From: Cohnella abietis
GTDB lineage: Bacteria; Bacillota; Bacilli; Paenibacillales; Paenibacillaceae
Direction: 5' to 3'
Assembly (NCBI RefSeq): GCF_004295585.1
Contig: NZ_AP019400.1
Location: 5,363,501-5,427,500 of the forward strand
Length of the DNA: 64,000 nucleotides
The position numbers and the translations under genes were made by a program. Of the stretch, positions 1 through 64,000 are shown piece after piece (position 1 is the stretch's first letter; every line of letters starts with the position of its first letter). The notes beneath the pieces were generated by a model. The model was not told where the DNA came from, searched no databases, and saw only the letters and a program-made list of their open reading frames with translations.

Positions 1-210
1 GATCGTGACCTCAGTGCCATTATACGTTACCCCATCACCGACAGGCGGATGGTAGGGAGTAATATGAGTATCCATTTCATTAATAAATTGATCTGAGGGA
101 GACACTGGAACCACTGGTTCGTCAATACTAGCATAGGTTGGCGTAGCACTATTCAAAAACATCGCGCTAACTAGTGTAATTAGACATAAATAGATAATCG
201 CTTTTTTCAT
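1..210 (-). CDS. Secreted protein of unknown function (N-terminal fragment)
   Basis: Only the first 70 codons lie in the window; the gene runs off the left edge. An ATG at 210 follows a reasonable ribosome-binding site (AGGGAGTGG about 5 nt upstream). The N-terminus is a classical signal peptide: MKKA, a hydrophobic stretch of about 15 residues, then a likely cleavage after TYA-S near residue 28. The mature start is rich in Pro, Val and acidic residues (DEPVVPVSPSD). No domain can be recognised from so short a piece. A cre-like sequence lies about 40 nt upstream of the start. Export is well supported; function is unknown. Confidence 0.7.
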   Translation of the reverse strand, partial: MKKAIIYLCLITLVSAMFLNSATPTYASIDEPVVPVSPSDQFINEMDTHITPYHPPVGDGVTYNGTEVTI

Positions 211-246
211 TCGTTCCACTCCCTGATTTAGGATACACCCTCATAA

Positions 247-260
247 TTGAAGCGCTTACA
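247..260 (-). promoter_or_regulatory. cre-like (CcpA) site upstream of the secreted protein gene
   Basis: Read on the minus strand it is TGTAAGCGCTTCAA, 12 of 14 positions of the Bacillus cre consensus TGWAANCGNTNWCA. It lies upstream of the gene starting at 210. Related sequences occur at 6699-6712 and 9724-9737. LacI-family operators share the AAGCGCTT core, so CcpA is an inference. Confidence 0.4.
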
Positions 261-620
261 ATATACCGATTGAAGTTTGCCCGTCGCTTCTAAATGACAA
301 CAGCCCCCAAAACCTAAATCACAACAAAGACGCTTTGAATACAGTCTGAATCTTTTGCCTCCCCTCAAACGATATGCGCATCGTTCAGACTGATTATAGA
401 ATCCTCATTTTACTTTGTCAATAAATTAATTAAATGTAATCACTGTTTTAAAATGATGTCCGTTCAATTAAAAACCTTTAAAATGCTCATAATTTAGGAG
501 TTATATTATATATTCATTATATTTTAATCATTAATTTATATCATTAAAACACTAATTTATCCCTTAAGAAAATTCATCACTTCCTGTTACAAAGGATAAT
601 CAAACTTTCTGATCGACCTA

Positions 621-647
621 AAAAGGACCTTGCTCCGCAAGGTCCTT
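621..647 (-). terminator. Intrinsic terminator of the phosphodiester glycosidase gene
   Basis: A perfect hairpin (AAGGACCTTG / CAAGGTCCTT, loop CTCCG) is followed on the minus strand by TTTTT. It lies 30 nt past the stop codon at 677. Confidence 0.85.
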
Positions 648-676
648 AGTTTAGGATTTGACACTGCTTTTCTCGC

Positions 677-1813
677 TTACTTCTCGTATTTCACAATAAT
701 TGCGTTGCTAATTTGGCGGCCTGGTGTCGTTAAATATTTGCCGTCTACATATAACCCGCTTGATGCGCCCCCGTCTAAATTCATGGCTTGGTAAGCTCCC
801 ACCTGTTTCATCATTTCCGCCAGCTGCGGGATCGTTGCTCCGCCTGTCGTGAGAAGTATGAGCTTATGGTCACGGGTTATACCGAGCGCACTTCGAGCGC
901 CACCGCCCGTCAATATTTTCGGATCCTTGAAGCCTTCCGCAACAACGTTCAGTTCGACTTTCCCATTCTTAACTAAACGCGGACCTACCTGTACGCCACC
1001 TTCAATTGTAATGTTCTTAAACTGTTCCTTGTAATACGTACCTGATATAAGCTTAACAAGGTTATTCTTATCGAAGGTAAAGATCGTTCGGCGATCACTT
1101 AAGTCTTTTTTCCGCTGTTCACCACCGCTAACGATGTTCCCATACGGAATCTTAATATCCGATTTTGTGTAAGCATCGAAGAAAGATCCGTTGATCGCTA
1201 CAGTGGCTCCATTCTTCTTAGCAATATTGTTCAAATCGTCTACTCGGCCAATCTCATTATGTGCCAGAGCAACACCTAATCTAATTTTGGGGTGCATAAG
1301 AGAGATCGTCACGACTTGAGTTTTAAAGCTTTTGCTTCCGACCTTAAGGGTCTTACTCTCACTTATAATCGGTTTACTATTGCTAGGATTAAGAGTTTGG
1401 TTAATAACGGGCAGCTCTGCGGTTTGTTGATCTAAAGTAATACTTACGGATGACGTGTCGTTTCTCCACTCCTGCTTGATGTTCAGAGCATTGGTAATAA
1501 AGCTAAGCGGCACGTATTTAATCCCTTGAGCAATGTAGGGAAGGTTTTTTAGTTCAATCTGCTCCTCATCGACGAATGCTTGTTTCTTTCCTATATACAT
1601 GGAAATCTTGGTTTGCTCATAGGTCATATCAATCCGTTGTTCTTTCGAATCCCATTTCACATCGACTCCGACCTTACTTAAGAATTGAATGGGAACAAAG
1701 GTCGTTGATTTCGCAGAATCTAGGTAACCAAAGCTTTTAGGCTCTGTTGAAGCCCAACTGGTAGGTACGAAACATAAGCATAAGAGAAGTAGCAGCAAGA
1801 TGATTTTTTTCAT
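677..1813 (-). CDS. Secreted phosphodiester glycosidase with copper-amine-oxidase-type stalk domain
   Basis: The 378-aa protein starts with a signal peptide (residues 1-21, cleavage near SWA-S). Residues 25-125 resemble the copper amine oxidase N-terminal 'stalk' domain, a non-catalytic cell-surface module common in Paenibacillus (FVPIQFLSK, KYVPLSFITNAL). Residues 150-378 match the NAGPA-type phosphodiester glycosidase family (DUF2233): NGSFFDAY, GGGARSALGI and MNLDGGASSGLYV are the typical blocks. Family members cleave sugar phosphodiesters; the substrate here is unknown. The ATG at 1813 has AAGGAGCT upstream. It lies 68 bp downstream of the GH5 gene in the same direction, so it may close the sugar operon. 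Confidence 0.8.
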   Translation of the reverse strand: MKKIILLLLLLCLCFVPTSWASTEPKSFGYLDSAKSTTFVPIQFLSKVGVDVKWDSKEQRIDMTYEQTKISMYIGKKQAFVDEEQIELKNLPYIAQGIKYVPLSFITNALNIKQEWRNDTSSVSITLDQQTAELPVINQTLNPSNSKPIISESKTLKVGSKSFKTQVVTISLMHPKIRLGVALAHNEIGRVDDLNNIAKKNGATVAINGSFFDAYTKSDIKIPYGNIVSGGEQRKKDLSDRRTIFTFDKNNLVKLISGTYYKEQFKNITIEGGVQVGPRLVKNGKVELNVVAEGFKDPKILTGGGARSALGITRDHKLILLTTGGATIPQLAEMMKQVGAYQAMNLDGGASSGLYVDGKYLTTPGRQISNAIIVKYEK

Positions 1814-1881
1814 AGACGAAAGCTCCTTGTAATCTAGTTGTTATCACACCTTTCTTTTATCGGATAAGTAGGGCACCTCAA

Positions 1882-3519
1882 TTAGGCTGGGATAACCTCA
1901 AGCCATTGGATACCGATCGAATTGCTCGTCGCCTTTAGCTCGATTCGATGTAAGCCCGCAGCAAGTTTAACTGGGTCATGCACTCGTTTCGTTTCCCATA
2001 TGTTGTCGGCTAGCTCGATACTTCCAATCGTTTCACCATCTAATGAGACAGCAATCGCCGCACTATCGTTAGGAGTGGAGATACACAAATCAATAAAATA
2101 TAGTGAAGCCTCTGAATTATTCGCAACTGTGAATTCATAAGAAGCCCAATCTTCAACAGCTAATTGCACATACATCCGCTCGTCTGCCTTCCACGGCTCC
2201 CCTTTGCTATGCTCAAAGCTGGCGATCTCCCTCGAGCTTTCAACAAATCGGATATCAACGCCATCTTGAACCCGGAAGCCAACAGAGCTACGACTCCGTC
2301 CCTGTACCTGATAGCTTAAGCCTTCTCCCTTATAACCATAGAAAATGGCCGGGATTCGTGCCGTAGGTCTCCGGAAAAGAGACAAGGTAACCTCTGGATG
2401 ATAGACACATTCTGCGAATGAAATATTATGCAAATATTCCCACAAAATGCGCTCTGCAGTTGCCTCATCCGGTTTACTTCCTCCCTCCAAATAATCAATC
2501 AATAGCTGCCAACCAGACGGTATATTGACCGAGCAAGGGGAATTGTCCTTCCCCATCTTCTTCCACGTCCAAAAATTCCATGAGATATCATGATCCTCGA
2601 ATAAACGAAATGCTCCCGCGTACCATTCCTTGTTATTCTCGCCACCCTCACCCATGTAGATCGGTACGTTCCACTCTGCTCTTTTGTCCAAATATACTTG
2701 AATACTCTCTGTATCTGGATTGTTCCAATACTTATGGAATTGAAGCATCACATTGTCATCGAATTTATGATCGAAGATCGACCAATCCGTGGCCCAATGC
2801 GCTCCCTCCAGAATAATCATATGGCGATCGTCTACTTCACGTATTGCTTTCGTAATGTCACGATAGAGAGGCATAATTTGATCATTATAAGCAGAAAACC
2901 AATTCGGTAGAGGCTCATTCAACAAGTCGTAGCCTGCGACAATCCACTCGTCCTTATATCGTTTAGCGAGCATTTGCCATAACTCAATCGTAATCTGTTT
3001 ATTACGCTCACTAATGAACAATTCCGGTTGGTCATTCTCTGAATCATCAATGTTCGTGCCTGTTTGACCACCAGGAGCACCATGTAAATCCAGAATGGCA
3101 TATAACCGATGCTCACGACACCATTCAATAGCCTTATCAATCATTAGCAAGTGCTGCTCATGATACTGGATAGCTTCCGTATCGCCTTCAATGATTAGAA
3201 ATCTTGAATTTATAGGTATGCGTACGGAGTTGTAGCCATCTGCAGCAATTTGCTTAATATCGTCTTCAGAGGTATAACGCTCATAGTAGATTTGCCAGAA
3301 TTGCTCGGCCTTCTCCTCCCCAACTAAATCCGTAACCATTCGCTCGATTCGCCTTGGACGGTCCCCTTCATTAGGGAACATCCACATATATCCTTCAGGG
3401 AGCATCCAGCTACCAAATCCGACTCCGCGAAGAAGAATTTCTTTTCCTTCACCATTGATTAGCTTCTGCCCGACCGCTTTAAGAAACCCAGTAACCTCAT
3501 GCTCTTGTGCTATTGTCAA
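1882..3519 (-). CDS. Glycoside hydrolase family 5 with C-terminal carbohydrate-binding-like domain
   Basis: The 545-aa protein has a GH5 barrel in residues 10-345. YDLLNEP places the acid/base at Glu202, FHKYW carries the conserved His262, and PIYMGEGG places the nucleophile at Glu291. LDLHGAPGGQTG resembles the exo-beta-1,3-glucanase branch of GH5. Residues 410-545 look like a beta-sandwich carbohydrate-binding module. There is no signal peptide, so it probably acts in the cytosol on oligosaccharides imported by the ABC system encoded just upstream (40-bp gap). The start is TTG at 3519, preceded by AAGGAG; the next in-frame Met is inside the barrel. Substrate specificity is an inference. Confidence 0.85.
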   Translation of the reverse strand: MTIAQEHEVTGFLKAVGQKLINGEGKEILLRGVGFGSWMLPEGYMWMFPNEGDRPRRIERMVTDLVGEEKAEQFWQIYYERYTSEDDIKQIAADGYNSVRIPINSRFLIIEGDTEAIQYHEQHLLMIDKAIEWCREHRLYAILDLHGAPGGQTGTNIDDSENDQPELFISERNKQITIELWQMLAKRYKDEWIVAGYDLLNEPLPNWFSAYNDQIMPLYRDITKAIREVDDRHMIILEGAHWATDWSIFDHKFDDNVMLQFHKYWNNPDTESIQVYLDKRAEWNVPIYMGEGGENNKEWYAGAFRLFEDHDISWNFWTWKKMGKDNSPCSVNIPSGWQLLIDYLEGGSKPDEATAERILWEYLHNISFAECVYHPEVTLSLFRRPTARIPAIFYGYKGEGLSYQVQGRSRSSVGFRVQDGVDIRFVESSREIASFEHSKGEPWKADERMYVQLAVEDWASYEFTVANNSEASLYFIDLCISTPNDSAAIAVSLDGETIGSIELADNIWETKRVHDPVKLAAGLHRIELKATSNSIGIQWLEVIPA

Positions 3520-3558
3520 AGTCGTTCTCTCCTTCGTTAAGCTTAAAATCAGCTTGCT

Positions 3559-4416
3559 CTAGCCTTTGATAGCACCTTCAGCAATTCCATTGAGAATATA
3601 TTTTTGTAGGATGAGATAAAAAATAACGACAGGAAGCATCGCCAGTATTAAAGCAGATAAAATGTTAGACCAGTCATTGCTATACTGGCCGAACAGCATA
3701 TTCGTAGATAAAAGTAACGTATAGCCGTCTGAATTGGTCAGTATCAATAAAGGCAGTAGGAAATCATTCCACATCCACAGCAGATTTAGAATGGCAATTG
3801 TAGCCGTTACTGGCATCAGCAGCGGAAAAATGACCGCATAGAACAGCTTAAATTCCCCACATCCATCTATAATGGCGGCTTCATCTAAGTCTCGCGGGAT
3901 AGACTTCACAAAACCATGGTATAAAAAGATAGCCATAGAAACGCCCAGTCCGATATAAATCATTCCCAATCCATATATCGAGCCCTGTATGGACAATTTG
4001 TTCGATATTTTTACGAGCGTAATCATAATGGAATGAAAAGGGATTAACATAGATAGGATGAATAGTCCAAACAGCGCAGAGCTTAATCCGCCCTTCGTAC
4101 GCGATAGCTTATAGCCAGCTAAGGAAGCACACACAATAATACCGATTAAGCCAACTCCTGCAATCTGTATCGTATTCCATAAGCTCCGAAAAAAGTGGAT
4201 TTTCTCAAAGGCACTCGCATAATTTTTGAATTGAAACTTGGTCGGTAAGGATAAAATGTTGGTCAGCATCTCGCTTTGTGTTTTCACTGAATTTAGAAGA
4301 CCCATATAGATCGGAAATAACATGACAACGGCTCCGAGAATGAGGAAGAGAAAAATGAGAGCTGAGCCCACTCGGCGACTTAATCGATCACCTTTAGCAT
4401 TAGCGCTTAGATGCAT
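3559..4416 (-). CDS. CUT1 sugar ABC transporter permease, MalG type
   Basis: This inner-membrane permease has six predicted hydrophobic segments and the cytoplasmic EAA loop (DEAAIIDGCGEFKLFYAV) that docks the ATPase. The C-terminus GIAEGAIKG is typical of the MalG/YurM branch. A longer reading from 4449 is possible, but the ATG at 4416 overlaps the upstream stop as TGATG and has AGAGGTGGAAG at proper distance, so it is chosen (285 aa). It pairs with the MalF-type gene directly upstream. No ATPase is encoded nearby, so a shared MsmX-type ATPase is expected (inference). Confidence 0.9.
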   Translation of the reverse strand: MHLSANAKGDRLSRRVGSALIFLFLILGAVVMLFPIYMGLLNSVKTQSEMLTNILSLPTKFQFKNYASAFEKIHFFRSLWNTIQIAGVGLIGIIVCASLAGYKLSRTKGGLSSALFGLFILSMLIPFHSIMITLVKISNKLSIQGSIYGLGMIYIGLGVSMAIFLYHGFVKSIPRDLDEAAIIDGCGEFKLFYAVIFPLLMPVTATIAILNLLWMWNDFLLPLLILTNSDGYTLLLSTNMLFGQYSNDWSNILSALILAMLPVVIFYLILQKYILNGIAEGAIKG

Positions 4417-5303
4417 CAGACTTCCACCTCTCTTCTCTTCATGATCCATAATTGAACTATCGTGATGATAAATACAATCATAAATAAGATCATCGCTTTA
4501 GCACTCGCATAGCCATAACGATTACTCATACTAAACGCCTCTTCAAAAATGTTAAGCGCAATAACCTGTGTAGCCCTGCCCGGCCCACCACCAGTAAGCG
4601 CGAACACCGCCTCGAATACTTTGAACGAGTTATTCAAGGTCACGAATAGACCGATAGTAAGTGCAGGATAAATCATAGGCAGGGTGACGTTCCGAAACGT
4701 CTGAAATGCATTCGCCCCATCAATTGACGCTGCTTCTTTAAGCTGTTGAGGAACACCTTGAAGCGCCGCGATATAGATGACCATTAAATAGCCAACCCCA
4801 CTCCAGAGGGAAAGAATAATAATGGCAAAGAACGAGAGCTTTGGATCGCCAATCCACGATTGGTCCAAAAATTTGAATGCCGTATGCTCCGCTATATACG
4901 GCAAAACTTTAGTGAAAATAAACATCCACATAAACCCGCCGATAATTAAGCTAATCATATTCGGCATAAAGAAGATTGTCCGAAACCAAACCTTGCTGCG
5001 CTTACGCGATTCGATCAATACAGCCAATAAGATAGCGAAAAAATTCGAAAGGATGACCATAAAAACAACATATTTTAACGTAAACCATATTGAGTCTAGG
5101 AAGAAACGATCATCTGTTAGCGCTTCGATGTAATTGCCAAAGCCCACCATTTTATAGGTGGGATTCAGTCCGTTCCAATCCGTTAAGCTGTACCAGCCCC
5201 CCCCGATAGAGGGGGCGAGTACAAATACGGAATAGAATAGGAGGGCTGGAAAAACGAAGGCTAACAGGGTGAGAGTTTTTTTCCTATTTCTTAAGAAACT
5301 CAT
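4416..5303 (-). CDS. CUT1 sugar ABC transporter permease, MalF type
   Basis: The 295-aa integral membrane protein starts with an N-terminal transmembrane segment (LTLLAFVFPALLFYSVFVLA) and has further segments through residue 285. Its EAA loop is EAASIDGANAFQTFRNVTL, followed by PMIYPAL. FALTGGGPGRAT is the usual MalF-family block before the last segments. The ATG at 5303 has AGGAGTGATAGGAT upstream. It overlaps the MalG partner by one base and follows the binding-protein gene by 38 bp, so the three are co-transcribed. Confidence 0.9.
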   Translation of the reverse strand: MSFLRNRKKTLTLLAFVFPALLFYSVFVLAPSIGGGWYSLTDWNGLNPTYKMVGFGNYIEALTDDRFFLDSIWFTLKYVVFMVILSNFFAILLAVLIESRKRSKVWFRTIFFMPNMISLIIGGFMWMFIFTKVLPYIAEHTAFKFLDQSWIGDPKLSFFAIIILSLWSGVGYLMVIYIAALQGVPQQLKEAASIDGANAFQTFRNVTLPMIYPALTIGLFVTLNNSFKVFEAVFALTGGGPGRATQVIALNIFEEAFSMSNRYGYASAKAMILFMIVFIITIVQLWIMKRREVEV

Positions 5304-5341
5304 ATCCTATCACTCCTATACGATTAGCCTAGCCTCGAATT

Positions 5342-6655
5342 TTACTTCGTTGCTGCTTTAACGGCTGCTGCCCACGTTTTATCCATCGTTGCAATAAAGC
5401 CCTCTTTGGTCACCGACTTGGCATAATAGCTTTGAAGCAGCTTAGCTTGCTCATCTGTAACACCATTAGGAAGAGACAAATCCTGATACGCCTGCCCCTT
5501 CGCCACATAAGCCGAGGATTCATCTACCCATGGGCTCACCTTGAATTGGTGAACGGTTGAAATCGGGTTAAATTTCAATTGCTCGAACAAAGCGGAGGAG
5601 TCCTTCTCGTCAAGAATATAGTTCAACAAATCAAGAGCTACTTCTTTATTCTTACTTGTCGGTGACAATGCTAGAGAAGTAGATGTAGACAGGTTAATCT
5701 TCGTGTCTTTAGCATCATTACTTACTGGAAGTGCTGCAACGCCAATTTCAAACTCTGGATTTACTTTCAGAATCGCATCTGCATTCCAAGGTCCTTGAAC
5801 CCACATCGCGGATTTGCCATTCGCGAAATCTGCTGCTCCCGCTTCATTGCCTACTTCGAAAGGCTTTTTGGTCCCATTCGCATTAATCAGATCAATGATG
5901 TCGAAGATAGCCGCAACATCCTTATATGATGCTTGACCTGCGTTCATTTTCTCAATCCAATCTGGGTGCTGAGAGGATACGATTCCGCCAAGCGATTGTG
6001 CAGTCATCAGCTGTGGTACCCAAGACTCTTGAAAAGCCAGCTGGAAAGGTGCAACGTTTGCCGCTTTCAGCTTCTCAATAACTGCTTTCATTTCATCCAA
6101 GGTGTTAGGTGGCGTTAACCCTAAATCCTTAAACATTTTTTTATTGTACAAGTATCCCCATGTCGAGCTTTCTAATGGAAGGACAACAACTTTACCATCG
6201 TAAGTTACCGTTTTCTTAATCGGCTCGTACAAGCTTTGAATAGCAGGTTGATCGGTTAGATCACTTAGGTAACCCGCATTATAGTAAGTCGGAATATCGT
6301 TCGCATGAAGCGTGAACAAATCCGGTGCATCGTTCGATGCGAGACGTGTTTGTAAGATTTGCTTTGCTTGATCAGAATTCGGCATTTCTGCCTTGATCGT
6401 TACTTCGATATTTTTGGTAGCTAATTCTTTAGCCTTAAATTGCTCGAAGTAAGCTTCGAACTGATCCTTATACTGTGGGTAGCTCATAAATACATTTAGC
6501 TCTACCTTTGTTGGCTTGGCTGGTTGTGATTCCGGAGTGCCTGTTGTCGTGCTAGCTGGTGCTGAAGGCTCAGCCTTGTTATTCCCGTTTCCACAACCTG
6601 CAATGACCGTTAACAGAACTACAGCAATCAGACTTAAATGGATGATTTTCTTCAT
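5342..6655 (-). CDS. Sugar ABC transporter solute-binding lipoprotein
   Basis: This 437-aa extracellular binding protein has a lipoprotein signal peptide (lipobox IAGC, Cys21) and a low-complexity linker rich in Pro, Ser and Thr (residues 24-50). The rest matches family 1 solute-binding proteins: LFTLHANDIP, WGYLYNKKMFKDLGLTPP and SAMWVQGPWNADAI are conserved blocks. It captures the sugar for the two permeases immediately downstream. The ATG at 6655 is preceded by AAGAGGGGG. A cre-like site sits 44 bp upstream of the start. The ligand is unknown; the adjacent GH5 points to a beta-glucan oligosaccharide. Confidence 0.92.
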   Translation of the reverse strand: MKKIIHLSLIAVVLLTVIAGCGNGNNKAEPSAPASTTTGTPESQPAKPTKVELNVFMSYPQYKDQFEAYFEQFKAKELATKNIEVTIKAEMPNSDQAKQILQTRLASNDAPDLFTLHANDIPTYYNAGYLSDLTDQPAIQSLYEPIKKTVTYDGKVVVLPLESSTWGYLYNKKMFKDLGLTPPNTLDEMKAVIEKLKAANVAPFQLAFQESWVPQLMTAQSLGGIVSSQHPDWIEKMNAGQASYKDVAAIFDIIDLINANGTKKPFEVGNEAGAADFANGKSAMWVQGPWNADAILKVNPEFEIGVAALPVSNDAKDTKINLSTSTSLALSPTSKNKEVALDLLNYILDEKDSSALFEQLKFNPISTVHQFKVSPWVDESSAYVAKGQAYQDLSLPNGVTDEQAKLLQSYYAKSVTKEGFIATMDKTWAAAVKAATK

Positions 6656-6698
6656 GATTGATTTTTCCCCCTCTTGTTTAACTTCATCCCTAGTATGC

Positions 6699-6712
6699 TG
6701 GAAGCGCTTACG
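6699..6712 (-). promoter_or_regulatory. cre-like (CcpA) site before the solute-binding protein gene
   Basis: The minus strand reads CGTAAGCGCTTCCA, 12 of 14 positions of the cre consensus. It lies in the 123-bp gap between the response regulator and binding-protein genes. It could also be a LacI or ROK operator. Confidence 0.45.
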
Positions 6713-6778
6713 ATTTTCATTGCAGGATATTAACGTCTTCTATTGCACAATATTGAGGTAGGCTTTGCCTCAATCGTA

Positions 6779-7873
6779 TCACTCTTTTCCATTACGCAAT
6801 TCTCCTGGAGCAAATCCATAATACTTCTTAAATACTCGGTAAAAATAAGAAACGTCTATATACCCAGTCATTTCAGCTGCATGCTTAATGGACAGCTTAT
6901 GCTCGACGATCAGCTCTTTGGCCTTTTCCATTCTTTTATAGATAATGTAATCGTTCACGGTTTCCCCGCTGAATGCTTTGAAGGTTCGGCTTAGATGCTC
7001 TTTGCTAATATAGAAATGATCAGCTAGAGACTCTAGTGATATTGTTTCCTTATAATGATGATTAATGTAAGTGAGAACTTCATTCATATCTAATTTATTT
7101 CTTTTTTTGCGTATTTCTTGTACATCCTCTACCACCTGATTGTATATTCGTTCGACTCTTCCGATCATTTCGTTCACGGATGTCGGTAGGTTTTCCTCAG
7201 GAAGCCCCAGCTTATGCGCAACAATCCACTGATCCCATTCTTGCTCTAGCTCGCTTGCTGCTACAAAATCCTTGAGCATCTGCATTAAATCATCGTCAAT
7301 TTCCATCAGGCTATTGCCCTCGAAGTGTTCAGTAGACAATAAATGCTGCAAAGTATTTAACGTATGCGAGATACCGGTAGCATTCAAATCCATTAAATAT
7401 CCGTAAACCAGGTGACGGTATTCTAGATATTGATCCAAAATCGTCGAATCGGCCAGTAGAAGTGGCACGCTCTTAGTTAAGATCGAGATTTGCTTGGTCT
7501 GCTCCAATTCCTTCACACATTGTGCAAGTGCGGCGTTAAGCTCATCTGGATCGACTGGCTTAAGTAAGTAATCTTTGGCTTGGGAATGGATGGCCTGCTT
7601 AAGATAGACAAAATCATCATACCCGCTCATCACAATGATTTTGAGTAGCGGGTGTCGCTCCTTCAGAGCTTTCAGAAGATCCACACCATCTATGCCTGGC
7701 ATTCTCATATCGGTTACGATAATGTCTGGCTGCAGCTCATCGATCAATCGTAAGCCTTCGGAACCATCCTCCGCTTCTCCAACGATCGTCAATTGTAAGG
7801 AGTCCCATTCACCTAGCTGCTTAATTACTTTTCTGGACCACGGCTCATCATCAACAATCATCACTTTATACAT
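6779..7873 (-). CDS. AraC-type response regulator (YesN family)
   Basis: The receiver domain spans residues 1-120 (MIVDDEP acidic pocket, acceptor Asp in DIIVTDMRMPG, Lys in YLLKPVD). A linker of about 130 residues follows. The C-terminus carries an AraC DNA-binding domain with two helix-turn-helix motifs (SLESLADHFYISKEHLSRTF and YIDVSYFYRVFKKYYGFAP). It is phosphorylated by the kinase encoded upstream and probably activates the binding protein/permease genes. A GTG at 7885 also opens the frame, but it lies inside the ribosome-binding site AAAGGGTGG; the ATG at 7873 is chosen (364 aa). It overlaps the kinase stop by 8 bp. Confidence 0.92.
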   Translation of the reverse strand: MYKVMIVDDEPWSRKVIKQLGEWDSLQLTIVGEAEDGSEGLRLIDELQPDIIVTDMRMPGIDGVDLLKALKERHPLLKIIVMSGYDDFVYLKQAIHSQAKDYLLKPVDPDELNAALAQCVKELEQTKQISILTKSVPLLLADSTILDQYLEYRHLVYGYLMDLNATGISHTLNTLQHLLSTEHFEGNSLMEIDDDLMQMLKDFVAASELEQEWDQWIVAHKLGLPEENLPTSVNEMIGRVERIYNQVVEDVQEIRKKRNKLDMNEVLTYINHHYKETISLESLADHFYISKEHLSRTFKAFSGETVNDYIIYKRMEKAKELIVEHKLSIKHAAEMTGYIDVSYFYRVFKKYYGFAPGELRNGKE

Positions 7874-9644
7874 CTTCAAATCCACCCTTTACTTTCATAG
7901 GAAGCTTAAATAAGACGATCGTTCCCATGCCTTTCCTGCTATATATCCGTATGCCTGAACGTTCACCGAAATGGAGCTTTAATCGGGAATCCACATTTTT
8001 CAACCCAATCCCTTTCCTTCTTCCACTCGGCTCTTTATCAGGGAGGTTAATGTTACTTTCATTCCCAGATTGCATGTCATGACGAATTTCACGAAGCTTA
8101 TCCTCATCTAAGCCGACACCACTATCCATAACGGCAATGAGAATGCGATTACGAATTTGCTTTATTCTTACTTCGACAGACCAGCTACCAGCCTTGCTTT
8201 GCAGGCCATGCTCGAACGCATTTTCCACAATGGGCTGTAATGTGAATTTAGGAAGTCGATACTCTAGAGAGGTCTCGTCATTGTTAACGATAACTTGGCA
8301 TCGTCCGGTGAATCTTTGCTCTTGGATAAAAATATAGTTCTGCATATGCTTTAGCTCATCGCCAAATAAAACGAGATCGCTTCCGGTGCTTATCGAATAC
8401 CTCAATAAATCTCCGATTACCCTAGTGACTCGGTAGATTTCCGGTGCATCCTTTTCTAATGCCATACCCCCAATTAAGTGCAGCGTATTATTCAGAAAAT
8501 GGGGATTAATTTGCGCTTGTAATGTTCTCAGCTGCGAGGTCTTCATATCAATCTCTCTCTGGTATTCGACCTCAATTAGCTCTTTCATCCGCTGCATCAT
8601 CGAATTATAACCATGCTCTAGCAAGCCGATCTCATCGGTATTTTTAACAGATTTCAATTCAAAGCTTTGAATTTCCGCCTTCCTCATCGTCCGAGCAAGA
8701 CTAACTATCGGTTTACTGATTCGAAGTGAGATTAGAATGGAAAGGAGCACGGAAGCCACTACAAACAATATCCCAATGAGTATACCCGCTTTAATCGTAG
8801 CTTGTGCGCTCTGATTAATCGTTTCCACAGGGATCGCTTTAATAATGGTCATTTTCCCCTTGCTAACCTTCTGCATGAAAAAATGATATTTATTCGTTTT
8901 CTGAAAGCCCAGTCCCGTCTCCGGCACATCCAGACTGCTAATTAGAGCATAAGTTTCTTCTGAATCTTTGCCATTAGTCGAACCAGACAACAATTCACCT
9001 TCATCGTTGAGCAAGAAAACAGAGCTATCCTGCTCTGACTTAAGAATGCTGCCTATTTCATCCCAAACCTTACGGTTTATTCTAGCGGAGAGACCCCCGA
9101 TTAGCTTGCGATCCTCGAACCGATTCATGCTATGAAAGGCATATATCCCATTAATCTCCTGCTTGAAATACATGTTAATAGGGGTATTCAGCATTCGGCT
9201 CCATGGCCCATTTTGAATATCCAGATAAGTACTATTTCCACTACTGGTAAAGTTCACAGATATCGCTTTTTTATACTCATGAATGTATAAGGTGAAATCA
9301 TCGATTTTATTGGAGTTGGCATAGAATACTTGCTTGAGGGTATCACTGATGTATTTCTGCGTTGTAAATTGATCGCTTAGAATAGGAGTATCTACCGTGG
9401 CCAAGCTGCTCATTAACTGTGTATTAATCTGAACCGTATAAAATAAAGTGTCGATCTGCTGAATGAGCTCATTAAGATACTGATTCACCCATTCCATCCG
9501 CGAAACGTTCGCATTGATGATTTCCTGTTCAACCGAATGACGAGTGTTATTAGAAGCAAGCCATGTTACGGTTGCCACCGGTAAAGTCGTTAGGCATATC
9601 ATCAGCACCATCAGCTTAAATCGAATCCCTATTGTTCTCTTCAC
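7866..9644 (-). CDS. Sensor histidine kinase (YesM family)
   Basis: This 592-aa membrane kinase has a transmembrane helix near residues 10-30, a large extracellular Cache-like sensor, and a second helix near 283-307. A HAMP linker follows, then a His_kinase domain with phosphoacceptor His in QINPHFLNNTLHLIG (about residue 385) and an HATPase domain (DSGVGLDEDKL, GIGLKNVDSRL). It signals to the AraC-type regulator that overlaps its 3' end. The start is GTG at 9644 with AGGA 7 nt upstream. Such pairs sense carbohydrates outside the cell, sometimes via the binding protein (family knowledge). Confidence 0.93.
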   Translation of the reverse strand: MKRTIGIRFKLMVLMICLTTLPVATVTWLASNNTRHSVEQEIINANVSRMEWVNQYLNELIQQIDTLFYTVQINTQLMSSLATVDTPILSDQFTTQKYISDTLKQVFYANSNKIDDFTLYIHEYKKAISVNFTSSGNSTYLDIQNGPWSRMLNTPINMYFKQEINGIYAFHSMNRFEDRKLIGGLSARINRKVWDEIGSILKSEQDSSVFLLNDEGELLSGSTNGKDSEETYALISSLDVPETGLGFQKTNKYHFFMQKVSKGKMTIIKAIPVETINQSAQATIKAGILIGILFVVASVLLSILISLRISKPIVSLARTMRKAEIQSFELKSVKNTDEIGLLEHGYNSMMQRMKELIEVEYQREIDMKTSQLRTLQAQINPHFLNNTLHLIGGMALEKDAPEIYRVTRVIGDLLRYSISTGSDLVLFGDELKHMQNYIFIQEQRFTGRCQVIVNNDETSLEYRLPKFTLQPIVENAFEHGLQSKAGSWSVEVRIKQIRNRILIAVMDSGVGLDEDKLREIRHDMQSGNESNINLPDKEPSGRRKGIGLKNVDSRLKLHFGERSGIRIYSRKGMGTIVLFKLPMKVKGGFEDV

Positions 9645-9660
9645 AGCATGTCCTCATCTC

Positions 9661-9737
9661 GCTTATCAGTCTATCCTCTACTGAACTTCTTTATAATCCT
9701 ACTGTAGAGATAGCCTGATAAGCTGTCAACGCTTACT
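9661..9737 (-). promoter_or_regulatory. Promoter of the kinase operon with overlapping cre site and long inverted repeat
   Basis: On the minus strand TTGACA (9729-9724), a 17-bp spacer and TACAGT (9706-9701) form a sigma-A-type promoter for the kinase gene. AGTAAGCGTTGACA (9737-9724) matches cre at 13 of 14 positions and covers the -35 box, as expected for CcpA repression. A long imperfect inverted repeat (arms 9661-9681 and 9704-9723, about 20 bp each) covers spacer, -10 and leader; it may be an operator for the ROK regulator encoded just upstream, or a leader hairpin. Confidence 0.6.
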
Positions 9738-10890
9738 CGAGAATGGATGCTCTGAATATTCTATGAAGCATTAAAGTGGCCGCGCCATAAAGAGCCCCCT
9801 TCTCGCCATAAGAAGCTGGTAGTAACCGATCCCTCGTAAATTCGAACGGGAAAGGAAATTTCTCCAGAGCAACTCTCAGCTTCTCCGAGAACTTAGCTGA
9901 TCGGTTCATCCAGCCTTCAATAATGACTGCCTCAGGACTAATAAAGTTTACCGTACTAGTAATTAACAGCGTTGTTGTGCTCAATACCTGATTGAAGATC
10001 GGCTCCAACCAATCCTCATCTGCTTCGTAAAGAGCTATTATTTCCTCAAAGGTCTGTGGTATTGCTCGACCAAGCTCTGCCGAGCGTTGTTGGCATTTCT
10101 TGAGGATAAAAGGACTAGTAAGGATGGTTTCCACACAGCCCCTCTCGCCGCAATTGCATATCTCCCCATCAGGATCAACGGGAAGATGGCCAATTTCACC
10201 TGCGCCTCCTTTATATCCCGAATGAATGTGTGAATTAAGGATAATCCCCGCGCCTATTCCTTCGTTAATCGTCATATAGAGCAGGCTATTCTTATCCTTA
10301 CCTGCCCCTGAATAATGCTCCGCAAAGGCTGCCGCATTGGAGTCGTTCACGATTTTAATAGGAACTTGCGGGAAAAAGACCTCGAGTTGTTTTCTCAGAT
10401 TAAAATGAGATAGCTTCAGGAAGCTGGAATAGACAACTGTCTCCTCCAGCTCATCAATAATACCTGGTGTAGATATCCCGATCCCCTTGATAAGCTTCAT
10501 ATTTAAGCCTTCAACCTGATTCATACAGCTAATTAGCGCTGCATTAATCTGTTCACCTAAAGAATCGTTTCCGGTAGCTATCTTCGTTTGATATTCCGAA
10601 ATGCATTCGCCATGCAAATTCATAAAGGCACATATGAGAAAGTTATTGCCGAGAGAAATTCCAATCACATATCCACTGTCTTTATTGATTTGCAAGGAAA
10701 TCGCTTTTCTTCCTGCTCCTGAGGAAATTTGCTCACCTATTTCTTCGACGTAATTTTTCGTTATCAGCTCTTCAATAAGCACAGAAACAGTCGTTGCGCT
10801 AAGCTGAGTAATGACTGAGAGCTCCTTTCTTGTTAGTCTCCCTTCCTTATGAAGCAGATTCATGATCATTGCGGTATTCATTTCTTTCAT
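9733..10890 (-). CDS. ROK-family transcriptional regulator
   Basis: Residues 1-60 form a MarR-like winged helix (LLHKEGRLTRKELSVITQLS, ATTVSVLIEELI). The rest is a ROK sugar-kinase fold, including the zinc motif CNCGERGCVET and GIGISTPGI. This is the NagC/XylR architecture: a repressor that releases DNA on binding a sugar or sugar phosphate. The 385-aa length is typical. It lies directly upstream of the kinase promoter, making the sugar cluster its likely target. ATG at 10890 is used, but its AAGG is rather far (14 nt), so the fourth codon (also ATG) remains possible. Confidence 0.88.
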   Translation of the reverse strand: MKEMNTAMIMNLLHKEGRLTRKELSVITQLSATTVSVLIEELITKNYVEEIGEQISSGAGRKAISLQINKDSGYVIGISLGNNFLICAFMNLHGECISEYQTKIATGNDSLGEQINAALISCMNQVEGLNMKLIKGIGISTPGIIDELEETVVYSSFLKLSHFNLRKQLEVFFPQVPIKIVNDSNAAAFAEHYSGAGKDKNSLLYMTINEGIGAGIILNSHIHSGYKGGAGEIGHLPVDPDGEICNCGERGCVETILTSPFILKKCQQRSAELGRAIPQTFEEIIALYEADEDWLEPIFNQVLSTTTLLITSTVNFISPEAVIIEGWMNRSAKFSEKLRVALEKFPFPFEFTRDRLLPASYGEKGALYGAATLMLHRIFRASILE

Positions 10891-10935
10891 TAGCTGCAGA
10901 TTACCCTTAATACGTACAATGACTCATTCCTCCTG

Positions 10936-12486
10936 TTAGCTCTTTTTCAACGCGGATCTGGCTTGGATATCTAATAATAGATGGACATATTTAGCTCCAA
11001 TTGAAATGCAAAACAGAGCAAGCGGCAAACCAACCGCTAATAAAATACCTATATTGTCCCAATGGGGAACTAGGTCAGACGAATAAAATCCTTCTGGATA
11101 GAAAAGCTTTTTTACAATCCAATTCTGGAAAGCGACGGTAAGGTAAATGGGAAACAGTATGGCGACCGACATTACTGTGGATCTCATCAGATAATAGGTG
11201 AATTGCATTACACCTAAAATAACAGTAAGAATGGATACATAAAGCACAAGAGTATACGCAAACCATTCCATACATGACGATAATTGCTCCATTTCCATTC
11301 GCCCCATACTTATGCTAAGCGCAATTCCAAGTACAAAAGCCACCAACAGCGCCCCAATAATTCGAATAACGGTAATTCCCATCCCTGCTATTTGCGAGAG
11401 TATTAATGAGCGACGGGAAAGCGGAAAGCTCAACCACCATTGCATATGCTTCCGGTCTATATTTGCCTTATTCATCATTAAGATTGAAGCTAACAATACA
11501 GGAAGCATTAATAATACTTGCAGCATTTCTATTAGGTCCTTAGAATCCTCAGAAGATAAAAATGCACCCAGCACAACGACTGCCAACAAGCTATATTTAA
11601 TAATCTGAACGAGCTTAATAGAACCATAATACCGATAACGTTCCCGTTCCAAAGCATACAGGGCAGCAAATCCACTTGATCTGCTCTTTTGATGAGTTAA
11701 CTTACTGCTGCTCTTGCCTAACGAATTAGAGGAAGCCGTAGATTTCATAACTAAGCGAATATCCGCCATATTTTTCAATCCTGTCGTTGAAATCAATCTC
11801 ATTAGCAAAAAGGCGATAGGCCATCCAATGATGACGATACCCGCTGAATAGAGCAACAAATAACTGGGTGAATTTGCTTTGAAATCTGAGCTGTCCATAG
11901 AGAAAATGACTCCGAATAGGGCGTAAGAGCTCTGTGTCAGCAATAGATAGGGAATCAATAGCCATCTGGTCCAGCCTTTGTACATCGTACACACTGCCAT
12001 TCCTATTAGTACCGTAACAGGAATACTCACTAAAGCTAATAACAGATTTGCTCCAACCATGGCTGCCAGCTGTCCTATAGGCATTAACTTCATCTGCCCT
12101 AAAGCCAGTGCAACCCCATAGTAGAATAGACATGCAAGCTGAATAAGAATAACAATTCTAAAGCCTACTTTCATAAAGCTCAAAGATTTGGCCTTTGCCA
12201 AGACAGATCGGGGGTGTGGTAGCATCAGCCACCACTCTCTATACGGTTGCGCCCAAATCATCGCGATATGCACCATAGATAACGTCATTATTATTAACCA
12301 TGACATAGCCAATCCGACAGTAAATACAATGGCTGGGGAATCATAATTCCTAAAGCAATATAATCCTAACACTACTAATAAAGCGATATAAGATATCGTT
12401 ATCCCTAAGCCTCTTCTTGTTAGGCTAGGCAACGATGAGCTGAATTGACTAAATTCTAACTTCGTTAAGCTTCTTAATGTTGTCAT
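10936..12486 (-). CDS. ABC transporter permease of a GntR-regulated cassette
   Basis: The 516-aa protein is strongly hydrophobic, with about 12 predicted transmembrane segments and a basic cytoplasmic loop near residues 245-280. No specific family signature is recognised. Its ATG overlaps the stop of the ATPase gene as ATGA, so the two are translationally coupled and form one exporter-type ABC system. The gene order regulator, ATPase, permease resembles the ytrA-type cassettes of Bacillus, which answer cell-wall-active compounds. The substrate is unknown. Confidence 0.8.
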   Translation of the reverse strand: MTTLRSLTKLEFSQFSSSLPSLTRRGLGITISYIALLVVLGLYCFRNYDSPAIVFTVGLAMSWLIIMTLSMVHIAMIWAQPYREWWLMLPHPRSVLAKAKSLSFMKVGFRIVILIQLACLFYYGVALALGQMKLMPIGQLAAMVGANLLLALVSIPVTVLIGMAVCTMYKGWTRWLLIPYLLLTQSSYALFGVIFSMDSSDFKANSPSYLLLYSAGIVIIGWPIAFLLMRLISTTGLKNMADIRLVMKSTASSNSLGKSSSKLTHQKSRSSGFAALYALERERYRYYGSIKLVQIIKYSLLAVVVLGAFLSSEDSKDLIEMLQVLLMLPVLLASILMMNKANIDRKHMQWWLSFPLSRRSLILSQIAGMGITVIRIIGALLVAFVLGIALSISMGRMEMEQLSSCMEWFAYTLVLYVSILTVILGVMQFTYYLMRSTVMSVAILFPIYLTVAFQNWIVKKLFYPEGFYSSDLVPHWDNIGILLAVGLPLALFCISIGAKYVHLLLDIQARSALKKS

Positions 12487-13220
12487 GCAAACACTTCCCT
12501 ATAATGGGATTCTACCGATTTTCCAGCACGCCGCAGCTGCTCTACGTCGGCAACACTCTGAACCTGACCATCCTTAATCAAAACTAAGCGATCGAACAGC
12601 AGCTCCATTTCTCGAATATCATGTGTTGCAATTAGGAAAGTTCTCTCTCCATCCGCTAACTCACTAACAACAGTCGAAGAAATTTGCTCACGGGAAATCA
12701 TATCTACTCCAGTAAAAGGCTCATCCAGAATAACAAGCGGCGCGCTGCGAGCCAAGCATGTCAACAGCTGCAGTCTTGCTTCCTCTCCCCTAGACATGAC
12801 CGATATCCGAGATTCTAAATTGATCTTAAGGCTAACAATTAACTGCTCCGCCCTCGTATCATTCCAATCGGGATATAAGCTTTGAGCAAAGGAAAGCCAC
12901 TTCCCTGCTGTTAACCATCCTGGAAGATTTCCACGGTCCGGTAATAGTGACAATTTCCCGAGTACAGCTTCTCCCGCAGGCTCTCCAAGCACATGTATAG
13001 ATCCGGAGTCAGGCGTGGACAAACCTGCAATCATGCGCAGCAGCGAAGACTTTCCTGCTCCATTAGGTCCAAGCAGTCCAGTAATACTTCCCCTTGGAAC
13101 CCCAAAGCTTACTTGGTCCAGTATTTTTTTCTTCTTTGCTTTCAGACATACATCACGGCAATCAATGGCATTGTCTTTTCCAGATGAGAAGGTTTCATTA
13201 CTGTAATTGGAATTGTCCAT
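12483..13220 (-). CDS. ABC transporter ATP-binding protein
   Basis: This 245-aa ATPase has Walker A (GLLGPNGAGKSS), a signature region read as VMSRGEEARLQL (a departure from LSGGQ), Walker B (LVILDEPFTGVD) and the switch His in LIATHDIREME. The departure from LSGGQ is shared by many YtrB-like exporter ATPases. The ATG shares its A with the stop of the GntR gene (TAATG), and the stop overlaps the permease start. It powers the permease encoded next. Confidence 0.92.
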   Translation of the reverse strand: MDNSNYSNETFSSGKDNAIDCRDVCLKAKKKKILDQVSFGVPRGSITGLLGPNGAGKSSLLRMIAGLSTPDSGSIHVLGEPAGEAVLGKLSLLPDRGNLPGWLTAGKWLSFAQSLYPDWNDTRAEQLIVSLKINLESRISVMSRGEEARLQLLTCLARSAPLVILDEPFTGVDMISREQISSTVVSELADGERTFLIATHDIREMELLFDRLVLIKDGQVQSVADVEQLRRAGKSVESHYREVFA

Positions 13221-13606
13221 TATGCTTCCTCCTGATCGGCTAATTGGATCATCTCGTTAACGGTTAGCCCAAGGGACTGAGCAATGTCCTTGAACTGACG
13301 AACAGCCTCTACCGCCATCTCTTTACGCGCCTCTTGAATAGTATCCGCCGAATTTGTCACGAACGTCCCTTGGCCTCTATAAGTCACAATTAATTTCTTC
13401 CTCTCTAGCTCTTGATAAGTCCTAGCTGCCGTAGTCGGATTAACACGCCTATCTGCTGCAAGATCTCTGACAGAAGGAAGCCGTGAACCAGCCGGAATAA
13501 GACCACTGACAATACGAGCACGGATCTGCTCAACAAACTGCTCATAGATCGGACGTGAAGGATCAGTCTGAAAATGATCGGGCAGCAACTCAGTTTCTTC
13601 TTTCAT
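13220..13606 (-). CDS. GntR-family regulator (YtrA subfamily)
   Basis: The 128-aa protein has an N-terminal winged helix (PIYEQFVEQIRARIVSG, LPSVRDLAADRRVNPTTAAR, GQGTFV) and a short helical C-terminus, the size of YtrA-type regulators. The frame stays open upstream to 13717, but those 37 codons cover the inverted repeat and possible promoter, and the ATG at 13606 fits the family start. It is the first gene of the regulator-ATPase-permease operon and probably represses it; effector unknown. Confidence 0.88.
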   Translation of the reverse strand: MKEETELLPDHFQTDPSRPIYEQFVEQIRARIVSGLIPAGSRLPSVRDLAADRRVNPTTAARTYQELERKKLIVTYRGQGTFVTNSADTIQEARKEMAVEAVRQFKDIAQSLGLTVNEMIQLADQEEA

Positions 13607-13624
13607 GAATTCAACCCCACTATA

Positions 13625-13664
13625 TAGCTCATTTAGAGCTATTATTGTAACGCTTGTTGTAACG
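13625..13664. promoter_or_regulatory. Candidate operator of the GntR/ABC operon
   Basis: Just upstream of the GntR start lies a perfect inverted repeat, TAGCTC-ATTTA-GAGCTA (13625-13641), followed by two copies of TTGTAACG exactly 12 bp apart (13645-13652 and 13657-13664). The placement suits autoregulation. Which element is bound is not known. Confidence 0.45.
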
Positions 13665-13737
13665 GGTGTATGGATACATGCCATACAATATGCAGTTAGT
13701 GTACCATGGGGGACCATACAACCGCAAGACCAGAAAT

Positions 13738-14087
13738 TGCTCGTTCGGCCGCTTCTCCCCGATTAACGCACTGACGGCTACTTAGATTTGCTCGTTCAGA
13801 CACTTTTCCTCGATTAACGCACTGACGGCTACTTAGATCTTCTCGCTCGGACACTTTTCCCCTAATAACGCACTGACGGCTACTTAGATTTGCTCGTTCG
13901 GACGTTTTTCACCAATTAACGCACTGACGGCTACTTAGATCTTCTCGCTCGGACACTTTTCACCGATTAACGCACTGACGGCTACTTAGATTTGCTCGTT
14001 CGGACGCTTTTCACCGATTAACGCACTGACGGCTACTTAGATTTGCTCATTCGGATTCTTTTCCTCGATTAACGCACTGAGGGCTAC
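13738..14087. repeat. Tandem array 1: seven 51-bp units
   Basis: Seven units start at 13738, 13789, 13840, 13891, 13942, 13993 and 14044, every step exactly 51 bp. The core is GATTAACGCACTGACGGCTA, followed by CTTAGATTTGCTCGTTCGGA and a variable CTTTTC region. Units 3 and 5 share TTCTCGCTCGGACAC while 2, 4 and 6 start TGCTCGTTC, giving a 102-bp higher-order alternation. The last unit decays after GGGCTACT. It lies between the GntR operon and the glucokinase terminator. No coding or mobile-element signal is seen. Confidence 0.93.
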
Positions 14088-14183
14088 TAACAACCTCCGC
14101 AACAGTCGATCATATCGCTTAACTCTGCTACAAATCGGGTTGGTGGTAGGACTCATATGTTGGCGCTTGTATTTGAGTGCTGG

Positions 14184-14449
14184 TATGTTGGGGCTACTAT
14201 GTTGGGGCTACTATGTTGGGGCTACTATGTTTGGGGCTACTATGTTGGGGCTACTATGTTTGGGCTACTATGTTGGGGCTACTATGTTGGGCTACTATGT
14301 TGGGGCTACTATGTTGGGGCTACTATGTTGGGGCTACTATGTTGGGGCTACTATGTTGGGGCTACTATGTTGGGGCTACTATGTTGGGGCTACTATGTTG
14401 GGGCTACTATGTTGGGGCTACTATGTTGGGGCTACTATGTTGGGGCTAG
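14184..14449. repeat. Tandem array: nineteen 14-bp units
   Basis: The unit is TATGTTGGGGCTAC. Nineteen copies run from 14184; the last eleven are identical 14-mers, while among the earlier copies one is 15 bp and one 13 bp. One strand is G-rich (GGGG every 14 bp). The unit contains no stop in any forward frame, so long spurious reading frames arise in all three. Slippage at such an array should make it highly variable between strains. Confidence 0.95.
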
Positions 14450-14467
14450 TACGAGCTCAACTCAAAC

Positions 14468-14509
14468 AAAAAAAGCCATCCCTCAGCCAATTTCATAGCT
14501 GGAGATAGC
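14468..14509 (-). terminator. Intrinsic terminator of glucokinase gene
   Basis: On the minus strand GCTATCTCCAGC pairs with GCTGAGGGATGGC using two G-U pairs and a bulge, followed by seven T. It begins 17 bp after the glucokinase stop. Confidence 0.7.
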
Positions 14510-14525
14510 CCCATTTACAATTACC

Positions 14526-15479
14526 TTAAGATGCGTCTGCAGCGACCAGTAATGCTGCACCGATGGCACCCGCTTCTTTACCTAGCAGAGGTGTAACAAT
14601 TCGCAGACCTGCAGCCATGGATTTAATGGCACGATCAGCAATGACTTGATGCATCGGATCTAGTAAAAGGGGGCCAATGCTTGCCGCCCCGCCGCCAATA
14701 ATGATTACTTCCGGGTTTATCGCATGTATAGCACTAATAAGTCCCGCACCAAGCGCCTGTCCAGCCTCTTGAAGAACTCGCACAGACAGCTCCTCGCCCT
14801 CGGATGCTGCTTCTGCTACATGACGAGAAGTAATTGGATTTCCTCCCGCTTTCTCCAATAACAATGCAGCCTTCTCTGGAAGCTCTGCCGCCTCCTGCTG
14901 AGCTCTTCTAGCAATTGCAGTGCCAGATGCATACAGCTCCAGACAGCCGACATTTCCACAAAGACATCTCGGGCCATTCCAATCAATCGTGATATGGCCT
15001 AGCTCTCCCGCACTCGAATCTCTACCTCGAATTAACTGACCGGAGCTAACAATTCCAGCCCCAATTCCCGTCGACACGGTAATAAAGACACAATTTTTCG
15101 TTCCTTTGCCAGCACCTACCGCCCATTCCCCGTAGGCTGCCGCATTTGCATCATTTTCTATATTCACACGCACACCGAAAGCCTGCTCCAATTGTTTGCC
15201 TAGAGGAATATTAATCCACCCTAAGTTGGATGCTTGCGCAACAATACCTTCTTCGGCAATCAATGTACCAGCAGTAGCTACTCCAATGCTAGCCAAGGAA
15301 TAACTAGGCTCCATGCAATTTTGCAGCAATTCAATCATTCGCTTAATAACAGCTTCGGGGCCTTCTTGAGCATTCGTGCTCGTCTCCGATTTTTTCAGGA
15401 CTTCTCCCGCTTCATTCAGGAGAACGACCAACAGTTTAGTCCCACCTAGATCAATACCTGCGTATACTTTATTATGCAT
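14526..15479 (-). CDS. glcK: ROK-family glucokinase
   Basis: This 317-aa sugar kinase phosphorylates glucose at C6 with ATP in the cytosol. It has the phosphate-binding start AGIDLGGTKLLVVLL, the sugar-binding NIENDANAAAYGEW, the ROK signature region with zinc motif CLCGNVGCLE, and VIIIGGGAA. There is no DNA-binding domain, unlike the ROK gene at 9733. A TTG at 15491 opens the frame earlier, but that codon is part of the Shine-Dalgarno site TTGGAGG; the ATG at 15479 is chosen. It stands alone between two terminators or gaps. Confidence 0.9.
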   Translation of the reverse strand: MHNKVYAGIDLGGTKLLVVLLNEAGEVLKKSETSTNAQEGPEAVIKRMIELLQNCMEPSYSLASIGVATAGTLIAEEGIVAQASNLGWINIPLGKQLEQAFGVRVNIENDANAAAYGEWAVGAGKGTKNCVFITVSTGIGAGIVSSGQLIRGRDSSAGELGHITIDWNGPRCLCGNVGCLELYASGTAIARRAQQEAAELPEKAALLLEKAGGNPITSRHVAEAASEGEELSVRVLQEAGQALGAGLISAIHAINPEVIIIGGGAASIGPLLLDPMHQVIADRAIKSMAAGLRIVTPLLGKEAGAIGAALLVAADAS

Positions 15480-15621
15480 GTGGTCCTCCAATTAAGTTCT
15501 ATACTTCTCCAAGCACACGAGTCTCGGAATCATCTATTTGATAGTTTAGCATAATTAATACGGAGAGGAAAATAAATACCATTTTACACCCAATTAAATA
15601 ATAATCCCGCTAGATTCGTAT

Positions 15622-17208
15622 TCATCTAATAGGTAAACTAAACGCTTTAATCCAATCTCTGGCTATTAAAGCCGGGAGAGGCTTGCTAAACAAAAATCCC
15701 TGAATACAATTACATTCATATTTTTTAAGATAGTCTAATTGAACATATTTCTCTACACCCTCCGCCACGACTTTCATCCCCATCCCCTTAGCCAATTGAA
15801 TAATGAGTCCCGTTAATGGCTGATCTTCCTGGTTTTCCGGAATGTGCTCAATGAAGCTCTTGTCAATCTTAAGCGTTGTTATCGGCAGCCTCATTAAGTG
15901 ACTTAGTGACGAGAACCCCCTCCCGAAATCATCAAGAGCAATATTAATACCATACTCTTTTAACCGAGTCAGCTTATCCGCAACTAAATCCATAGATTCA
16001 ATCATCATTGACTCTGTAACCTCAAGCTCCAAGTAACAAGGGTCTAGACCTGTTTCCCGCAAAATATCTAGTACCCGTTCCTCAAAACGATGCCCAATCA
16101 GCTGAACAACCGAAACGTTAACTGAGACAATCGGTTTATTTTCCTCACTCTCATGAATACCACGAATGAATTTGCAGGCTGTCCGCAGTACCCATTCTCC
16201 CATAGGAATAATCAAATGCGACTCTTCTGCAAGCCGTATAAATTGATCTGGTGGAATTCTACCTAACTCCGAGCTGTTCCAACGAATTAACGCCTCGAAG
16301 CCCTCAATACGTGAATTTTCTAAATTGATTTGTGGCTGATAATGAAGCTCAAATTCTTCATTTTCTAACCCGTATCTTAGAAGCCGTATCATATCTGCCC
16401 GCTGTTGTAACGGCATACTAAAAGAAGCATCATAGAATGCAAGCCCATTTCCACCCTGCTTCTTAGTATGGTATAGAGCAATTTCAGCATTTTTCATCAG
16501 CTGCTCAAGTGTCCGACCATGGATTGGAAAATGGGAGATTCCGATGCTTCCAGTCATATGCATGCGATGCTCGTCAACAACACAAGGCTTCTCAAACAAG
16601 CTAAGTAACTGCTCGACCCTTAATGGCAACCTATCGAGAGGCTCATGGGAAACAATAATCCAATCATCTCCACCCAATCGGTACAGCTGCTCCGAGGCTA
16701 GTAGCTCATTGACCAATCTTTTGGAAAACTCCTGAACTAATCGATCTCCAAACGCATGTCCAAGCGTATCGTTAACGTATTTAAATTCATCTAGATCCAA
16801 GTGAAGCAACGAGGTGTTTTTGTGCAAAATTACAATCTCATTCAGCGCCAGCCTATTCGGCAATCCGGTTAGCTGGTCTCGAAAGGCAATATGGCGCAGC
16901 TCCTCCCGGCTATTAAGAAGCTCCATATATTGATTGTGAAGCTTGCGCTCTGCCACCCTCATTCGAAGAGTTGCTTTATAGATTAAATAGAACAATAAAA
17001 TGGCCGTCATCACGATATACGACCAGCCCTTAATCAGACTCATTTGCTCAAACATCTCTTTGTCTTGTACGAGAGAGCTTAACGCCTTATCCGAGAACAA
17101 AATCCATAATGCGCCGCAAATCAAATAAATGATAGAAATTCGCAAAGAGGCTGCGAACGGCATTTGTACTTTATAAGCTTTGATTTGCTCATGGCCCTGT
17201 TTCGACAC
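15622..17208 (-). CDS. Membrane GGDEF-EAL protein, likely c-di-GMP phosphodiesterase
   Basis: Two transmembrane segments (about residues 18-40 and 55-80) precede a GGDEF domain (near 105-265) and an EAL domain (275-525). The cyclase motif is degenerate (LGGDDW in place of GGDEF), so the first domain is probably regulatory. The EAL domain keeps its catalytic set: FEALIRW, VNVSVVQL, LEVTESMM, LDDFGRGFSSL, LKIDKSF, AEGVEKY and QGFLFSKPLP. A longer frame begins at ATG 17247, but GTG at 17208 has a near-perfect AGGGAGGACAATCC upstream and is preferred (528 aa). Single-gene unit. Confidence 0.88.
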   Translation of the reverse strand: MSKQGHEQIKAYKVQMPFAASLRISIIYLICGALWILFSDKALSSLVQDKEMFEQMSLIKGWSYIVMTAILLFYLIYKATLRMRVAERKLHNQYMELLNSREELRHIAFRDQLTGLPNRLALNEIVILHKNTSLLHLDLDEFKYVNDTLGHAFGDRLVQEFSKRLVNELLASEQLYRLGGDDWIIVSHEPLDRLPLRVEQLLSLFEKPCVVDEHRMHMTGSIGISHFPIHGRTLEQLMKNAEIALYHTKKQGGNGLAFYDASFSMPLQQRADMIRLLRYGLENEEFELHYQPQINLENSRIEGFEALIRWNSSELGRIPPDQFIRLAEESHLIIPMGEWVLRTACKFIRGIHESEENKPIVSVNVSVVQLIGHRFEERVLDILRETGLDPCYLELEVTESMMIESMDLVADKLTRLKEYGINIALDDFGRGFSSLSHLMRLPITTLKIDKSFIEHIPENQEDQPLTGLIIQLAKGMGMKVVAEGVEKYVQLDYLKKYECNCIQGFLFSKPLPALIARDWIKAFSLPIR

Positions 17209-17342
17209 GGATTGTCCTCCCTGCATTCTATGTTCACTCAAATGCATAAATACGACCTTATCTTAGTCTATTCTCCAAAAAATAATAGATTCCTCCGTTT
17301 ATATCGGAAGTTAGGATGATATCAATAAGGATGATGGGGACT

Positions 17343-18242
17343 TCATTGTAAAATTCTGTTGTTTTTAGTGCTAAGTGATTTCTTTCGTTTTCCTCGCCAC
17401 TCCGATACGACAACTCCTACCAACACAAGAGCCGCACCGAAATAACCTTTAAGTGACAATGTTTCATGGGCGAACAAGAATCCAAACAAAGCAGCAAACA
17501 CAGGTTCAAGCGCAAATATTAGTCCTGTTCGGGTAGGAGTCGTGTACTTTTGTGCCAATGGCTGGACAATAAATCCGAAAGCACTGCAGACGATGCTTAG
17601 TGCGAGTACCGCTATCCATCCATTTGAAGAATTAGGGTACGTGGGCGTTTCAAAAATAATGGAAAAGATCAATCCAAAACCACCCGCGAACCCCAATTGT
17701 ATAATCCCCAAGTTTAATGCATCCGTTACTTTCGCTGCATATCCGGTAATCAAAATATGTATTGCATATAACAACGCAGCCAAAATACATAAGAAATCTC
17801 CTGGATGAATACTTAACTTGCTATTTAGCGTCATCAGTCCAATACCTAGGATTGCAAGACAAACGCCAATGATAAGGCTTAACTGAAGTTTTCTCTTGTA
17901 CACAATGACATAAATTAAGGGCAAAAATATTACCGTTAGGCTAACCAAAAATCCAGCATTTGATATAGTGGTCGTTTTTAAGCCAAACATAATTGATGTA
18001 AATACACCGAACAATACGAATCCTAGCAAAGCGCCATATTTTATAGTTATCGAATTGGTGTGACGTAAGCGTTTAAAGAAAATAATTGCTGCTACAACGA
18101 ATGCAAGTCCGAAGCGGAGAGCGATCAAGTTAAATTCTTCTATAGAATTTAGTCCAAGCTTCATAAATATATATGATGATCCCCAACATATTGTGACCAG
18201 TAAAATAAGCAAATCAGCTTTTTGCGATTTCAACATCATCAT
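17343..18242 (-). CDS. EamA/DMT-family transporter
   Basis: The 299-aa protein has ten hydrophobic segments in two homologous halves, the drug/metabolite transporter pattern (WGSSYIFMKLGL at the start; ALEPVFAALFGFL and GAALVLVGVVVSE near the end of repeat two). It probably exports an amino acid or related metabolite. Three ATGs in a row begin the gene; AAAGG best fits the third (18236). It is transcribed divergently from the LysR gene with a shared 99-bp control region. Confidence 0.88.
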   Translation of the reverse strand: MMMLKSQKADLLILLVTICWGSSYIFMKLGLNSIEEFNLIALRFGLAFVVAAIIFFKRLRHTNSITIKYGALLGFVLFGVFTSIMFGLKTTTISNAGFLVSLTVIFLPLIYVIVYKRKLQLSLIIGVCLAILGIGLMTLNSKLSIHPGDFLCILAALLYAIHILITGYAAKVTDALNLGIIQLGFAGGFGLIFSIIFETPTYPNSSNGWIAVLALSIVCSAFGFIVQPLAQKYTTPTRTGLIFALEPVFAALFGFLFAHETLSLKGYFGAALVLVGVVVSEWRGKRKKSLSTKNNRILQ

Positions 18243-18257
18243 CCTTTATTCAGCAAA

Positions 18258-18313
18258 GTTTAACAAAAGTATACTACGACCTTATACACAAGAATATTGA
18301 ATCTTTGTTAAAC
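18258..18313. promoter_or_regulatory. Inverted repeat between EamA and LysR genes
   Basis: Perfect 10-bp arms GTTTAACAAA (18258-18267) and TTTGTTAAAC (18304-18313) flank 36 bp in the divergent promoter region. LysR regulators usually bind such dyads and control the divergent neighbour; binding is an inference. Confidence 0.5.
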
Positions 18314-18341
18314 TATACATGAACAAATCTCATGTTAAGGG

Positions 18342-19232
18342 ATGGGCTTATCATTGAGTATTACGAAATACGAAGTTTTTATAAAAGTAGTCGAACAGGG
18401 GAGTCTGACAAAGGCTTCTGATTTGCTTGGATTGACCCAATCGGGAGTGAGTCATGCGATTAATAGTCTAGAAACGGAAATAGGATTTTCCCTGCTGCTC
18501 CGCGGTCGGTCAGGCATAAAATTAACTGCGAATGGAGAAAAACTATTAAAACCGATTCGTGAGATGCTGAACTGGAACGAACAAATAAAGCAGATTGTGA
18601 CGTCTATTAATGGATTGGAAGCTGGCACAATCCGTATTGGCACCTTCACCAGCGTATCTGTTCACTGGCTTCCAGGTATATTGAAGCAATATCTGAATGA
18701 ATATCCAAATATTGAAATCAAGCTGATTGAAGGCGATTATGAAGAGATAGAAAACTGGATTTCGAATGGTGAAATTGATTGCGGATTTATAACCATTCCT
18801 GCTCAAGGGCAATTTGAAGTTATTCCTCTCAAAAAGGATAGGATGTTGGCCATCCTACCATTGGATCATCCGTTGAGCCAACTCCCATATCTTCCTTTTT
18901 CCCAAATTGAAAAGGAGCCGTTCATCATTCCGAGTGAAGGATCTGATTATGATGTCAGACGAATATTAAATATAGCGTCGATTAAACCCAATATTAAATT
19001 CTCGTCAGATGATGATTATGCGATCATTGCAATGGTAGAGAACGGTCTAGGAATTAGTATACTTCCTGAGCTTGTTCTTCAGGGACGTGATCACAACGTC
19101 TGTTTACTAGAGCTAGAGGATCATAGCTTCCGGTCACTAGGCATTGCCATCCATTCTATGAAAGACGCATCACCTGCCGCAAGACGGTTCGTTAATTGTG
19201 TCCAACAATGGTTGGTCAGTTGGGAGAAGTGA
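18342..19232 (+). CDS. LysR-family transcriptional regulator
   Basis: The N-terminal winged helix covers residues 5-65 (SLTKASDLLGLTQSGVSHAI, LLLRGRSGIKLTANGE). Residues 90-296 form the periplasmic-binding-like effector domain. The ATG at 18342 has AAGGG too close (3 nt); the fifth codon, TTG at 18354, has AAGGGATGGG at better distance and may be the true start. It sits divergent to the EamA exporter and probably controls it. Confidence 0.9.
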   Translation: MGLSLSITKYEVFIKVVEQGSLTKASDLLGLTQSGVSHAINSLETEIGFSLLLRGRSGIKLTANGEKLLKPIREMLNWNEQIKQIVTSINGLEAGTIRIGTFTSVSVHWLPGILKQYLNEYPNIEIKLIEGDYEEIENWISNGEIDCGFITIPAQGQFEVIPLKKDRMLAILPLDHPLSQLPYLPFSQIEKEPFIIPSEGSDYDVRRILNIASIKPNIKFSSDDDYAIIAMVENGLGISILPELVLQGRDHNVCLLELEDHSFRSLGIAIHSMKDASPAARRFVNCVQQWLVSWEK

Positions 19233-19613
19233 CAATAAGTAATAGCCTCCGTAGGTTAGAAGTCTAAAGCTCATTTGTTCCAAAGCGGAACTCTTATTTG
19301 AACAAAATAGGATGGTTTTATGTTGCAACGAACTCCAGACACCTTATATCCAGCAAAGTAGCTCTATTCCTCCTGCATATGACTCAATAACACCACTGGA
19401 GTTTAGAACAAAAAAGAAGTCATTTTTCTCGGCAATAAGCTCGATACGGTTCGTTAGCCAAGACACGGTTTGTTAGGACACACACTTCCCTCTTGGGGCG
19501 GGGGTGATAGCGATTTTATCCATTCTAATCGTCAAGAAAGCCATCAAAACCACGGTTCTCACGTGGAGTTGAAGGCTTCCTTAACTAAACTATTCAGCAT
19601 TTAGTTATGCTTT
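19233..19613. other. Intergenic region between convergent genes
   Basis: These 381 bp between lysR and the carboxypeptidase gene contain no supported gene. The only clear structure is the terminator hairpin at 19536-19579. Confidence 0.6.
19536..19579 (-). terminator. Terminator of carboxypeptidase gene
   Basis: A stepped hairpin (AAGCC, TCAA and CCACG paired with CGTGG, TTGA and GGCTT; loop GTTCTCA) is followed on the minus strand by TTTCTTG. It lies 35 bp past the stop at 19614. Confidence 0.7.
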
Positions 19614-20972
19614 TTATTCTGAAACTGGCTCGGTAACTGACTCAGTTCCCGGGTTAGTCACTGAGTTAGTTACCGGCTCAGTCCCCGGTTCAGTCACTTG
19701 CTCATCCGGCTCTTTCTCTATTTCCTTTTCTTCTTCCTTGTCTACCTCTTTTGACACCTTATGCGTCAAGCCCTTGGCCAACCATCTGTTGCCCTGCTCC
19801 GTTCGGATCTCGATCCATGAACCTTTTTCACGAATCGCCTCATAAATTCCAGCCGCCAGCCGCACTCTTGTATCCAAGTTCAAACTTGGCTTTGAATACG
19901 TATAGCTGGCTGCAACAAGCTCTACTTTGCTTGCTACAGCAACTGTCTGAACATTATTGATCCATAGCTCCGCGATTCTAGAGCCAAGCAGCCAAGGTGT
20001 ATTTTGATGCTGCTCCCAAATGCGATCCCACTGGGAAAGTGCTACATTCGTTTCTCCTGAAGGCCTTCCTAGCTCTGGTGTGAGTGCAGGCTTACCAAAC
20101 TCAATAATAAACCAGTCTGTAAACCCGCCGCCAGATGGATTGGACTCTGGATTCACAACCCGATACCCCGTCATAGCTGCGTACTCATTCACTATCATAC
20201 GATCCCTTTGAAGATTAGCCGAGGGTGTCTTATAGTTCCAAAATACAATCTCTCCAGAAGAGTGGTAAGAAACCGCTAGCTCAGGCTTTAACTTCCTAGT
20301 CAGCTCTGCCATTGCCCTTGCTTCCTTTGCTTCAAGCGGCTTTTGCCCTTTATAGTTCATATAGGATGGCTCAGAAGCCGCATTTCTAATCGTTCCCCAG
20401 CCTGCCGGATACTGACGATTGAGATCGATTCCTTTTGCATTAGCCTTCCAACGCTTAAAGTTAAGGCTCCCTTTATTCATACGAATTAATGCGGCCTGAT
20501 CCTTCTGTAGAAACGCCTTTGGTCCCGACTGCTGCAAAGTAACGCCGTCTGGATTCACCATTGGTACAATGCTATAGGTAACATGCTGCAACAGATCAGT
20601 CGTGCTCAACTTTTTCCAGTTGGAACCGGCATCAGCCTTAATAGCTATCGATTCCGACATTTCCATTAGGGTTGTTGTTGTAATCCATTCTCTAGCATGA
20701 TGTGAACCATTTAATAGAATATTAACCGGTCCATTACCTATCTCGATCAGCCATAAGTCACGTCCATACTCGCTCTTTCCTATGGAACGATATCGAACGA
20801 GCTCAGGGTATTTCGCAGCTAATTTTTTAATATCCTTTACCATGGTTTCATACGTGTAAACCTGCTTAGGTTGTACGATTTTGGAGGATGTGCTGCTTCC
20901 GCCTGTCAAAAAAAATAGAGCTGATAGTAGAATAAGTAGTAGAGTGATTTTGCGGCGATAAGCATAAAACAA
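19614..20972 (-). CDS. Secreted M14 zinc carboxypeptidase
   Basis: This 452-aa exported peptidase has a basic start, a hydrophobic segment (residues 10-24) and an M14 domain (38-340). Zinc ligands are His92 and Glu95 in SHHAREW and His236 in SYHSSGE; the catalytic Glu is Glu299 in TPELG. LNRQYPAGW carries the substrate Asn-Arg pair. A short SH3-like region (345-405) follows. The last 45 residues are a charged, then Thr/Pro/Glu repeat tail (TEPVTNSVTNPGTESVTEP), likely an unstructured wall spacer. The only credible start is TTG at 20972; its Shine-Dalgarno lies in a hairpin. LPXTG-type sorting is absent. Confidence 0.88.
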   Translation of the reverse strand: MFYAYRRKITLLLILLSALFFLTGGSSTSSKIVQPKQVYTYETMVKDIKKLAAKYPELVRYRSIGKSEYGRDLWLIEIGNGPVNILLNGSHHAREWITTTTLMEMSESIAIKADAGSNWKKLSTTDLLQHVTYSIVPMVNPDGVTLQQSGPKAFLQKDQAALIRMNKGSLNFKRWKANAKGIDLNRQYPAGWGTIRNAASEPSYMNYKGQKPLEAKEARAMAELTRKLKPELAVSYHSSGEIVFWNYKTPSANLQRDRMIVNEYAAMTGYRVVNPESNPSGGGFTDWFIIEFGKPALTPELGRPSGETNVALSQWDRIWEQHQNTPWLLGSRIAELWINNVQTVAVASKVELVAASYTYSKPSLNLDTRVRLAAGIYEAIREKGSWIEIRTEQGNRWLAKGLTHKVSKEVDKEEEKEIEKEPDEQVTEPGTEPVTNSVTNPGTESVTEPVSE

Positions 20973-20981
20973 AATGGAAAA

Positions 20982-21030
20982 AGCCTCCTGTCGTTTCTTG
21001 TCGAATTTTACCTTTTCGACATCGGAGGCT
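20982..21030 (-). promoter_or_regulatory. Leader hairpin burying the carboxypeptidase ribosome-binding site
   Basis: AGCCTCC plus TGTCG pair with CGACA plus GGAGGCT: a 12-bp stem with a 2-nt bulge and 23-nt loop. On the minus strand the 3' arm contains AGGAGG and is followed by TTTTT. It could therefore act as a terminator/attenuator or mask the Shine-Dalgarno of the TTG-started gene at 20972. No minus-strand gene lies upstream that would need a terminator here. Confidence 0.6.
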
Positions 21031-21145
21031 CATATTCCTACTCTATTAACGTTAAAAATATTAAAAAATCTATCTCTGCGCCCTCTATCCTTTTCATATG
21101 TTTTTCTTGAAATCATGTTAACATTGTGACAAATCAGCATCCCTA

Positions 21146-21174
21146 TTGTAATTGTCCAGCAATCGGTTTATGAT
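21146..21174 (+). promoter_or_regulatory. Promoter of the NADH oxidase gene
   Basis: TTGTAA (21146-21151), a 17-bp spacer and TATGAT (21169-21174) form a sigma-A-type promoter. Transcription would start near 21181, just before the two Rex-type sites. Confidence 0.6.
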
Positions 21175-21188
21175 AAACAAATCACCCA

Positions 21189-21238
21189 TTGTGAAATAAA
21201 TCACATATCATTAGCGTTGTATGTGAAAATAATCACAA
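21189..21238. promoter_or_regulatory. Two Rex-type operators upstream of nox
   Basis: TTGTGAAATAAATCACAT (21189-21206) and ATGTGAAAATAATCACAA (21221-21238) are 32 bp apart, three helical turns. Both fit the Rex consensus TTGTGAAWWWWTTCACAA closely. The half-site layout TGTGA-N6-TCACA also suits Fnr/CRP proteins. Rex, which senses NADH/NAD+, is the better guess for an NADH oxidase. Confidence 0.75.
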
Positions 21239-21272
21239 TGACACAAATAAACATCTCGAGGAGGACTACTTT

Positions 21273-22613
21273 ATGAAAATCATCGTTATTGGTTGTACCC
21301 ATGCCGGAACCGCTGCTGTTACGCAAATGGCCAAATTGTATCCTGAAGCTCAGATTACCGTCTACGAGCGAAATGATACGATCTCGTTTCTCTCTTGCGG
21401 CATCGCACTACATGTCGGAGGAGTTGTACACAACGCAGACGAGCTCTTCTACTCGAATCCTACTGTACTAAAGGAGCTAGGCATACTTACCAAGATGCGT
21501 CATGACGTCCTCTCGATTGATACAATTAATAAAACCGTACAAGTCCACAATCTCGCAAACGGGCAAACTAGCGTCGATACTTTTGATAAGCTGGTCTTAA
21601 CGACAGGCTCGTGGCCAATTATTCCGAAGATGGATGGCATAAGCCTTGAAAATATACAGCTCTGCAAAAATTACGCTCACGCTCGCACTCTCATTGAGAA
21701 AGCAGATACAGCCCAAAAAATCGTAGTCGTCGGTGCAGGGTATATCGGTATCGAGCTCGTTGAGGCTTTCGAGCAGCTCGGCAAAGAGGTTACCTTAATC
21801 GACAATACACCACGTGTGCTGTTTAAGTACCTTGATGAGCCCTTCACCCAGCTTGTGGAAGATGAGCTGACTACTCGCGGAGTACAATTAGCGCTGGAGC
21901 AAAGTGTTACCTCGTTCACTGGAGACAACAACGGCCGTGTCAATAAAGTCATTACTACTGCAGGAGAATATGAAGCTGATCTCGTTATTCTGTGCATAGG
22001 ATTTAGACCGAATACTGGATTACTTGAAAATCAAGTTGAGATGCTGCCTAATGGAGCTATTATCGTTGATGAATATATGCAAACAAGCTGCCCCGATGTT
22101 TATGCAGCCGGAGATAGCTGTGCTATCCGATTTAATCCAACTGGCAAGCAGGCTTATATTCCACTCGCCACCAACGCCATTCGGATGGGTACGCTCGTAG
22201 CCCGTAATTTAGTCAAACCAACAATTAAATATATGGGCACACAAGGAACGTCGGGCATTAAAATTTTCGATTACAATATTGCCTCGACCGGCTTAACTGA
22301 ACAAGCGGCTATTGACGCGGGAATGAATGTGAAAGAAATCACAATCAATGACGACTATCGCCCTGAGTTCATGCCCACTCATGAAAAAGCTTTGTTAAAG
22401 GTCGTCTATGAAGAAGGCAGTGGGATAATTGTCGGAGCTCAGGTACTCTCGAAGGTGGATCTCACTCAATCCATTAATACGTTATCGGTATGCATCCAGA
22501 ACAAAATGACGATGGACGAGCTAGGCTTCATCGACTTCTTCTTCCAGCCTCATTACAATAAACCTTGGAACCTACTGAATCAGGCCGGTCTTCAAGCTTA
22601 TGCTATGAGCTAA
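21273..22613 (+). CDS. nox: Water-forming NADH oxidase (pyridine nucleotide-disulfide reductase family)
   Basis: This 446-aa flavoprotein reduces O2 to water with NADH. It has an FAD-binding start (IVIGCTHAG), the redox-active single Cys42 in SFLSCGIAL, the NAD-binding VVVGAGYIGIELVEAF, a second FAD motif (DVYAAGDSC) and a C-terminal dimerisation domain. The block around Cys42 is close to Lactobacillus Nox; CoA-disulfide reductase is the main alternative. ATG at 21273 has GAGGAGGAC upstream. The operators before it suggest induction when NADH is high. Confidence 0.9.
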   Translation: MKIIVIGCTHAGTAAVTQMAKLYPEAQITVYERNDTISFLSCGIALHVGGVVHNADELFYSNPTVLKELGILTKMRHDVLSIDTINKTVQVHNLANGQTSVDTFDKLVLTTGSWPIIPKMDGISLENIQLCKNYAHARTLIEKADTAQKIVVVGAGYIGIELVEAFEQLGKEVTLIDNTPRVLFKYLDEPFTQLVEDELTTRGVQLALEQSVTSFTGDNNGRVNKVITTAGEYEADLVILCIGFRPNTGLLENQVEMLPNGAIIVDEYMQTSCPDVYAAGDSCAIRFNPTGKQAYIPLATNAIRMGTLVARNLVKPTIKYMGTQGTSGIKIFDYNIASTGLTEQAAIDAGMNVKEITINDDYRPEFMPTHEKALLKVVYEEGSGIIVGAQVLSKVDLTQSINTLSVCIQNKMTMDELGFIDFFFQPHYNKPWNLLNQAGLQAYAMS

Positions 22614-22624
22614 TGATACTAAAC

Positions 22625-22683
22625 AACAGACAGGAGCTTTCTCTCAGGATCTGGTACACCTGTAGAGATAGCTCCTATCTGTT
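22625..22683. terminator. Bidirectional terminator between nox and rnz
   Basis: A 14-bp stem with one mismatch (AACAGACAGGAGCT with AGCTCCTATCTGTT) lies 12 bp after the nox stop and reaches into the rnz stop codon. There is no strong T-run. Confidence 0.55.
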
Positions 22684-23623
22684 AATCGCTATTGCGCGCT
22701 GTCGTACGAGGGATGGCATAGGGCTTCAACTCCACTGCCGCATCCGTATGACTGAACACTATCCTCGATTCAGCCTCCAGACTCGCTAAATCCTCTGAGC
22801 TATATCTGGAGCTAAAATGAGTAATCAACAGCCACTTCACACCTGCTGCCTGTGCAGTTTCCGCTGCCTGAAGGGTTGTGGAATGACCATACTCTCCTGC
22901 TTTGTCCACCAAATCATTAGCGAACGTGGCTTCATGAACGAGTAAGTCTGCACCCCTTGCAAGCTCTATTGCACTATCACAAGGCTTAGTATCCCCCAGA
23001 ACGACAATAATTCTGCCTGGCAGTGGATTTCCGACTACTTCAGCAGAGCGAATTATTCGCCCATCTTCCAGCGTAATGTCTCTGCCAGATTTTAAGCTAC
23101 CGTATAAGGGACCTGATGGAACACCCAGCTTAGCAAGCAGCTCCGTATTAAGAACGCCGGTACGGGGAAGCTCAGTTATTCGGTAGCCGAAGCTATCGAT
23201 CCGATGATCGAGCTTAGCTGCTTCTACTGTAAAGAAGTCATCCTCACATACTGTTCCTTCTTCTATCTCATGAATCCGAAGCGGATAACCCAGATGAGTT
23301 TCACTGATCCTTAAAGTAGCCTCAATAAATTCGCGCAACCCAGGGGGACCATACAAATCCAATGGCTCGGTTCCACCAAGCGATGATCTGCTGCTTAATA
23401 AACCAGGAAGTCCAAAAAGATGATCCCCATGCAAATGGGTAATGAACAGCTTCTCCAGCCGGCTTAATCGGAAGGGAGAACGAAGCAGCTGATGCTGCGT
23501 ACCTTCCCCACAATCGAACATCCAGAACGTTCCTCTGTTTTGCGGCATTTGCAGAGCAATAGCTGTTACATTCCTGTTCGCAATTGGCATGCCTGCGCTC
23601 GTTCCCAAAAACCAAAGCTCCAT
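22682..23623 (-). CDS. rnz: Ribonuclease Z
   Basis: RNase Z removes the 3' trailer from tRNA precursors. The 313-aa metallo-beta-lactamase protein has the zinc motif THLHGDH (HxHxDH), MFDCGEGTQHQL after beta-strand two, VVLGDTKPC, LLVHEATF and the C-terminal LITHFSSRY, all typical of bacterial RNase Z. The frame is open to 23686, but the ATG at 23623 has GGAGGAGGT at 7 nt and begins MELWFLGTSAG, the family start. It ends convergently with nox. Confidence 0.93.
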   Translation of the reverse strand: MELWFLGTSAGMPIANRNVTAIALQMPQNRGTFWMFDCGEGTQHQLLRSPFRLSRLEKLFITHLHGDHLFGLPGLLSSRSSLGGTEPLDLYGPPGLREFIEATLRISETHLGYPLRIHEIEEGTVCEDDFFTVEAAKLDHRIDSFGYRITELPRTGVLNTELLAKLGVPSGPLYGSLKSGRDITLEDGRIIRSAEVVGNPLPGRIIVVLGDTKPCDSAIELARGADLLVHEATFANDLVDKAGEYGHSTTLQAAETAQAAGVKWLLITHFSSRYSSEDLASLEAESRIVFSHTDAAVELKPYAIPRTTARNSD

Positions 23624-23747
23624 GCCAACACCTCCTCCGATAGCTTGTACCGCTAACAGGCACAATAAACTAATCAGAGTTATCAATAAAGGAAAAAACC
23701 TAGAATGCTAAGAACATACCCATCTAACTTAGGCATAGTGTTAGTCT

Positions 23748-23960
23748 TTAAACACCCGTCCGTCTCTTCTGGTTATTTTGCACCTTATGGATTTGTGTCT
23801 TCATAGCCTTAACTCCGCCAGAAGCGTTGCCTTGTTGTCCATTAGCTGAACGTTGAGCCTGTTTTTTCTTTTCCAATATACGTTTGATCGCATCCGTCTG
23901 GTTCGATTTCTTCGTTTCTTCCACTGAAGCCTCGTTAGGCGTCGTATTATTATCGCTCAT
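23748..23960 (-). CDS. Small basic protein of unknown function
   Basis: The 70-aa protein is hydrophilic and probably largely disordered. It has an acidic/Asn-rich start, a helix with KRILEKKKQAQR, a Gly/Asn/Gln stretch and a basic end (QNNQKRRTGV). ATG at 23960 has GGGGTG 9 nt upstream; a GTG three codons earlier is part of that site. Base composition matches the neighbours. I do not recognise a family; nucleic-acid binding is a guess from charge only. Confidence 0.65.
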   Translation of the reverse strand: MSDNNTTPNEASVEETKKSNQTDAIKRILEKKKQAQRSANGQQGNASGGVKAMKTQIHKVQNNQKRRTGV

Positions 23961-24172
23961 TTTTATCACCCCATGTAAGATTACCCTTCTTATTTTACAT
24001 CATCGGAGCGCTTATTAACTGTTTTTCTGTAAAAAAATTCGATAGTTTCAGCTTACCCCTCTTGTCTTTGTCTAATTCAGGCTAGGACCTTCGTAGTGGG
24101 AAAGAAATCCCAACAAAATGAGATAAAAAACCTTATAATAGAATCATTAACTTACATAAATGAGGTGAGAAA

Positions 24173-24550
24173 ATGAGATTTTTATGTTTATTGCTCATAT
24201 GTTGTCTGATTTTGACAGCCTGCAGTAGCACCTCGAATTCAAGCAGTGTAAACGAGCATGCAAAACATACACCTTCATTGGATGTCAAATTAGATATTGA
24301 AGACAATCAGGTTACGGTAAAAGTGAATACGGACATGACTATATCCCCGGAGCATTATGGGAAGGCTCGCCAGGATGGTGAAGGCCATATCCATATGTAT
24401 TTGGATAACGGTGCTAAAGTAGCAGTCAAGCAAGGTCAGCAGGTTTTCCCAAACCTATCTCAAGGTAAGCATACTCTTAAAGTTTCCTTACATAACAACG
24501 ATCATACCCCCTATGACGTCACCAAAACATACGATTTTGAAATCAAATAA
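24173..24550 (+). CDS. Small lipoprotein with His-rich beta-sandwich-like domain
   Basis: The 125-aa protein has a lipobox (ILTAC, Cys17) and so is anchored outside the membrane. After a Ser-rich linker comes one domain of about 90 residues with GHIHMYLDNG and GKHTLKVSLHNNDHTPYD, which suggests an Ig-like fold with clustered histidines. ATG at 24173 follows GAGGTGAG. It lies 23 bp before the sensor kinase, so it may be the kinase's ligand-binding partner. Metal binding is an inference from the histidines. Confidence 0.8.
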   Translation: MRFLCLLLICCLILTACSSTSNSSSVNEHAKHTPSLDVKLDIEDNQVTVKVNTDMTISPEHYGKARQDGEGHIHMYLDNGAKVAVKQGQQVFPNLSQGKHTLKVSLHNNDHTPYDVTKTYDFEIK

Positions 24551-24573
24551 TATTCCCTTTACAGGAGAACCTC

Positions 24574-26076
24574 GTGCTCAATAAATTAAGCCTACAAACT
24601 CGGATAGTAACTCTTTTCACTACCGTAACTGTGCTATTAATGTCAGTCATAGTCTGGTTTGATTCCTACACTCTTCAGAAGGCTGTTGAGGAAACCTACG
24701 TCAGCCAACTGGACGGGATGACAACTGCAATCAACGGCAGGTACGAAGAATCCCACTCCATACATGACGTTCAGCAAATCTTTGATTACATACAATACAA
24801 GAATGAGAATGTTCTGCAATTAACACTGTATGGACAAGATAAGGTACTTGCTTCAACAGACCGGGAGCTTATCGGAAACCCCTCCCCACCGGATTTATTA
24901 AACGCAATTCAGGTTTCCAAAAATGAGACTCTGATATCGCATATCCGTAATGATGCTGATGGTATTCCTAAAGATCGTTTAACAGCTCCTCTTAAAGAAG
25001 ATGGGGTTACAGTTGGTGCTATTGAACTACTGGTAGATACATCAGAAAGCTCAGATTTAATCTCAAATCGGATTCTATTCATTATTGTTGTTGGTCTTGC
25101 CATTGCCGTGCTTTTACTTGTCGTATTATCGATTATTATTCGCAAATTACTTATTCGTCCGTTACTTAAAATTAGAGATGCCGCAGTTACTATGAAGATG
25201 GGCTCTGCGTACAAAGAGATTGTCCTTGACTCTAGCCAAGAAATAAATGAGGTTGCCTCTGCCTTCAACGATATGGTTATCGACCTAGAAGGCCGTTACA
25301 AGGAATTACAGCAAGCTCAGAAGCAGCTAGTAGAATCAGAGAAGATGGTAGCCTTGGGAAACCTAGTTGCTGGCGTCTCGCATGAGATTAATACTCCCAT
25401 TGGCATTGGCGTAACTGCTGCCTCATACATGGATGAGAAGACAAAAGCCTTTCAGCTCCTGTTCCAGGACAGCAAGATGAAGCGGTCAGACTTGGAAGAG
25501 TATCTCAACACGGTGAGTGAAACGACTGGCATGCTTCAAACAAATCTATATCGTGCATCAGAGCTGATTAGAAGCTTCAAACAGGTAGCCGTAGACCGAT
25601 CTATCGACATGAAGAGAAGGTTCAAAATTAAAGAATATATTAAAGAAGTGCTAATAAGCCTACAGCCTAATCTTAAGAAGACGAAGCATCAGGTTCAAGT
25701 AACAGGTAATGATGGCATTGTACTTTTTAATGATCCCGGTGCCATTTCACAAATCGTAACTAATTTGATAATGAATTCTCTTATACATGCCTTTAACCCA
25801 GACGATGAGGGTCAGATCTCTATTACTGTCTCCTCCCACTTCACCGATTTTACCCTGCATTATTCGGATAATGGTAAAGGAATGCCTCCTGAAGTCGTTC
25901 AGCAAATCTTTAATCCCTTCTTCACTACCAATCGGAGTAACGGGGGAACCGGACTTGGGATGCATATTGTATATAATCTAGTCACACAATCACTTCGCGG
26001 TACGATCAGATGCGAGAGCAAAGTAGGCTCAGGCACCAACTTTATTATTCAAATTCCAATGATGAACGAGGGATGA
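24574..26076 (+). CDS. Sensor histidine kinase
   Basis: The 500-aa membrane kinase has helices near residues 10-30 and 165-190 flanking an extracellular sensor, then HAMP (190-245). A coiled segment leads to the phosphoacceptor block LVAGVSHEINTPIG, with an unusually long insert after the His box, and an HATPase domain (NLIMNSLIHAF, DNGKGMPPEVV, GGTGLGMHIVYNL). This is the HisKA type, unlike the YesM-type kinases elsewhere here. The start is GTG at 24574 with CAGGAGAA upstream. It is co-transcribed with the HD-GYP regulator 4 bp downstream, its likely target. Confidence 0.9.
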   Translation: MLNKLSLQTRIVTLFTTVTVLLMSVIVWFDSYTLQKAVEETYVSQLDGMTTAINGRYEESHSIHDVQQIFDYIQYKNENVLQLTLYGQDKVLASTDRELIGNPSPPDLLNAIQVSKNETLISHIRNDADGIPKDRLTAPLKEDGVTVGAIELLVDTSESSDLISNRILFIIVVGLAIAVLLLVVLSIIIRKLLIRPLLKIRDAAVTMKMGSAYKEIVLDSSQEINEVASAFNDMVIDLEGRYKELQQAQKQLVESEKMVALGNLVAGVSHEINTPIGIGVTAASYMDEKTKAFQLLFQDSKMKRSDLEEYLNTVSETTGMLQTNLYRASELIRSFKQVAVDRSIDMKRRFKIKEYIKEVLISLQPNLKKTKHQVQVTGNDGIVLFNDPGAISQIVTNLIMNSLIHAFNPDDEGQISITVSSHFTDFTLHYSDNGKGMPPEVVQQIFNPFFTTNRSNGGTGLGMHIVYNLVTQSLRGTIRCESKVGSGTNFIIQIPMMNEG

Positions 26077-26080
26077 CATA

Positions 26081-27640
26081 GTGGTAAGCAATCAACAAGA
26101 AGATTTCCTTATATTCGCAGAAGATGATCAGGTAGAGCCACCAGTGTCAAGCTTGGAGAAAGAAAAGTGGAAAATAATTATCGTAGACGACGAGCAGGAG
26201 GTTCATAACGTTACCCGTTTGGTGTTGAGCGATTTCGAATTCGATGGCAGGCGACTAGATCTCATAAGCGCTCACTCTGAGAAGGAAGCGCTCCAAGTCA
26301 TCAGCGATCATTCCGACATTGCTATCATTCTACTAGACGTCGTTATGGAGCAAGACGATTCGGGATTGAGAATTGTGAAATACATACGTGAGCAATTAAA
26401 GTACCAGGCGGTCCGGATCATCCTGCGAACTGGGCAGCCCGGCCAAGCACCTGAGAAAACCGTAATCATGAACTACGACATTAACGATTATAAGGAAAAA
26501 ACGGAATTAACATCTCAGAAGCTATTTACTACTGTTATGTCGGCCTTGCGTTCATACCGGGATATTATGATCATTGAGAATAACAAGATTGGCTTAGAGA
26601 AAATCATTAATTCCTCGGCAGATTTGTTCGAACTGAAGTCTATGAGAAAATTCGCCTCTGGTGTTCTTACCCAGCTGACCTCGATTATGAATTTGAATAG
26701 AAACGCGCTTCATTGCAACAGCTTCGCTGTCTCCAAAGGGCAGGAGGAAATATATATTCTCGCAGCAACCGGGGATTTCTCTCCCGATGAAAGCAAGAAA
26801 ATCGAGGAAGTCGTTCCTGAACATGTTCTCAGAAGGATTGAGAGTACATTTCGCGATAAGAAGGGCTCTTTCTTTGATGACCATTTCACGTGCTACTTCC
26901 GGAGCAAAGCAGGCAGTGAGAATGTTATCTATTTCGAAGGCTCCAACCCCTTAAACGAATGGAATCGGTATCTTATTGAAGTATATAGCTCCAACGTTTC
27001 TGTAGCATTCGAGAACATATACTTGAATGAGGAAGTCGAAAATACACAGAAGGAAATTATTTTCACCTTAGGAGAAATAGCCGAGACGCGTTCTAAGGAA
27101 ACGGGGAATCACGTCAAAAGAGTAGCTGAATATTCTAAGCTTCTAGCTCTTAAATACGGCATTCCCGAGGAAGAGGCCGAGATCGTCAGACTTGCATCAT
27201 CGATGCATGACGTAGGTAAGGTTGCCGTACCTGATGCCATTCTGAATAAGCCAGGCAAGCTCACGCCAGAAGAATTCGATACGATAAAAATGCATACCAA
27301 TCACGGCTACGCCATGCTAAATCATTCTAACCGCCATATTATCAAAACCGCTGCCATTATAGCTCATCAGCATCATGAGAAATATAACGGTCAAGGCTAT
27401 CCGAACGGTTTGGCCGGGGAAGACATTCATATCTATGGCAGAATCGCTGCACTTGCTGACGTATTCGATGCGCTTGGAAGCGAAAGAGTGTACAAGAAAG
27501 CATGGCCGCTTGAAGAGATACTAGATTACTTCCGACAAGAGAGCGGGCAGCATTTTGACCCTCAGCTAGTTACCCTTTTCTTCGATAACTTGCCGAGCAT
27601 ATTAAATATAAGAGACCAATTTACGGATCTGAAAAGCTAA
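26081..27640 (+). CDS. Response regulator with DUF3369 and HD-GYP domains (c-di-GMP phosphodiesterase)
   Basis: The 519-aa protein has a receiver domain (residues 30-160; IIIVDDE, acceptor in ILLDVVMEQDDSG), a DUF3369-like middle (165-325) and an HD-GYP domain (335-510). HD-GYP residues include SMHDVGKVAVPD, ILNKPGKL, the His pair in AHQHHEKYNGQGYP and ALADVFDALGS. HD-GYP domains hydrolyse cyclic di-GMP. The start is GTG at 26081 preceded by GAGGGATGA. It is the output of the kinase encoded just before, so this operon links an outside signal to c-di-GMP breakdown. Confidence 0.92.
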   Translation: MVSNQQEDFLIFAEDDQVEPPVSSLEKEKWKIIIVDDEQEVHNVTRLVLSDFEFDGRRLDLISAHSEKEALQVISDHSDIAIILLDVVMEQDDSGLRIVKYIREQLKYQAVRIILRTGQPGQAPEKTVIMNYDINDYKEKTELTSQKLFTTVMSALRSYRDIMIIENNKIGLEKIINSSADLFELKSMRKFASGVLTQLTSIMNLNRNALHCNSFAVSKGQEEIYILAATGDFSPDESKKIEEVVPEHVLRRIESTFRDKKGSFFDDHFTCYFRSKAGSENVIYFEGSNPLNEWNRYLIEVYSSNVSVAFENIYLNEEVENTQKEIIFTLGEIAETRSKETGNHVKRVAEYSKLLALKYGIPEEEAEIVRLASSMHDVGKVAVPDAILNKPGKLTPEEFDTIKMHTNHGYAMLNHSNRHIIKTAAIIAHQHHEKYNGQGYPNGLAGEDIHIYGRIAALADVFDALGSERVYKKAWPLEEILDYFRQESGQHFDPQLVTLFFDNLPSILNIRDQFTDLKS

Positions 27641-27683
27641 TCAACAAAGGAGAGCTCCCGCAAGAGGGGCTCTCCTTTGTTGA
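27641..27683 (+). terminator. Terminator of the HD-GYP operon
   Basis: A perfect 15-bp stem (TCAACAAAGGAGAGC with GCTCTCCTTTGTTGA, loop 13 nt) starts right after the stop codon. The T-run is weak. It may serve clpP from the other side. Confidence 0.7.
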
Positions 27684-27713
27684 TTACTATGTTGCGCGCC
27701 GACTAGAGCATCG

Positions 27714-28298
27714 TTATTGCTGACTAGTAAGAACCGCATCAATTAGACCGTAGCTAACTGCCTCTTGCGCAGACATGAAGTAATCTCGATCTGTATCCTT
27801 GGCGATCTGCTCAATAGACTGACCGGTTTGCTTGGCCAGAAGCTCGTTTAATTTGTGCCGTAATTGAATAATTCTTTTTGCCCGGATTTGTATATCTGAT
27901 GCCTGCCCTTGCACCCCACCGAGCGGTTGATGAATCATGATTTCACTATTCAACAATCCGAAGCGTTTCCCTCTAGTCCCGCTGGACAGAAGGAAAGCCC
28001 CCATCGATGCGGCCATCCCCATACAAAGCGTACTGACATCTGCTTTAACATATTGCATGGCATCATAGATTCCCATTCCAGCAGATATTGATCCCCCAGG
28101 GCTGTTAATATACAGCTTGATGTCCTTGTCAGAATCATCAGCATCTAAATAAAGAATCTGGGCAATTACCGTATTGGCTACTGCATCAGAAATTTCTCCA
28201 GATAGAAAAATGATCCGATCCTGCAGCATCCGAGAGTATATATCGTAGGCACGCTCGCCCTTAGCGGTATTCTCCACGACATAAGGCACTAGATTCAT
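27714..28298 (-). CDS. clpP: ClpP-type serine protease (probable paralog)
   Basis: This is a full-length ClpP subunit (194 aa from the ATG at 28298, which has AAGGAG 9 nt upstream; a TTG one codon earlier is rejected). The triad is Ser98 (GMAASMGAF), His123 (IMIHQPLGG) and Asp172 (DTDRDYF), the same numbering as B. subtilis ClpP. The barrel needs an AAA+ partner such as ClpX or ClpC, and none is encoded here. No CtsR-type heptad repeat is seen upstream. It is the last gene of an operon with a MerR regulator and an unknown protein, so it may be a second, specially regulated ClpP. Confidence 0.92.
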
Positions 28299-28311
28299 CA
28301 AGTCTCACTCC

Positions 28312-28830
28312 TTATCCCTCTATCCGGTACTTTTTCTCCAAATCTGATGATGGGCTAGCATTGATTTTCCATACTTTTGGCTTTAAAGAATCACTGAGCC
28401 TCTGTTGCTCGCTTTCGTCATCAAGCAATGGAAGCTCTTTGATTCGGGTTACGACTTCTTCATCCACGACCACATTATTCATCTCGTTCTCATCCACTAC
28501 GTCGAGTGTTACACATTGCTGGACTTGGTTGGGAGCCCCATTTTCCGTATAAAATAACGTGAGCTCTATGGTCGTCCTCTCACATTTAATCGCCTCGCTA
28601 GTAAAAATCTCCATGTAAATATCATCTGGAGTGGACGGCTCATAAATGATAATTTCTCCGGAGTCATCCTCATGAAAGTGACTGAGATTTCGGCGGCGAT
28701 AAATCCCTTGAGGAAGATTAATACGTATTCGCGCATTCTCAACCTGACCAATTGCCTCTAAGTGGATCCAAAGATGATTCATACCCTCTTCATTCTCAAG
28801 CTGAGATTTGGCCAGCCTAACCGATATCAT
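28312..28830 (-). CDS. Unknown protein between MerR and ClpP
   Basis: The 172-aa protein is acidic and soluble, with no signal peptide or membrane segment. Residues 1-105 look beta-rich, as alternating strands around INLPQGIYRRRN and EIIIYEPSTPDDIYMEIF. An acidic linker (VDENEMNNVVVDEE) leads to a mixed-charge C-terminus (KELPLLDDESEQQRL). No family is recognised. Its ATG overlaps the MerR stop by 4 bp (ATGA) and has GGGAGGGGG upstream; clpP follows after 13 bp. Tight coupling to clpP suggests a substrate adaptor or a protected target, which is inference only. Confidence 0.8.
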   Translation of the reverse strand: MISVRLAKSQLENEEGMNHLWIHLEAIGQVENARIRINLPQGIYRRRNLSHFHEDDSGEIIIYEPSTPDDIYMEIFTSEAIKCERTTIELTLFYTENGAPNQVQQCVTLDVVDENEMNNVVVDEEVVTRIKELPLLDDESEQQRLSDSLKPKVWKINASPSSDLEKKYRIEG

Positions 28831-29246
28831 TGGTTTCCCCCTCCCGCCATAAGCTGGGTAACGGTGTCGATCACTCTGGTCCTCAGCTCAGGAGCAATTC
28901 GAGAGCTTATGGAAATAATGACATCCTCATTGATAACATGCGTTTCATGCTGGAGTAGTTGGTCTGATTGATACAAGGGGAGCTTCTCACCAATGCTGAT
29001 GATTTCCTCCATGGGCCGTCCTTGAAGCTTCTCTTGGATAGTCGCCAAGGTTTCTCCACTTCTAGACAAAGTAAGTATGGCGCGAAAATAATGAAGGTGA
29101 TTATCGGTATAAACCCTTTTATTCCCGACAAGCTCCAGCGCTGGGATAACACCAATTTGTGTGTAGTATCTGACCGTCCTTAGATTCATTTGTGAATCTT
29201 CGTTTTGCAGCATTTCAGCGATTTGCTTCGCGGTGTAATGATTCAC
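28827..29246 (-). CDS. MerR-family transcriptional regulator
   Basis: Residues 1-75 form a MerR winged helix (YTAKQIAEML, NLRTVRYYTQIGVIPAL, RVYTDNHLHYFRAI). The rest is short and predicted helical, with ISSRIAPELRTRVIDTVTQLM at the end; there are no metal-binding cysteines. The start is GTG at 29246 with AAGGGTGAG upstream. It opens the operon with the 172-aa protein and clpP, and a 28-bp palindrome lies 80-107 bp upstream, so it probably regulates its own operon. The inducer is unknown. Confidence 0.9.
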   Translation of the reverse strand: MNHYTAKQIAEMLQNEDSQMNLRTVRYYTQIGVIPALELVGNKRVYTDNHLHYFRAILTLSRSGETLATIQEKLQGRPMEEIISIGEKLPLYQSDQLLQHETHVINEDVIISISSRIAPELRTRVIDTVTQLMAGGGNQ

Positions 29247-29311
29247 TTCTTCTCACCCTTCCTGAGTGCATGATGGATATTTATTAGAATGATGTTTTTA
29301 TTATTTCACAC

Positions 29312-29353
29312 GTTACAGTAAAGTGTAATAGTTACAGTATACTGTAACTATTA
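29312..29353. promoter_or_regulatory. 28-bp perfect palindrome and extra half-site before the MerR operon
   Basis: Positions 29326-29353 form a perfect palindrome centred on GTTACAGTATACTGTAAC. A further half-site GTTACAGTA lies at 29312-29320, 19 bp away. On the minus strand TTACAC (29329-29324) and TAATAA (29304-29299) are 19 bp apart, the long spacer typical of MerR-controlled promoters, with the extra half-site inside it. The promoter call is an inference. Confidence 0.65.
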
Positions 29354-29367
29354 TTGAATTGCAAAGA

Positions 29368-29397
29368 AAGCCCTTTGGAGTATTCCTCAAAGGGCTT
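29368..29397 (-). terminator. Terminator of the stalk/YcdB-like gene
   Basis: The hairpin AAGCCCTTTG / CAAAGGGCTT (loop GAGTATTCCT) lies 20 bp past the stop at 29417 and is followed by TTCTTTGC on the minus strand. Confidence 0.8.
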
Positions 29398-29416
29398 TTC
29401 TTCACATAGCATATGC

Positions 29417-31045
29417 TTATTTCAATAAAGCTTCCCAGTTTAATTGGGCTTTAAGACGAAGCTGCTTGAGCTCATCCTTGGTAGGTGGCTCTTGTTTCTT
29501 AGTATTAATGAGTAAGAGTTTTGATTCTGCATTCCATGTCACTGTAGCTCCTAGTGCTTCCGCTAAAAATCGAGCGGGAACGACGGTACTTTTATTAATC
29601 ATCCGAGCAGGTACTGTAAGCTTTGCCGATTTTCCATTAATATAGGCTGTTTTGCTACCGATTGTCAGTTGCACCTTCTTGGTCACAGTCGTTGCAGTCA
29701 CAAGCTTTTTACCTGAATTCCAAGTCACATTGGCTTGCATTGCTTTAAGTAGCTCACGAAACGGAATAAGCACTTCATTTTTCTCAATAATAGGTTCTGC
29801 CTTCAACGGAATCAGCTGTCCATCTAGCACAACAGCGGCAGCATATTTGATTCGCTTAGGCGAAGCTACAAGATCATAAACCCAGCCGTTATTTGCCGGA
29901 ACCGGATCTGCTACAGTGTCTCCCGCCAAATTCAGCCACTTTCCTGTGTTGGAATCGAGAAAAGGAGCCGATCCCGTATAGAAAAGGGGAACTGATGGCT
30001 TAACAATTAGATGATAAAATAACTCAGCCTTGTTATTCCCCGTTGGGAAATATTGAAGCTCAACATCGTACATCGATAGCAGCAGTCGTTTGGCTTGTTC
30101 CTGCTTCAGCTTTGGTTTGAATCCAGTTGGTATTGTTGACACAGGCTCGTTGTTATAATTCTTAGGGAATTTACCTGTTTTCGCATCCAAGACTCGGTCA
30201 TTTATTGAATACAATAACGGAAACTCCTTCTCCTCATCCAACCTAAAGAGGAAGGGTAAGGAGTTATCTAAAATAATACTTTGAGCAGTCTCCTTAGAGA
30301 TAATACCTTTGGGATCGGCAAAATCTAGCGCATGCCAGTTGACTTGATAGGAGGTTACTTCACCACTTGTACGATCAACAAATATAGAAAATTCATTGAA
30401 TCCATATGGACCAGTGCGGATTCCGTTCACTAGTCTATTAAACCTAAATTTATATTGTGATTTGTCATTCGTTCTTGTGCTGTACTCTGATTCCCTTGCA
30501 GGATTGATGACCCACTGGGCATCAAGCTTCCAAGGCTGGTTCTCAGCAAAATTCTTCGCGATGGTTGCGGCAGTTTCTATATCAATTTTGCTAGGAGTGC
30601 TGAAATCCCATTCTTTAGTATCTGTAATTCCGGACCATTTGGAAGCTTGAAATTCCATAAGCTTACCATCCGACTCTCTCAGCTCAATGTTAACAGAGTG
30701 TAGCCTTCTCCCATTATCGTCTGTTTCCGGTGTGACAAACCCTATATTCCACGACTTGTAATTAGCGATTCCTTTTGTAACATTGTCAACCTCTGCTCCC
30801 TCCGGTATGAGCGGCAGCAGCAGCTTTGCACGAGCAATTGCATCCTCACGGTTCAGGATGGGGCCGCCAGTTAATCGTGTGGACGATGAGGTTGAGCTTG
30901 CCTCCTCCTTCTTAACGTTAGCAGCAAGAGATTGGGCTTGCGTTTGAGTGGACGTATACAAGGTGCTTCCTAACGCTAGGGAGCAAAGGATAACAATTTT
31001 TACCAGTTTAGTGGATTGGTACATTACAAGCCTACTGATCGACAT
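29417..31045 (-). CDS. Secreted YcdB-like protein with C-terminal copper-amine-oxidase stalk domain
   Basis: The 542-aa protein has a signal peptide (residues 8-38, ending near TQA-Q). Residues 60-400 contain repeated alpha-beta units resembling PepSY/YcdB domains (LNREDAIARAKLLLPLIPEG; DIETAATIAKNF; SKETAQSIILDNSLPFLF). Residues 400-515 are a copper amine oxidase-type stalk domain (VLIPFRELLKAMQANVTW, VVPARFLAEALGATVTW). Such proteins are surface located and often inhibit or anchor other exoproteins; the role here is unknown. ATG at 31045 with GGAGGGG 11 nt upstream is used; the ATG at 31024 is possible. Confidence 0.85.
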   Translation of the reverse strand: MSISRLVMYQSTKLVKIVILCSLALGSTLYTSTQTQAQSLAANVKKEEASSTSSSTRLTGGPILNREDAIARAKLLLPLIPEGAEVDNVTKGIANYKSWNIGFVTPETDDNGRRLHSVNIELRESDGKLMEFQASKWSGITDTKEWDFSTPSKIDIETAATIAKNFAENQPWKLDAQWVINPARESEYSTRTNDKSQYKFRFNRLVNGIRTGPYGFNEFSIFVDRTSGEVTSYQVNWHALDFADPKGIISKETAQSIILDNSLPFLFRLDEEKEFPLLYSINDRVLDAKTGKFPKNYNNEPVSTIPTGFKPKLKQEQAKRLLLSMYDVELQYFPTGNNKAELFYHLIVKPSVPLFYTGSAPFLDSNTGKWLNLAGDTVADPVPANNGWVYDLVASPKRIKYAAAVVLDGQLIPLKAEPIIEKNEVLIPFRELLKAMQANVTWNSGKKLVTATTVTKKVQLTIGSKTAYINGKSAKLTVPARMINKSTVVPARFLAEALGATVTWNAESKLLLINTKKQEPPTKDELKQLRLKAQLNWEALLK

Positions 31046-31077
31046 AATTTCTTTTGCCCCTCCCCCTACTTATACTC

Positions 31078-31308
31078 CTATTCCTTCTTTCCTGGGAACC
31101 CATATACGAAAAGGATAATGCCAACAAGACTGAACACAGGAACGAATAGATTATCAAAGAAGCCAGTATGGACTGGAGAAGCAACTCCGTTGCCACTGTT
31201 AGCTTCAATAGCGAAAGCTATTCGCCAGCCAACCCGCTCAAATGCATATATGATAGCTGCAATAACTAGAAATGTAGCACCTAATTTCCTATAAAAATCG
31301 TTGCCCAA
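31078..31308 (-). CDS. Small two-helix membrane protein
   Basis: The 76-aa protein has two transmembrane helices (about residues 8-30 and 54-71) joined by a 20-residue polar loop. A TTG start at 31308 with AAGGAGGT seven bases upstream supports expression. It sits 32 bp upstream of the YcdB-like gene in the same direction, and may be co-transcribed. No family is recognised. Confidence 0.75.
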   Translation of the reverse strand: MGNDFYRKLGATFLVIAAIIYAFERVGWRIAFAIEANSGNGVASPVHTGFFDNLFVPVFSLVGIILFVYGFPGKKE

Positions 31309-31484
31309 CTATAATACCTCCTTATTGTGCGTTCCAATATGCTCATCTAATTAACGTTCTTCCCCTCCATAAGGTTACATTAAATTCCAAGTCAATGTTA
31401 ATCATTTATTATTAAGCTATTCTACCGTTTGTTCTATACATTACAGCAGGCTGCTATATATTGGACAGCATATTTTAATGGTTT

Positions 31485-31499
31485 TTAGAATAATTCTAA
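31485..31499. promoter_or_regulatory. PerR box before katA
   Basis: TTAGAATAATTCTAA matches the PerR consensus TTATAATNATTATAA at 13 of 15 positions and is a perfect inverted repeat. It lies 44 bp before the catalase start and overlaps a plausible -10 (TAGAAT, with TTGGAC upstream). PerR represses catalase in related Bacilli. Confidence 0.8.
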
Positions 31500-31542
31500 A
31501 TAGGTGATGTTTTCAAAACTTTCATTAAGGAGTGTTTCTGTT

Positions 31543-33000
31543 ATGAGTGACGAGAACAAAAAATTGACGACTAGCTGGGGGGCTCCTGTCGGGGACAACC
31601 AAAATTCAATAACAGCTGGCTCACGAGGACCGACACTGATCCAGGATGTTCATCTACTAGAGAAATTAGCTCATTTTAACAGAGAACGTGTTCCAGAACG
31701 TGTTGTTCATGCGAAGGGTGCAGGAGCTCACGGTTACTTTGAAGTTACCCAAGATCTATCAAACTATTCGAAGGCCAGCTTCCTTTCTGAAATAGGCAAA
31801 CGCACCCCTTTGTTCATCCGTTTCTCGACTGTTGCGGGAGAGCTTGGTTCGGCAGATACCGTTCGTGATCCTCGCGGATTTGCTGTGAAATTCTACACTG
31901 AGGAAGGAAACTATGATTTAGTCGGCAATAATACACCTGTATTCTTCATTCGTGATGCCATTAAGTTTCCCGACTTTATCCATACACAGAAGCGCCATCC
32001 TCAAACCCATTTGAAAAACCCTAATGCCGTTTGGGATTTCTGGTCCCTCTCCCCTGAATCCTTGCACCAAGTTACGATATTGATGTCAGATCGAGGGATT
32101 CCGGCTACTCTCAGGCATATGCATGGCTTTGGTAGCCATACCTTTAAGTGGGTTAATGCCGAAGGAGAAGCTGTTTGGGTAAAATATCACTTCAAAACAG
32201 AGCAGGGCGTTAAGAATCTAGATGTCGAGCTTGCGGCTAAGCTTGCGGGCGAAAATCCGGATTATCATACAGAGGATTTGTTCAATGCTATTGCGAATGG
32301 CGACTTTCCAGCATGGAAGCTTTCCGTGCAAATTATGCCGTTAGAGGATGCAAATACTTATCGCTTTGACCCCTTCGATGTCTCAAAGGTATGGTCACAG
32401 AAAGACTACCCATTAATCGAAGTCGGTCGCATGGTGCTGAACAGAAATCCGGAAAACTATTTTGCGGAGGTTGAGCAAGCTACTTTCTCTCCTGGAGCAT
32501 TCGTGCCTGGCATTGAAGCTTCACCGGATAAAATGCTGCAAGGTCGTCTGTTCGCCTACTCCGATGCACATCGTTATCGGGTTGGCGCTAACCACAATTC
32601 TCTGCCAATCAACCGACCGCAAGCCGAAGTAAACAATTATCAGCGCGATGGGCAAATGCGTTCCGACAGCAATGGGGGAAGCTCTGTCTATTACGAGCCT
32701 AATAGCTTCAGCGGCCCGACCGAATCTGCACAGAATAAGCCTGCAGCCTACGCTGTATCCGGTGAAGCGGATAGTGTAGCTTACGATCATCATGATCACT
32801 ATACGCAAGCGGGCGATTTATACCGTCTACTTAGCGAGGATGAACGTACCCGTCTAGTTGAAGCCATTGTCGGAGCAATCAAACCCGTAGAAAAAGACGA
32901 AATCAAACTCCGTCAAATTGGTCACTTCTATAAAGCCGATCCAGAGTACGGCACACGTATCGCGGAAGGGCTTGGATTAACCGTTCCTCAGGTCGTGTAA
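31543..33000 (+). CDS. katA: Vegetative catalase
   Basis: Heme catalase of 485 aa that dismutates hydrogen peroxide in the cytosol. Seen are the active-site His in [12 protein letters not shown], the Asn region in [11 protein letters not shown], and the proximal heme Tyr in [15 protein letters not shown]. The length is close to B. subtilis KatA (small-subunit clade). The frame opens 13 codons earlier at 31504, but the ATG at 31543 follows AAGGAG and begins MSDENKKLT, as in the family. The PerR box upstream indicates peroxide induction. Confidence 0.95.
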
Positions 33001-33020
33001 CTAGATTCCCATAGCTAAAT

Positions 33021-33064
33021 AGGGGGCAGTTCCTCAAGGTCTATGACCCACGGGACTGCCCCCT
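33021..33064 (+). terminator. Terminator of katA
   Basis: AGGGGGCAGT pairs with ACTGCCCCCT across a 24-nt loop, 20 bp after the catalase stop. The T-run is absent. Confidence 0.6.
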
Positions 33065-33114
33065 ACCAACTACTTATCACCAATCGTACCTATCCCCTCC
33101 ACATAACCAGCTCT

Positions 33115-33275
33115 GTTGCTCGAAAATTTCTTATTCATTTCTAGTATCTCAAGCAATTGTGCCTAATTAGCCTCTTACAGCTTCGTTGCTCAAAAATTCC
33201 GTATCCCTTCGACTAATCAATCTCTTCCAGCCCTCATACCTATCCCCCGCCCCGTTGCTCGAAAATTTAGTATAC
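33115..33275. repeat. Decayed tandem repeat, three units of about 70 bp
   Basis: GTTGCTCGAAAATTT or a one-to-three-base variant occurs at 33115, 33185 and 33254 (spacing 70 and 69), each followed by TAT and a pyrimidine-rich stretch. The units between are poorly conserved. It abuts array 2. Confidence 0.6.
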
Positions 33276-33320
33276 CCGCTCCAATCTTCCTAGTATAGAC
33301 ACCACTTTGGTATCGCCCGT

Positions 33321-33573
33321 CATTGTCGTGTTTTGCTACTATGAGTGAGGTTGGCTTCGGTTCGGCTCGTCATCGTCGCATTTTGCTACTATGGGCGGGG
33401 GTTGGTTTCGGTTCCGCACGTCATTGTCGCATTTTGCTACTATGGGCGTGACTCAGCTCCTGTTTCGCCCGTCATTGTCGCATTTTGCTACTATAGGCGC
33501 GACCCGGCTTCCGGTTGGCTCGTCATCGTCGCATTTTGCTACCATAGACGCGACCCGGCTTCCGTTCGGCCCA
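33321..33573. repeat. Tandem array 2: five units of 51 bp
   Basis: Units start with CAT at 33321, 33371, 33422, 33473 and 33524 (steps 50, 51, 51, 51). The core is CATTGTCGCATTTTGCTAC, followed by TATGGGCG and a variable CGGTT-rich part. The core aligns with array 3 (41796-42440). It fills the gap between katA and lspA, which converge. Array 2 ends at the lspA stop codon. Confidence 0.9.
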
Positions 33574-34026
33574 TCACACCCGTAACCTAGCGAATATTCT
33601 CCTGCCAAACTGAACCGCACCATGGCAAATGAGCAATACCACACCGATCTCAATAGCATGATCGGCAAAGTTTAGAATACCGCCAGCGCGGATGATAAAA
33701 TCTGTCACTTGTCCAAACAACAGGCGATCAATCCCATTCCCAATCGCTCCTCCGACTAAAAACCCCATGCTGCTACTAAGGATTGCTCCCCCCAGTTCTC
33801 CTTTTCTGCGATAATAAAGCACCCCAATAACGAATAGAACGGCTATAACCCCAAAAAGTCTTCCATAGCCTTGAAATGAGCTTCCTGCCATACCGCTATT
33901 CTCATAGTGAGTAAGCCGCACTCCCCATAATAAGAAATCATCGCCAATATTAATGTAGAGACGTATTAGAATTTTAGAAATTTGGTCAGCCAAAACAACG
34001 ATTATCGCAATTGCATAGAACAGCAT
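33574..34026 (-). CDS. lspA: Lipoprotein signal peptidase (signal peptidase II)
   Basis: This 150-aa membrane aspartyl protease removes signal peptides from lipid-modified prolipoproteins. It has four transmembrane helices. The catalytic pair is Asp100 (GNGIDRLLFG) and Asp122 (NFADHAIEIG); HYENSGMAGSSFQG corresponds to the conserved Asn-x-Gly block, in which the usual AFG is altered. ATG at 34026. It is monocistronic, so it could be a second LspA in addition to a housekeeping copy elsewhere. Confidence 0.88.
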   Translation of the reverse strand: MLFYAIAIIVVLADQISKILIRLYINIGDDFLLWGVRLTHYENSGMAGSSFQGYGRLFGVIAVLFVIGVLYYRRKGELGGAILSSSMGFLVGGAIGNGIDRLLFGQVTDFIIRAGGILNFADHAIEIGVVLLICHGAVQFGRRIFARLRV

Positions 34027-34101
34027 AATTATCCCTTCTTCCTAGCAGCTTCGTCTGTATCCCTCGTTATCAGTATATAGGAATACTTAGAATCATCAAA
34101 A

Positions 34102-34127
34102 AAACACCCCCACTATCAGGATGTTTT
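34102..34127 (-). terminator. Terminator of the second sugar-transport operon
   Basis: On the minus strand AAACATCC pairs with GGGTGTTT (one T-G pair) and is followed by a run of T. It lies about 30 bp after the permease stop at 34158. Confidence 0.75.
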
Positions 34128-34157
34128 TCTTCAAACTATTCTCTCAGCCAATCAAAC

Positions 34158-35033
34158 TTACCCTTTAACCGCGCCAACACTTAAACCGCTAATAATATAC
34201 TTCTGGAAAAATAAGAAAAGAACGGCAGGTGGTATTAACGTCATCGTCAGAATGGCAAACCGAATGTTCCAGTTGATCGTCGAGCCCGTATACATAACTT
34301 TCGTATAGATGGCGGCCGCCAAAGGCAACTTGTCTTCATTCATGACCAAGCTTGACCAGTAAAAATCGTTCCAGGTCGTCGAAAATCCGAGCAAAATTAA
34401 TGTAATTAGAATAGGAACGGATAGAGGAATAGCAATGTTCGCGAAACTCCTAAACTCCGATGCACCATCTATCCTTGCAGACTCCAACAGCTCCTTATGG
34501 ATACCGTCAAAGAAATTTTTCAGCAACAGTAGGAAAAATGCGTTCGCACCCGCAGGCAACCAGTAAGCCCAATAACTATTCAATAACCCTAAGCCCTTCA
34601 GGTTTAGAAAATTAGGAATTAAATAAGAATTCGCAGGAATTAATAGAGTAGATAAAAAATATAACGTAATCCACTTCTTCATCGGAACTCTCAGATGCGA
34701 CAGACTGAAAGCCGCCATCCCAATGAAGGTTAAGGAGAATAATGAATTTCCGAGAAAAATAAATAAAGTATTCTTAAAATATAACGCAATATTTAGAACC
34801 GACAATGATTCCTTATAGTTGGCCCATAAAAATTTACTTGGAAAGAACGGTGCAGGGAACGTGAAAAACTCTTTAGTCGACTTCAGGGAATTTAGAAATG
34901 TATTGACAAACGGATATAGCATAGAAAGAGAAATAAGGAAGATGCACAATACCATAAAGCCATATGTGATTTTTATTCCTGGTTTTCTAAAGTCATATCG
35001 GGACATAATTGCGCGATCTCGGGTCGTCTTCAT
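34158..35033 (-). CDS. CUT1 sugar ABC transporter permease, MalG type
   Basis: The 291-aa permease has six hydrophobic segments, an EAA loop (ESARIDGASEFRSFANIAI) and the C-terminal ISGLSVGAVKG typical of the branch. Its ATG overlaps the stop of the MalF-type gene by 4 bp (ATGA). It is the last gene of a five-gene unit running kinase, regulator, binding protein, permease, permease. The ATPase is missing, as in the other two clusters. Confidence 0.9.
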   Translation of the reverse strand: MKTTRDRAIMSRYDFRKPGIKITYGFMVLCIFLISLSMLYPFVNTFLNSLKSTKEFFTFPAPFFPSKFLWANYKESLSVLNIALYFKNTLFIFLGNSLFSLTFIGMAAFSLSHLRVPMKKWITLYFLSTLLIPANSYLIPNFLNLKGLGLLNSYWAYWLPAGANAFFLLLLKNFFDGIHKELLESARIDGASEFRSFANIAIPLSVPILITLILLGFSTTWNDFYWSSLVMNEDKLPLAAAIYTKVMYTGSTINWNIRFAILTMTLIPPAVLFLFFQKYIISGLSVGAVKG

Positions 35034-35938
35034 GCCTCGTCGCCTCCACGTCTGATTTTGATCGTGATAATGGAGAAGACAAGTAAGAAGGCGAACATGA
35101 TCACTCCCATAGCACTAGCCTTACCGAAGTTCATGAAAGTGAATGCCTCCCTAGTCGTAAGCAGAAGATACGTTAGTGTGGCATTATCCGGGCCTCCTCC
35201 AAACATTAGCAATTGAGATTGGAAGGCTTGAGATGTTGCAATCAGTTGCAGCACGAGAAGAAGTAAGATCAGATTTTTTATACTAGGAAGCGTAATATAT
35301 CGAATCCGCGCCCATACGCCGGCCCCATCCAATTCCGATGCTTCATATAGATCCTTGGGTATAGCTGCAAGTCCCGCGATATAGATCAGGGTCGCACTAC
35401 CGAAATTTTGCCACGTTTCCAAAATAATAAGAGAAAATACCGCATGCTCCTTGCTATAGAAATCAAAATCCGGTAAACCCAAATAATTGAAGAATGAGTT
35501 AATCGGACCCACTGCATCGAAAAACCACTGCCACATTCCATATAATACGATTGCGGGTATTATACTCGGAAGATAGCCCACGATGCGTGCAGAGCCTTGA
35601 AACCATTTCAGCTCAGACACCGCGATGGCCATAGCTATAGGAACCCAAAACCCGATCAGCGCCGCAAGCCCCATGTACACCAAGGTATTTTTGATGGCTG
35701 TATAATAATCTGGATTGCTCAGCACCTCTTTGAAATTTTGCCAACCAACAAAGGAGTTTCCGCTTACAAAATCCACGTTATAGAAGCTATACATAATTCC
35801 TTTAAATATCGGCATCCATAGAAATATGAAAAAGATGATGATTTCCGGAAGCAAAAATAGTAATCCCCAAAAATACCACCGCGTTTTCCTGCTCAATCCC
35901 GATCTAACAACTGGAGGTTCTAGTTCTAGCTCCATCAT
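35030..35938 (-). CDS. CUT1 sugar ABC transporter permease, MalF type
   Basis: The 302-aa membrane protein has six segments and an EAA loop EASELDGAGVWARIRYITL. MFGGGPDNATLTYLLL is the conserved stretch before the last helices. A GTG at 35944 also opens the frame; the ATG at 35938 with GGGAG five bases upstream is preferred. It follows the binding-protein gene after a 115-bp gap that holds a strong hairpin. Confidence 0.9.
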   Translation of the reverse strand: MMELELEPPVVRSGLSRKTRWYFWGLLFLLPEIIIFFIFLWMPIFKGIMYSFYNVDFVSGNSFVGWQNFKEVLSNPDYYTAIKNTLVYMGLAALIGFWVPIAMAIAVSELKWFQGSARIVGYLPSIIPAIVLYGMWQWFFDAVGPINSFFNYLGLPDFDFYSKEHAVFSLIILETWQNFGSATLIYIAGLAAIPKDLYEASELDGAGVWARIRYITLPSIKNLILLLLVLQLIATSQAFQSQLLMFGGGPDNATLTYLLLTTREAFTFMNFGKASAMGVIMFAFLLVFSIITIKIRRGGDEA

Positions 35939-35993
35939 TCTCACTCCCGATCCTATGTGTCAAGCTTAAAGCTTCATCAGCTAGCAAGAAGGA

Positions 35994-36030
35994 AAAGGGG
36001 TCTAATACTGGTATCAGCATAGACCCCTTT
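35994..36030 (-). terminator. Intra-operon hairpin after the binding-protein gene
   Basis: A perfect 11-bp stem (AAAGGGGTCTA / TAGACCCCTTT, loop 15 nt) lies between the binding protein and its permeases, followed on the minus strand by TTCC. Such structures allow partial read-through and stabilise the upstream mRNA, giving more binding protein than permease. Confidence 0.75.
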
Positions 36031-36052
36031 CACTATCCCGCTTGAGATACGA

Positions 36053-37498
36053 TTACAATATTTTCACTTTATCGAAAGTCGCCTTTTGAAGTTTCTCAGC
36101 CGCATCATCTAGCAGTTTCTTAAGATCGATATCGCCTTTGCTAGTGAATACTTTTTGAATAACGTTTGACATTTCTAGATAAAAGGCTTGTGTCTCGTAG
36201 CTCGCTTCTAATTTGGGCACAAGCAATGTGCTTAATTCAGGAGAGAATTTGTAAACATTTTCATGCTTAGCAAGGATCTCTTCATATTTCTTGCCATATT
36301 CGGAGCTGTCATTCCAGTAGTTAATGAGCTGCGGAACATAGATTTTATTTTCTGTTTTTTGTGATGTAATTTGTGCATCAACAGCATCCAGATAAGCGTC
36401 TGTAAAGTATTCATCTACTACAAAATCAAATGCGGCTTGCTGCTGCTCCGGCTTTGCCAAAGCATTGATAACCTTATAGTTACCACCGGCTACACCGATG
36501 TGCTTCCCACCCTTGGTTAAGGAAGGAATCGGATACAATACGACGTCATCTTTATCAATTCCACCTTGATTAATTGCTCCGTCAAGAGCATTAGCAGCTC
36601 CGCACATGACCATTGCGCCACGTCCTTGGTTAAATAAAGCTAGTGCTTCTCCATAGCCTAATGCCCAGTTTTTCGGTATGACATTAGCATCCTTCAAATC
36701 CTTGTAGAATTTCAAAGCCGTTAATCCTGCTTCGGAGTTAAAGGCAGCGGTAACCTTTCCGTCTGCTACAGTCTCAATATCACCGCCTGCCGAGTATAAG
36801 AAGTTAGTCCAGTTCCAGCCGCCTTCCGTGTTTACCCCCATAGGGACGAATCCCGCAATTCCTTTTGCCGGATCATTAACAGCTTTGGCTGCAGATAGAA
36901 GATCATCCCAAGTCCAATCAAGAGGTGGCAATGGAACTCCTTTATCCCTAAATATCTTTTTGTTAATCGTGATAGTCATCGAGTAAGCATCAATTGGAAT
37001 ACCATAAGTCTTGCCTTCTATTAAGAACGGAGCCAATGCGACACTATTCAGGTCCTTAGCGTACGGCCATTTGGCTAGCTGTTCGGTCAAGTCCGCAATC
37101 CACTTCTTACCTGATAGAAGCTTGCCTTCTGTTGCCCAGGTAGTAAATTCGGTCTGTGCACTGTTGGATGCCATCTTAATTGCAATCCCTGTGTTCTCAT
37201 ATTTCCATAGCTTCTGTGTAACTGATATGTTGGGATATTTTGCTGTAAAGCGTTTAATTTTTTCGTCCAAGGCTTTAATTTCTTGTGTCTTATCCGCTGC
37301 GGGTGCATAGACTTCTATACTGATAGGATCTTTGTTAGTTGGCGCTGGTTCCGTTGTAGCTCCCTCCGATGGATTAGAAGCTTGTGCTGATGGAGATGAG
37401 TCGCTCGGTTGAACATTGTTAGTTGAATTCTTGTTACTTCCGCAGCCTGCCAGAACAATAACTAGTGCTAGCATGCTAATCAGAAAGCTTTTTTTCAT
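36053..37498 (-). CDS. Sugar ABC transporter solute-binding lipoprotein
   Basis: The 481-aa protein has a lipobox VLAGC (Cys19) followed by an Asn/Ser/Pro-rich linker. The body has family 1 binding-protein blocks: WIADLTEQLAKWPYAKDLN, PPLDWTWDDLLSAAKAV and GRGAMVMCGAANALDG. The frame opens at 37594, but the ATG at 37498 follows GAGAGGGGA and begins MKKSFLIS, a normal signal peptide. It delivers sugar to the permeases downstream. The ligand is unknown. Confidence 0.92.
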   Translation of the reverse strand: MKKSFLISMLALVIVLAGCGSNKNSTNNVQPSDSSPSAQASNPSEGATTEPAPTNKDPISIEVYAPAADKTQEIKALDEKIKRFTAKYPNISVTQKLWKYENTGIAIKMASNSAQTEFTTWATEGKLLSGKKWIADLTEQLAKWPYAKDLNSVALAPFLIEGKTYGIPIDAYSMTITINKKIFRDKGVPLPPLDWTWDDLLSAAKAVNDPAKGIAGFVPMGVNTEGGWNWTNFLYSAGGDIETVADGKVTAAFNSEAGLTALKFYKDLKDANVIPKNWALGYGEALALFNQGRGAMVMCGAANALDGAINQGGIDKDDVVLYPIPSLTKGGKHIGVAGGNYKVINALAKPEQQQAAFDFVVDEYFTDAYLDAVDAQITSQKTENKIYVPQLINYWNDSSEYGKKYEEILAKHENVYKFSPELSTLLVPKLEASYETQAFYLEMSNVIQKVFTSKGDIDLKKLLDDAAEKLQKATFDKVKIL

Positions 37499-37630
37499 TT
37501 TTTTATATCCCCTCTCACGGTATCGTTTTTTTCTTACAGCTTTATTATAAAGCCCCAATAAGTTCCATTTCGATGTGTGATATATGGATAACAAAGGGAT
37601 AAATTATGATTACCAGGTCAAATCGTATGC

Positions 37631-38959
37631 TTAATTTTTCACTTCGGAAGGATTGATTCCATAATGCTTTTTGAAAATTTTACTGAAGTGCTCAGGTGTT
37701 TCGTATCCAATCTCATCCGCAATTTCGTATCTGCGCATATCAGTCGTGAGGATTAATCTCTTGCCTTCCTCCATTCTTAGCTTGGTTACGTAATCCCAAA
37801 GATTAATGCCCACGATTTTCTTAAATAAGTAGCTCAAGTAATTAGGGCTTAAACATACAAACTCGGCAATCTCTTGCAGCTTTAAGCCTTTCTGGCGAAA
37901 ATGACCATCAATAAACTGCTTGGCGCTTAGAATAAAGGAATTGTTATCCTCCATCACTCGGCTCGTAACAGATGCTCCTACATCTGTTAACGGACCTTCA
38001 CGCTTGCCGAAATCCTCAATGTAAAACACGTGGTAATCCTTGTGAACCTCGCCCCACTTAATTGCTTCGTTGGCCTCTCGGGAAATGTCCACCCAGCTCT
38101 TAACTCCTTGTTTAATGCGGCTGATCCCGATAACGCTTTTGGTATTAATGAATTGGAGAAGATTGTTGTGGAGTAGTTGGGCAATCATAGTCTGTTCATT
38201 AAACGGGGTCGGATTATTCATCTCTTCCTGCGTGAACTGAAGAACAACCGAGATGGCATTGCTGCCGCTATAGAAAACGATGCTCTCCCATTTTTCTAAC
38301 GTTTCCTCAATTACATTTAACGAGGCATATCTTAGTAAATTACGGTCGCGAAAAGAATTGATATCATTTTCCAGCAAACCCGCCTTGATTAAATTAAGCT
38401 TGATGACCAGCATGCAGTAGTATGGTCCATTGAACTCATACCCCAAATATTGGAATACCTCATCTACTTCAGCTTCGTTAAACCCTTCAGAGATAAGCTC
38501 GTTCAAAATATGGTTTCGGTTCGTGCTCATGTCCTCGAAGGAAAACTTCTGATTAAAGGACGCATCCGTTAAGGAGCGCATTTGAGTGTCTCTCTCCAGC
38601 AAGAGAGTCCTGGTCACTCTAAGTAGCTCTCCAGGGATGACCGGCTTCACAATGTATTCTTTTACACCAAATCGTAATGCTTTCTGTGCGTATTCAAATT
38701 CTCCATGAGCCGACAAGACAACTACGGGAATCATGGGGTTTTCAGTAAACAATGTTTCTATTAATTCAATTCCGCTCATTAAATCCATCTGGATATCTGT
38801 AATCATTAAATCAATTTTCTCCAAACGGATATAATCTAGCGCCTCGAATCCGTTGCTAGCTACGAACACTTCCCCTATATTCATATCGGCGTTCATTAAT
38901 AATGTAGCTACGCCTGTACAGATCATTAATTCATCATCCACGACCAGAACGTTATACAT
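37631..38959 (-). CDS. AraC-type response regulator (YesN family)
   Basis: The 442-aa protein has a receiver domain (VLVVDDE, acceptor in LMITDIQMD, Lys in YIVKPVI), a middle region of about 200 residues and a C-terminal AraC domain (KLQEIAEFVCLSPNYLSYLF, IADEIGYETPEHFSKIFKKH, YGINPSEVKN). It starts at ATG 38959, 24 bp after the kinase stop. It probably drives the binding-protein gene, whose start lies 133 bp past its own stop. Confidence 0.93.
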   Translation of the reverse strand: MYNVLVVDDELMICTGVATLLMNADMNIGEVFVASNGFEALDYIRLEKIDLMITDIQMDLMSGIELIETLFTENPMIPVVVLSAHGEFEYAQKALRFGVKEYIVKPVIPGELLRVTRTLLLERDTQMRSLTDASFNQKFSFEDMSTNRNHILNELISEGFNEAEVDEVFQYLGYEFNGPYYCMLVIKLNLIKAGLLENDINSFRDRNLLRYASLNVIEETLEKWESIVFYSGSNAISVVLQFTQEEMNNPTPFNEQTMIAQLLHNNLLQFINTKSVIGISRIKQGVKSWVDISREANEAIKWGEVHKDYHVFYIEDFGKREGPLTDVGASVTSRVMEDNNSFILSAKQFIDGHFRQKGLKLQEIAEFVCLSPNYLSYLFKKIVGINLWDYVTKLRMEEGKRLILTTDMRRYEIADEIGYETPEHFSKIFKKHYGINPSEVKN

Positions 38960-38983
38960 AGTGTCGCCCCCTGGTTCCTATTG

Positions 38984-40735
38984 TTAGATTTCATCTGAAG
39001 ATGTTGCTGCAATAATCAGAATGACCCTTGTTCCACCTTCTGACCGGTGCTCGAAGCTTAATCCATAATGTTCTCCAAAATGAAGCTTGATTCTTTTGTT
39101 AACATTGATCATGCCATAGCCTTCATCAGGTAACGTCCCCTTCAGAATGTCGTTCAATTTACTCAAATTTACTGCCTTGTACCCGTTATCCTCAATCAAT
39201 ATCATAATTTTATTTTCAACCATATTAATCTTAATCCATAGCTGTCCGTCCTTCTCCATCTTGCGAATGCCATGAATGATAGAGTTTTCTACTAGGGGCT
39301 GAAGAACGACTTTAGGAATAAGATATGATTTGGTTTCTTCCTCGATTTCCCAGTGAATGGCGAAGGAATAGTTGTTTCTTTTTAACTGTAGTCTCAAATA
39401 GGCTTCAATGTGATTCAGCTCTTCCGAAATAGGGATTAAGGTTTTTCCCCGACTTAAGCCGATGCGCATAAGCAACGAGAGATCGCGGATCATTTCGGCT
39501 GATTCCGTATTTCCTTCAATTGATGTTCGCCAGAAAATAGATTCAAGCGTGTTGTAAAGCAAATGGGGATTAATCTGAGAATGTAGAATAGTCAGCTCTG
39601 CTTCTTTATGCTTGAGCTCAAGCTCATACTTGTCATGAATCGTTTGGTTAAGTCGCTTCGTCATATCAAAGAATGCATTATTTAAAAGGCCAATTTCGTC
39701 CTTACGATTCACCATGTATTCATTCGTTAGTGGCCTTCCAGGCTCGAACGAACGGCTTAATCTGGCTAATCGAGATAGAGGGCTTAGAATGTGTCTGAGA
39801 AAATAAAGGATCGCTATTAATAAAATACAGAAATATACGATCATAAGGTAATTAACCAGCTCTCTCATAGCCTCATGCTCGCCAATAATAGAGCTTATCG
39901 GAATTTTGAATAATAGCTTAGTCCCACTATTAGTGCTTGAATTAATCGCGTATAACCAAGATTTCCCTTCCTCTCGGTCTATAAATACCCCTTCCGTTGA
40001 CCGGAATATCGTTTGAGGCAGCTTAAATGTTGAACCAATTTCAATGTTTGAAGTATTGGCTAGCACAATATTACCTTTGTTCAATAGAACAATTTGTCCA
40101 TCCTTCGGAATCTTAAGCGTTTCTAGGTCCTTCCGCATCAATTCATCTAGACCCGTCATAACCAGAACACCTTTCGGTGAGTTATCGTCCAGGTAATTGT
40201 TCATAGACCTTATGTATGCTGCCGTCTTAATCCCAGCACGGTTGTCGCCCGTCCGATTCATAATTCTGATTATGCCAGTTCCTTTCGCATTAAGAGCATC
40301 CTGAAACCAGCTCGATGATGAGATGTCACATGAAAAAAACACCCCGTTCGCCTTCACGTCCGAAGGAGGTGCGAATGGAAACTCATTTGTAATCTGGGGA
40401 ATGAATACTGAATAATTAACCAAGTTCTTGGAGTAGTTAGTTAACAGCTTATCCAGCACAAGGTACTTCTGAAGATGATCGTACTCTGACATCGGAGTCA
40501 TATCGAACATTTGCCGAGTCTCAGGAGAGATCATGAGCCTCTCAGTAGCCCCGTCTACAGACACAATATCGCGATCCAACGTATGATGGCTTGTTTTGAC
40601 AAGCTGAAACAACGTATCTCCCATCTGACCCTCGGTAATCTTCGCAACCTTGACGGAGACAATCCAATAGGCGAGCAAGACAGGAATAACGATCAGCAGA
40701 ATAAAAAAAACAATTAATTTTTGAATTAAATTCAT
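38984..40735 (-). CDS. Sensor histidine kinase (YesM family)
   Basis: The kinase (583 aa) has transmembrane helices near the N-terminus (LIVFFILLIVIPVLLAYWIV) and near residue 295-315, an extracellular Cache-like sensor between them, and HAMP. The His_kinase block is QINPHLLYNTLESIFW and the HATPase block includes EDNGYKAVNLSKL and GYGMINVNKRI. ATG at 40735 with AAGAGG ten bases upstream is preferred over ATG 40756. It heads the second sugar cluster and pairs with the AraC regulator downstream. Confidence 0.92.
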   Translation of the reverse strand: MNLIQKLIVFFILLIVIPVLLAYWIVSVKVAKITEGQMGDTLFQLVKTSHHTLDRDIVSVDGATERLMISPETRQMFDMTPMSEYDHLQKYLVLDKLLTNYSKNLVNYSVFIPQITNEFPFAPPSDVKANGVFFSCDISSSSWFQDALNAKGTGIIRIMNRTGDNRAGIKTAAYIRSMNNYLDDNSPKGVLVMTGLDELMRKDLETLKIPKDGQIVLLNKGNIVLANTSNIEIGSTFKLPQTIFRSTEGVFIDREEGKSWLYAINSSTNSGTKLLFKIPISSIIGEHEAMRELVNYLMIVYFCILLIAILYFLRHILSPLSRLARLSRSFEPGRPLTNEYMVNRKDEIGLLNNAFFDMTKRLNQTIHDKYELELKHKEAELTILHSQINPHLLYNTLESIFWRTSIEGNTESAEMIRDLSLLMRIGLSRGKTLIPISEELNHIEAYLRLQLKRNNYSFAIHWEIEEETKSYLIPKVVLQPLVENSIIHGIRKMEKDGQLWIKINMVENKIMILIEDNGYKAVNLSKLNDILKGTLPDEGYGMINVNKRIKLHFGEHYGLSFEHRSEGGTRVILIIAATSSDEI

Positions 40736-41048
40736 CTTATTAAGCCTCTTGAGCATGAATTAATCAGCCGCCTCGACTACCATTTTTGTTAAATTAATTC
40801 ATTATTATGATAACCCTTTCACTATATCATATGACTGCTCTGATCTCGCGACTATGTTCAATATTATGAAAAGCCAGTGTTATATTACTGTTGCTTTCGA
40901 AGGCAGACACTGTCGCTTCTACAGGAGATACTTCACCTCTTTATTTCATCGATTGAGGAAAGAAAAAGTCCACAAAAAAACCTACCCTTTGCAAAATGGA
41001 GGTGTTGAGCAACCATTCATAAGGATAAGTTTCTTTGTCTGCTTCAGA
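40736..41048. other. Intergenic region
   Basis: These 313 bp carry the unmapped promoter of the kinase gene. A plus-strand frame crosses it but lacks a ribosome-binding site. No repeat or clear hairpin is seen. Confidence 0.5.
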
Positions 41049-41606
41049 TTAATCAAAACCACTAAATTCCTCTTCATTAGCTGTGCTTTGGATATCCTCA
41101 GCACTAATGCTTATAAAACGATAGCCATCCGCCGAATGCTTCTTAAGAGCCTTCTCCTTCATGAATCTGGGGCTTCCCTCGCCCGCATCCTCATCATAGA
41201 TCAAGAGAATACCTTCTGTTTTTCTCAGCAACAGATCGTCCCTCGAAGTAAATTGCCATGCGCCGCTATAAGGCTGTTTACTGACGGAGCCATAATAATC
41301 AACACCTTTTAAGATCTCTTCATAGTAGATCTTTTTATCGTCCTTCCACTTCTCTTCCTGGTTAAGAAACGCAGTAATAATGGATAATTTCAAATGCGGA
41401 TATTGCTCCTTTAATGCGATGACGGCCTCACACGCCCATAAGTCCACGCCATACTGTCCCGGAGTAATAACCCACTCTAGTCCTTCTTCAACGAGGGGAA
41501 TGAGCTTTGAAGTAATCGCTTTTTTAATATATGTAATCCCTTTATGCTTCTGATCGAAAATACTAAGCTCGTGGGCACGATAGCCGGTAATCAGAAGGTT
41601 TTTCAT
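41049..41606 (-). CDS. ypsA: YpsA/DUF1273 family SLOG-fold protein
   Basis: The 185-aa cytosolic protein matches the YpsA family: MKNLLITGYRAHELSIFDQKHKG at the start would be its nucleotide-binding edge, with WVITPGQYGVDLWACEAV and GILLIYDEDAGEGSPRFM further on. The SLOG fold binds nucleotides or related ligands; B. subtilis YpsA has been linked to cell division. ATG at 41606 follows GGGGTGAG. It is monocistronic. Exact function is unsettled. Confidence 0.85.
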   Translation of the reverse strand: MKNLLITGYRAHELSIFDQKHKGITYIKKAITSKLIPLVEEGLEWVITPGQYGVDLWACEAVIALKEQYPHLKLSIITAFLNQEEKWKDDKKIYYEEILKGVDYYGSVSKQPYSGAWQFTSRDDLLLRKTEGILLIYDEDAGEGSPRFMKEKALKKHSADGYRFISISAEDIQSTANEEEFSGFD

Positions 41607-41789
41607 TAATTTCGCTCACCCCTTAACGGCCTTAGCGGTTAGTCCCTTTACGATATAGGTAATGCAATCTAAGTATACTTCGTTATAGTTACACACTCCA
41701 CATCTTCCTTTATTCGTGCCTCTTCATAGGTGCTTCTTCCTATTCACCTGCTTCCAGCGCGCTAAATTCCCACTACTCGTCCACCAATA
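41607..41789. other. ypsA promoter region leading into array 3
   Basis: This stretch is T/C-rich on the plus strand and should contain the ypsA promoter, but no confident -35/-10 pair is seen. The repeat array starts at its right edge. Confidence 0.4.
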
Positions 41790-42440
41790 CCTCACCATCG
41801 TCGCAAATTGCTACTTTGACGGCTCCTCCTCCGAGTAATACCTCGCCATCGTCGCAATTTGCTACTTTGGTGGCATCATCTCCGAGAAATACCTCGCCAT
41901 CGTCGCAAATTGCTACTTTGATCGCTCCATATCCGAGAAACTCGTCTCCATCGTCGCAAAACGCTACTTTGATGGCATCATTTCCGAGAAACTCCTCGCC
42001 ATCGTCGCAAATTGCTACTTTGATGGCACCATATCCGAGAAACTCCTCGCCATCGTCGCAAAATGCTACTTTGATCGCTCCGTCTCGGAGAAACACCCCG
42101 CCATTGTCGCAAATTGCTACTTTGACGGCTTCTTCTCCGTGAATCTCCTCACCATCGTCGCAATTTGCTACTTTGACGGCAACATTTCCGAGAAACACCT
42201 CGCCATCGTCGCAAATTGCTACTTTGATGCCTCCTTATCCGAGCACCCCTCGCCATCGTCGCATTTTGCTACTTTGATGGCTTCATTCCCCTGAAACTCC
42301 TCACCATCGTTGCAATTTGCTACTTTGACGACTCCATTCCCAAGAAACTCCTCGTCATCGTCGCATTTTGCTACTTTAATCGCTCCACCATCTGGAAACT
42401 CCCCGCCATCGTCGCAAATTGCTATTTTTGCACTCGTTGG
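41790..42440. repeat. Tandem array 3: thirteen 51-bp units
   Basis: CATCGTCGCAAATTGCTAC or a close variant recurs at 41796, 41847, 41898, 41949, 42000, 42051, 42102, 42153, 42204, 42254, 42305, 42356 and 42407. Every step is 51 bp except one of 50. Each unit continues TTTGA-TGGC- and CCGAGAAACTCCTCGC. Since 51 is 17 codons, a 141-codon open frame appears on the minus strand, but the 50-bp step breaks it and no ribosome-binding site is seen. The core is shared with array 2. Confidence 0.95.
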
Positions 42441-42463
42441 CAGGTCTTAAAACTAGCCATAAC

Positions 42464-42527
42464 AAAAAAAGCTGAGTGAACGAGAGCAAGATGCGACATT
42501 CCACACCCTGCGCTTCGTTCACCCAGC
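42464..42527 (-). terminator. Terminator of the third sugar-transport operon
   Basis: On the minus strand GCTGGGTGAACGA pairs with TCGTTCACTCAGC, followed by seven T. It lies about 20 bp past the stop at 42546. Confidence 0.8.
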
Positions 42528-42545
42528 CAATCCGCACATCCTACA

Positions 42546-44573
42546 TTAAGAGCCAATCATCCTAAAGTCGATATTGTTCGGAGGAGGGAATCTCACTGTA
42601 GCTTCGTCAATAAGCTCCTGAGTTAGCGGTACATTCCTCTCATTAGCGATCTTCATGGCATGATACTTATACCATAGCTCAATGATTAACACTTCCCCTT
42701 CGCGTATAACCGCGAATTCGGAGGTAAACAGCTTGTTCATGAATTCTTCATTACCCAGATGAAGCGCCGCTGCCCCTACGATAATCTGAATGCGCTCTCC
42801 CTTAGCGAACTCAGCAGGCAAGTACTCGTAGATGCTCCAAGCCTTCTCATACTCTTTATTTTGAATCAATAAATTGAGATACTCTTCTGCAAAAGCTCTA
42901 TCCGGGAAGCTGTTCGATACGAGGTAAGCTTGCTCCAATAGGCTCAGCGCACTTTCCGTATCTCCTTTGTGCTTCTTCACCTCGGCTAGATTACGATAAA
43001 CCCAAGCAGATGGTGCTTTTCTCAGAGAAGCTTCCCACGCCTCTATTGCTTGCTCCTCTAGCCCCTTCTCATACAGCATAACACCGTAATAATTAAGGGC
43101 AGACCAAGAACTGTTGCTCTCAAGCTCAAGACTTTTCTCCACCAATTGCTTCCACTCGTCCTGAACCATCCAGGATTGCGGAATATCATTAATATCACTT
43201 TCCGGAATGTGTCCTTCGCGTAGAAGCACTAACCATGGATGCTGAGGTGCACCAAGACTCGAATCTGTAAATTCGAAGCCTAATGGTACTGATCTTCCTT
43301 CCTCTTTCTCCCTCCGAATTCTTTCTAGCGCTCCCCAACCTGATCCCGTATGCAACAAATCGGTTGGCGTGCGTTCCGCAAGGGACTGTAATCTCTCATG
43401 AATCGCATAAACCTCATCTTCATTAAGGGTACTATCGATATGCTTCTCAATATAATCGTTGGCGGAATCCCAGTTACTTTCATAAGCTAAGTCCGTATCC
43501 ACTTGGGTTACACCAATCATTTGCGTAAAATCCCACACTGTATTTGCTGGCATCTCAAGACCATGAATCTGTGTCGGAGCAAACCCACCCTGCACTTCTA
43601 CATAGTTTCCTTCGCCAGGCTTAGCTAGGAAGTCGCACCAACGTCTCCCACCGGCATGATTGCCCCAGCAGAACATTTTCCGATATCGCAATAATGAAGT
43701 AGAACGCTCGAAAAACATTCTCCCATCCTCATAGGCCACAGCCTCCCAAGGAGCTTTGTAAGAAGCGGCAGTTTGGAAAAAGTATTCGCTCGAGAAAGGG
43801 AAATTCATTGTATAAGAAGCATCGGCATTCGGTACTGAAGGCAAATAAGGCAATTGGCCGACGCCATAGCCATTAAGCCCATTCTCAATATAGATAGCTT
43901 CGTTAGTTGAGGAGAAAACCCGTGACTTCGCCGTTTCCTCTACTGCAATATTCGTCCACCAATACATCGGAACTGGACTGCTATTATCATTAATTATGCG
44001 GACGTAAATTTGAAGTTGCTCTGCTCCCGTAGGTAGATGGAAATCAATGTGCCAGAAAATATTTTTACAGCGTTCATATTCGTATATTCGTATATACTCA
44101 TTTCCATTATCATCAAGAAGCTTGGCCGTATGAACGGAAGAGCTAGTCGTATACGTATGTCCAACATGCCCGATATTCCACTCAATCCCTCCAGAAAACC
44201 AAGCATTGAGGATAGCAAGATTGGCAGGCTGAAGCACAGGGTTCTTGTACAAGATTTCCCTGTCTGTTTTCTTATCCTTAAGCGAATACAATCTTCCGCC
44301 GTATTCCGGCAGAAATACCGCTATTAAGTTTTCATTTTCAAGGACAACGGTTTCTAATTCGATGTTTTTACGTTCTCTAGTATATCGATCCTGAATCCGA
44401 TAGGGTAAATATCTCTCGCCCGTATTTTCACCGAGACCCTTCTTAAGCTCTGGAGTAAAGCTCCCATTCTCCACTACCTCTCTATGGTAGTTTCTGTTCC
44501 GAAACATCGGAAGAGGGTTTTCCCCTTCTAATTTGGTGCCTTCTATCGTTAGTATTGACCTATATACGCTCAT
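42546..44573 (-). CDS. DUF5107-type protein with C-terminal TPR repeats
   Basis: The 675-aa protein has no signal peptide. Residues 20-370 resemble DUF5107, a beta-rich fold similar to galactose mutarotase-like or hydrolase sandwich domains (LPEYGGRLYSLKDKKTDREI, NIGHVGHTYTTSS, MYWWTNIAVEET). Residues 500-640 are tetratricopeptide-like repeats (ALNYYGVMLYEKGLEEQAIEAWE, VYRNLAEVKKHKGDTESALSLLEQ). It is the last gene of a CUT1 importer operon, 23 bp after the permease, so a cytosolic role on the imported sugar is likely. Its reaction is not known to me. Confidence 0.8.
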   Translation of the reverse strand: MSVYRSILTIEGTKLEGENPLPMFRNRNYHREVVENGSFTPELKKGLGENTGERYLPYRIQDRYTRERKNIELETVVLENENLIAVFLPEYGGRLYSLKDKKTDREILYKNPVLQPANLAILNAWFSGGIEWNIGHVGHTYTTSSSVHTAKLLDDNGNEYIRIYEYERCKNIFWHIDFHLPTGAEQLQIYVRIINDNSSPVPMYWWTNIAVEETAKSRVFSSTNEAIYIENGLNGYGVGQLPYLPSVPNADASYTMNFPFSSEYFFQTAASYKAPWEAVAYEDGRMFFERSTSLLRYRKMFCWGNHAGGRRWCDFLAKPGEGNYVEVQGGFAPTQIHGLEMPANTVWDFTQMIGVTQVDTDLAYESNWDSANDYIEKHIDSTLNEDEVYAIHERLQSLAERTPTDLLHTGSGWGALERIRREKEEGRSVPLGFEFTDSSLGAPQHPWLVLLREGHIPESDINDIPQSWMVQDEWKQLVEKSLELESNSSWSALNYYGVMLYEKGLEEQAIEAWEASLRKAPSAWVYRNLAEVKKHKGDTESALSLLEQAYLVSNSFPDRAFAEEYLNLLIQNKEYEKAWSIYEYLPAEFAKGERIQIIVGAAALHLGNEEFMNKLFTSEFAVIREGEVLIIELWYKYHAMKIANERNVPLTQELIDEATVRFPPPNNIDFRMIGS

Positions 44574-44596
44574 CTGTCACTTCAACTCCTTGTTAG

Positions 44597-45439
44597 TTAT
44601 CCTTTAACTGAGCCAACCGTTATCCCGGACATAATCTTCTTCGATACGAATAAATAAACGATGAAGCTTGGTAGGAAAACGACCATACAAGCTGCAAAAA
44701 TCCCTCCGTAATTGCCCGTATTGGAATAGCCATACACGATAGATTGAAGAGATAAGGCTAATGTACGCGTGCCTGGATCGTTCGCAAAAATGAGAGCATA
44801 GAAATATTCATTCCACACTCCCAAGAAATTAAAGATCGATAAAGTAATTAGACCTGGCTGCGCAACAGGTAATATGATCTTAATGAATGTCTTAATTGGC
44901 CCACAGCCGTCCATCGCAGCAGACTCCTCGAATTCCTTAGGAATGGAGGAAAAGAAGCTCGTTAGAAAAAACACACCAAAAGGTACGTTCGTAAAAATGT
45001 AAATGAGAACTAGAGTCGATATTGAGCCTGTAAGCTTCAACTCTACGAAAAGTGAAAACAAGGGTATAGAAATCAACACTCCCGGTATAGCAAGCGCTGA
45101 TACGAACATCGCACTTACCAGAAACCTACCTCTGAATGGCACCCGTCCTAGAATGTACGCTGCAGGTGCAGCAACAACAACGATTCCTATGCAGGAAGCA
45201 ACGGTATAAATTACGCTATTCATGAAGTAGCGTCCCATAGCCTGGTTCTTAAATAAATCAATATAGTTAGAAAATTTGGGGCCGCTAGCGAGCAGCGAAT
45301 TTGTAAATATTTCTCTAGTTGTACTTAAAGATGCTAGAATAACCCACCCAAATAGAATAATGGAAAATATTAACCATGCATATAGAGGAATGTACGCTGG
45401 CCATTTATTTTTTCGTTTTTTTACACTATAATTCCGCAT
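44597..45439 (-). CDS. CUT1 sugar ABC transporter permease, MalG type
   Basis: The 280-aa permease has six hydrophobic segments, an EAA loop (ESAAMDGCGPIKTFIKIIL) and the end KIMSGITVGSVKG. ATG at 45439 follows GGAGGGG. It lies 15 bp after the MalF-type partner. Confidence 0.9.
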   Translation of the reverse strand: MRNYSVKKRKNKWPAYIPLYAWLIFSIILFGWVILASLSTTREIFTNSLLASGPKFSNYIDLFKNQAMGRYFMNSVIYTVASCIGIVVVAAPAAYILGRVPFRGRFLVSAMFVSALAIPGVLISIPLFSLFVELKLTGSISTLVLIYIFTNVPFGVFFLTSFFSSIPKEFEESAAMDGCGPIKTFIKIILPVAQPGLITLSIFNFLGVWNEYFYALIFANDPGTRTLALSLQSIVYGYSNTGNYGGIFAACMVVFLPSFIVYLFVSKKIMSGITVGSVKG

Positions 45440-45454
45440 GATTTCCCCTCCAAC

Positions 45455-46363
45455 TTAATATTCTAAACGGTCTTTCGAGAACACCCGATTGATAAGCATA
45501 GTTACAAGCAGAATAGCTACCGTAATAATAATACCTACGCTTGCTCCAGATCCAACGTTAAGGACTTCCCCCGAGTAGATACTAGTCCCTTTACCGAATA
45601 CCTTCTGATACATATAAAACCCAGGTGTAACTGTGTGAGGATCATCCAGCCCGAAGGTCGCCGACCATACAAAGAAATTAAATGCAGTAATCGTCCATAA
45701 GACAAGAGTCGTCCGGAAAACATCACGTAAGAGCGGCATCGTAATTTTGAAAAATTTAATCCACACACTCGCTCCGTCAAGCGTAGCCGCTTCGTAATAA
45801 TCACTTGGAATTCTATCAATTCCCGCATTCAGAATAAGCATGAAATATCCGATTGAACCGAAGCTAAACGCAATGATCATCGAGAAATAGATATGCTCAT
45901 TGTCAGTCCACTGTATATTGGCGAGCGCCGTAAGACCTAGGCGATTAAATACGGTAGTTAGTAAGCCATAATTAGAATTAAAAATGTACTGCAGCCAAAC
46001 GGTCGATAGCACGACTACCGAAACGGTATTCGGCAGGAAGATAAGCGATCTCCAGAAATTTTTTCCACGGACACCCGAGGTTAGAATAATAGCAAATAGA
46101 AAAGCAATACCAAATATTAATGCCCCTCCAATCGCCCATATCCCTAGTACATTCCATACCGATTTAACAAAGTAAGAATTATGGATCAGATCAGCATAAT
46201 TCTGAATGCCTTTGAACTCCCATTCTTTAAACTTGCTTGATAATGAAGGAATATTATAAAAACTCATCGCAAACGTCCGTAGGGTCGGATAGAGAAATAT
46301 ACAGAGGTAGATCAGAACAGCGGGTAATAAAAATAACGCAATAACAGATTTTTTGAACCTCAT
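45455..46363 (-). CDS. CUT1 sugar ABC transporter permease, MalF type
   Basis: The 302-aa permease has six hydrophobic segments, starting with ALFLLPAVLIYLCIFLYP, and an EAA loop EAATLDGASVWIKFFKITM. The usual GGGP block is replaced by TFGLDDPHTVTPGFYMYQKV, a difference from the other two MalF-type proteins here. ATG at 46363 follows GGAGGTG. The binding-protein gene ends 114 bp upstream. Confidence 0.9.
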   Translation of the reverse strand: MRFKKSVIALFLLPAVLIYLCIFLYPTLRTFAMSFYNIPSLSSKFKEWEFKGIQNYADLIHNSYFVKSVWNVLGIWAIGGALIFGIAFLFAIILTSGVRGKNFWRSLIFLPNTVSVVVLSTVWLQYIFNSNYGLLTTVFNRLGLTALANIQWTDNEHIYFSMIIAFSFGSIGYFMLILNAGIDRIPSDYYEAATLDGASVWIKFFKITMPLLRDVFRTTLVLWTITAFNFFVWSATFGLDDPHTVTPGFYMYQKVFGKGTSIYSGEVLNVGSGASVGIIITVAILLVTMLINRVFSKDRLEY

Positions 46364-46477
46364 GACGACACCTCCGAATCATTCATCAACATACTGACGG
46401 TAGCTCCAATAATAAAATTTGAGTGCAGCGATTCACTTATCCGCCGCACTCCTTTTGTGAGTTAACCTACAAATCGT

Positions 46478-47875
46478 TTATTTACCTGAATAGAACTTTT
46501 TAGCTTCCGTAACCATTTTAGCTACATACTGATCAGCATTGATTTTACCGGTTGCCAATTCCATGAACACAGGGAATACCGTTCCTGATGAGAAATCACC
46601 TGCATTTTCCATACCGAAGCCCCAAGGTAAATTAACCTTCGCGTTATTGAATGCAATTGCCGCTTCCTCTAATGGTGCTGGCCATTTCGTATCAACAGTA
46701 GCCGGAATAGCAACGGCTTGCGTACCCATAGCTGCTTGTGTTTTCTTACTTACCAAGTATTTAACAAGCTCGAATGCTGCCGGAACATTTTTGCTTTTCT
46801 TGTTTAAGAGAAGTCCCTGTGCACCAAAAGTAAGTCCTTGCTGGCCGCCTTTATCATTGCCATTCGGAACAGTCGGGAACTGGAATGAGCCCCATTGGAA
46901 GTTCGGTCCAGCAGTTTCGGCAACCTCATTAGGCAACCAGCTACCGTTCAAATACATAGCGACCTTACCTATAGCCAAATCCTGTTGTCCAGCTGGATAT
47001 TTATTTCCTGCGATTTTTTTGGAGAAATAACCTTTTTCGTGCAGGTTCTGAATATCTTTAGCGAACTGGAGCACGATCGGATCCTTCCACATTTCACCTG
47101 TTTTATCTTTGACTAGGCTATCTGTCCAGTCGCTTCCCATTGCACTTGCCAAATATCCGCCTGAAAATAAACTGCGGTAAGCATCATCGAATGTAATAGG
47201 CTCAATACCTGCTTGCTTAAGCGACTCACAAGCAGCTAGGAATTGTTCCCATGATGTAGGCACTTCCGTAATGCCCGCTTTATTGAATAACTCTTTGTTA
47301 TAGAAGAATAGAACGGCGTAAGGCTGCTGTGGAATAGCATAGTATCCTTCTTCCAGACCCGCTGGTCCAGAAAGAGATTTGACCCATTCAATGAGAGAAG
47401 GAATAATAGAGTCTTTAACTGACTTACCGTCATCCCCAATTGCCTGCTCAGCAAGCAAATCATCTAGCTTAAGCACATGATCCTTAAGATTAGCAAGTGC
47501 AGCCGAAGGATCTTGTTCGAAAATATCAATCTGCTGTCCGCTTTCCAATGCTGGTTTAATAAGCTTGTTAATATCGCGTCCGTTATACTTAATCTCTACT
47601 TCTACTGCAGGATTGGCAGCCTTAAAGTCAGCAATAGCTTCGTCGATGACTTTAGCCTGAGGCTCCGCATTGCTCCACATGGACCAGAAAACAACCTTGC
47701 CACTAAGCGTGGAAGCTTCAGTTGAAGCGCTTTCGGTTGCAGGAGCCGATGCTTTCTCGGAAGGTGAAGCAGAAGACGGTTCTGCCGTATTTGATTTTCC
47801 GCAACCCGACAACATTGAAAGCGTTAACATAGAAGCAAGTAATAAAGATCCGAATGCTTTTCTTTTTTTGTTCAC
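46478..47875 (-). CDS. Sugar ABC transporter solute-binding lipoprotein
   Basis: The 465-aa protein has lipobox MLSGC (Cys26) and a Ser/Ala/Glu-rich linker to about residue 58. Family 1 binding-protein blocks include VVFWSMWSNAEPQAKVID, YAVLFFYNKELFNKAG and KVAMYLNGSWLPNEVA. The start is GTG at 47875 with GGGGGA upstream. It is the first gene of the third importer operon and is divergent from the kinase operon. Confidence 0.92.
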   Translation of the reverse strand: MNKKRKAFGSLLLASMLTLSMLSGCGKSNTAEPSSASPSEKASAPATESASTEASTLSGKVVFWSMWSNAEPQAKVIDEAIADFKAANPAVEVEIKYNGRDINKLIKPALESGQQIDIFEQDPSAALANLKDHVLKLDDLLAEQAIGDDGKSVKDSIIPSLIEWVKSLSGPAGLEEGYYAIPQQPYAVLFFYNKELFNKAGITEVPTSWEQFLAACESLKQAGIEPITFDDAYRSLFSGGYLASAMGSDWTDSLVKDKTGEMWKDPIVLQFAKDIQNLHEKGYFSKKIAGNKYPAGQQDLAIGKVAMYLNGSWLPNEVAETAGPNFQWGSFQFPTVPNGNDKGGQQGLTFGAQGLLLNKKSKNVPAAFELVKYLVSKKTQAAMGTQAVAIPATVDTKWPAPLEEAAIAFNNAKVNLPWGFGMENAGDFSSGTVFPVFMELATGKINADQYVAKMVTEAKKFYSGK

Positions 47876-47923
47876 GATTAAATTCCCCCTATGAATTGTT
47901 TGGTTACAAGAGCCAGTATAGAT

Positions 47924-48099
47924 AATTTATTTGGCATAAAGTATGTTCCTTAGTTAGGTAGAAATGGATAGATGTTAGGTGTATCGCATCCCCCTTCTCC
48001 CAGCCTCATCCCTATACGTGGGGAAAATTCAGCCAGGCATAATCTATTTATCTGTCGTTAAGTATGTCTTCTAGTTATATAAAAATGGATTAAAGTTAG
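47924..48099. promoter_or_regulatory. Imperfect 55-bp direct repeats in the divergent control region
   Basis: Copies at 47924-47978 and 48045-48099 agree at about 40 of 55 positions, with a shared skeleton AAGTATGT-N4-TAGTTA and AAATGGAT-N4-GTTAG. They lie 121 bp apart between the binding-protein operon (minus) and the kinase operon (plus). They are candidate sites for the AraC-type regulator encoded at 50019. The rest of 47876-48208 holds no gene. Confidence 0.55.
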
Positions 48100-48208
48100 T
48101 AATGTGCATTTGAACGCTTATGTTAAAAAAGATGATGATATAATGAAAGCTCATCACATTGCGAATGACGCAGCATCATCGCTTAACTACGTAGAAGGTG
48201 GTTCTATT

Positions 48209-50026
48209 ATGGGATTTCTTAAGCGACTACGCATAAGAACGCAAATTATGATAGCGGTTACATGTATTCTGGTCATTATGCTAGCGATTATTTTCTCCCT
48301 TTATACCCAGACCTCTAAAATTGTTATTAAAAACAATAATCAATATTCGGAAGATACGATTCGCAAGTTTAAGCTTGGAATTGCGCAAAAATACGATGAG
48401 ATTAGTCAAATCATGCTTAATCTCGGCTTTGACCCTACCGTGCAGAAATTCATGGTACAGAACGATCAAAGCATTTCCTATGAAATGGGCAAAGAATTAG
48501 ATAGGAAAATTATTTCGCTTAAAGCAGGCAGGAAGGGTTTCGAGGATATCGTCCTTATCGGAACGAACGGCACGAGGTATAGTCTCAACGGCGGTGTCGG
48601 GTATGTGCAGCAATTGGAGTCAGAAATAAAGAATAGTAATTCGGTTTATGTCAGCGGATTTGAAAAATTTAGCTATAGCAACAACCTGCTAACCAGCATG
48701 GTATTTGCCCAGAATATGTTCTCGAACAATATGAATGATGGAACCGACGGAGTTAAGATTGGTTATATCGCCGTAATCGTAAATGTTGCTTCTATGTATT
48801 TCGATAACGACGCCTCCAATTCTCAGCCTGGCATTGGCTTCTACATGATAGACCGATTCGGAGAAGTGTTCCCAGATACCCATTCTCCGGATATTGCAAG
48901 AAATATTAGTGCTTTAAGCCATGAACCGAATTATAAGCAGCAAACGACCGATTATATCGGAGGAATTAAAGGTGCTATCCAGATTCAAAATCTAGATCAG
49001 ATTCAAGCTTCCATCCTTAGCTTCGTTCCTGAAGAGGCACTTCTAGAAGAGCTGACGTCCGTGCGTACTAGAAGTATTTTAATCGTAATCTTGGCCCTCA
49101 TTCTTATGGCATTACCCTTTGCGATGATTATCAACAATATTCTCCACCCGATACAGATTCTCGTAAAATTCATCAACAGCATTAAATCAGGTGATATTAG
49201 AGATTTAAAAATGAACCTGCGGCTTGAAGGAAACATCGAAATGACCGTTGTAGCCGAGAAGCTAAATGGAATGCTTGGTGAAATCAACAATCTTACCCAT
49301 AAGCTTGTGGAGACAACGACCGACCTTCTAGAAGCAGAGATCGAGAAGGAGAAGGCAGCAACAGCTTACTTACGGAGTCAGATCAATCCTCACTTCTTGT
49401 ACAATACTTTGGAATCGATTAAGGGAGTTGCGCTTGACGTCGAGGCTCATAAAATCGTGGATATGACAAAAGCACTTGGGAAGCTTTTTCATTACAGTAT
49501 CAAGGGTTCAGGTTATGTCTCTCTCGAGCAAGAGCTCAATGCGGTCAAATCCTATGTTTTTCTTCAGCTTATACGCTTTGAAGGACGGTTTGATGTAACC
49601 TATGACTTCACCGAGGAATCACTAAACGTTCCGGTAATGAAGATGATCCTTCAGCCTATCGTTGAGAATGCCATTTTCCATGGGCTTGAGCCTAAAGAGA
49701 CTTATGGAATGTTAACGATTAGTGGAACAATCAACGAGAATAACACTCTTGTCATTAAGATAGCAGACGATGGGACTGGAGTCGAAGAAGACAAACTACT
49801 CGAGATTCAAAATAAGCTTTATGATAATTCGGCCTCAACAAGCCTTGATCGCAGCTATTACACTGAAAGTGGAAGTATCGGGATAATAAACGTTCACAAT
49901 AGACTTCGATTGGCCTTTGGACCTGCCTATGGCCTAAAGTTTGAAAGTGTATTAGGCAAAGGAACCTGTATAACCTTGTCAATGCCCAGCGCCTTCAATC
50001 CACCAGGAGGTAACCAACATGTATAA
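48209..50026 (+). CDS. Sensor histidine kinase (YesM family)
   Basis: The 605-aa membrane kinase has helices near residues 12-32 and 290-310, an extracellular Cache-like sensor, HAMP, the His_kinase block QINPHFLYNTLESIKG and HATPase (IADDGTGVEEDKL, SIGIINVHNRLRL). The frame opens at 48104, but the ATG at 48209 follows GAAGGTGG and begins MGFLKRLRIRT just before the first helix. It overlaps the response regulator by 8 bp and heads a kinase-regulator-binding protein operon divergent from an importer. Confidence 0.92.
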   Translation: MGFLKRLRIRTQIMIAVTCILVIMLAIIFSLYTQTSKIVIKNNNQYSEDTIRKFKLGIAQKYDEISQIMLNLGFDPTVQKFMVQNDQSISYEMGKELDRKIISLKAGRKGFEDIVLIGTNGTRYSLNGGVGYVQQLESEIKNSNSVYVSGFEKFSYSNNLLTSMVFAQNMFSNNMNDGTDGVKIGYIAVIVNVASMYFDNDASNSQPGIGFYMIDRFGEVFPDTHSPDIARNISALSHEPNYKQQTTDYIGGIKGAIQIQNLDQIQASILSFVPEEALLEELTSVRTRSILIVILALILMALPFAMIINNILHPIQILVKFINSIKSGDIRDLKMNLRLEGNIEMTVVAEKLNGMLGEINNLTHKLVETTTDLLEAEIEKEKAATAYLRSQINPHFLYNTLESIKGVALDVEAHKIVDMTKALGKLFHYSIKGSGYVSLEQELNAVKSYVFLQLIRFEGRFDVTYDFTEESLNVPVMKMILQPIVENAIFHGLEPKETYGMLTISGTINENNTLVIKIADDGTGVEEDKLLEIQNKLYDNSASTSLDRSYYTESGSIGIINVHNRLRLAFGPAYGLKFESVLGKGTCITLSMPSAFNPPGGNQHV

Positions 50027-51494
50027 AGTGCTGCTTGTGGATGATGAAAGTCTTGTTTTAAAAAGTCTCGAAGCCGGTATTGATTGGAAGAAGTCGGGCT
50101 TCTACGTAGCTGGGAAAGCGAACAACGGCGTTAAAGCCCTTCAACTGGTCAAAGAATTAAAGCCTCATGTTGTATTCACAGATATTCGGATGCCTGGTAT
50201 TTCCGGCTTAGAGCTTATTAAGAAAATTAAGGAGCTAGACAGTACCATTCAGATCATTGTCATTAGCGGTTATGCCGAATTTGCGTATGTACAGAAATCT
50301 TTGAATTACGGCGTGTTAGGCTATTGCCTTAAACCGTTTGACGATTATGAAATTGATATGCTGCTCAATACCGCCTCCAAAGCGGTTGAAGAGATCAAAC
50401 AAAAGCGAGAGAGCTATTTACTTGAGCTATTCGAAGAATACACAACCGATAATTCCCAGTCGACATTCCTTACTATTTTATCCGAAGAAGGATTAACGGC
50501 CGAAGCTCTTCATGTCGTTGTCTCTATTGGAAAAGGAAAATTGTGCTTTAATGAGAACGCGAAATATATAGCGATTAATATCGGGAGCGCAAGAAGCGGC
50601 TATATTGTTCAATGCCCCAACCTAGACTCTATGCTAAGCACGGATGCTTCTCTTATTCCCGAAGGCATTCAAGGGATCGGTATTGCTCAAGCTGCACGAA
50701 ATATGAACAGCATAATGAAAAGCATGGAGAAAGCTACAATTAAAGCTTGGGATTTCTTCATCCACGGTCGTAAGAATGTATTTATAGATCATGACGACAT
50801 AAAAGACGATAAAGCCCATCAAATGATGAAGCAGCTAGAAAAAGCCATTTCCAATAAAGACTCTGCCCTATTACAGGCTAAGCTCGACGAAATGCTGATT
50901 GTGGAAAATAAACAAAGTCTGAGCATTCTAGACGCTCTTAAAATTCATAACATTGTAACCTTCTATGCCTCTACTGATCATTCGAGCTCTCCGAAGGAGG
51001 AGTATATTTTCAGCAAGGAGCAGCTTAATACTCTCTTTCATAGCTTCGAATCCATGATTGAGAGCTTGAAGAAGCTTATTAAAGACCTCGAAAAGTCAGA
51101 TAGCTTACAAAACGAAAGTAAAACGTATAACGCAAGCTTAAGAGAGGTCATCAAATATATTAATGAGCATTACCGAAATGATATTTCCATTCAAAGCATT
51201 TCAAAAAACTTTTATTTGAATCCAAACTATTTAAGCCAGCTGTTCAAAAGAGAATTAGATGTTACATTCACCGAGTATCTCACTACAGTACGCCTGCAGG
51301 AAGCCAAAGGTCTACTTCGGTCCACGGGTCTAACCATTGGTGAAATTGCAGATCAAATTGGGTTCAGAGATTATTTCTACTTTATAAGATTATTCAAGAA
51401 GCACGTGCAGCTAACTCCTAAACAATATAGAAACCAAGATAAGCCAGAAGCGCGCAAGGTACATTCCAAGCCACATTCGGAGGATCGCTCATGA
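50019..51494 (+). CDS. AraC-type response regulator (YesN family)
   Basis: The 491-aa protein has a receiver domain (VLLVDDES, acceptor in HVVFTDIRMPG, Lys in YCLKPFD), a long middle region and an AraC domain at 385-480 (DISIQSISKNFYLNPNYLSQ, EIADQIGFRDYFYFIRLFKK, VQLTPKQYRNQ). The start overlaps the kinase gene by 8 bp and has AGGAGGT upstream. It likely controls both divergent operons through the repeats at 47924-48099. Confidence 0.93.
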   Translation: MYKVLLVDDESLVLKSLEAGIDWKKSGFYVAGKANNGVKALQLVKELKPHVVFTDIRMPGISGLELIKKIKELDSTIQIIVISGYAEFAYVQKSLNYGVLGYCLKPFDDYEIDMLLNTASKAVEEIKQKRESYLLELFEEYTTDNSQSTFLTILSEEGLTAEALHVVVSIGKGKLCFNENAKYIAINIGSARSGYIVQCPNLDSMLSTDASLIPEGIQGIGIAQAARNMNSIMKSMEKATIKAWDFFIHGRKNVFIDHDDIKDDKAHQMMKQLEKAISNKDSALLQAKLDEMLIVENKQSLSILDALKIHNIVTFYASTDHSSSPKEEYIFSKEQLNTLFHSFESMIESLKKLIKDLEKSDSLQNESKTYNASLREVIKYINEHYRNDISIQSISKNFYLNPNYLSQLFKRELDVTFTEYLTTVRLQEAKGLLRSTGLTIGEIADQIGFRDYFYFIRLFKKHVQLTPKQYRNQDKPEARKVHSKPHSEDRS

Positions 51495-53113
51495 TAAGAA
51501 TAAAGGCACTATTTGCCCCTCCCCTAGCTGTAATCTTGTTACTTACATCCATAACAGTTAGCTGCAGCAAGCCCGTTATTACGAATGAACTACCGAGTGA
51601 ATCAATTATCAAAGAAGAACCTTCACCTTATTCGGAGCATATGGAGATTTCTGTCGCGCTATGGGATCTTGCTGAAAACATGACTAAAGAGGACCCGTTA
51701 ATTGATCAACTGGAAAATAAACTTAACATTACAATCAAACCGATCACCATTACGGGAGCGAATTATGTTCAACAAATTCAGATGTGGGCTTCTTCTGGCC
51801 AGCTACCCGATATATTTTCTGTTGATGCGGTCAACTCTCAGTATTATAGAAATTGGAGAGATCGTGGCGTGATCAAATCACTCCCGAATGACTTGTCGGC
51901 ATACCCTTATCTTCAACAGTATTTGTCTACTCCTGAATATCAAGATCTTAAGGACGATGATCAGCTTTATTTTATCCCACGGCAAACCTATGACAGCACT
52001 GACTATAATCTATTCGACAGGATGGTATTCTATAGATGGGATCTTGCTCAGAAAGCAGGCATTACTAAAGAGCCTGAGACCTGGGAAGAGTTCAGAGCTA
52101 TGCTTAAAGCCATTGTTGACCAAGACCCTGAAAACAAAAATATAACCGGCATTACGAGCGTAGGAAATTTACTGCTTGGTGGACTATTCTGGCTGTACAG
52201 CTCTCCCGCTGCAACAAGCGATGGGAGTGGGAACGATTTTAAATGGATTAAGGAAGATGGAAAGTATATCCCAGCGGTTTTCTCCAAAAATTCTATTGAG
52301 TCCTTGAAATTGCTTAGAGATTTCTATACTTCTGGTTTAATAGATCCTGATCTTCCGATTACTCGAGGGGATATGGGAAGAGATAAATTCGCTCAGGGCG
52401 AGGCTGCGGCATTGATTACCGCGGGTGGTTCGTTTCAGGCTATCGACATTAACATTTACAAAGAGAGATGGCTCAAGATTCATCCTGACGAGAATGCATT
52501 TTACGATAAAATTAAAATACTAAAGCCTTTAAAATCTATGGACGGCAACCGTTACCACGCTATTTTTAGAACCTTCTGGTCCGAAAGCTATATATCAGCG
52601 AAAGTCGACGATAAGAAAATGAACCGTATTTTGCAGCTATTCGACTACATGAACTCGCCAGAGTTTCTGGAAATGAGACGATTTGGTATGAAGGATGTTG
52701 ATTACACTAAAAGTAACAATAAGATAACTGTTATTGACCCTACAGATAGCGTACTAACGAAGTATAAACCCTTCTCATCGCTTGCTAATTTGCTGCATTG
52801 GGATGGCATGTTTAAGCTTAGTGAGGATTTCGCCGGTATTTCTGCGGAAGCTCATGAAGCGCAGCAGGAGTTTATTAATTATTCCATGAGCATGACAAGC
52901 AAACAGGAATACGATAATCGTTTAACGCAGATGTCGACTCCGACAAAGGACGGTTTCACACTCTTCGACAGTGAAGATATGATCAGGGTTATGATCAGTA
53001 AGCTTCCAGTCGAGGTCATTTGGAATGATATCATTAACAGCTATAAGGCTAAGGGTCTAGATAAGATGATCCGAGAAGTGAATGCTAAAGCTAAGGAAAT
53101 GGGCATTAATTAG
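51491..53113 (+). CDS. Solute-binding lipoprotein without adjacent permease genes
   Basis: The 540-aa protein has a lipobox (ITVSC, Cys26) and the larger LipO/YtcQ-like binding-protein layout: QMWASSGQLPDIFSVDAVN, FYRWDLAQKAGI, ETWEEFRAMLKAI and DKFAQGEAAALITAGG. Its ATG overlaps the regulator stop by 4 bp. No permease follows; the nearest ones, divergent at 44597-46363, already have their own binding protein. It may present ligand to the kinase rather than, or as well as, a transporter (inference). Confidence 0.9.
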   Translation: MIRIKALFAPPLAVILLLTSITVSCSKPVITNELPSESIIKEEPSPYSEHMEISVALWDLAENMTKEDPLIDQLENKLNITIKPITITGANYVQQIQMWASSGQLPDIFSVDAVNSQYYRNWRDRGVIKSLPNDLSAYPYLQQYLSTPEYQDLKDDDQLYFIPRQTYDSTDYNLFDRMVFYRWDLAQKAGITKEPETWEEFRAMLKAIVDQDPENKNITGITSVGNLLLGGLFWLYSSPAATSDGSGNDFKWIKEDGKYIPAVFSKNSIESLKLLRDFYTSGLIDPDLPITRGDMGRDKFAQGEAAALITAGGSFQAIDINIYKERWLKIHPDENAFYDKIKILKPLKSMDGNRYHAIFRTFWSESYISAKVDDKKMNRILQLFDYMNSPEFLEMRRFGMKDVDYTKSNNKITVIDPTDSVLTKYKPFSSLANLLHWDGMFKLSEDFAGISAEAHEAQQEFINYSMSMTSKQEYDNRLTQMSTPTKDGFTLFDSEDMIRVMISKLPVEVIWNDIINSYKAKGLDKMIREVNAKAKEMGIN

Positions 53114-53249
53114 CTAGGCTTGAGAACAAGGGGGAATTAGTTAAAAGGCCTTTTTTCAGCAAAGTGACAGCTCATTATTTGAGATGTAAAATAGGAGGAT
53201 GTCCGGTTATTAACCGATCAGAACCCTATTACATCGGAGGAGTGACACT

Positions 53250-54242
53250 ATGCGTTTCATTAGCAACAATAACATAACAGATCCGTCGCTTAATTTGGCG
53301 TTAGAAGAATATATATTGCGTTCTCTTCCTGATACTGACGACTACCTATTGTTCTATATCAATGAGCCGTCGATTATCATCGGTAAAAATCAGAACACTG
53401 TTGAGGAGATTAACGCCGAATATGTAGAGGAAAATGGAATTCACGTCGTTCGTAGGCTTTCGGGAGGCGGCGCAGTATACCACGATCATGGTAATTTAAA
53501 TTTCAGCTTTATTATGAAGGACGACGGCCAATCGTTCCATAATTTCAAGAAGTTTACCCAGCCTGTTGTTCAAGCACTGCGCGAGCTGGGAGTAGAGGCG
53601 GAATTGACTGGGCGTAATGATCTTCAGGTTGGCGAACGTAAAATATCCGGAAACGCACAATTCTCGACTAGAGGTAAAATGTTCAGCCATGGGACACTTC
53701 TGTTCGATTCGGAAATCGAGAATGTCGTCTCCGCGCTGAAAGCGAATGCCGAAAAATACGTCTCTAAAGCAACCAAATCCATTCGCAGTAGAGTCGCCAA
53801 CATTTCAGAATTTCTGGATGAGCCAATGACCGTCGAGCAATTCAAGCAAAGCCTCCTGACCTCCCTATTCGAAGGGGAGAAGGAAATTCCTTATTATGAG
53901 TTAAGTGAGCAGGACTGGGCGAATGTTCGTAAGCTTGCGGATGAGCGTTATCGGAGCTGGGAGTGGAACTATGGACGTTCGCCGGCCTTTAATGTACGGC
54001 AGACCAAACGTATCGAAGGTGCGGGAACGTTCGATGTTCGATTGCAGGTTGAAGATGGCGTCATAGCAGATGCAACGATCTATGGTGACTTCTTCGGCCG
54101 AGGCGACAGCAGCGAGCTAGCCGCTAAGTTTGTAGGAACCCGCTACGATGCCTCTGCTCTAAGTACGCTACTCGATGACATCGACCTGTCCTATTACTGC
54201 GGACCAGTAACGAAGGAGCAATGGCTAGAATTGATGCTATAG
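53250..54242 (+). CDS. lplA: Lipoate-protein ligase A
   Basis: The 330-aa cytosolic enzyme attaches lipoate to E2 and GcvH lipoyl domains using ATP. It shows the catalytic-domain blocks PSIIIGKNQNTVEEIN, VRRLSGGGAVYHDHGNLNFSF and GRNDLQVGERKISGNAQFS, with the catalytic Lys in the last. The accessory C-terminal domain covers residues 245-330. ATG at 53250 follows CGGAGGAG. It appears to be a single-gene unit. Confidence 0.93.
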   Translation: MRFISNNNITDPSLNLALEEYILRSLPDTDDYLLFYINEPSIIIGKNQNTVEEINAEYVEENGIHVVRRLSGGGAVYHDHGNLNFSFIMKDDGQSFHNFKKFTQPVVQALRELGVEAELTGRNDLQVGERKISGNAQFSTRGKMFSHGTLLFDSEIENVVSALKANAEKYVSKATKSIRSRVANISEFLDEPMTVEQFKQSLLTSLFEGEKEIPYYELSEQDWANVRKLADERYRSWEWNYGRSPAFNVRQTKRIEGAGTFDVRLQVEDGVIADATIYGDFFGRGDSSELAAKFVGTRYDASALSTLLDDIDLSYYCGPVTKEQWLELML

Positions 54243-54257
54243 CTGATCGCGCTTTTC

Positions 54258-54324
54258 GAGGGAGTTACGCCGGGGGGAGCGAGTTATGCGAGTTATCGAC
54301 TAACTCCCTTGGCGTAATTCCCTC
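54258..54324 (+). terminator. Large hairpin after lplA, resembling the neighbouring array
   Basis: GAGGGAGTTACGCC (54258-54271) pairs with GGCGTAATTCCCTC (54311-54324) with one G-U pair. The arms resemble the GAGTTACGC and AATTCCCTC segments of array 4, which starts directly after. Confidence 0.6.
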
Positions 54325-55680
54325 CACCAATGCCACCATGTGACCGAGTTACGCTACCTCGCCGACTAATTCCCTCCAACACCGCCACCTTGTGACCGAA
54401 TTACGTTGCCTTGCCGACTAATTACCTCCACTATTGCCACCTTGTGACCGAGTTACGCTGTACCTCCGCTTAATTCCCTCCTCCTCTGCCACCTTGTGAC
54501 CGAGTTACGCTGTACCTCCGACTAATTCCCTCCACCATTGCCGCTTTGTGACCGAGTTACACTGCCTCGCCTACTAACTCCCTCCAACACTACCACCTTG
54601 TGACCGAGTTACGCTGTACCTCCGACTAATTCTCTCCAACACTGGTACCTTGTGACCGAGATGCGCTGCCTCGCCTACTAATTACCTCCAACACTGCCAC
54701 CTTGTGTCCGAGTTGCGCTGTATCGCCTACTAATTACCTCCACCACTGCCATTTTGTGACCGAGTTACGCTGTACCTCCGACTAATTCCCTCCACCTCTG
54801 CCACCTTGTGACCGAGTTACGCTGTACCTCCGCTTAATTCCCTCCACCACTGGCACCTTGTGACCGAGTTACGCTGTACCTCCGCTTAATTCCCTCCACC
54901 ACTGGCACCTTGTGACCGAGTTACGCTGTACCTCCGCTTAATTCCCTCCAACACTTCCACCTTGTAACTGAGTTACGCTGTACCTCCGCTTAATTCCCTC
55001 CAACACTTCCACCTTGTGACCGAGTTACGCTGTACCTCCGCTTAACTCCCTCCACCAATGCCGCTTTGTGACCGAGTTACGCTGTCCCGCAGACTAACTC
55101 CCTCCACCAATGGCACCTTGTGACCGAGTTACGCTGTACCTCCGCTTAACTCCCTCCAACACTCCCGCTTTGTGTCCGAGTTACACTGCCTCGCCTACTA
55201 ATTTCCTCCACCAATACCACTTTGACACCGAGTTACCCTGTACCTCCGCTTTATTCCCTCCAACACTGCCACCTTGTGACCGAGTTACGCTGCCTCGCCG
55301 CCTAATTCTCTCCACCTCTGCCACCTTGTGACCGAGTTACGCTGCCTCGCCGACTAATTCTCTCCACCTCTGCCACCTTGTGACCGAGTTACGCTGCCTC
55401 GCCGACTAATTCTCTCCACCTCTGCCACCTAGTGACCGAGTTACGCTGTACCTCCGCTTAATTCCCTCCACCACTCCCGCTTTGTGACCGAGTTACGCTG
55501 CTCCTCCGACTAACTCCCTCCACCAATACCACTTTGCGACCTAGTTACGCTGCCCAGCCGACTAATTCTCTCCACCAATGCCACCTTGTGACCGAGTTAC
55601 GCTGCCTTGCAGACTAATTCTCTCCACCACTAGCACCTTGTGACCGAATTACACTGCCTCGCCGCTTAATTCTCTCCACT
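54325..55680. repeat. Tandem array 4: twenty-six units of exactly 52 bp
   Basis: The TGTG of the core TTGTGACCGAGTTACGCTG recurs at 54339 and then every 52 bp up to 55639, giving 26 units with no step off by even one base. The other half of the unit is TAATTCCCTCCACCACTGCC, with substitutions in most copies (ACCTCCGCTTAA or CCTCGCCGACTAA in the middle). It fills the gap between the convergent genes lplA and tatD. Because 52 is not a multiple of three, a protein-coding explanation fails. Confidence 0.97.
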
Positions 55681-55685
55681 GGGAA

Positions 55686-56477
55686 CTACTCTATGCCGAA
55701 AAAAGCCTTAGCGTTGGATGTCGTAGCCGCTGCAATCTCCTCAGAATCCCGGTCGAGACATTTCGCAACTGAACGAAGGATGTGTGGCAAATACATCGGC
55801 TCATTGCGGCCATCTGCAGGTTTAACACTCAGATCCCGCGGAGTTAAGAACGGGGCATCTGTCTCGACCATTAGCCGATTCAGAGGAATTCTCTTAACTA
55901 GCTCCCTTAGGTGTTTTCCGCGACGCTCGTCACAGATCCATCCGGTTATCCCGATGTAAAACCCCATCTCCAAGTACACCTGAAGCTCTTGCGCCGTCCC
56001 GGTAAAACAATGAACGATCGTCCGTGGAAGCCGCCCCTGATACGATCTCAATAGCCGAGTAAAATCATAGAAAGCCTCTCGCTCATGCAAAAACAACGGC
56101 AATTTCATTTCGCAAGCTAGCTCAACCTGCTCCTGAAACCACTTTTTCTGAATTTCACGAGGAGAAAAATCCCGGTTATAATCCAGCCCACACTCCCCAA
56201 TTGCTACCACGTGTGGAAATGCCGCTAGCTCTCTAAGCTTCTTAATCGTTGATGCATCGCAATTACGGGCATCATGCGGATGCACGCCTGCTGTCGAATA
56301 CAATTTCCCTGGATATTTGGCAGCGTAGTCTGCTGCTTCCTTGCTGCTCCTTACACTCGTTCCTGTTAATATTAAAGGGAAAACGCCTTCCGCTTCCGCC
56401 CTAAGCAAGACGTCCTCACGGTCTTGTTGAAATGAACGATGTAGTAAATTAACTCCAATATCGATAATCTGATTCAT
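55686..56477 (-). CDS. tatD: TatD-family metal-dependent hydrolase/nuclease
   Basis: The 263-aa TIM-barrel protein has IDIGVNLLH at the first metal site (DxxxN in place of HxH), STAGVHPHDA, GECGLDYNRDFS, HCFTGTAQEL, GITGWICDERRG and VETDAPFLTPRDL. These blocks, including the DIGVN start and the GWICDERRG loop, resemble E. coli TatD more than the YabD type usual in Bacilli. Family members are 3'-5' DNases. ATG at 56477. Array 4 runs up to its stop codon. Confidence 0.9.
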   Translation of the reverse strand: MNQIIDIGVNLLHRSFQQDREDVLLRAEAEGVFPLILTGTSVRSSKEAADYAAKYPGKLYSTAGVHPHDARNCDASTIKKLRELAAFPHVVAIGECGLDYNRDFSPREIQKKWFQEQVELACEMKLPLFLHEREAFYDFTRLLRSYQGRLPRTIVHCFTGTAQELQVYLEMGFYIGITGWICDERRGKHLRELVKRIPLNRLMVETDAPFLTPRDLSVKPADGRNEPMYLPHILRSVAKCLDRDSEEIAAATTSNAKAFFGIE

Positions 56478-56556
56478 ATAAATACGAGCTCCTCTATTAG
56501 TTAGTCTTTGGATCTACAGCCTCCATGACGGCACCACCGAGGGACAACGACAACAA

Positions 56557-56583
56557 AGCCACGAGCTCATCGCTCGTGGCTTC
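56557..56583. terminator. Perfect hairpin upstream of tatD
   Basis: AAGCCACGAGC pairs with GCTCGTGGCTT (loop TCATC). It has no T-run on either side beyond CTTCTTG on plus and TTTGTTG on minus. On the minus strand it could terminate transcripts from the gene at 56817; otherwise it is a leader structure of tatD. Confidence 0.6.
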
Positions 56584-56653
56584 TTGATTATAATAGATTA
56601 TGACTCTAGAGCCATCTAAATTCCACTATACGCAATATGTCCCGGTGAGGCCG

Positions 56654-56743
56654 ATGAAAGATTTTCGAATGATTTTTTTATTAACTATTGCTTTAATCAT
56701 TGCAGCCATCTTCATCACCCACCCTTCCAAAATTTACACATAG
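56654..56743 (+). CDS. Possible 29-aa single-helix membrane peptide
   Basis: The frame begins MKDFRMIFLLTIALIIAA and ends THPSKIYT: a short basic start, one 18-residue hydrophobic helix and a polar tail. GGTGAGG lies only 3 nt before the ATG, closer than ideal. The orientation is opposite to both neighbours. It looks like many small membrane peptides, but chance cannot be excluded. Confidence 0.35.
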   Translation: MKDFRMIFLLTIALIIAAIFITHPSKIYT

Positions 56744-56816
56744 TATAACTAAAATATCCTTAAACTGTCAATTCATTTTCGAGTTGTACAGTTTCTTACT
56801 CAATCCTCACGGAAGG

Positions 56817-57224
56817 TTAAAGAGCCCGCATCCGATTGTTCCTGGCATTGTGCTCCAGCTCCGCAAGCCCTAGCTCTTCCATTAATGGAGGGACGTACAT
56901 TCCGAATCTTCCCCGGAGTCCCTTCTTTAAGCCGTACCAGCCCCCAACTGGATTGTCGGGTGACCTTCCCCATGCTTCAACAGTACCTTCCTTAGCGGGC
57001 TTCTGCTCGTCCGCACTGCCAAGCTCGATCCAGTCTCCATGCTCTTTAAGCATGCTATGTAGATCCGATATACAACGGTAATCATAGTGCAGAACCGTTT
57101 TACCTACAGTGCACACTATAATTTCCTTTCCGTCCTTCTCGTCCTTATACATCTCGTACTCAGAGGTTTGAGGCGGAGTTTTCAGTTTCCACGGATTTTC
57201 TTTTGTACCATACACTGTTGTCAT
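56817..57224 (-). CDS. Conserved-looking cytosolic protein of unknown function
   Basis: The 135-aa soluble protein has KENPWKLKTPPQTSEYEMY near the start, LHYDYRCISDLHSMLKEHGD in the middle and SPDNPVGGWYGLKKGLRGRF near the end, with many Trp and Gly residues. No catalytic motif is apparent. ATG at 57224 follows AGAGGAG. It lies 26 bp downstream of the secreted-protein gene. I do not recognise the family. Confidence 0.75.
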   Translation of the reverse strand: MTTVYGTKENPWKLKTPPQTSEYEMYKDEKDGKEIIVCTVGKTVLHYDYRCISDLHSMLKEHGDWIELGSADEQKPAKEGTVEAWGRSPDNPVGGWYGLKKGLRGRFGMYVPPLMEELGLAELEHNARNNRMRAL

Positions 57225-57250
57225 CTGGTTACTCCTCTTAAATGTAATGC

Positions 57251-58198
57251 TTATTCATCCGTATAGACCTTCAGGTCGGAAAGAGTAAAGCCGTTTTTTC
57301 CATCCGCGCTTTTAGTAGTATCGTACAGCTTGTCGAAAGTTATGATAAGAAGACCAGGATCATTAGGATCAACGTCAATTGTAATGACTTTAGATTTACT
57401 GGCATTCACTCTAATCTCGGCAGTTCCTGATCCTTGGGCTTTCACATTCATATCCGTTGTTCCTGTATTCTTGAAAGTGAAGCTTACCTTATTTGCTTTA
57501 GAATCAGATAATACGATTTGTGAGAAGAAGTTATTATTATTAACGAATTTATTGTTGCTGTACTTCAATTCCTCATAGCTCAATATAGAACTATCTATTA
57601 ATTCCTTTGCCGTATAATAGTCACCATCAGTCGTATCTGTGCTGGCATCGCCATCAGAGCTTTCCAAATAATCTTGGCCATAATAACCCTTCAATAGAGA
57701 ATAAACCTTATCTTTTACTTTCTGTGGAAGTTTATCCGTATCCGCAAAAGGAGTATTCTTGCCTGCCTTCTCTGTTACGAATTTTGGAGTACCCTTGGAA
57801 TCAAGCAAATAAACATTTACTGTATAATCGGCCACCTGAAAACCTTCAGATGAAGCCGTGAGCAAGTATCCTTTCAGCTTAAAAGCTTGTCCTAAAGCTT
57901 TCGTTGCAGCGCCTTCCTTCGTAATGTCCATATTAAAATGTTTAATATAACCATTATTATCGGCTATAAAGCTCCGAATATTCTTAAAGGTATTTGTAGA
58001 TGTAGACGTAATTTTAATAGAAGGGTGTAAAATACTTTTAATTAAATTGATATCCCCTTTTTCTACTGCGGTCATATATTTTGTAATGACTGCAAGCTGT
58101 GCCTTACTAGGCGCTTTAGAAGTGGTGGCAGCGAAAACAGAGCTACCGTTTGCTAATAACAATACGAGCATTAATAATACCGAAATCCCTTTTTTCAT
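57251..58198 (-). CDS. Secreted protein with NTF2-like N-terminal region
   Basis: The 315-aa protein has a signal peptide (MKKGISVLLMLVLLLANG, cleavage near VFA-A). Residues 30-140 resemble an NTF2/SnoaL-like fold (LAVITKYMTAVEKGDINLIKS, LHPSIKITS). After a Ser/Asp/Thr linker (near 185-195), residues 205-315 look like a beta-sandwich (VSFTFKNTGTTDMNVKAQGS). ATG at 58198 is nine bases from GAGGAG, while the ATG at 58207 touches it. Function is unknown. Confidence 0.75.
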   Translation of the reverse strand: MKKGISVLLMLVLLLANGSSVFAATTSKAPSKAQLAVITKYMTAVEKGDINLIKSILHPSIKITSTSTNTFKNIRSFIADNNGYIKHFNMDITKEGAATKALGQAFKLKGYLLTASSEGFQVADYTVNVYLLDSKGTPKFVTEKAGKNTPFADTDKLPQKVKDKVYSLLKGYYGQDYLESSDGDASTDTTDGDYYTAKELIDSSILSYEELKYSNNKFVNNNNFFSQIVLSDSKANKVSFTFKNTGTTDMNVKAQGSGTAEIRVNASKSKVITIDVDPNDPGLLIITFDKLYDTTKSADGKNGFTLSDLKVYTDE

Positions 58199-58305
58199 TT
58201 TTCGCATCTCCTCTAATGTTGATTCACTGCTGTTAATCTGTAGTCAATAGACCTATGACAGCCTTTGACATTCCCAATATTATACTTCAATATACCCATT
58301 ATAAA

Positions 58306-58327
58306 AAGCCGATCATAAGATCGGCTT
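58306..58327 (-). terminator. Terminator of htpG
   Basis: A perfect 9-bp hairpin AAGCCGATC / GATCGGCTT (loop TTAT on the minus strand) is followed by TTTTTAT. It lies 28 bp past the htpG stop. Confidence 0.9.
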
Positions 58328-58354
58328 GGGAAAAACATAAATAAGCAGCTTATA

Positions 58355-60235
58355 TTAGACCATAACCTTACAAATATCGTTAGTAAACTCTACCGGATCC
58401 TCAATCGGCAATCCTTCAATTAACAGAGCTTGATTGTACAACAGCATCGTATACAGATTTAGCTTCTCCTGATCCTTCTCAAAAGCATCCTTCAAGGATT
58501 GGAACACCGCATGGTTAACATTAATCTCAAGCACCTTTTCCGCTTTTACATTCGGATTATTCGGCATGGCGTTCAATATTTTTTCCATCTCGATTGTGAC
58601 TTCGCCTTCCGTGGAAAGACATACAGGGTGACTTCTTAATCTCTTAGACGCCCTAACGTTTTTCACTTTACCGGACAGCAGGCCTGCCATCGATTCAAAC
58701 AGATCCTTATTGTCTTTCTCCTCGGATTCTGTTTCTTTATCCTTCTCATCTGCTTCAATTCCCAGGTCGCCGCTGGAGACAGATTTGAATTCTTTTTCCT
58801 TATAAGACGTTAGCATCTTAATCGCGAATTCGTCAATATCGTCTGTAAAATAGAGAATTTCGTAGCCTTTGTCAGATACGAGCTCCGTTTGTGGAAGCTT
58901 CTCGATTCTTTCGTTTGTTGCCCCAGTAGCGTAGTAAATGTATTTCTGATCCTCTGGCATTCTTAAAACGTATTCCTCGAGAGTAACCTGCTTCTTCTCC
59001 GTTGAAGAGTAGAACATCAGCAAGTCCTGCAATACGTCCTTGTGAGTACCGTAATCGTTGTAAATACCGAACTTCAATTGTCTACCGAAGGATTTGTAGA
59101 ATTCATCGTACTTGTCTCTCTCATCCTTCAATAGGCTTAGCAGCTGGCCTTTAATTTTGCTTTGTATGTTCTTGGCGATTAGCTTCAGCTGACGATCATG
59201 CTGCAGCAATTCACGCGAAATATTGAGGGATAAATCTTCGGAATCTACCATCCCTTTCACGAAGCTGAAGAAGTCAGGCAGCAAATCCGCGCATTTGTCC
59301 ATAATGAGCACGCCATTGGAATACAGTTCTAAACCCTTCTCAAATTCCTTGGAGTAAAAATCGAACGGAATACTTCCCGGAATATATAGGATCGCATTGT
59401 ATCTCACAGCACCATCCGCACTGAGATGGATATGCTTAATCGGCTTATCAAAGCCATAACGCTTCTCGGAATAAAATTGAGCGTAATCTTCCGCAGTAAG
59501 CTCGCTTTTATTTTTCTTCCAGATCGGAATTAAGCTGTTAACCGTTTGCTCTTCTTGATAATCCTCGAATTCATTGTCGCTGCCTTCTTTAGGCCTTTTG
59601 CCAACTACGTCCATCTTAATCGGATATCTGATGAAATCGGAGTATTTCTTAATGATCGCCTTTAAACGATATTCCTCCAAATACTCATCGTAGCTGTCGT
59701 CTTCGGTATTGTCTTTAATTTTCAGAACAACTTCTGAACCTACCGTATCCAACTCAGCTGGCTCAATCGTATATCCGTCTGCCCCAGTGGATTCCCACTT
59801 ATAAGCGCCGTCTCCATCCAATGCTTTACTTGTGACAGTAACCACATCCGCTACCATGAAAGCAGAATAGAAGCCAACGCCGAATTGACCGATAATATCG
59901 TGTCCGTCTTTGGATTCATTATCTTTCTTGAACGCTAATGAGCCGCTCTTCGCAATAACACCTAGGTTGTTCTCCAGGTCTTCCTTAGTCATACCAATTC
60001 CGGTATCACGGATAGTTAATGTTCTATTTGCCTTATCGGCAACCACTTTAATATAGTAATTGTCTTTGTCGAAAACCAATTTATCATCAGTCAACGCCTT
60101 ATAGTAGATCTTGTCAATCGCATCACTGGCATTGGAAACCAGCTCTCTGAGGAAAATCTCCTTTTGCGTATAAATGGAGTTGATCATCATCTCCAATAAT
60201 CTCTTGGACTCCGCCTTAAACTGTTGCTTAGCCAT
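58355..60235 (-). CDS. htpG: Hsp90-family chaperone HtpG
   Basis: The 626-aa cytosolic ATP-dependent chaperone carries an N-terminal GHKL ATPase ([41 protein letters not shown]), a middle domain with [16 protein letters not shown], and a C-terminal dimerisation domain, with a charged linker ([15 protein letters not shown]) near residue 490. A TTG at 60253 opens the frame earlier but precedes GGGAGAAC; the ATG at 60235 begins [11 protein letters not shown], the usual start. A CIRCE element upstream implies HrcA control. Confidence 0.96.
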
Positions 60236-60290
60236 GAATTGTTCTCCCTTCAATGTTAGAACTAATACTGATAAGATTGAAACAAGTGGT

Positions 60291-60354
60291 TTAGCACTCC
60301 TATTCGGCGAGTGCCAACACTTATTTTTTTAACATTATGGCACACTAAAGTCAA
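60291..60354 (-). promoter_or_regulatory. htpG promoter with CIRCE operator
   Basis: TTAGCACTC-N9-GAGTGCCAA at 60291-60317 matches CIRCE (TTAGCACTC-N9-GAGTGCTAA) at 17 of 18 arm positions. On the minus strand TTGACT (60354-60349), a 17-bp spacer and TAAAAA (60331-60326) form a promoter whose start site would fall just before CIRCE, the classical arrangement at groE and dnaK operons. HrcA is the expected repressor. Confidence 0.88.
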
Positions 60355-60388
60355 GCAAATTCAAATCAGAAATTCAAATATTAGCTAA

Positions 60389-60432
60389 AAGGGCTGTCCT
60401 CTGATCTTCGCAGACCTTAAAGGACAGCCCTT
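60389..60432 (-). terminator. Terminator of the Nfu_N gene
   Basis: A 12-bp perfect stem (AAGGGCTGTCCT / AGGACAGCCCTT, loop 20 nt) is followed by TTTTAGC on the minus strand. Confidence 0.85.
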
Positions 60433-60465
60433 ATATTAAATCACTCTGATGCCGCTTCTACGCGA

Positions 60466-60735
60466 TCAACCATATACGACTTTGAAAGCCTCTTTTATTT
60501 TTGGTGAAATTTCATCCCAGTCAGCTTCTGCTGTCTTGGTCACTGTGACAAAATTATTGATTCCAAAAATATTATCCACACCTTCTATGCTTAGTAAAGC
60601 TTGAGCTAGAGGATGGTCTGTTTCTGCACCACTTTTCAGAGAAGTACTCTTGGGACCTTCAAATACCCGTTCACTCGTATTAATCTTAATAGCATTCGGA
60701 TTCGGTGTTTCTTGAATATTGATTTCTACAGCCAT
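60466..60735 (-). CDS. Nfu/NifU N-terminal-domain protein
   Basis: The 89-aa protein is a single Nfu_N domain (IQETPNPNAIKINTSERVFEG at the start, HPLAQALLSIEGVDNIFGIN, NFVTVTKT). This domain accompanies iron-sulfur scaffold proteins, but the Cys-x-x-Cys-containing NifU C-terminal domain is absent and there is no Cys at all, so it cannot hold a cluster alone. ATG at 60735 follows AGGAGTG. The HEAT-repeat gene ends 42 bp upstream in the same direction. Confidence 0.88.
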   Translation of the reverse strand: MAVEINIQETPNPNAIKINTSERVFEGPKSTSLKSGAETDHPLAQALLSIEGVDNIFGINNFVTVTKTAEADWDEISPKIKEAFKVVYG

Positions 60736-60777
60736 ATGATCACTCCTACTTAATCTATCGGATGCCTTGAATTTATT

Positions 60778-61218
60778 CTAATGTCTTAACGAGGCCCACT
60801 TACTCTCGAGATAAGTATCAAACTCATCGCCCTTGTCGCCTTCGTAAGTATCATATACGTCCATTCTCATCTTTTTCAGCTTCTCTTTGAACTCTTCATA
60901 AGTATGACCTTCTGGCAGGCTCTTCTTAATTCTGACTAAAATTTTAGTCGTTCCCTTAATCAAGTCCCCAGTATTCCTTGGTGGTAGTTGAACATCCTCG
61001 CCCAACGCCTTGAGCCCGCGGTACGCAGCCTCTTGAATTCTATACACAGTATCGCTATTCATTCTGTGAGTTAGCGTAGCAATGCTTTGTTTGTTATTCC
61101 ACTGACCTAACTGTTCAACAGCAGCTAGACGCTCTCTCCAGTTAGACATTCGGTTAGCAGCTGTTTTTATTTCCTCATAATTTACAGTTAATTCACCTTT
61201 GACTTCTTCATTATCCAA
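60778..61218 (-). CDS. HEAT-repeat-like protein
   Basis: The helical protein of 146 aa has two HEAT-type repeats in residues 15-75 (NWRERLAAVEQLGQWNNKQS, IATLTHRMNSDTVYRIQEAA) and a charged C-terminus (PEGHTYEEFKEKLKKMRMD). There is no ATG start; TTG at 61218 with AAGGAG ten bases upstream is the best choice, since a TTG at 61227 overlaps that site. In Bacillus YpgR/CvfC a Nfu_N domain and HEAT repeats are one protein; here they are adjacent genes. Confidence 0.8.
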   Translation of the reverse strand: MDNEEVKGELTVNYEEIKTAANRMSNWRERLAAVEQLGQWNNKQSIATLTHRMNSDTVYRIQEAAYRGLKALGEDVQLPPRNTGDLIKGTTKILVRIKKSLPEGHTYEEFKEKLKKMRMDVYDTYEGDKGDEFDTYLESKWASLRH

Positions 61219-61313
61219 GCTTCCCAATCTCCTTCTATTCCAACTCTTCTTATTGTCTCCTCACCATCATACCCCATTTGTGCAGACAAAAGCTCAAGTA
61301 TATGTTCAAGTAG

Positions 61314-62042
61314 CTAGTATTTAATAAGCCCATACTTGGTTTTTATACGATCCAGCTTTTCTAGCATAGGCTTCGAAATGAAAAACAGGAACACAACAGT
61401 CGCTATCGCATGCACCATATCAAACCAAAAGCCTGAAATATAAATGGCTTGTAATGCCTTCCATGAAAAATGTGACGTGAACATCATAAGGGAGCTTACA
61501 TTAATAATTCCCCCGTAAATAACAAGCGTCGATATTCCACCAAATACACATAGAGACAGCTTAGTCCTCTTGAGCAGCCCCTTCTGAGATAAAATACCTG
61601 CTAGAAAACCAATTATGCCAAAGCAGAACATTTGCCATGGTGTCCACGGTCCTTGTCCAAAGAAAAAATTGGACACAAATCCCGCTGTCGCTCCTACAAG
61701 AAAGCCTGCCTCTGCTCCAAAGCTAACACCTGCAATAATGACGATCGCAACAACCGGCTTAAATTGCGGCAGCATAAAAAAAGCAGCCCGCCCAGCTACC
61801 GCAATAGCGGATAACACAGCTATAACAATTAATTCCCGGGCCTGCGGCTTTCGTTTTTCGAAAACCAATGCAAATGGTATCATTGTATACAGGATGATCA
61901 ATAAGCTTATAAAGTAATACTTCCGGTCATTTAACACATAAACCCCGAGCAAGATCGTAGCCGGTATGACAAAGAGAATAAGTACAGCCGATAATAAGGT
62001 TCGGCGACTCAATCGATCATCTGCTAGCTGCTGTTCCGACAT
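61314..62042 (-). CDS. ECF transporter substrate-binding (S) component
   Basis: The 242-aa membrane protein has about six hydrophobic segments, including the S-component block KPVVAIVIIAGVSFGAEAGF and FFFGQGPWTPWQM. S components bind a vitamin or metal and dock onto the EcfT-ATPase module. Substrate cannot be read from the sequence. ATG at 62042 overlaps the ATPase gene by 19 bp, so it is the last gene of an EcfT-ATPase-S operon. Confidence 0.85.
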   Translation of the reverse strand: MSEQQLADDRLSRRTLLSAVLILFVIPATILLGVYVLNDRKYYFISLLIILYTMIPFALVFEKRKPQARELIVIAVLSAIAVAGRAAFFMLPQFKPVVAIVIIAGVSFGAEAGFLVGATAGFVSNFFFGQGPWTPWQMFCFGIIGFLAGILSQKGLLKRTKLSLCVFGGISTLVIYGGIINVSSLMMFTSHFSWKALQAIYISGFWFDMVHAIATVVFLFFISKPMLEKLDRIKTKYGLIKY

Positions 62043-63718
62043 CGTTCAATCACATCCTCAACCGTTACTCCATCGCTCCATATGTGGCGTACCATGCGAT
62101 TGGCCGCAGTCGTATAAAAGCTGTTTCCGGAGAAAAACTTTTTCGTTGTATTCGAGGTAATAATGCTTCCATCGAAGAACATCGCACAAACCTCTCCATA
62201 CATCGCACAAAATTCAATATCATGTGAAACCATAACAATTGTAACACCATCTGCATTCAGCTTCTTCAGAAAATCAGCCAGCTTTTTCTTAAAAAAACCA
62301 TCAAGACCTTTGGTTGGCTCATCGAGTAGTAATATCCTCGGCTCTAGTAACAATACCTTAGCAAGTGCAGCCCGTTGCTGCTCTCCCCCGCTCAAGTCAT
62401 AAGGATGCATGGAAAGTAAATGCTCAAGCTCTGCAAACTTAACGATGGCTTCGATCTTTTCCGCTTTTTCTTCCTTCGTTAGGCTTGTATGAGATAGCAT
62501 TTCATATAAATCCAGTTCTACTGTTTTTTTCACAAATAAGGTTTGCGGGTTTTGCGGGAGTATTCCTAGGTTATTAGTGAACAGCTCTTTCGAGCTCATC
62601 TTAGCCGGATTTTTCCCACCTATTAGAACCTTCCCTCTGTAGGGCTGAAGGATACCGCTAATAAGCGATAAGGTCGATGTCTTACCTGTCCCATTGCCCC
62701 CAACGATACAATAAAATTGTCCCTCTCTCACTTCAAAAGACAAATCTTTAATGATATCGGGCCCGTTCTTTTCGTACTTAAACCATACTTCTTTAAACTT
62801 AAGCGCAATTGGGCTCGTTGAATCTCGACTTGAAGAATCAGAGCTTATCTTAACCTCTGGAGAAGCTGTAGCTGCTGCAGCCTTTCTTTGACTAAGAAAG
62901 GCATTAAGCCATTGTCGTCCTTCTTTCACCGTTAGAGGAGAGGGCAGATCAGTGTCTACTCCTGCATGTATCTGCATCGGCGAAGGCATCGAATAAAACA
63001 TCGGATGGTTTAACCTGCCTAAGGATTGTCCAACCTTGTCCGGGGAATCATCAGCAATAATAGCTCCTTCATCCATGACAACCAATCGATCAGAAATCGG
63101 GAGTACATCCTCCAAACGATGCTCCGTCATAATAATGGTTGTGCCCAGCTCTTGATTTATCTTTTTTATTGTCTCTAGGAAGTCGGTAGCAGCTATGGGA
63201 TCAAGCTGGGAGGTGGGCTCATCAAGTATTAATACCGAGGGATGCATAGCCATAATAGAAGCCAAATTCAGAAGCTGCTTCTGACCTCCAGACAGCTCAG
63301 TCACCTTTTTGTGGAACCAGGCTTGGATACCAAAGAAGCTAGCCATTTCTGCCACTCGAAGGCGAATGCTAGATTGGTCATAGCCTAAGCTCTCCAGTCC
63401 GAATGCCAGCTCATGCCACACCTTGTCTGTCACGATTTGATTATCAGGACTTTGAAGCACGTATCCAATTTCCGATGCCTGCGTACGTTGATCTATATCA
63501 GCTATAGGCTGACCACAGAAAAAAATATTTCCGGCGCTTTTGCCATGAGGAGTTAGAATTGTCTTGAGCTGTCTAAGCAATGTGCTTTTTCCACAGCCTG
63601 ACTTCCCGCATATCGTTACAAACTCTCCACTCTTTATCGTAAGGTTAATATGAGATAAGGTTTCTCTTTCCTTCTCAGGGAAGGTAAAGACTAAATCCTC
63701 GATTCGATATATTTCCAC
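62024..63718 (-). CDS. ECF transporter fused double ATPase
   Basis: The 564-aa protein carries two ABC ATPase domains, corresponding to EcfA and EcfA' on one chain. Domain one (1-240) has GKSGCGKSTLL, LSGGQKQLLNL and VLILDEPTSQLD. Domain two (about 300-550) has GGNGTGKTSTL, LSGGEQQRAAL and ILLLDEPTKGLD. The linker is Ala/Ser-rich. The start is GTG at 63718 with GGAGG seven bases upstream, overlapping the EcfT gene by 28 bp. It powers the S component at 61314. Confidence 0.93.
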   Translation of the reverse strand: MEIYRIEDLVFTFPEKERETLSHINLTIKSGEFVTICGKSGCGKSTLLRQLKTILTPHGKSAGNIFFCGQPIADIDQRTQASEIGYVLQSPDNQIVTDKVWHELAFGLESLGYDQSSIRLRVAEMASFFGIQAWFHKKVTELSGGQKQLLNLASIMAMHPSVLILDEPTSQLDPIAATDFLETIKKINQELGTTIIMTEHRLEDVLPISDRLVVMDEGAIIADDSPDKVGQSLGRLNHPMFYSMPSPMQIHAGVDTDLPSPLTVKEGRQWLNAFLSQRKAAAATASPEVKISSDSSSRDSTSPIALKFKEVWFKYEKNGPDIIKDLSFEVREGQFYCIVGGNGTGKTSTLSLISGILQPYRGKVLIGGKNPAKMSSKELFTNNLGILPQNPQTLFVKKTVELDLYEMLSHTSLTKEEKAEKIEAIVKFAELEHLLSMHPYDLSGGEQQRAALAKVLLLEPRILLLDEPTKGLDGFFKKKLADFLKKLNADGVTIVMVSHDIEFCAMYGEVCAMFFDGSIITSNTTKKFFSGNSFYTTAANRMVRHIWSDGVTVEDVIERCRNSS

Positions 63719-64000
63719 TTTATGGCCTCCACCCTATTGATGATCACTGGTATCATGCATAGAACAAAATAGGCAATATACACAGCCACGCTGAATGGTG
63801 TAATTTCTATCATTTTAATCGACGGGAAAAATCTTATCGTATTCTCCCCCCATGCTGCCCCTAATAGAACTATTACCATCAGCCCGATCATAATGGTGAG
63901 TACGATCTTATCCCGACTATCCAGCCGAAATATGGAGAAGCTCGTGCGTTTAGGCAGCCCGTATCCCCTTGATTTCATGGAATCAGCGGTTTCGATCGCA
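63691..64000 (-). CDS. ECF transporter transmembrane (T) component, C-terminal part
   Basis: The gene enters from the right edge; its 5' part is outside the window. The visible frame reads AIETADSMKSRGYGLPKRT, the coupling-helix motif of EcfT (Ala-Arg-Gly type), then two hydrophobic segments ending in the membrane. The ATG at 63978 is internal, not the start. It overlaps the double-ATPase gene by 28 bp. Confidence 0.88.
   Translation of the reverse strand, partial: AIETADSMKSRGYGLPKRTSFSIFRLDSRDKIVLTIMIGLMVIVLLGAAWGENTIRFFPSIKMIEITPFSVAVYIAYFVLCMIPVIINRVEAIKWKYIESRI

Follow-up and report, generated by a model that had tools for sequence, protein, structure and literature searches.

In Bacillota, clpP is repressed by CtsR, whose site is a direct repeat of a heptad. 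HspR is a MerR-type heat-shock repressor of proteostasis genes and of its own operon. Classical MerR activators bind a dyad within a long spacer of 19-20 bp between the -35 and -10 boxes. In Streptomyces, according to the available part of one report, an extra clpP3clpP4 pair is driven by PopR, a paralogue of ClgR and an activator that is degraded by ClpP1P2 (PMC9765437). The available part of a second report describes ClpP-ADEP of Streptomyces hawaiiensis, an accessory ClpP that is phylogenetically distinct, works as part of the host Clp system and has its gene near the ADEP biosynthesis cluster (PMC12607617). A literature search found no paper on an operon of merR, clpP and the intervening gene considered here.

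The window (the whole 64,000-nucleotide stretch of the Cohnella abietis genome that was analysed) contains three genes on its minus strand, hereafter the trio: a merR (28827-29246) that encodes 139 aa from a GTG start, comprising a winged helix-turn-helix and a small C-terminal strand-strand-helix region; a gene for a protein of 172 aa here called X (28312-28830); and a clpP (27714-28298) that encodes 194 aa. The reading frames of merR and X overlap by 4 bp, 13 bp separate X from clpP, and an inverted repeat between clpP and a convergent neighbour gene (27642-27682, read by eye) is likely a terminator shared by the two. Upstream of merR is a perfect 28-bp palindrome (29326-29353), which is matched nowhere else in the window with up to 3 mismatches allowed (none of 100 shuffles had a match), and no CtsR-type heptad repeat was found in the window at up to 2 mismatches (0.46 expected by chance). 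The ClpP scores 328.9 bits against a cut-off of 308.6 for the NCBIfam equivalog TIGR00493, and its catalytic triad is intact (Ser97, His122 and Asp171, in what we take to be B. subtilis style numbering). For X, no family was above cut-off in Pfam or NCBIfam, and there was no match in PHROGs or PADLOC. The preliminary description of this locus, a single operon of overlapping or closely spaced genes for a MerR regulator, an unrecognised 172-aa protein and a full ClpP, under a 28-bp palindrome and with no evident CtsR site, is thus borne out on each of these points.

Species genomes were searched with 10 aligned X proteins, which yielded 47 loci, mainly in Paenibacillus, the rest being in Cohnella, Aneurinibacillus and a few others. 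In every one of them merR immediately precedes X, usually with an overlap, and in 19 clpP lies directly downstream; X has no adjacent clpP in the other 28, and none was seen elsewhere in their flanks (ORFs of at least 60 aa, 47 loci). Conservation of the trio as neighbours, on which the preliminary description had staked its proposal, therefore holds fully for merR and X and partly for clpP. Among 36 other genomes of the same genus, X is present in 6. Of 198 genomes of the order that were drawn separately, with some overlap, 39 contained MerR at E 1e-20, once in each; 30 of these loci were readable, 29 with X, 15 with a full-length clpP (that of C. abietis included) and one with a clpP fragment. 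At one locus (L155), as read by eye, merR is kept and X seems to have shrunk to its opening residues plus the tail. When 398 genomes were drawn from the whole phylum, X turned up in three: C. abietis itself, another member of its family and, as a weak and partial match, within a frame of 739 aa. A class-wide draw with a plasmid MerR described below gave 13 of 398 genomes, C. abietis included. Genes recurring within 6 kb beyond those of the operon were found mostly among close relatives, the widest group being present at 7 of the 47 loci (ORFs of at least 90 aa, a limit at which the small gene S, see below, is invisible).

In a tree of MerR and X together (46 of 48 rows; the MerR alignment omits L062, and the X alignment omits L032, whose X is disrupted by a frameshift or an error of assembly), the presence of clpP requires at least 11 changes, and clpP-bearing rows fall on both sides of the midpoint root (100/99 support). 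Recognisable pieces of clpP are present in 5 of the 28 loci that lack the gene (L019, L028, L047, L050 and, weakly, L022) and in two further genomes (L009/L160 and L142). From this distribution and these remnants, it is most likely that clpP is ancestral and has been lost repeatedly; judged from the sequences, merR-X is the stable core of the operon, from which clpP is often lost. The dN/dS of X was 0.19-0.35 in 12 pairs of loci without clpP and 0.12-0.33 in 20 pairs both with clpP (pairs selected for an X identity above 0.6 and a dS below 1.5), which indicates purifying selection on X also where clpP is absent.

The proposal of the preliminary description also turned on whether this is the only clpP of its genome. 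The C. abietis genome (7.06 Mb, one contig) encodes four full ClpPs, one shorter ClpP-like protein and one weak match. The other three full clpP genes are the tig-clpP-clpX copy, one beside a cggR-like gene and one beside an ECF-type sigma factor gene (neighbours named by eye), and their products are 64-65% identical to the ClpP of the window. Each of the 47 genomes has 3 to 7 matches to PF00574, distant ClpP-like proteins included; an Aneurinibacillus genome (G066) also has four ClpX-like matches, three of them at 49% identity. The ClpPs of the trio (20 rows, 19 with the complete triad and one with Glu171) form one side of a branch with SH-aLRT 99 against 61 other ClpPs, a fetched set rather than all ClpPs of those genomes, after removal of 12 identical ClpPs. 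With plasmid and wider members added, a single clade of 25 trio ClpPs was not rejected (p-AU 0.66), and a tree constrained to keep these rows together had a higher likelihood than the quick unconstrained one; in the enlarged tree one set consists of the 25 rows and a solitary plasmid ClpP on a long branch. This solitary ClpP, from the Priestia plasmid pMLY91_6 (L243 3501-4085), has no MerR or X frame visible beside it. I90L (Leu in 19 of 20 rows, Tyr in one) and variation at positions 82 and 112 hinted at an altered ATPase/ADEP pocket in the trio ClpPs, an idea that was set aside when the excess entropy at 13 sites that we take to form this pocket did not reach significance (p 0.09). A different extra ClpP, encoded beside an ECF-type sigma factor gene, forms a group of its own (6 rows, SH-aLRT 98; L003, L098, L101, L109, L116 and L127, the sigma genes being recognised by their match to that of L003), and a pairing of ECF-type sigma factor with ClpP is annotated on the Paenibacillus plasmid pHD04 (L244) too.

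Two mobilizable Priestia plasmids encode relatives of MerR (48 and 47% identity), and after merR each has one open frame, of 341 aa and 346 aa respectively (L228 4419-5444, L229 4404-5444), in which the X domain without its tail is joined to ClpP. In both public records the annotation covers just the ClpP part, beginning at an internal ATG, and omits the X part; this ATG has a purine-rich stretch before it (AGGAGG in one plasmid, AGGGGGG in the other) and may yield free ClpP. Between the two plasmids dN/dS is 0.07 for MerR, 0.10 for the X part and 0.03 for ClpP. The plasmid ClpPs group with those of the trio, and the fusion is known from these two related plasmids only. On both plasmids there are resistance genes within a few kb of the fused gene.

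Structure prediction of X alone, as proposed in the preliminary description, gave a model with a mean pLDDT of 84 from 47 sequences (91-97 by block over residues 1-130). It consists of a confidently predicted Ig-like sandwich (residues 1-113) and two short helices (114-131), followed by a low-confidence, apparently disordered linker and the tail LEKKYRIEG. The top 50 rows of a fold search (Z 8.9-11.5) include many Ig-like or similar sandwich domains unrelated to each other, so that the predicted fold is a known one that does not give the function. A profile of X had its best match to sequences of solved structures at E 0.13, and two single-member matches in Pfam pointed to the HSP20-like fold at E about 0.02. 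Conservation is strongest at residues 7-21 (mean entropy 0.56) and high again in the tail (161-169, 1.11), across a variable linker (133-160, 2.96). Among relatives the tail reads LEKKYRI(D/E), and its YR[IVL] is kept in 18 of 19 loci with clpP, the exception being the broken X of L032, and in 26 of 28 loci without; X and its tail thus do not need the operon's own ClpP. Up to 16 residues follow the motif in some members (many in L018, L041 and L057), which weakens a reading of the tail as a simple C-terminal degron. The sequence of X fits an adaptor, a tag and a target of proteolysis alike.

The MerR of the window has a MerR_1 domain (PF13411, 35.5 bits against a cut-off of 21.6), and its structure model matches chains of the MerR family with Z about 10 over roughly residues 1-81, the fold search covering mainly residues 1-85. 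A first putative operator, GTTACAGTATACTGTAAC (29331-29348), lies within the palindrome, and a second (29312-29329, 2 mismatches) lies 19 bp from it. Sites like TTACAGTNNACTGTAA are present at least twice in all 48 promoters (the 47 loci and the window) at up to 4 mismatches, as a raw count taken without a shuffle control, and neighbouring sites are spaced by exactly 19 bp in 64 of 72 cases. On the Priestia plasmids, too, merR is preceded by tandem operators with this 19-bp spacing. In the 48 promoters the best site is centred on what reads as a -10 box. With spacers of 16-18 bp, 27 of the 48 loci have a -35 box that matches at 5 or 6 of 6 positions, compared with 38 of 960 stretches drawn at random from these sequences. 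The putative -10 box of the window, TATACT (29336-29341, minus strand), is inside operator 1, and 17 bp from it is a putative weak -35 box, TTGCAA (29359-29364, minus strand; read by eye), the best available there at only 4 of 6. In the C. abietis genome GTTACAGTNNACTGTAAC has two matches at up to 2 mismatches, both at the operon; the reversed control likewise gave two matches per strand. With 1 mismatch allowed, 30 of the 47 genomes had a match, and there were 32 sites in all, of which 29 were assigned to the operon by contig coordinates and 3 lie elsewhere, as against 3 for the reversed pattern.

With operator matches almost only at the operon, MerR looks like a repressor of one operon, its own. 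Since the best operator overlaps the putative -10 box, with -35 matches scored at spacers of 16-18 bp, MerR looks like a self-repressor and not like a classical activator. The MerR-inducible ClpP of the preliminary description is accordingly in doubt as far as classical activation is concerned, and stands as a dedicated ClpP beside a MerR regulator.

Downstream of the plasmid fusion frame is a gene of 59 or 60 aa, here called S. A profile of S (in its alignment, rows L024 and L028 begin some residues late) identified it as the last gene of the operon at 17 of the 47 loci, 4 of the 19 with clpP and 13 of the 28 without, and did not find it in the stretch of the window searched, in the C. abietis genome or at the other 30 loci. 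Going by its position, S is a member of the operon in these 17 relatives, an addition to the trio first described, and probably the fourth gene of the ancestral operon. No family was above cut-off for four S proteins. Among the 198 genomes of the order S was found in 6, once weakly. In two genomes (G028 and G666; L248 and L250) S has no operon within about 1.5 kb and is perhaps the relic of a lost one, and at L235 (1232-1495) a deletion seems to have put S into a single frame with the beginning of X, clpP being gone.

Fourfold-site identity was compared pairwise among 28 genomes, 27 of the 47 and C. abietis. Between Cohnella sp. REN36 and P. albidus it is 0.36 for clpX, 0.82 for MerR and 0.73 for X; between Cohnella terricola and P. 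albidus it is 0.41 for clpX, 0.77 for MerR, 0.70 for X and 0.76 for the ClpP of the trio. The high identity of X relative to clpX indicates transfer between genera. X exceeds clpX by more than 0.15 in 25 of 378 pairs, a biased rate since the genomes were chosen partly for close X pairs, and clpX exceeds X by more than 0.15 in 161 of 378, so transfer can be claimed for some lineages only. At the limits used, the two Priestia plasmid records, found through MerR, are the only ones to carry relatives of the operon; no plasmid relative of the window X was found at E 1e-3, no phage relative of X or MerR, and no relative of X, plasmid X or MerR among viral contigs. In genome G826 the operon has a transposase-like gene, recognised by eye, in its vicinity (L231 1-856).

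Our working interpretation, which we hold with a little less than even confidence, is that of a mobile, self-repressed accessory Clp-protease operon in which X is the partner of ClpP. The ancestral gene order would be merR-X-clpP, with S probably fourth and possibly with a role in the system. By occupying tandem 19-bp operators that cover its own -10 box, MerR would hold expression low until some signal relieved it; the induced operon would supply an extra ClpP, predicted to be catalytically complete, together with X. As the operon encodes no unfoldase, this ClpP would have to use the host ClpX or a ClpC. X would work physically with ClpP as an adaptor or modulator; it is placed at the protease mainly because of the X-ClpP fusion, and its fusion to ClpP precisely where the tail is gone suggests that the conserved tail is normally a docking peptide, replaced by the covalent link on the Priestia plasmids. 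The dedicated degradation module first proposed thus draws support from the conserved gene order, the private ClpP clade and the in-frame fusion, and has to be qualified in that its core is merR-X and its clpP is often lost.

The frequency of that loss bears on what X does, since X without clpP at 28 of 47 loci could act on MerR or on housekeeping Clp, and the invariant merR-X pairing suggests that X and MerR may touch. One could then regard the operon as a sensor of Clp capacity, in which X is a co-repressor or anti-repressor of MerR and at the same time an unstable Clp substrate, so that overload or block of housekeeping Clp would raise X, release MerR and bring out spare ClpP. This would suit the pairing of merR and X at all 47 loci and at 29 of 30 readable loci of the separate, partly overlapping draw, their overlap and single-operon operator, the three other full ClpPs of the genome, and the precedent of PopR and clpP3clpP4 of Streptomyces, as far as the available part of that report describes it (PMC9765437). 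However, the X tail is not always C-terminal, unlike a degron that depends on its carboxylate, X is fused to ClpP on two plasmids, and more than half of the loci have no spare ClpP to supply; we consider a sensor possible but rather unlikely.

A bolder form of the partner interpretation, which we think doubtful, would make X a Clp partner of a new kind, placed at or docked to the ClpP ring so as to redirect degradation, in the plasmid version fused to the N terminus of ClpP and hence at the axial entrance. The mobile, self-repressed operon would then deploy the altered Clp particle on demand, and X would retune housekeeping ClpP once clpP was lost.

It is distinctly improbable that the operon amounts to just another extra clpP controlled by a local stress regulator, with X unrelated to proteolysis: extra ClpP-type genes are common (the 3 to 7 PF00574 matches per genome among the 47), but strict gene order, short spacing, a private ClpP clade and the fusion are not expected of such an arrangement. 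Least probable of all is a selfish, addiction-like module of an antitoxin-repressor-like MerR, a toxic X and an optional ClpP, for, although the patchy occurrence of MerR in the order, transfer in some lineages, the overlapping and apparently self-regulated merR-X pair and the internally deleted X beside an intact merR in L155 would suit it, X is predicted to be Ig-like, matches no toxin family and is fused to ClpP, and relatives were found in two Priestia plasmid records only and, at the limits used, in none of the phage and viral collections.

If X is indeed the partner of ClpP, the operon bears on the question of why some bacteria keep several ClpPs. Here, in some soil bacteria, one ClpP paralogue has a regulator and probably a partner of its own, a natural fusion and horizontal spread, and the trio would allow one to test directly for adaptors dedicated to accessory ClpPs. 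It could add a route by which ClpP is steered, beside AAA+ unfoldases and drugs, and the joining of X to ClpP on two plasmids is a hint that the operon is a device made specially for degradation.

Compared with known systems, the operon shares with the CtsR regulon a clpP that is repressed in Bacillota, presumably by MerR in this case, and differs from it by the absence of a CtsR heptad repeat from the window. Like HspR, the MerR of the trio would be a MerR-fold repressor of its own operon, but it is below the NCBIfam cut-off for HspR (NF047375, 23.1 against 105), and there is no dnaK-type gene in the operon. The ClpP resembles ClpP-ADEP as a phylogenetically distinct accessory ClpP, and differs in its company, no X-like or MerR partner being named for ClpP-ADEP in the available part of that report (PMC12607617). 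The closest parallel is with PopR and clpP3clpP4, where a regulator likewise drives an extra ClpP beside housekeeping Clp; as far as that system is described in the available part of the report (PMC9765437), the trio is set apart by a regulator that is not an activator of the ClgR/PopR type but a MerR-fold protein and likely self-repressor, by an extra gene for a predicted Ig-like protein, and by horizontal transfer.
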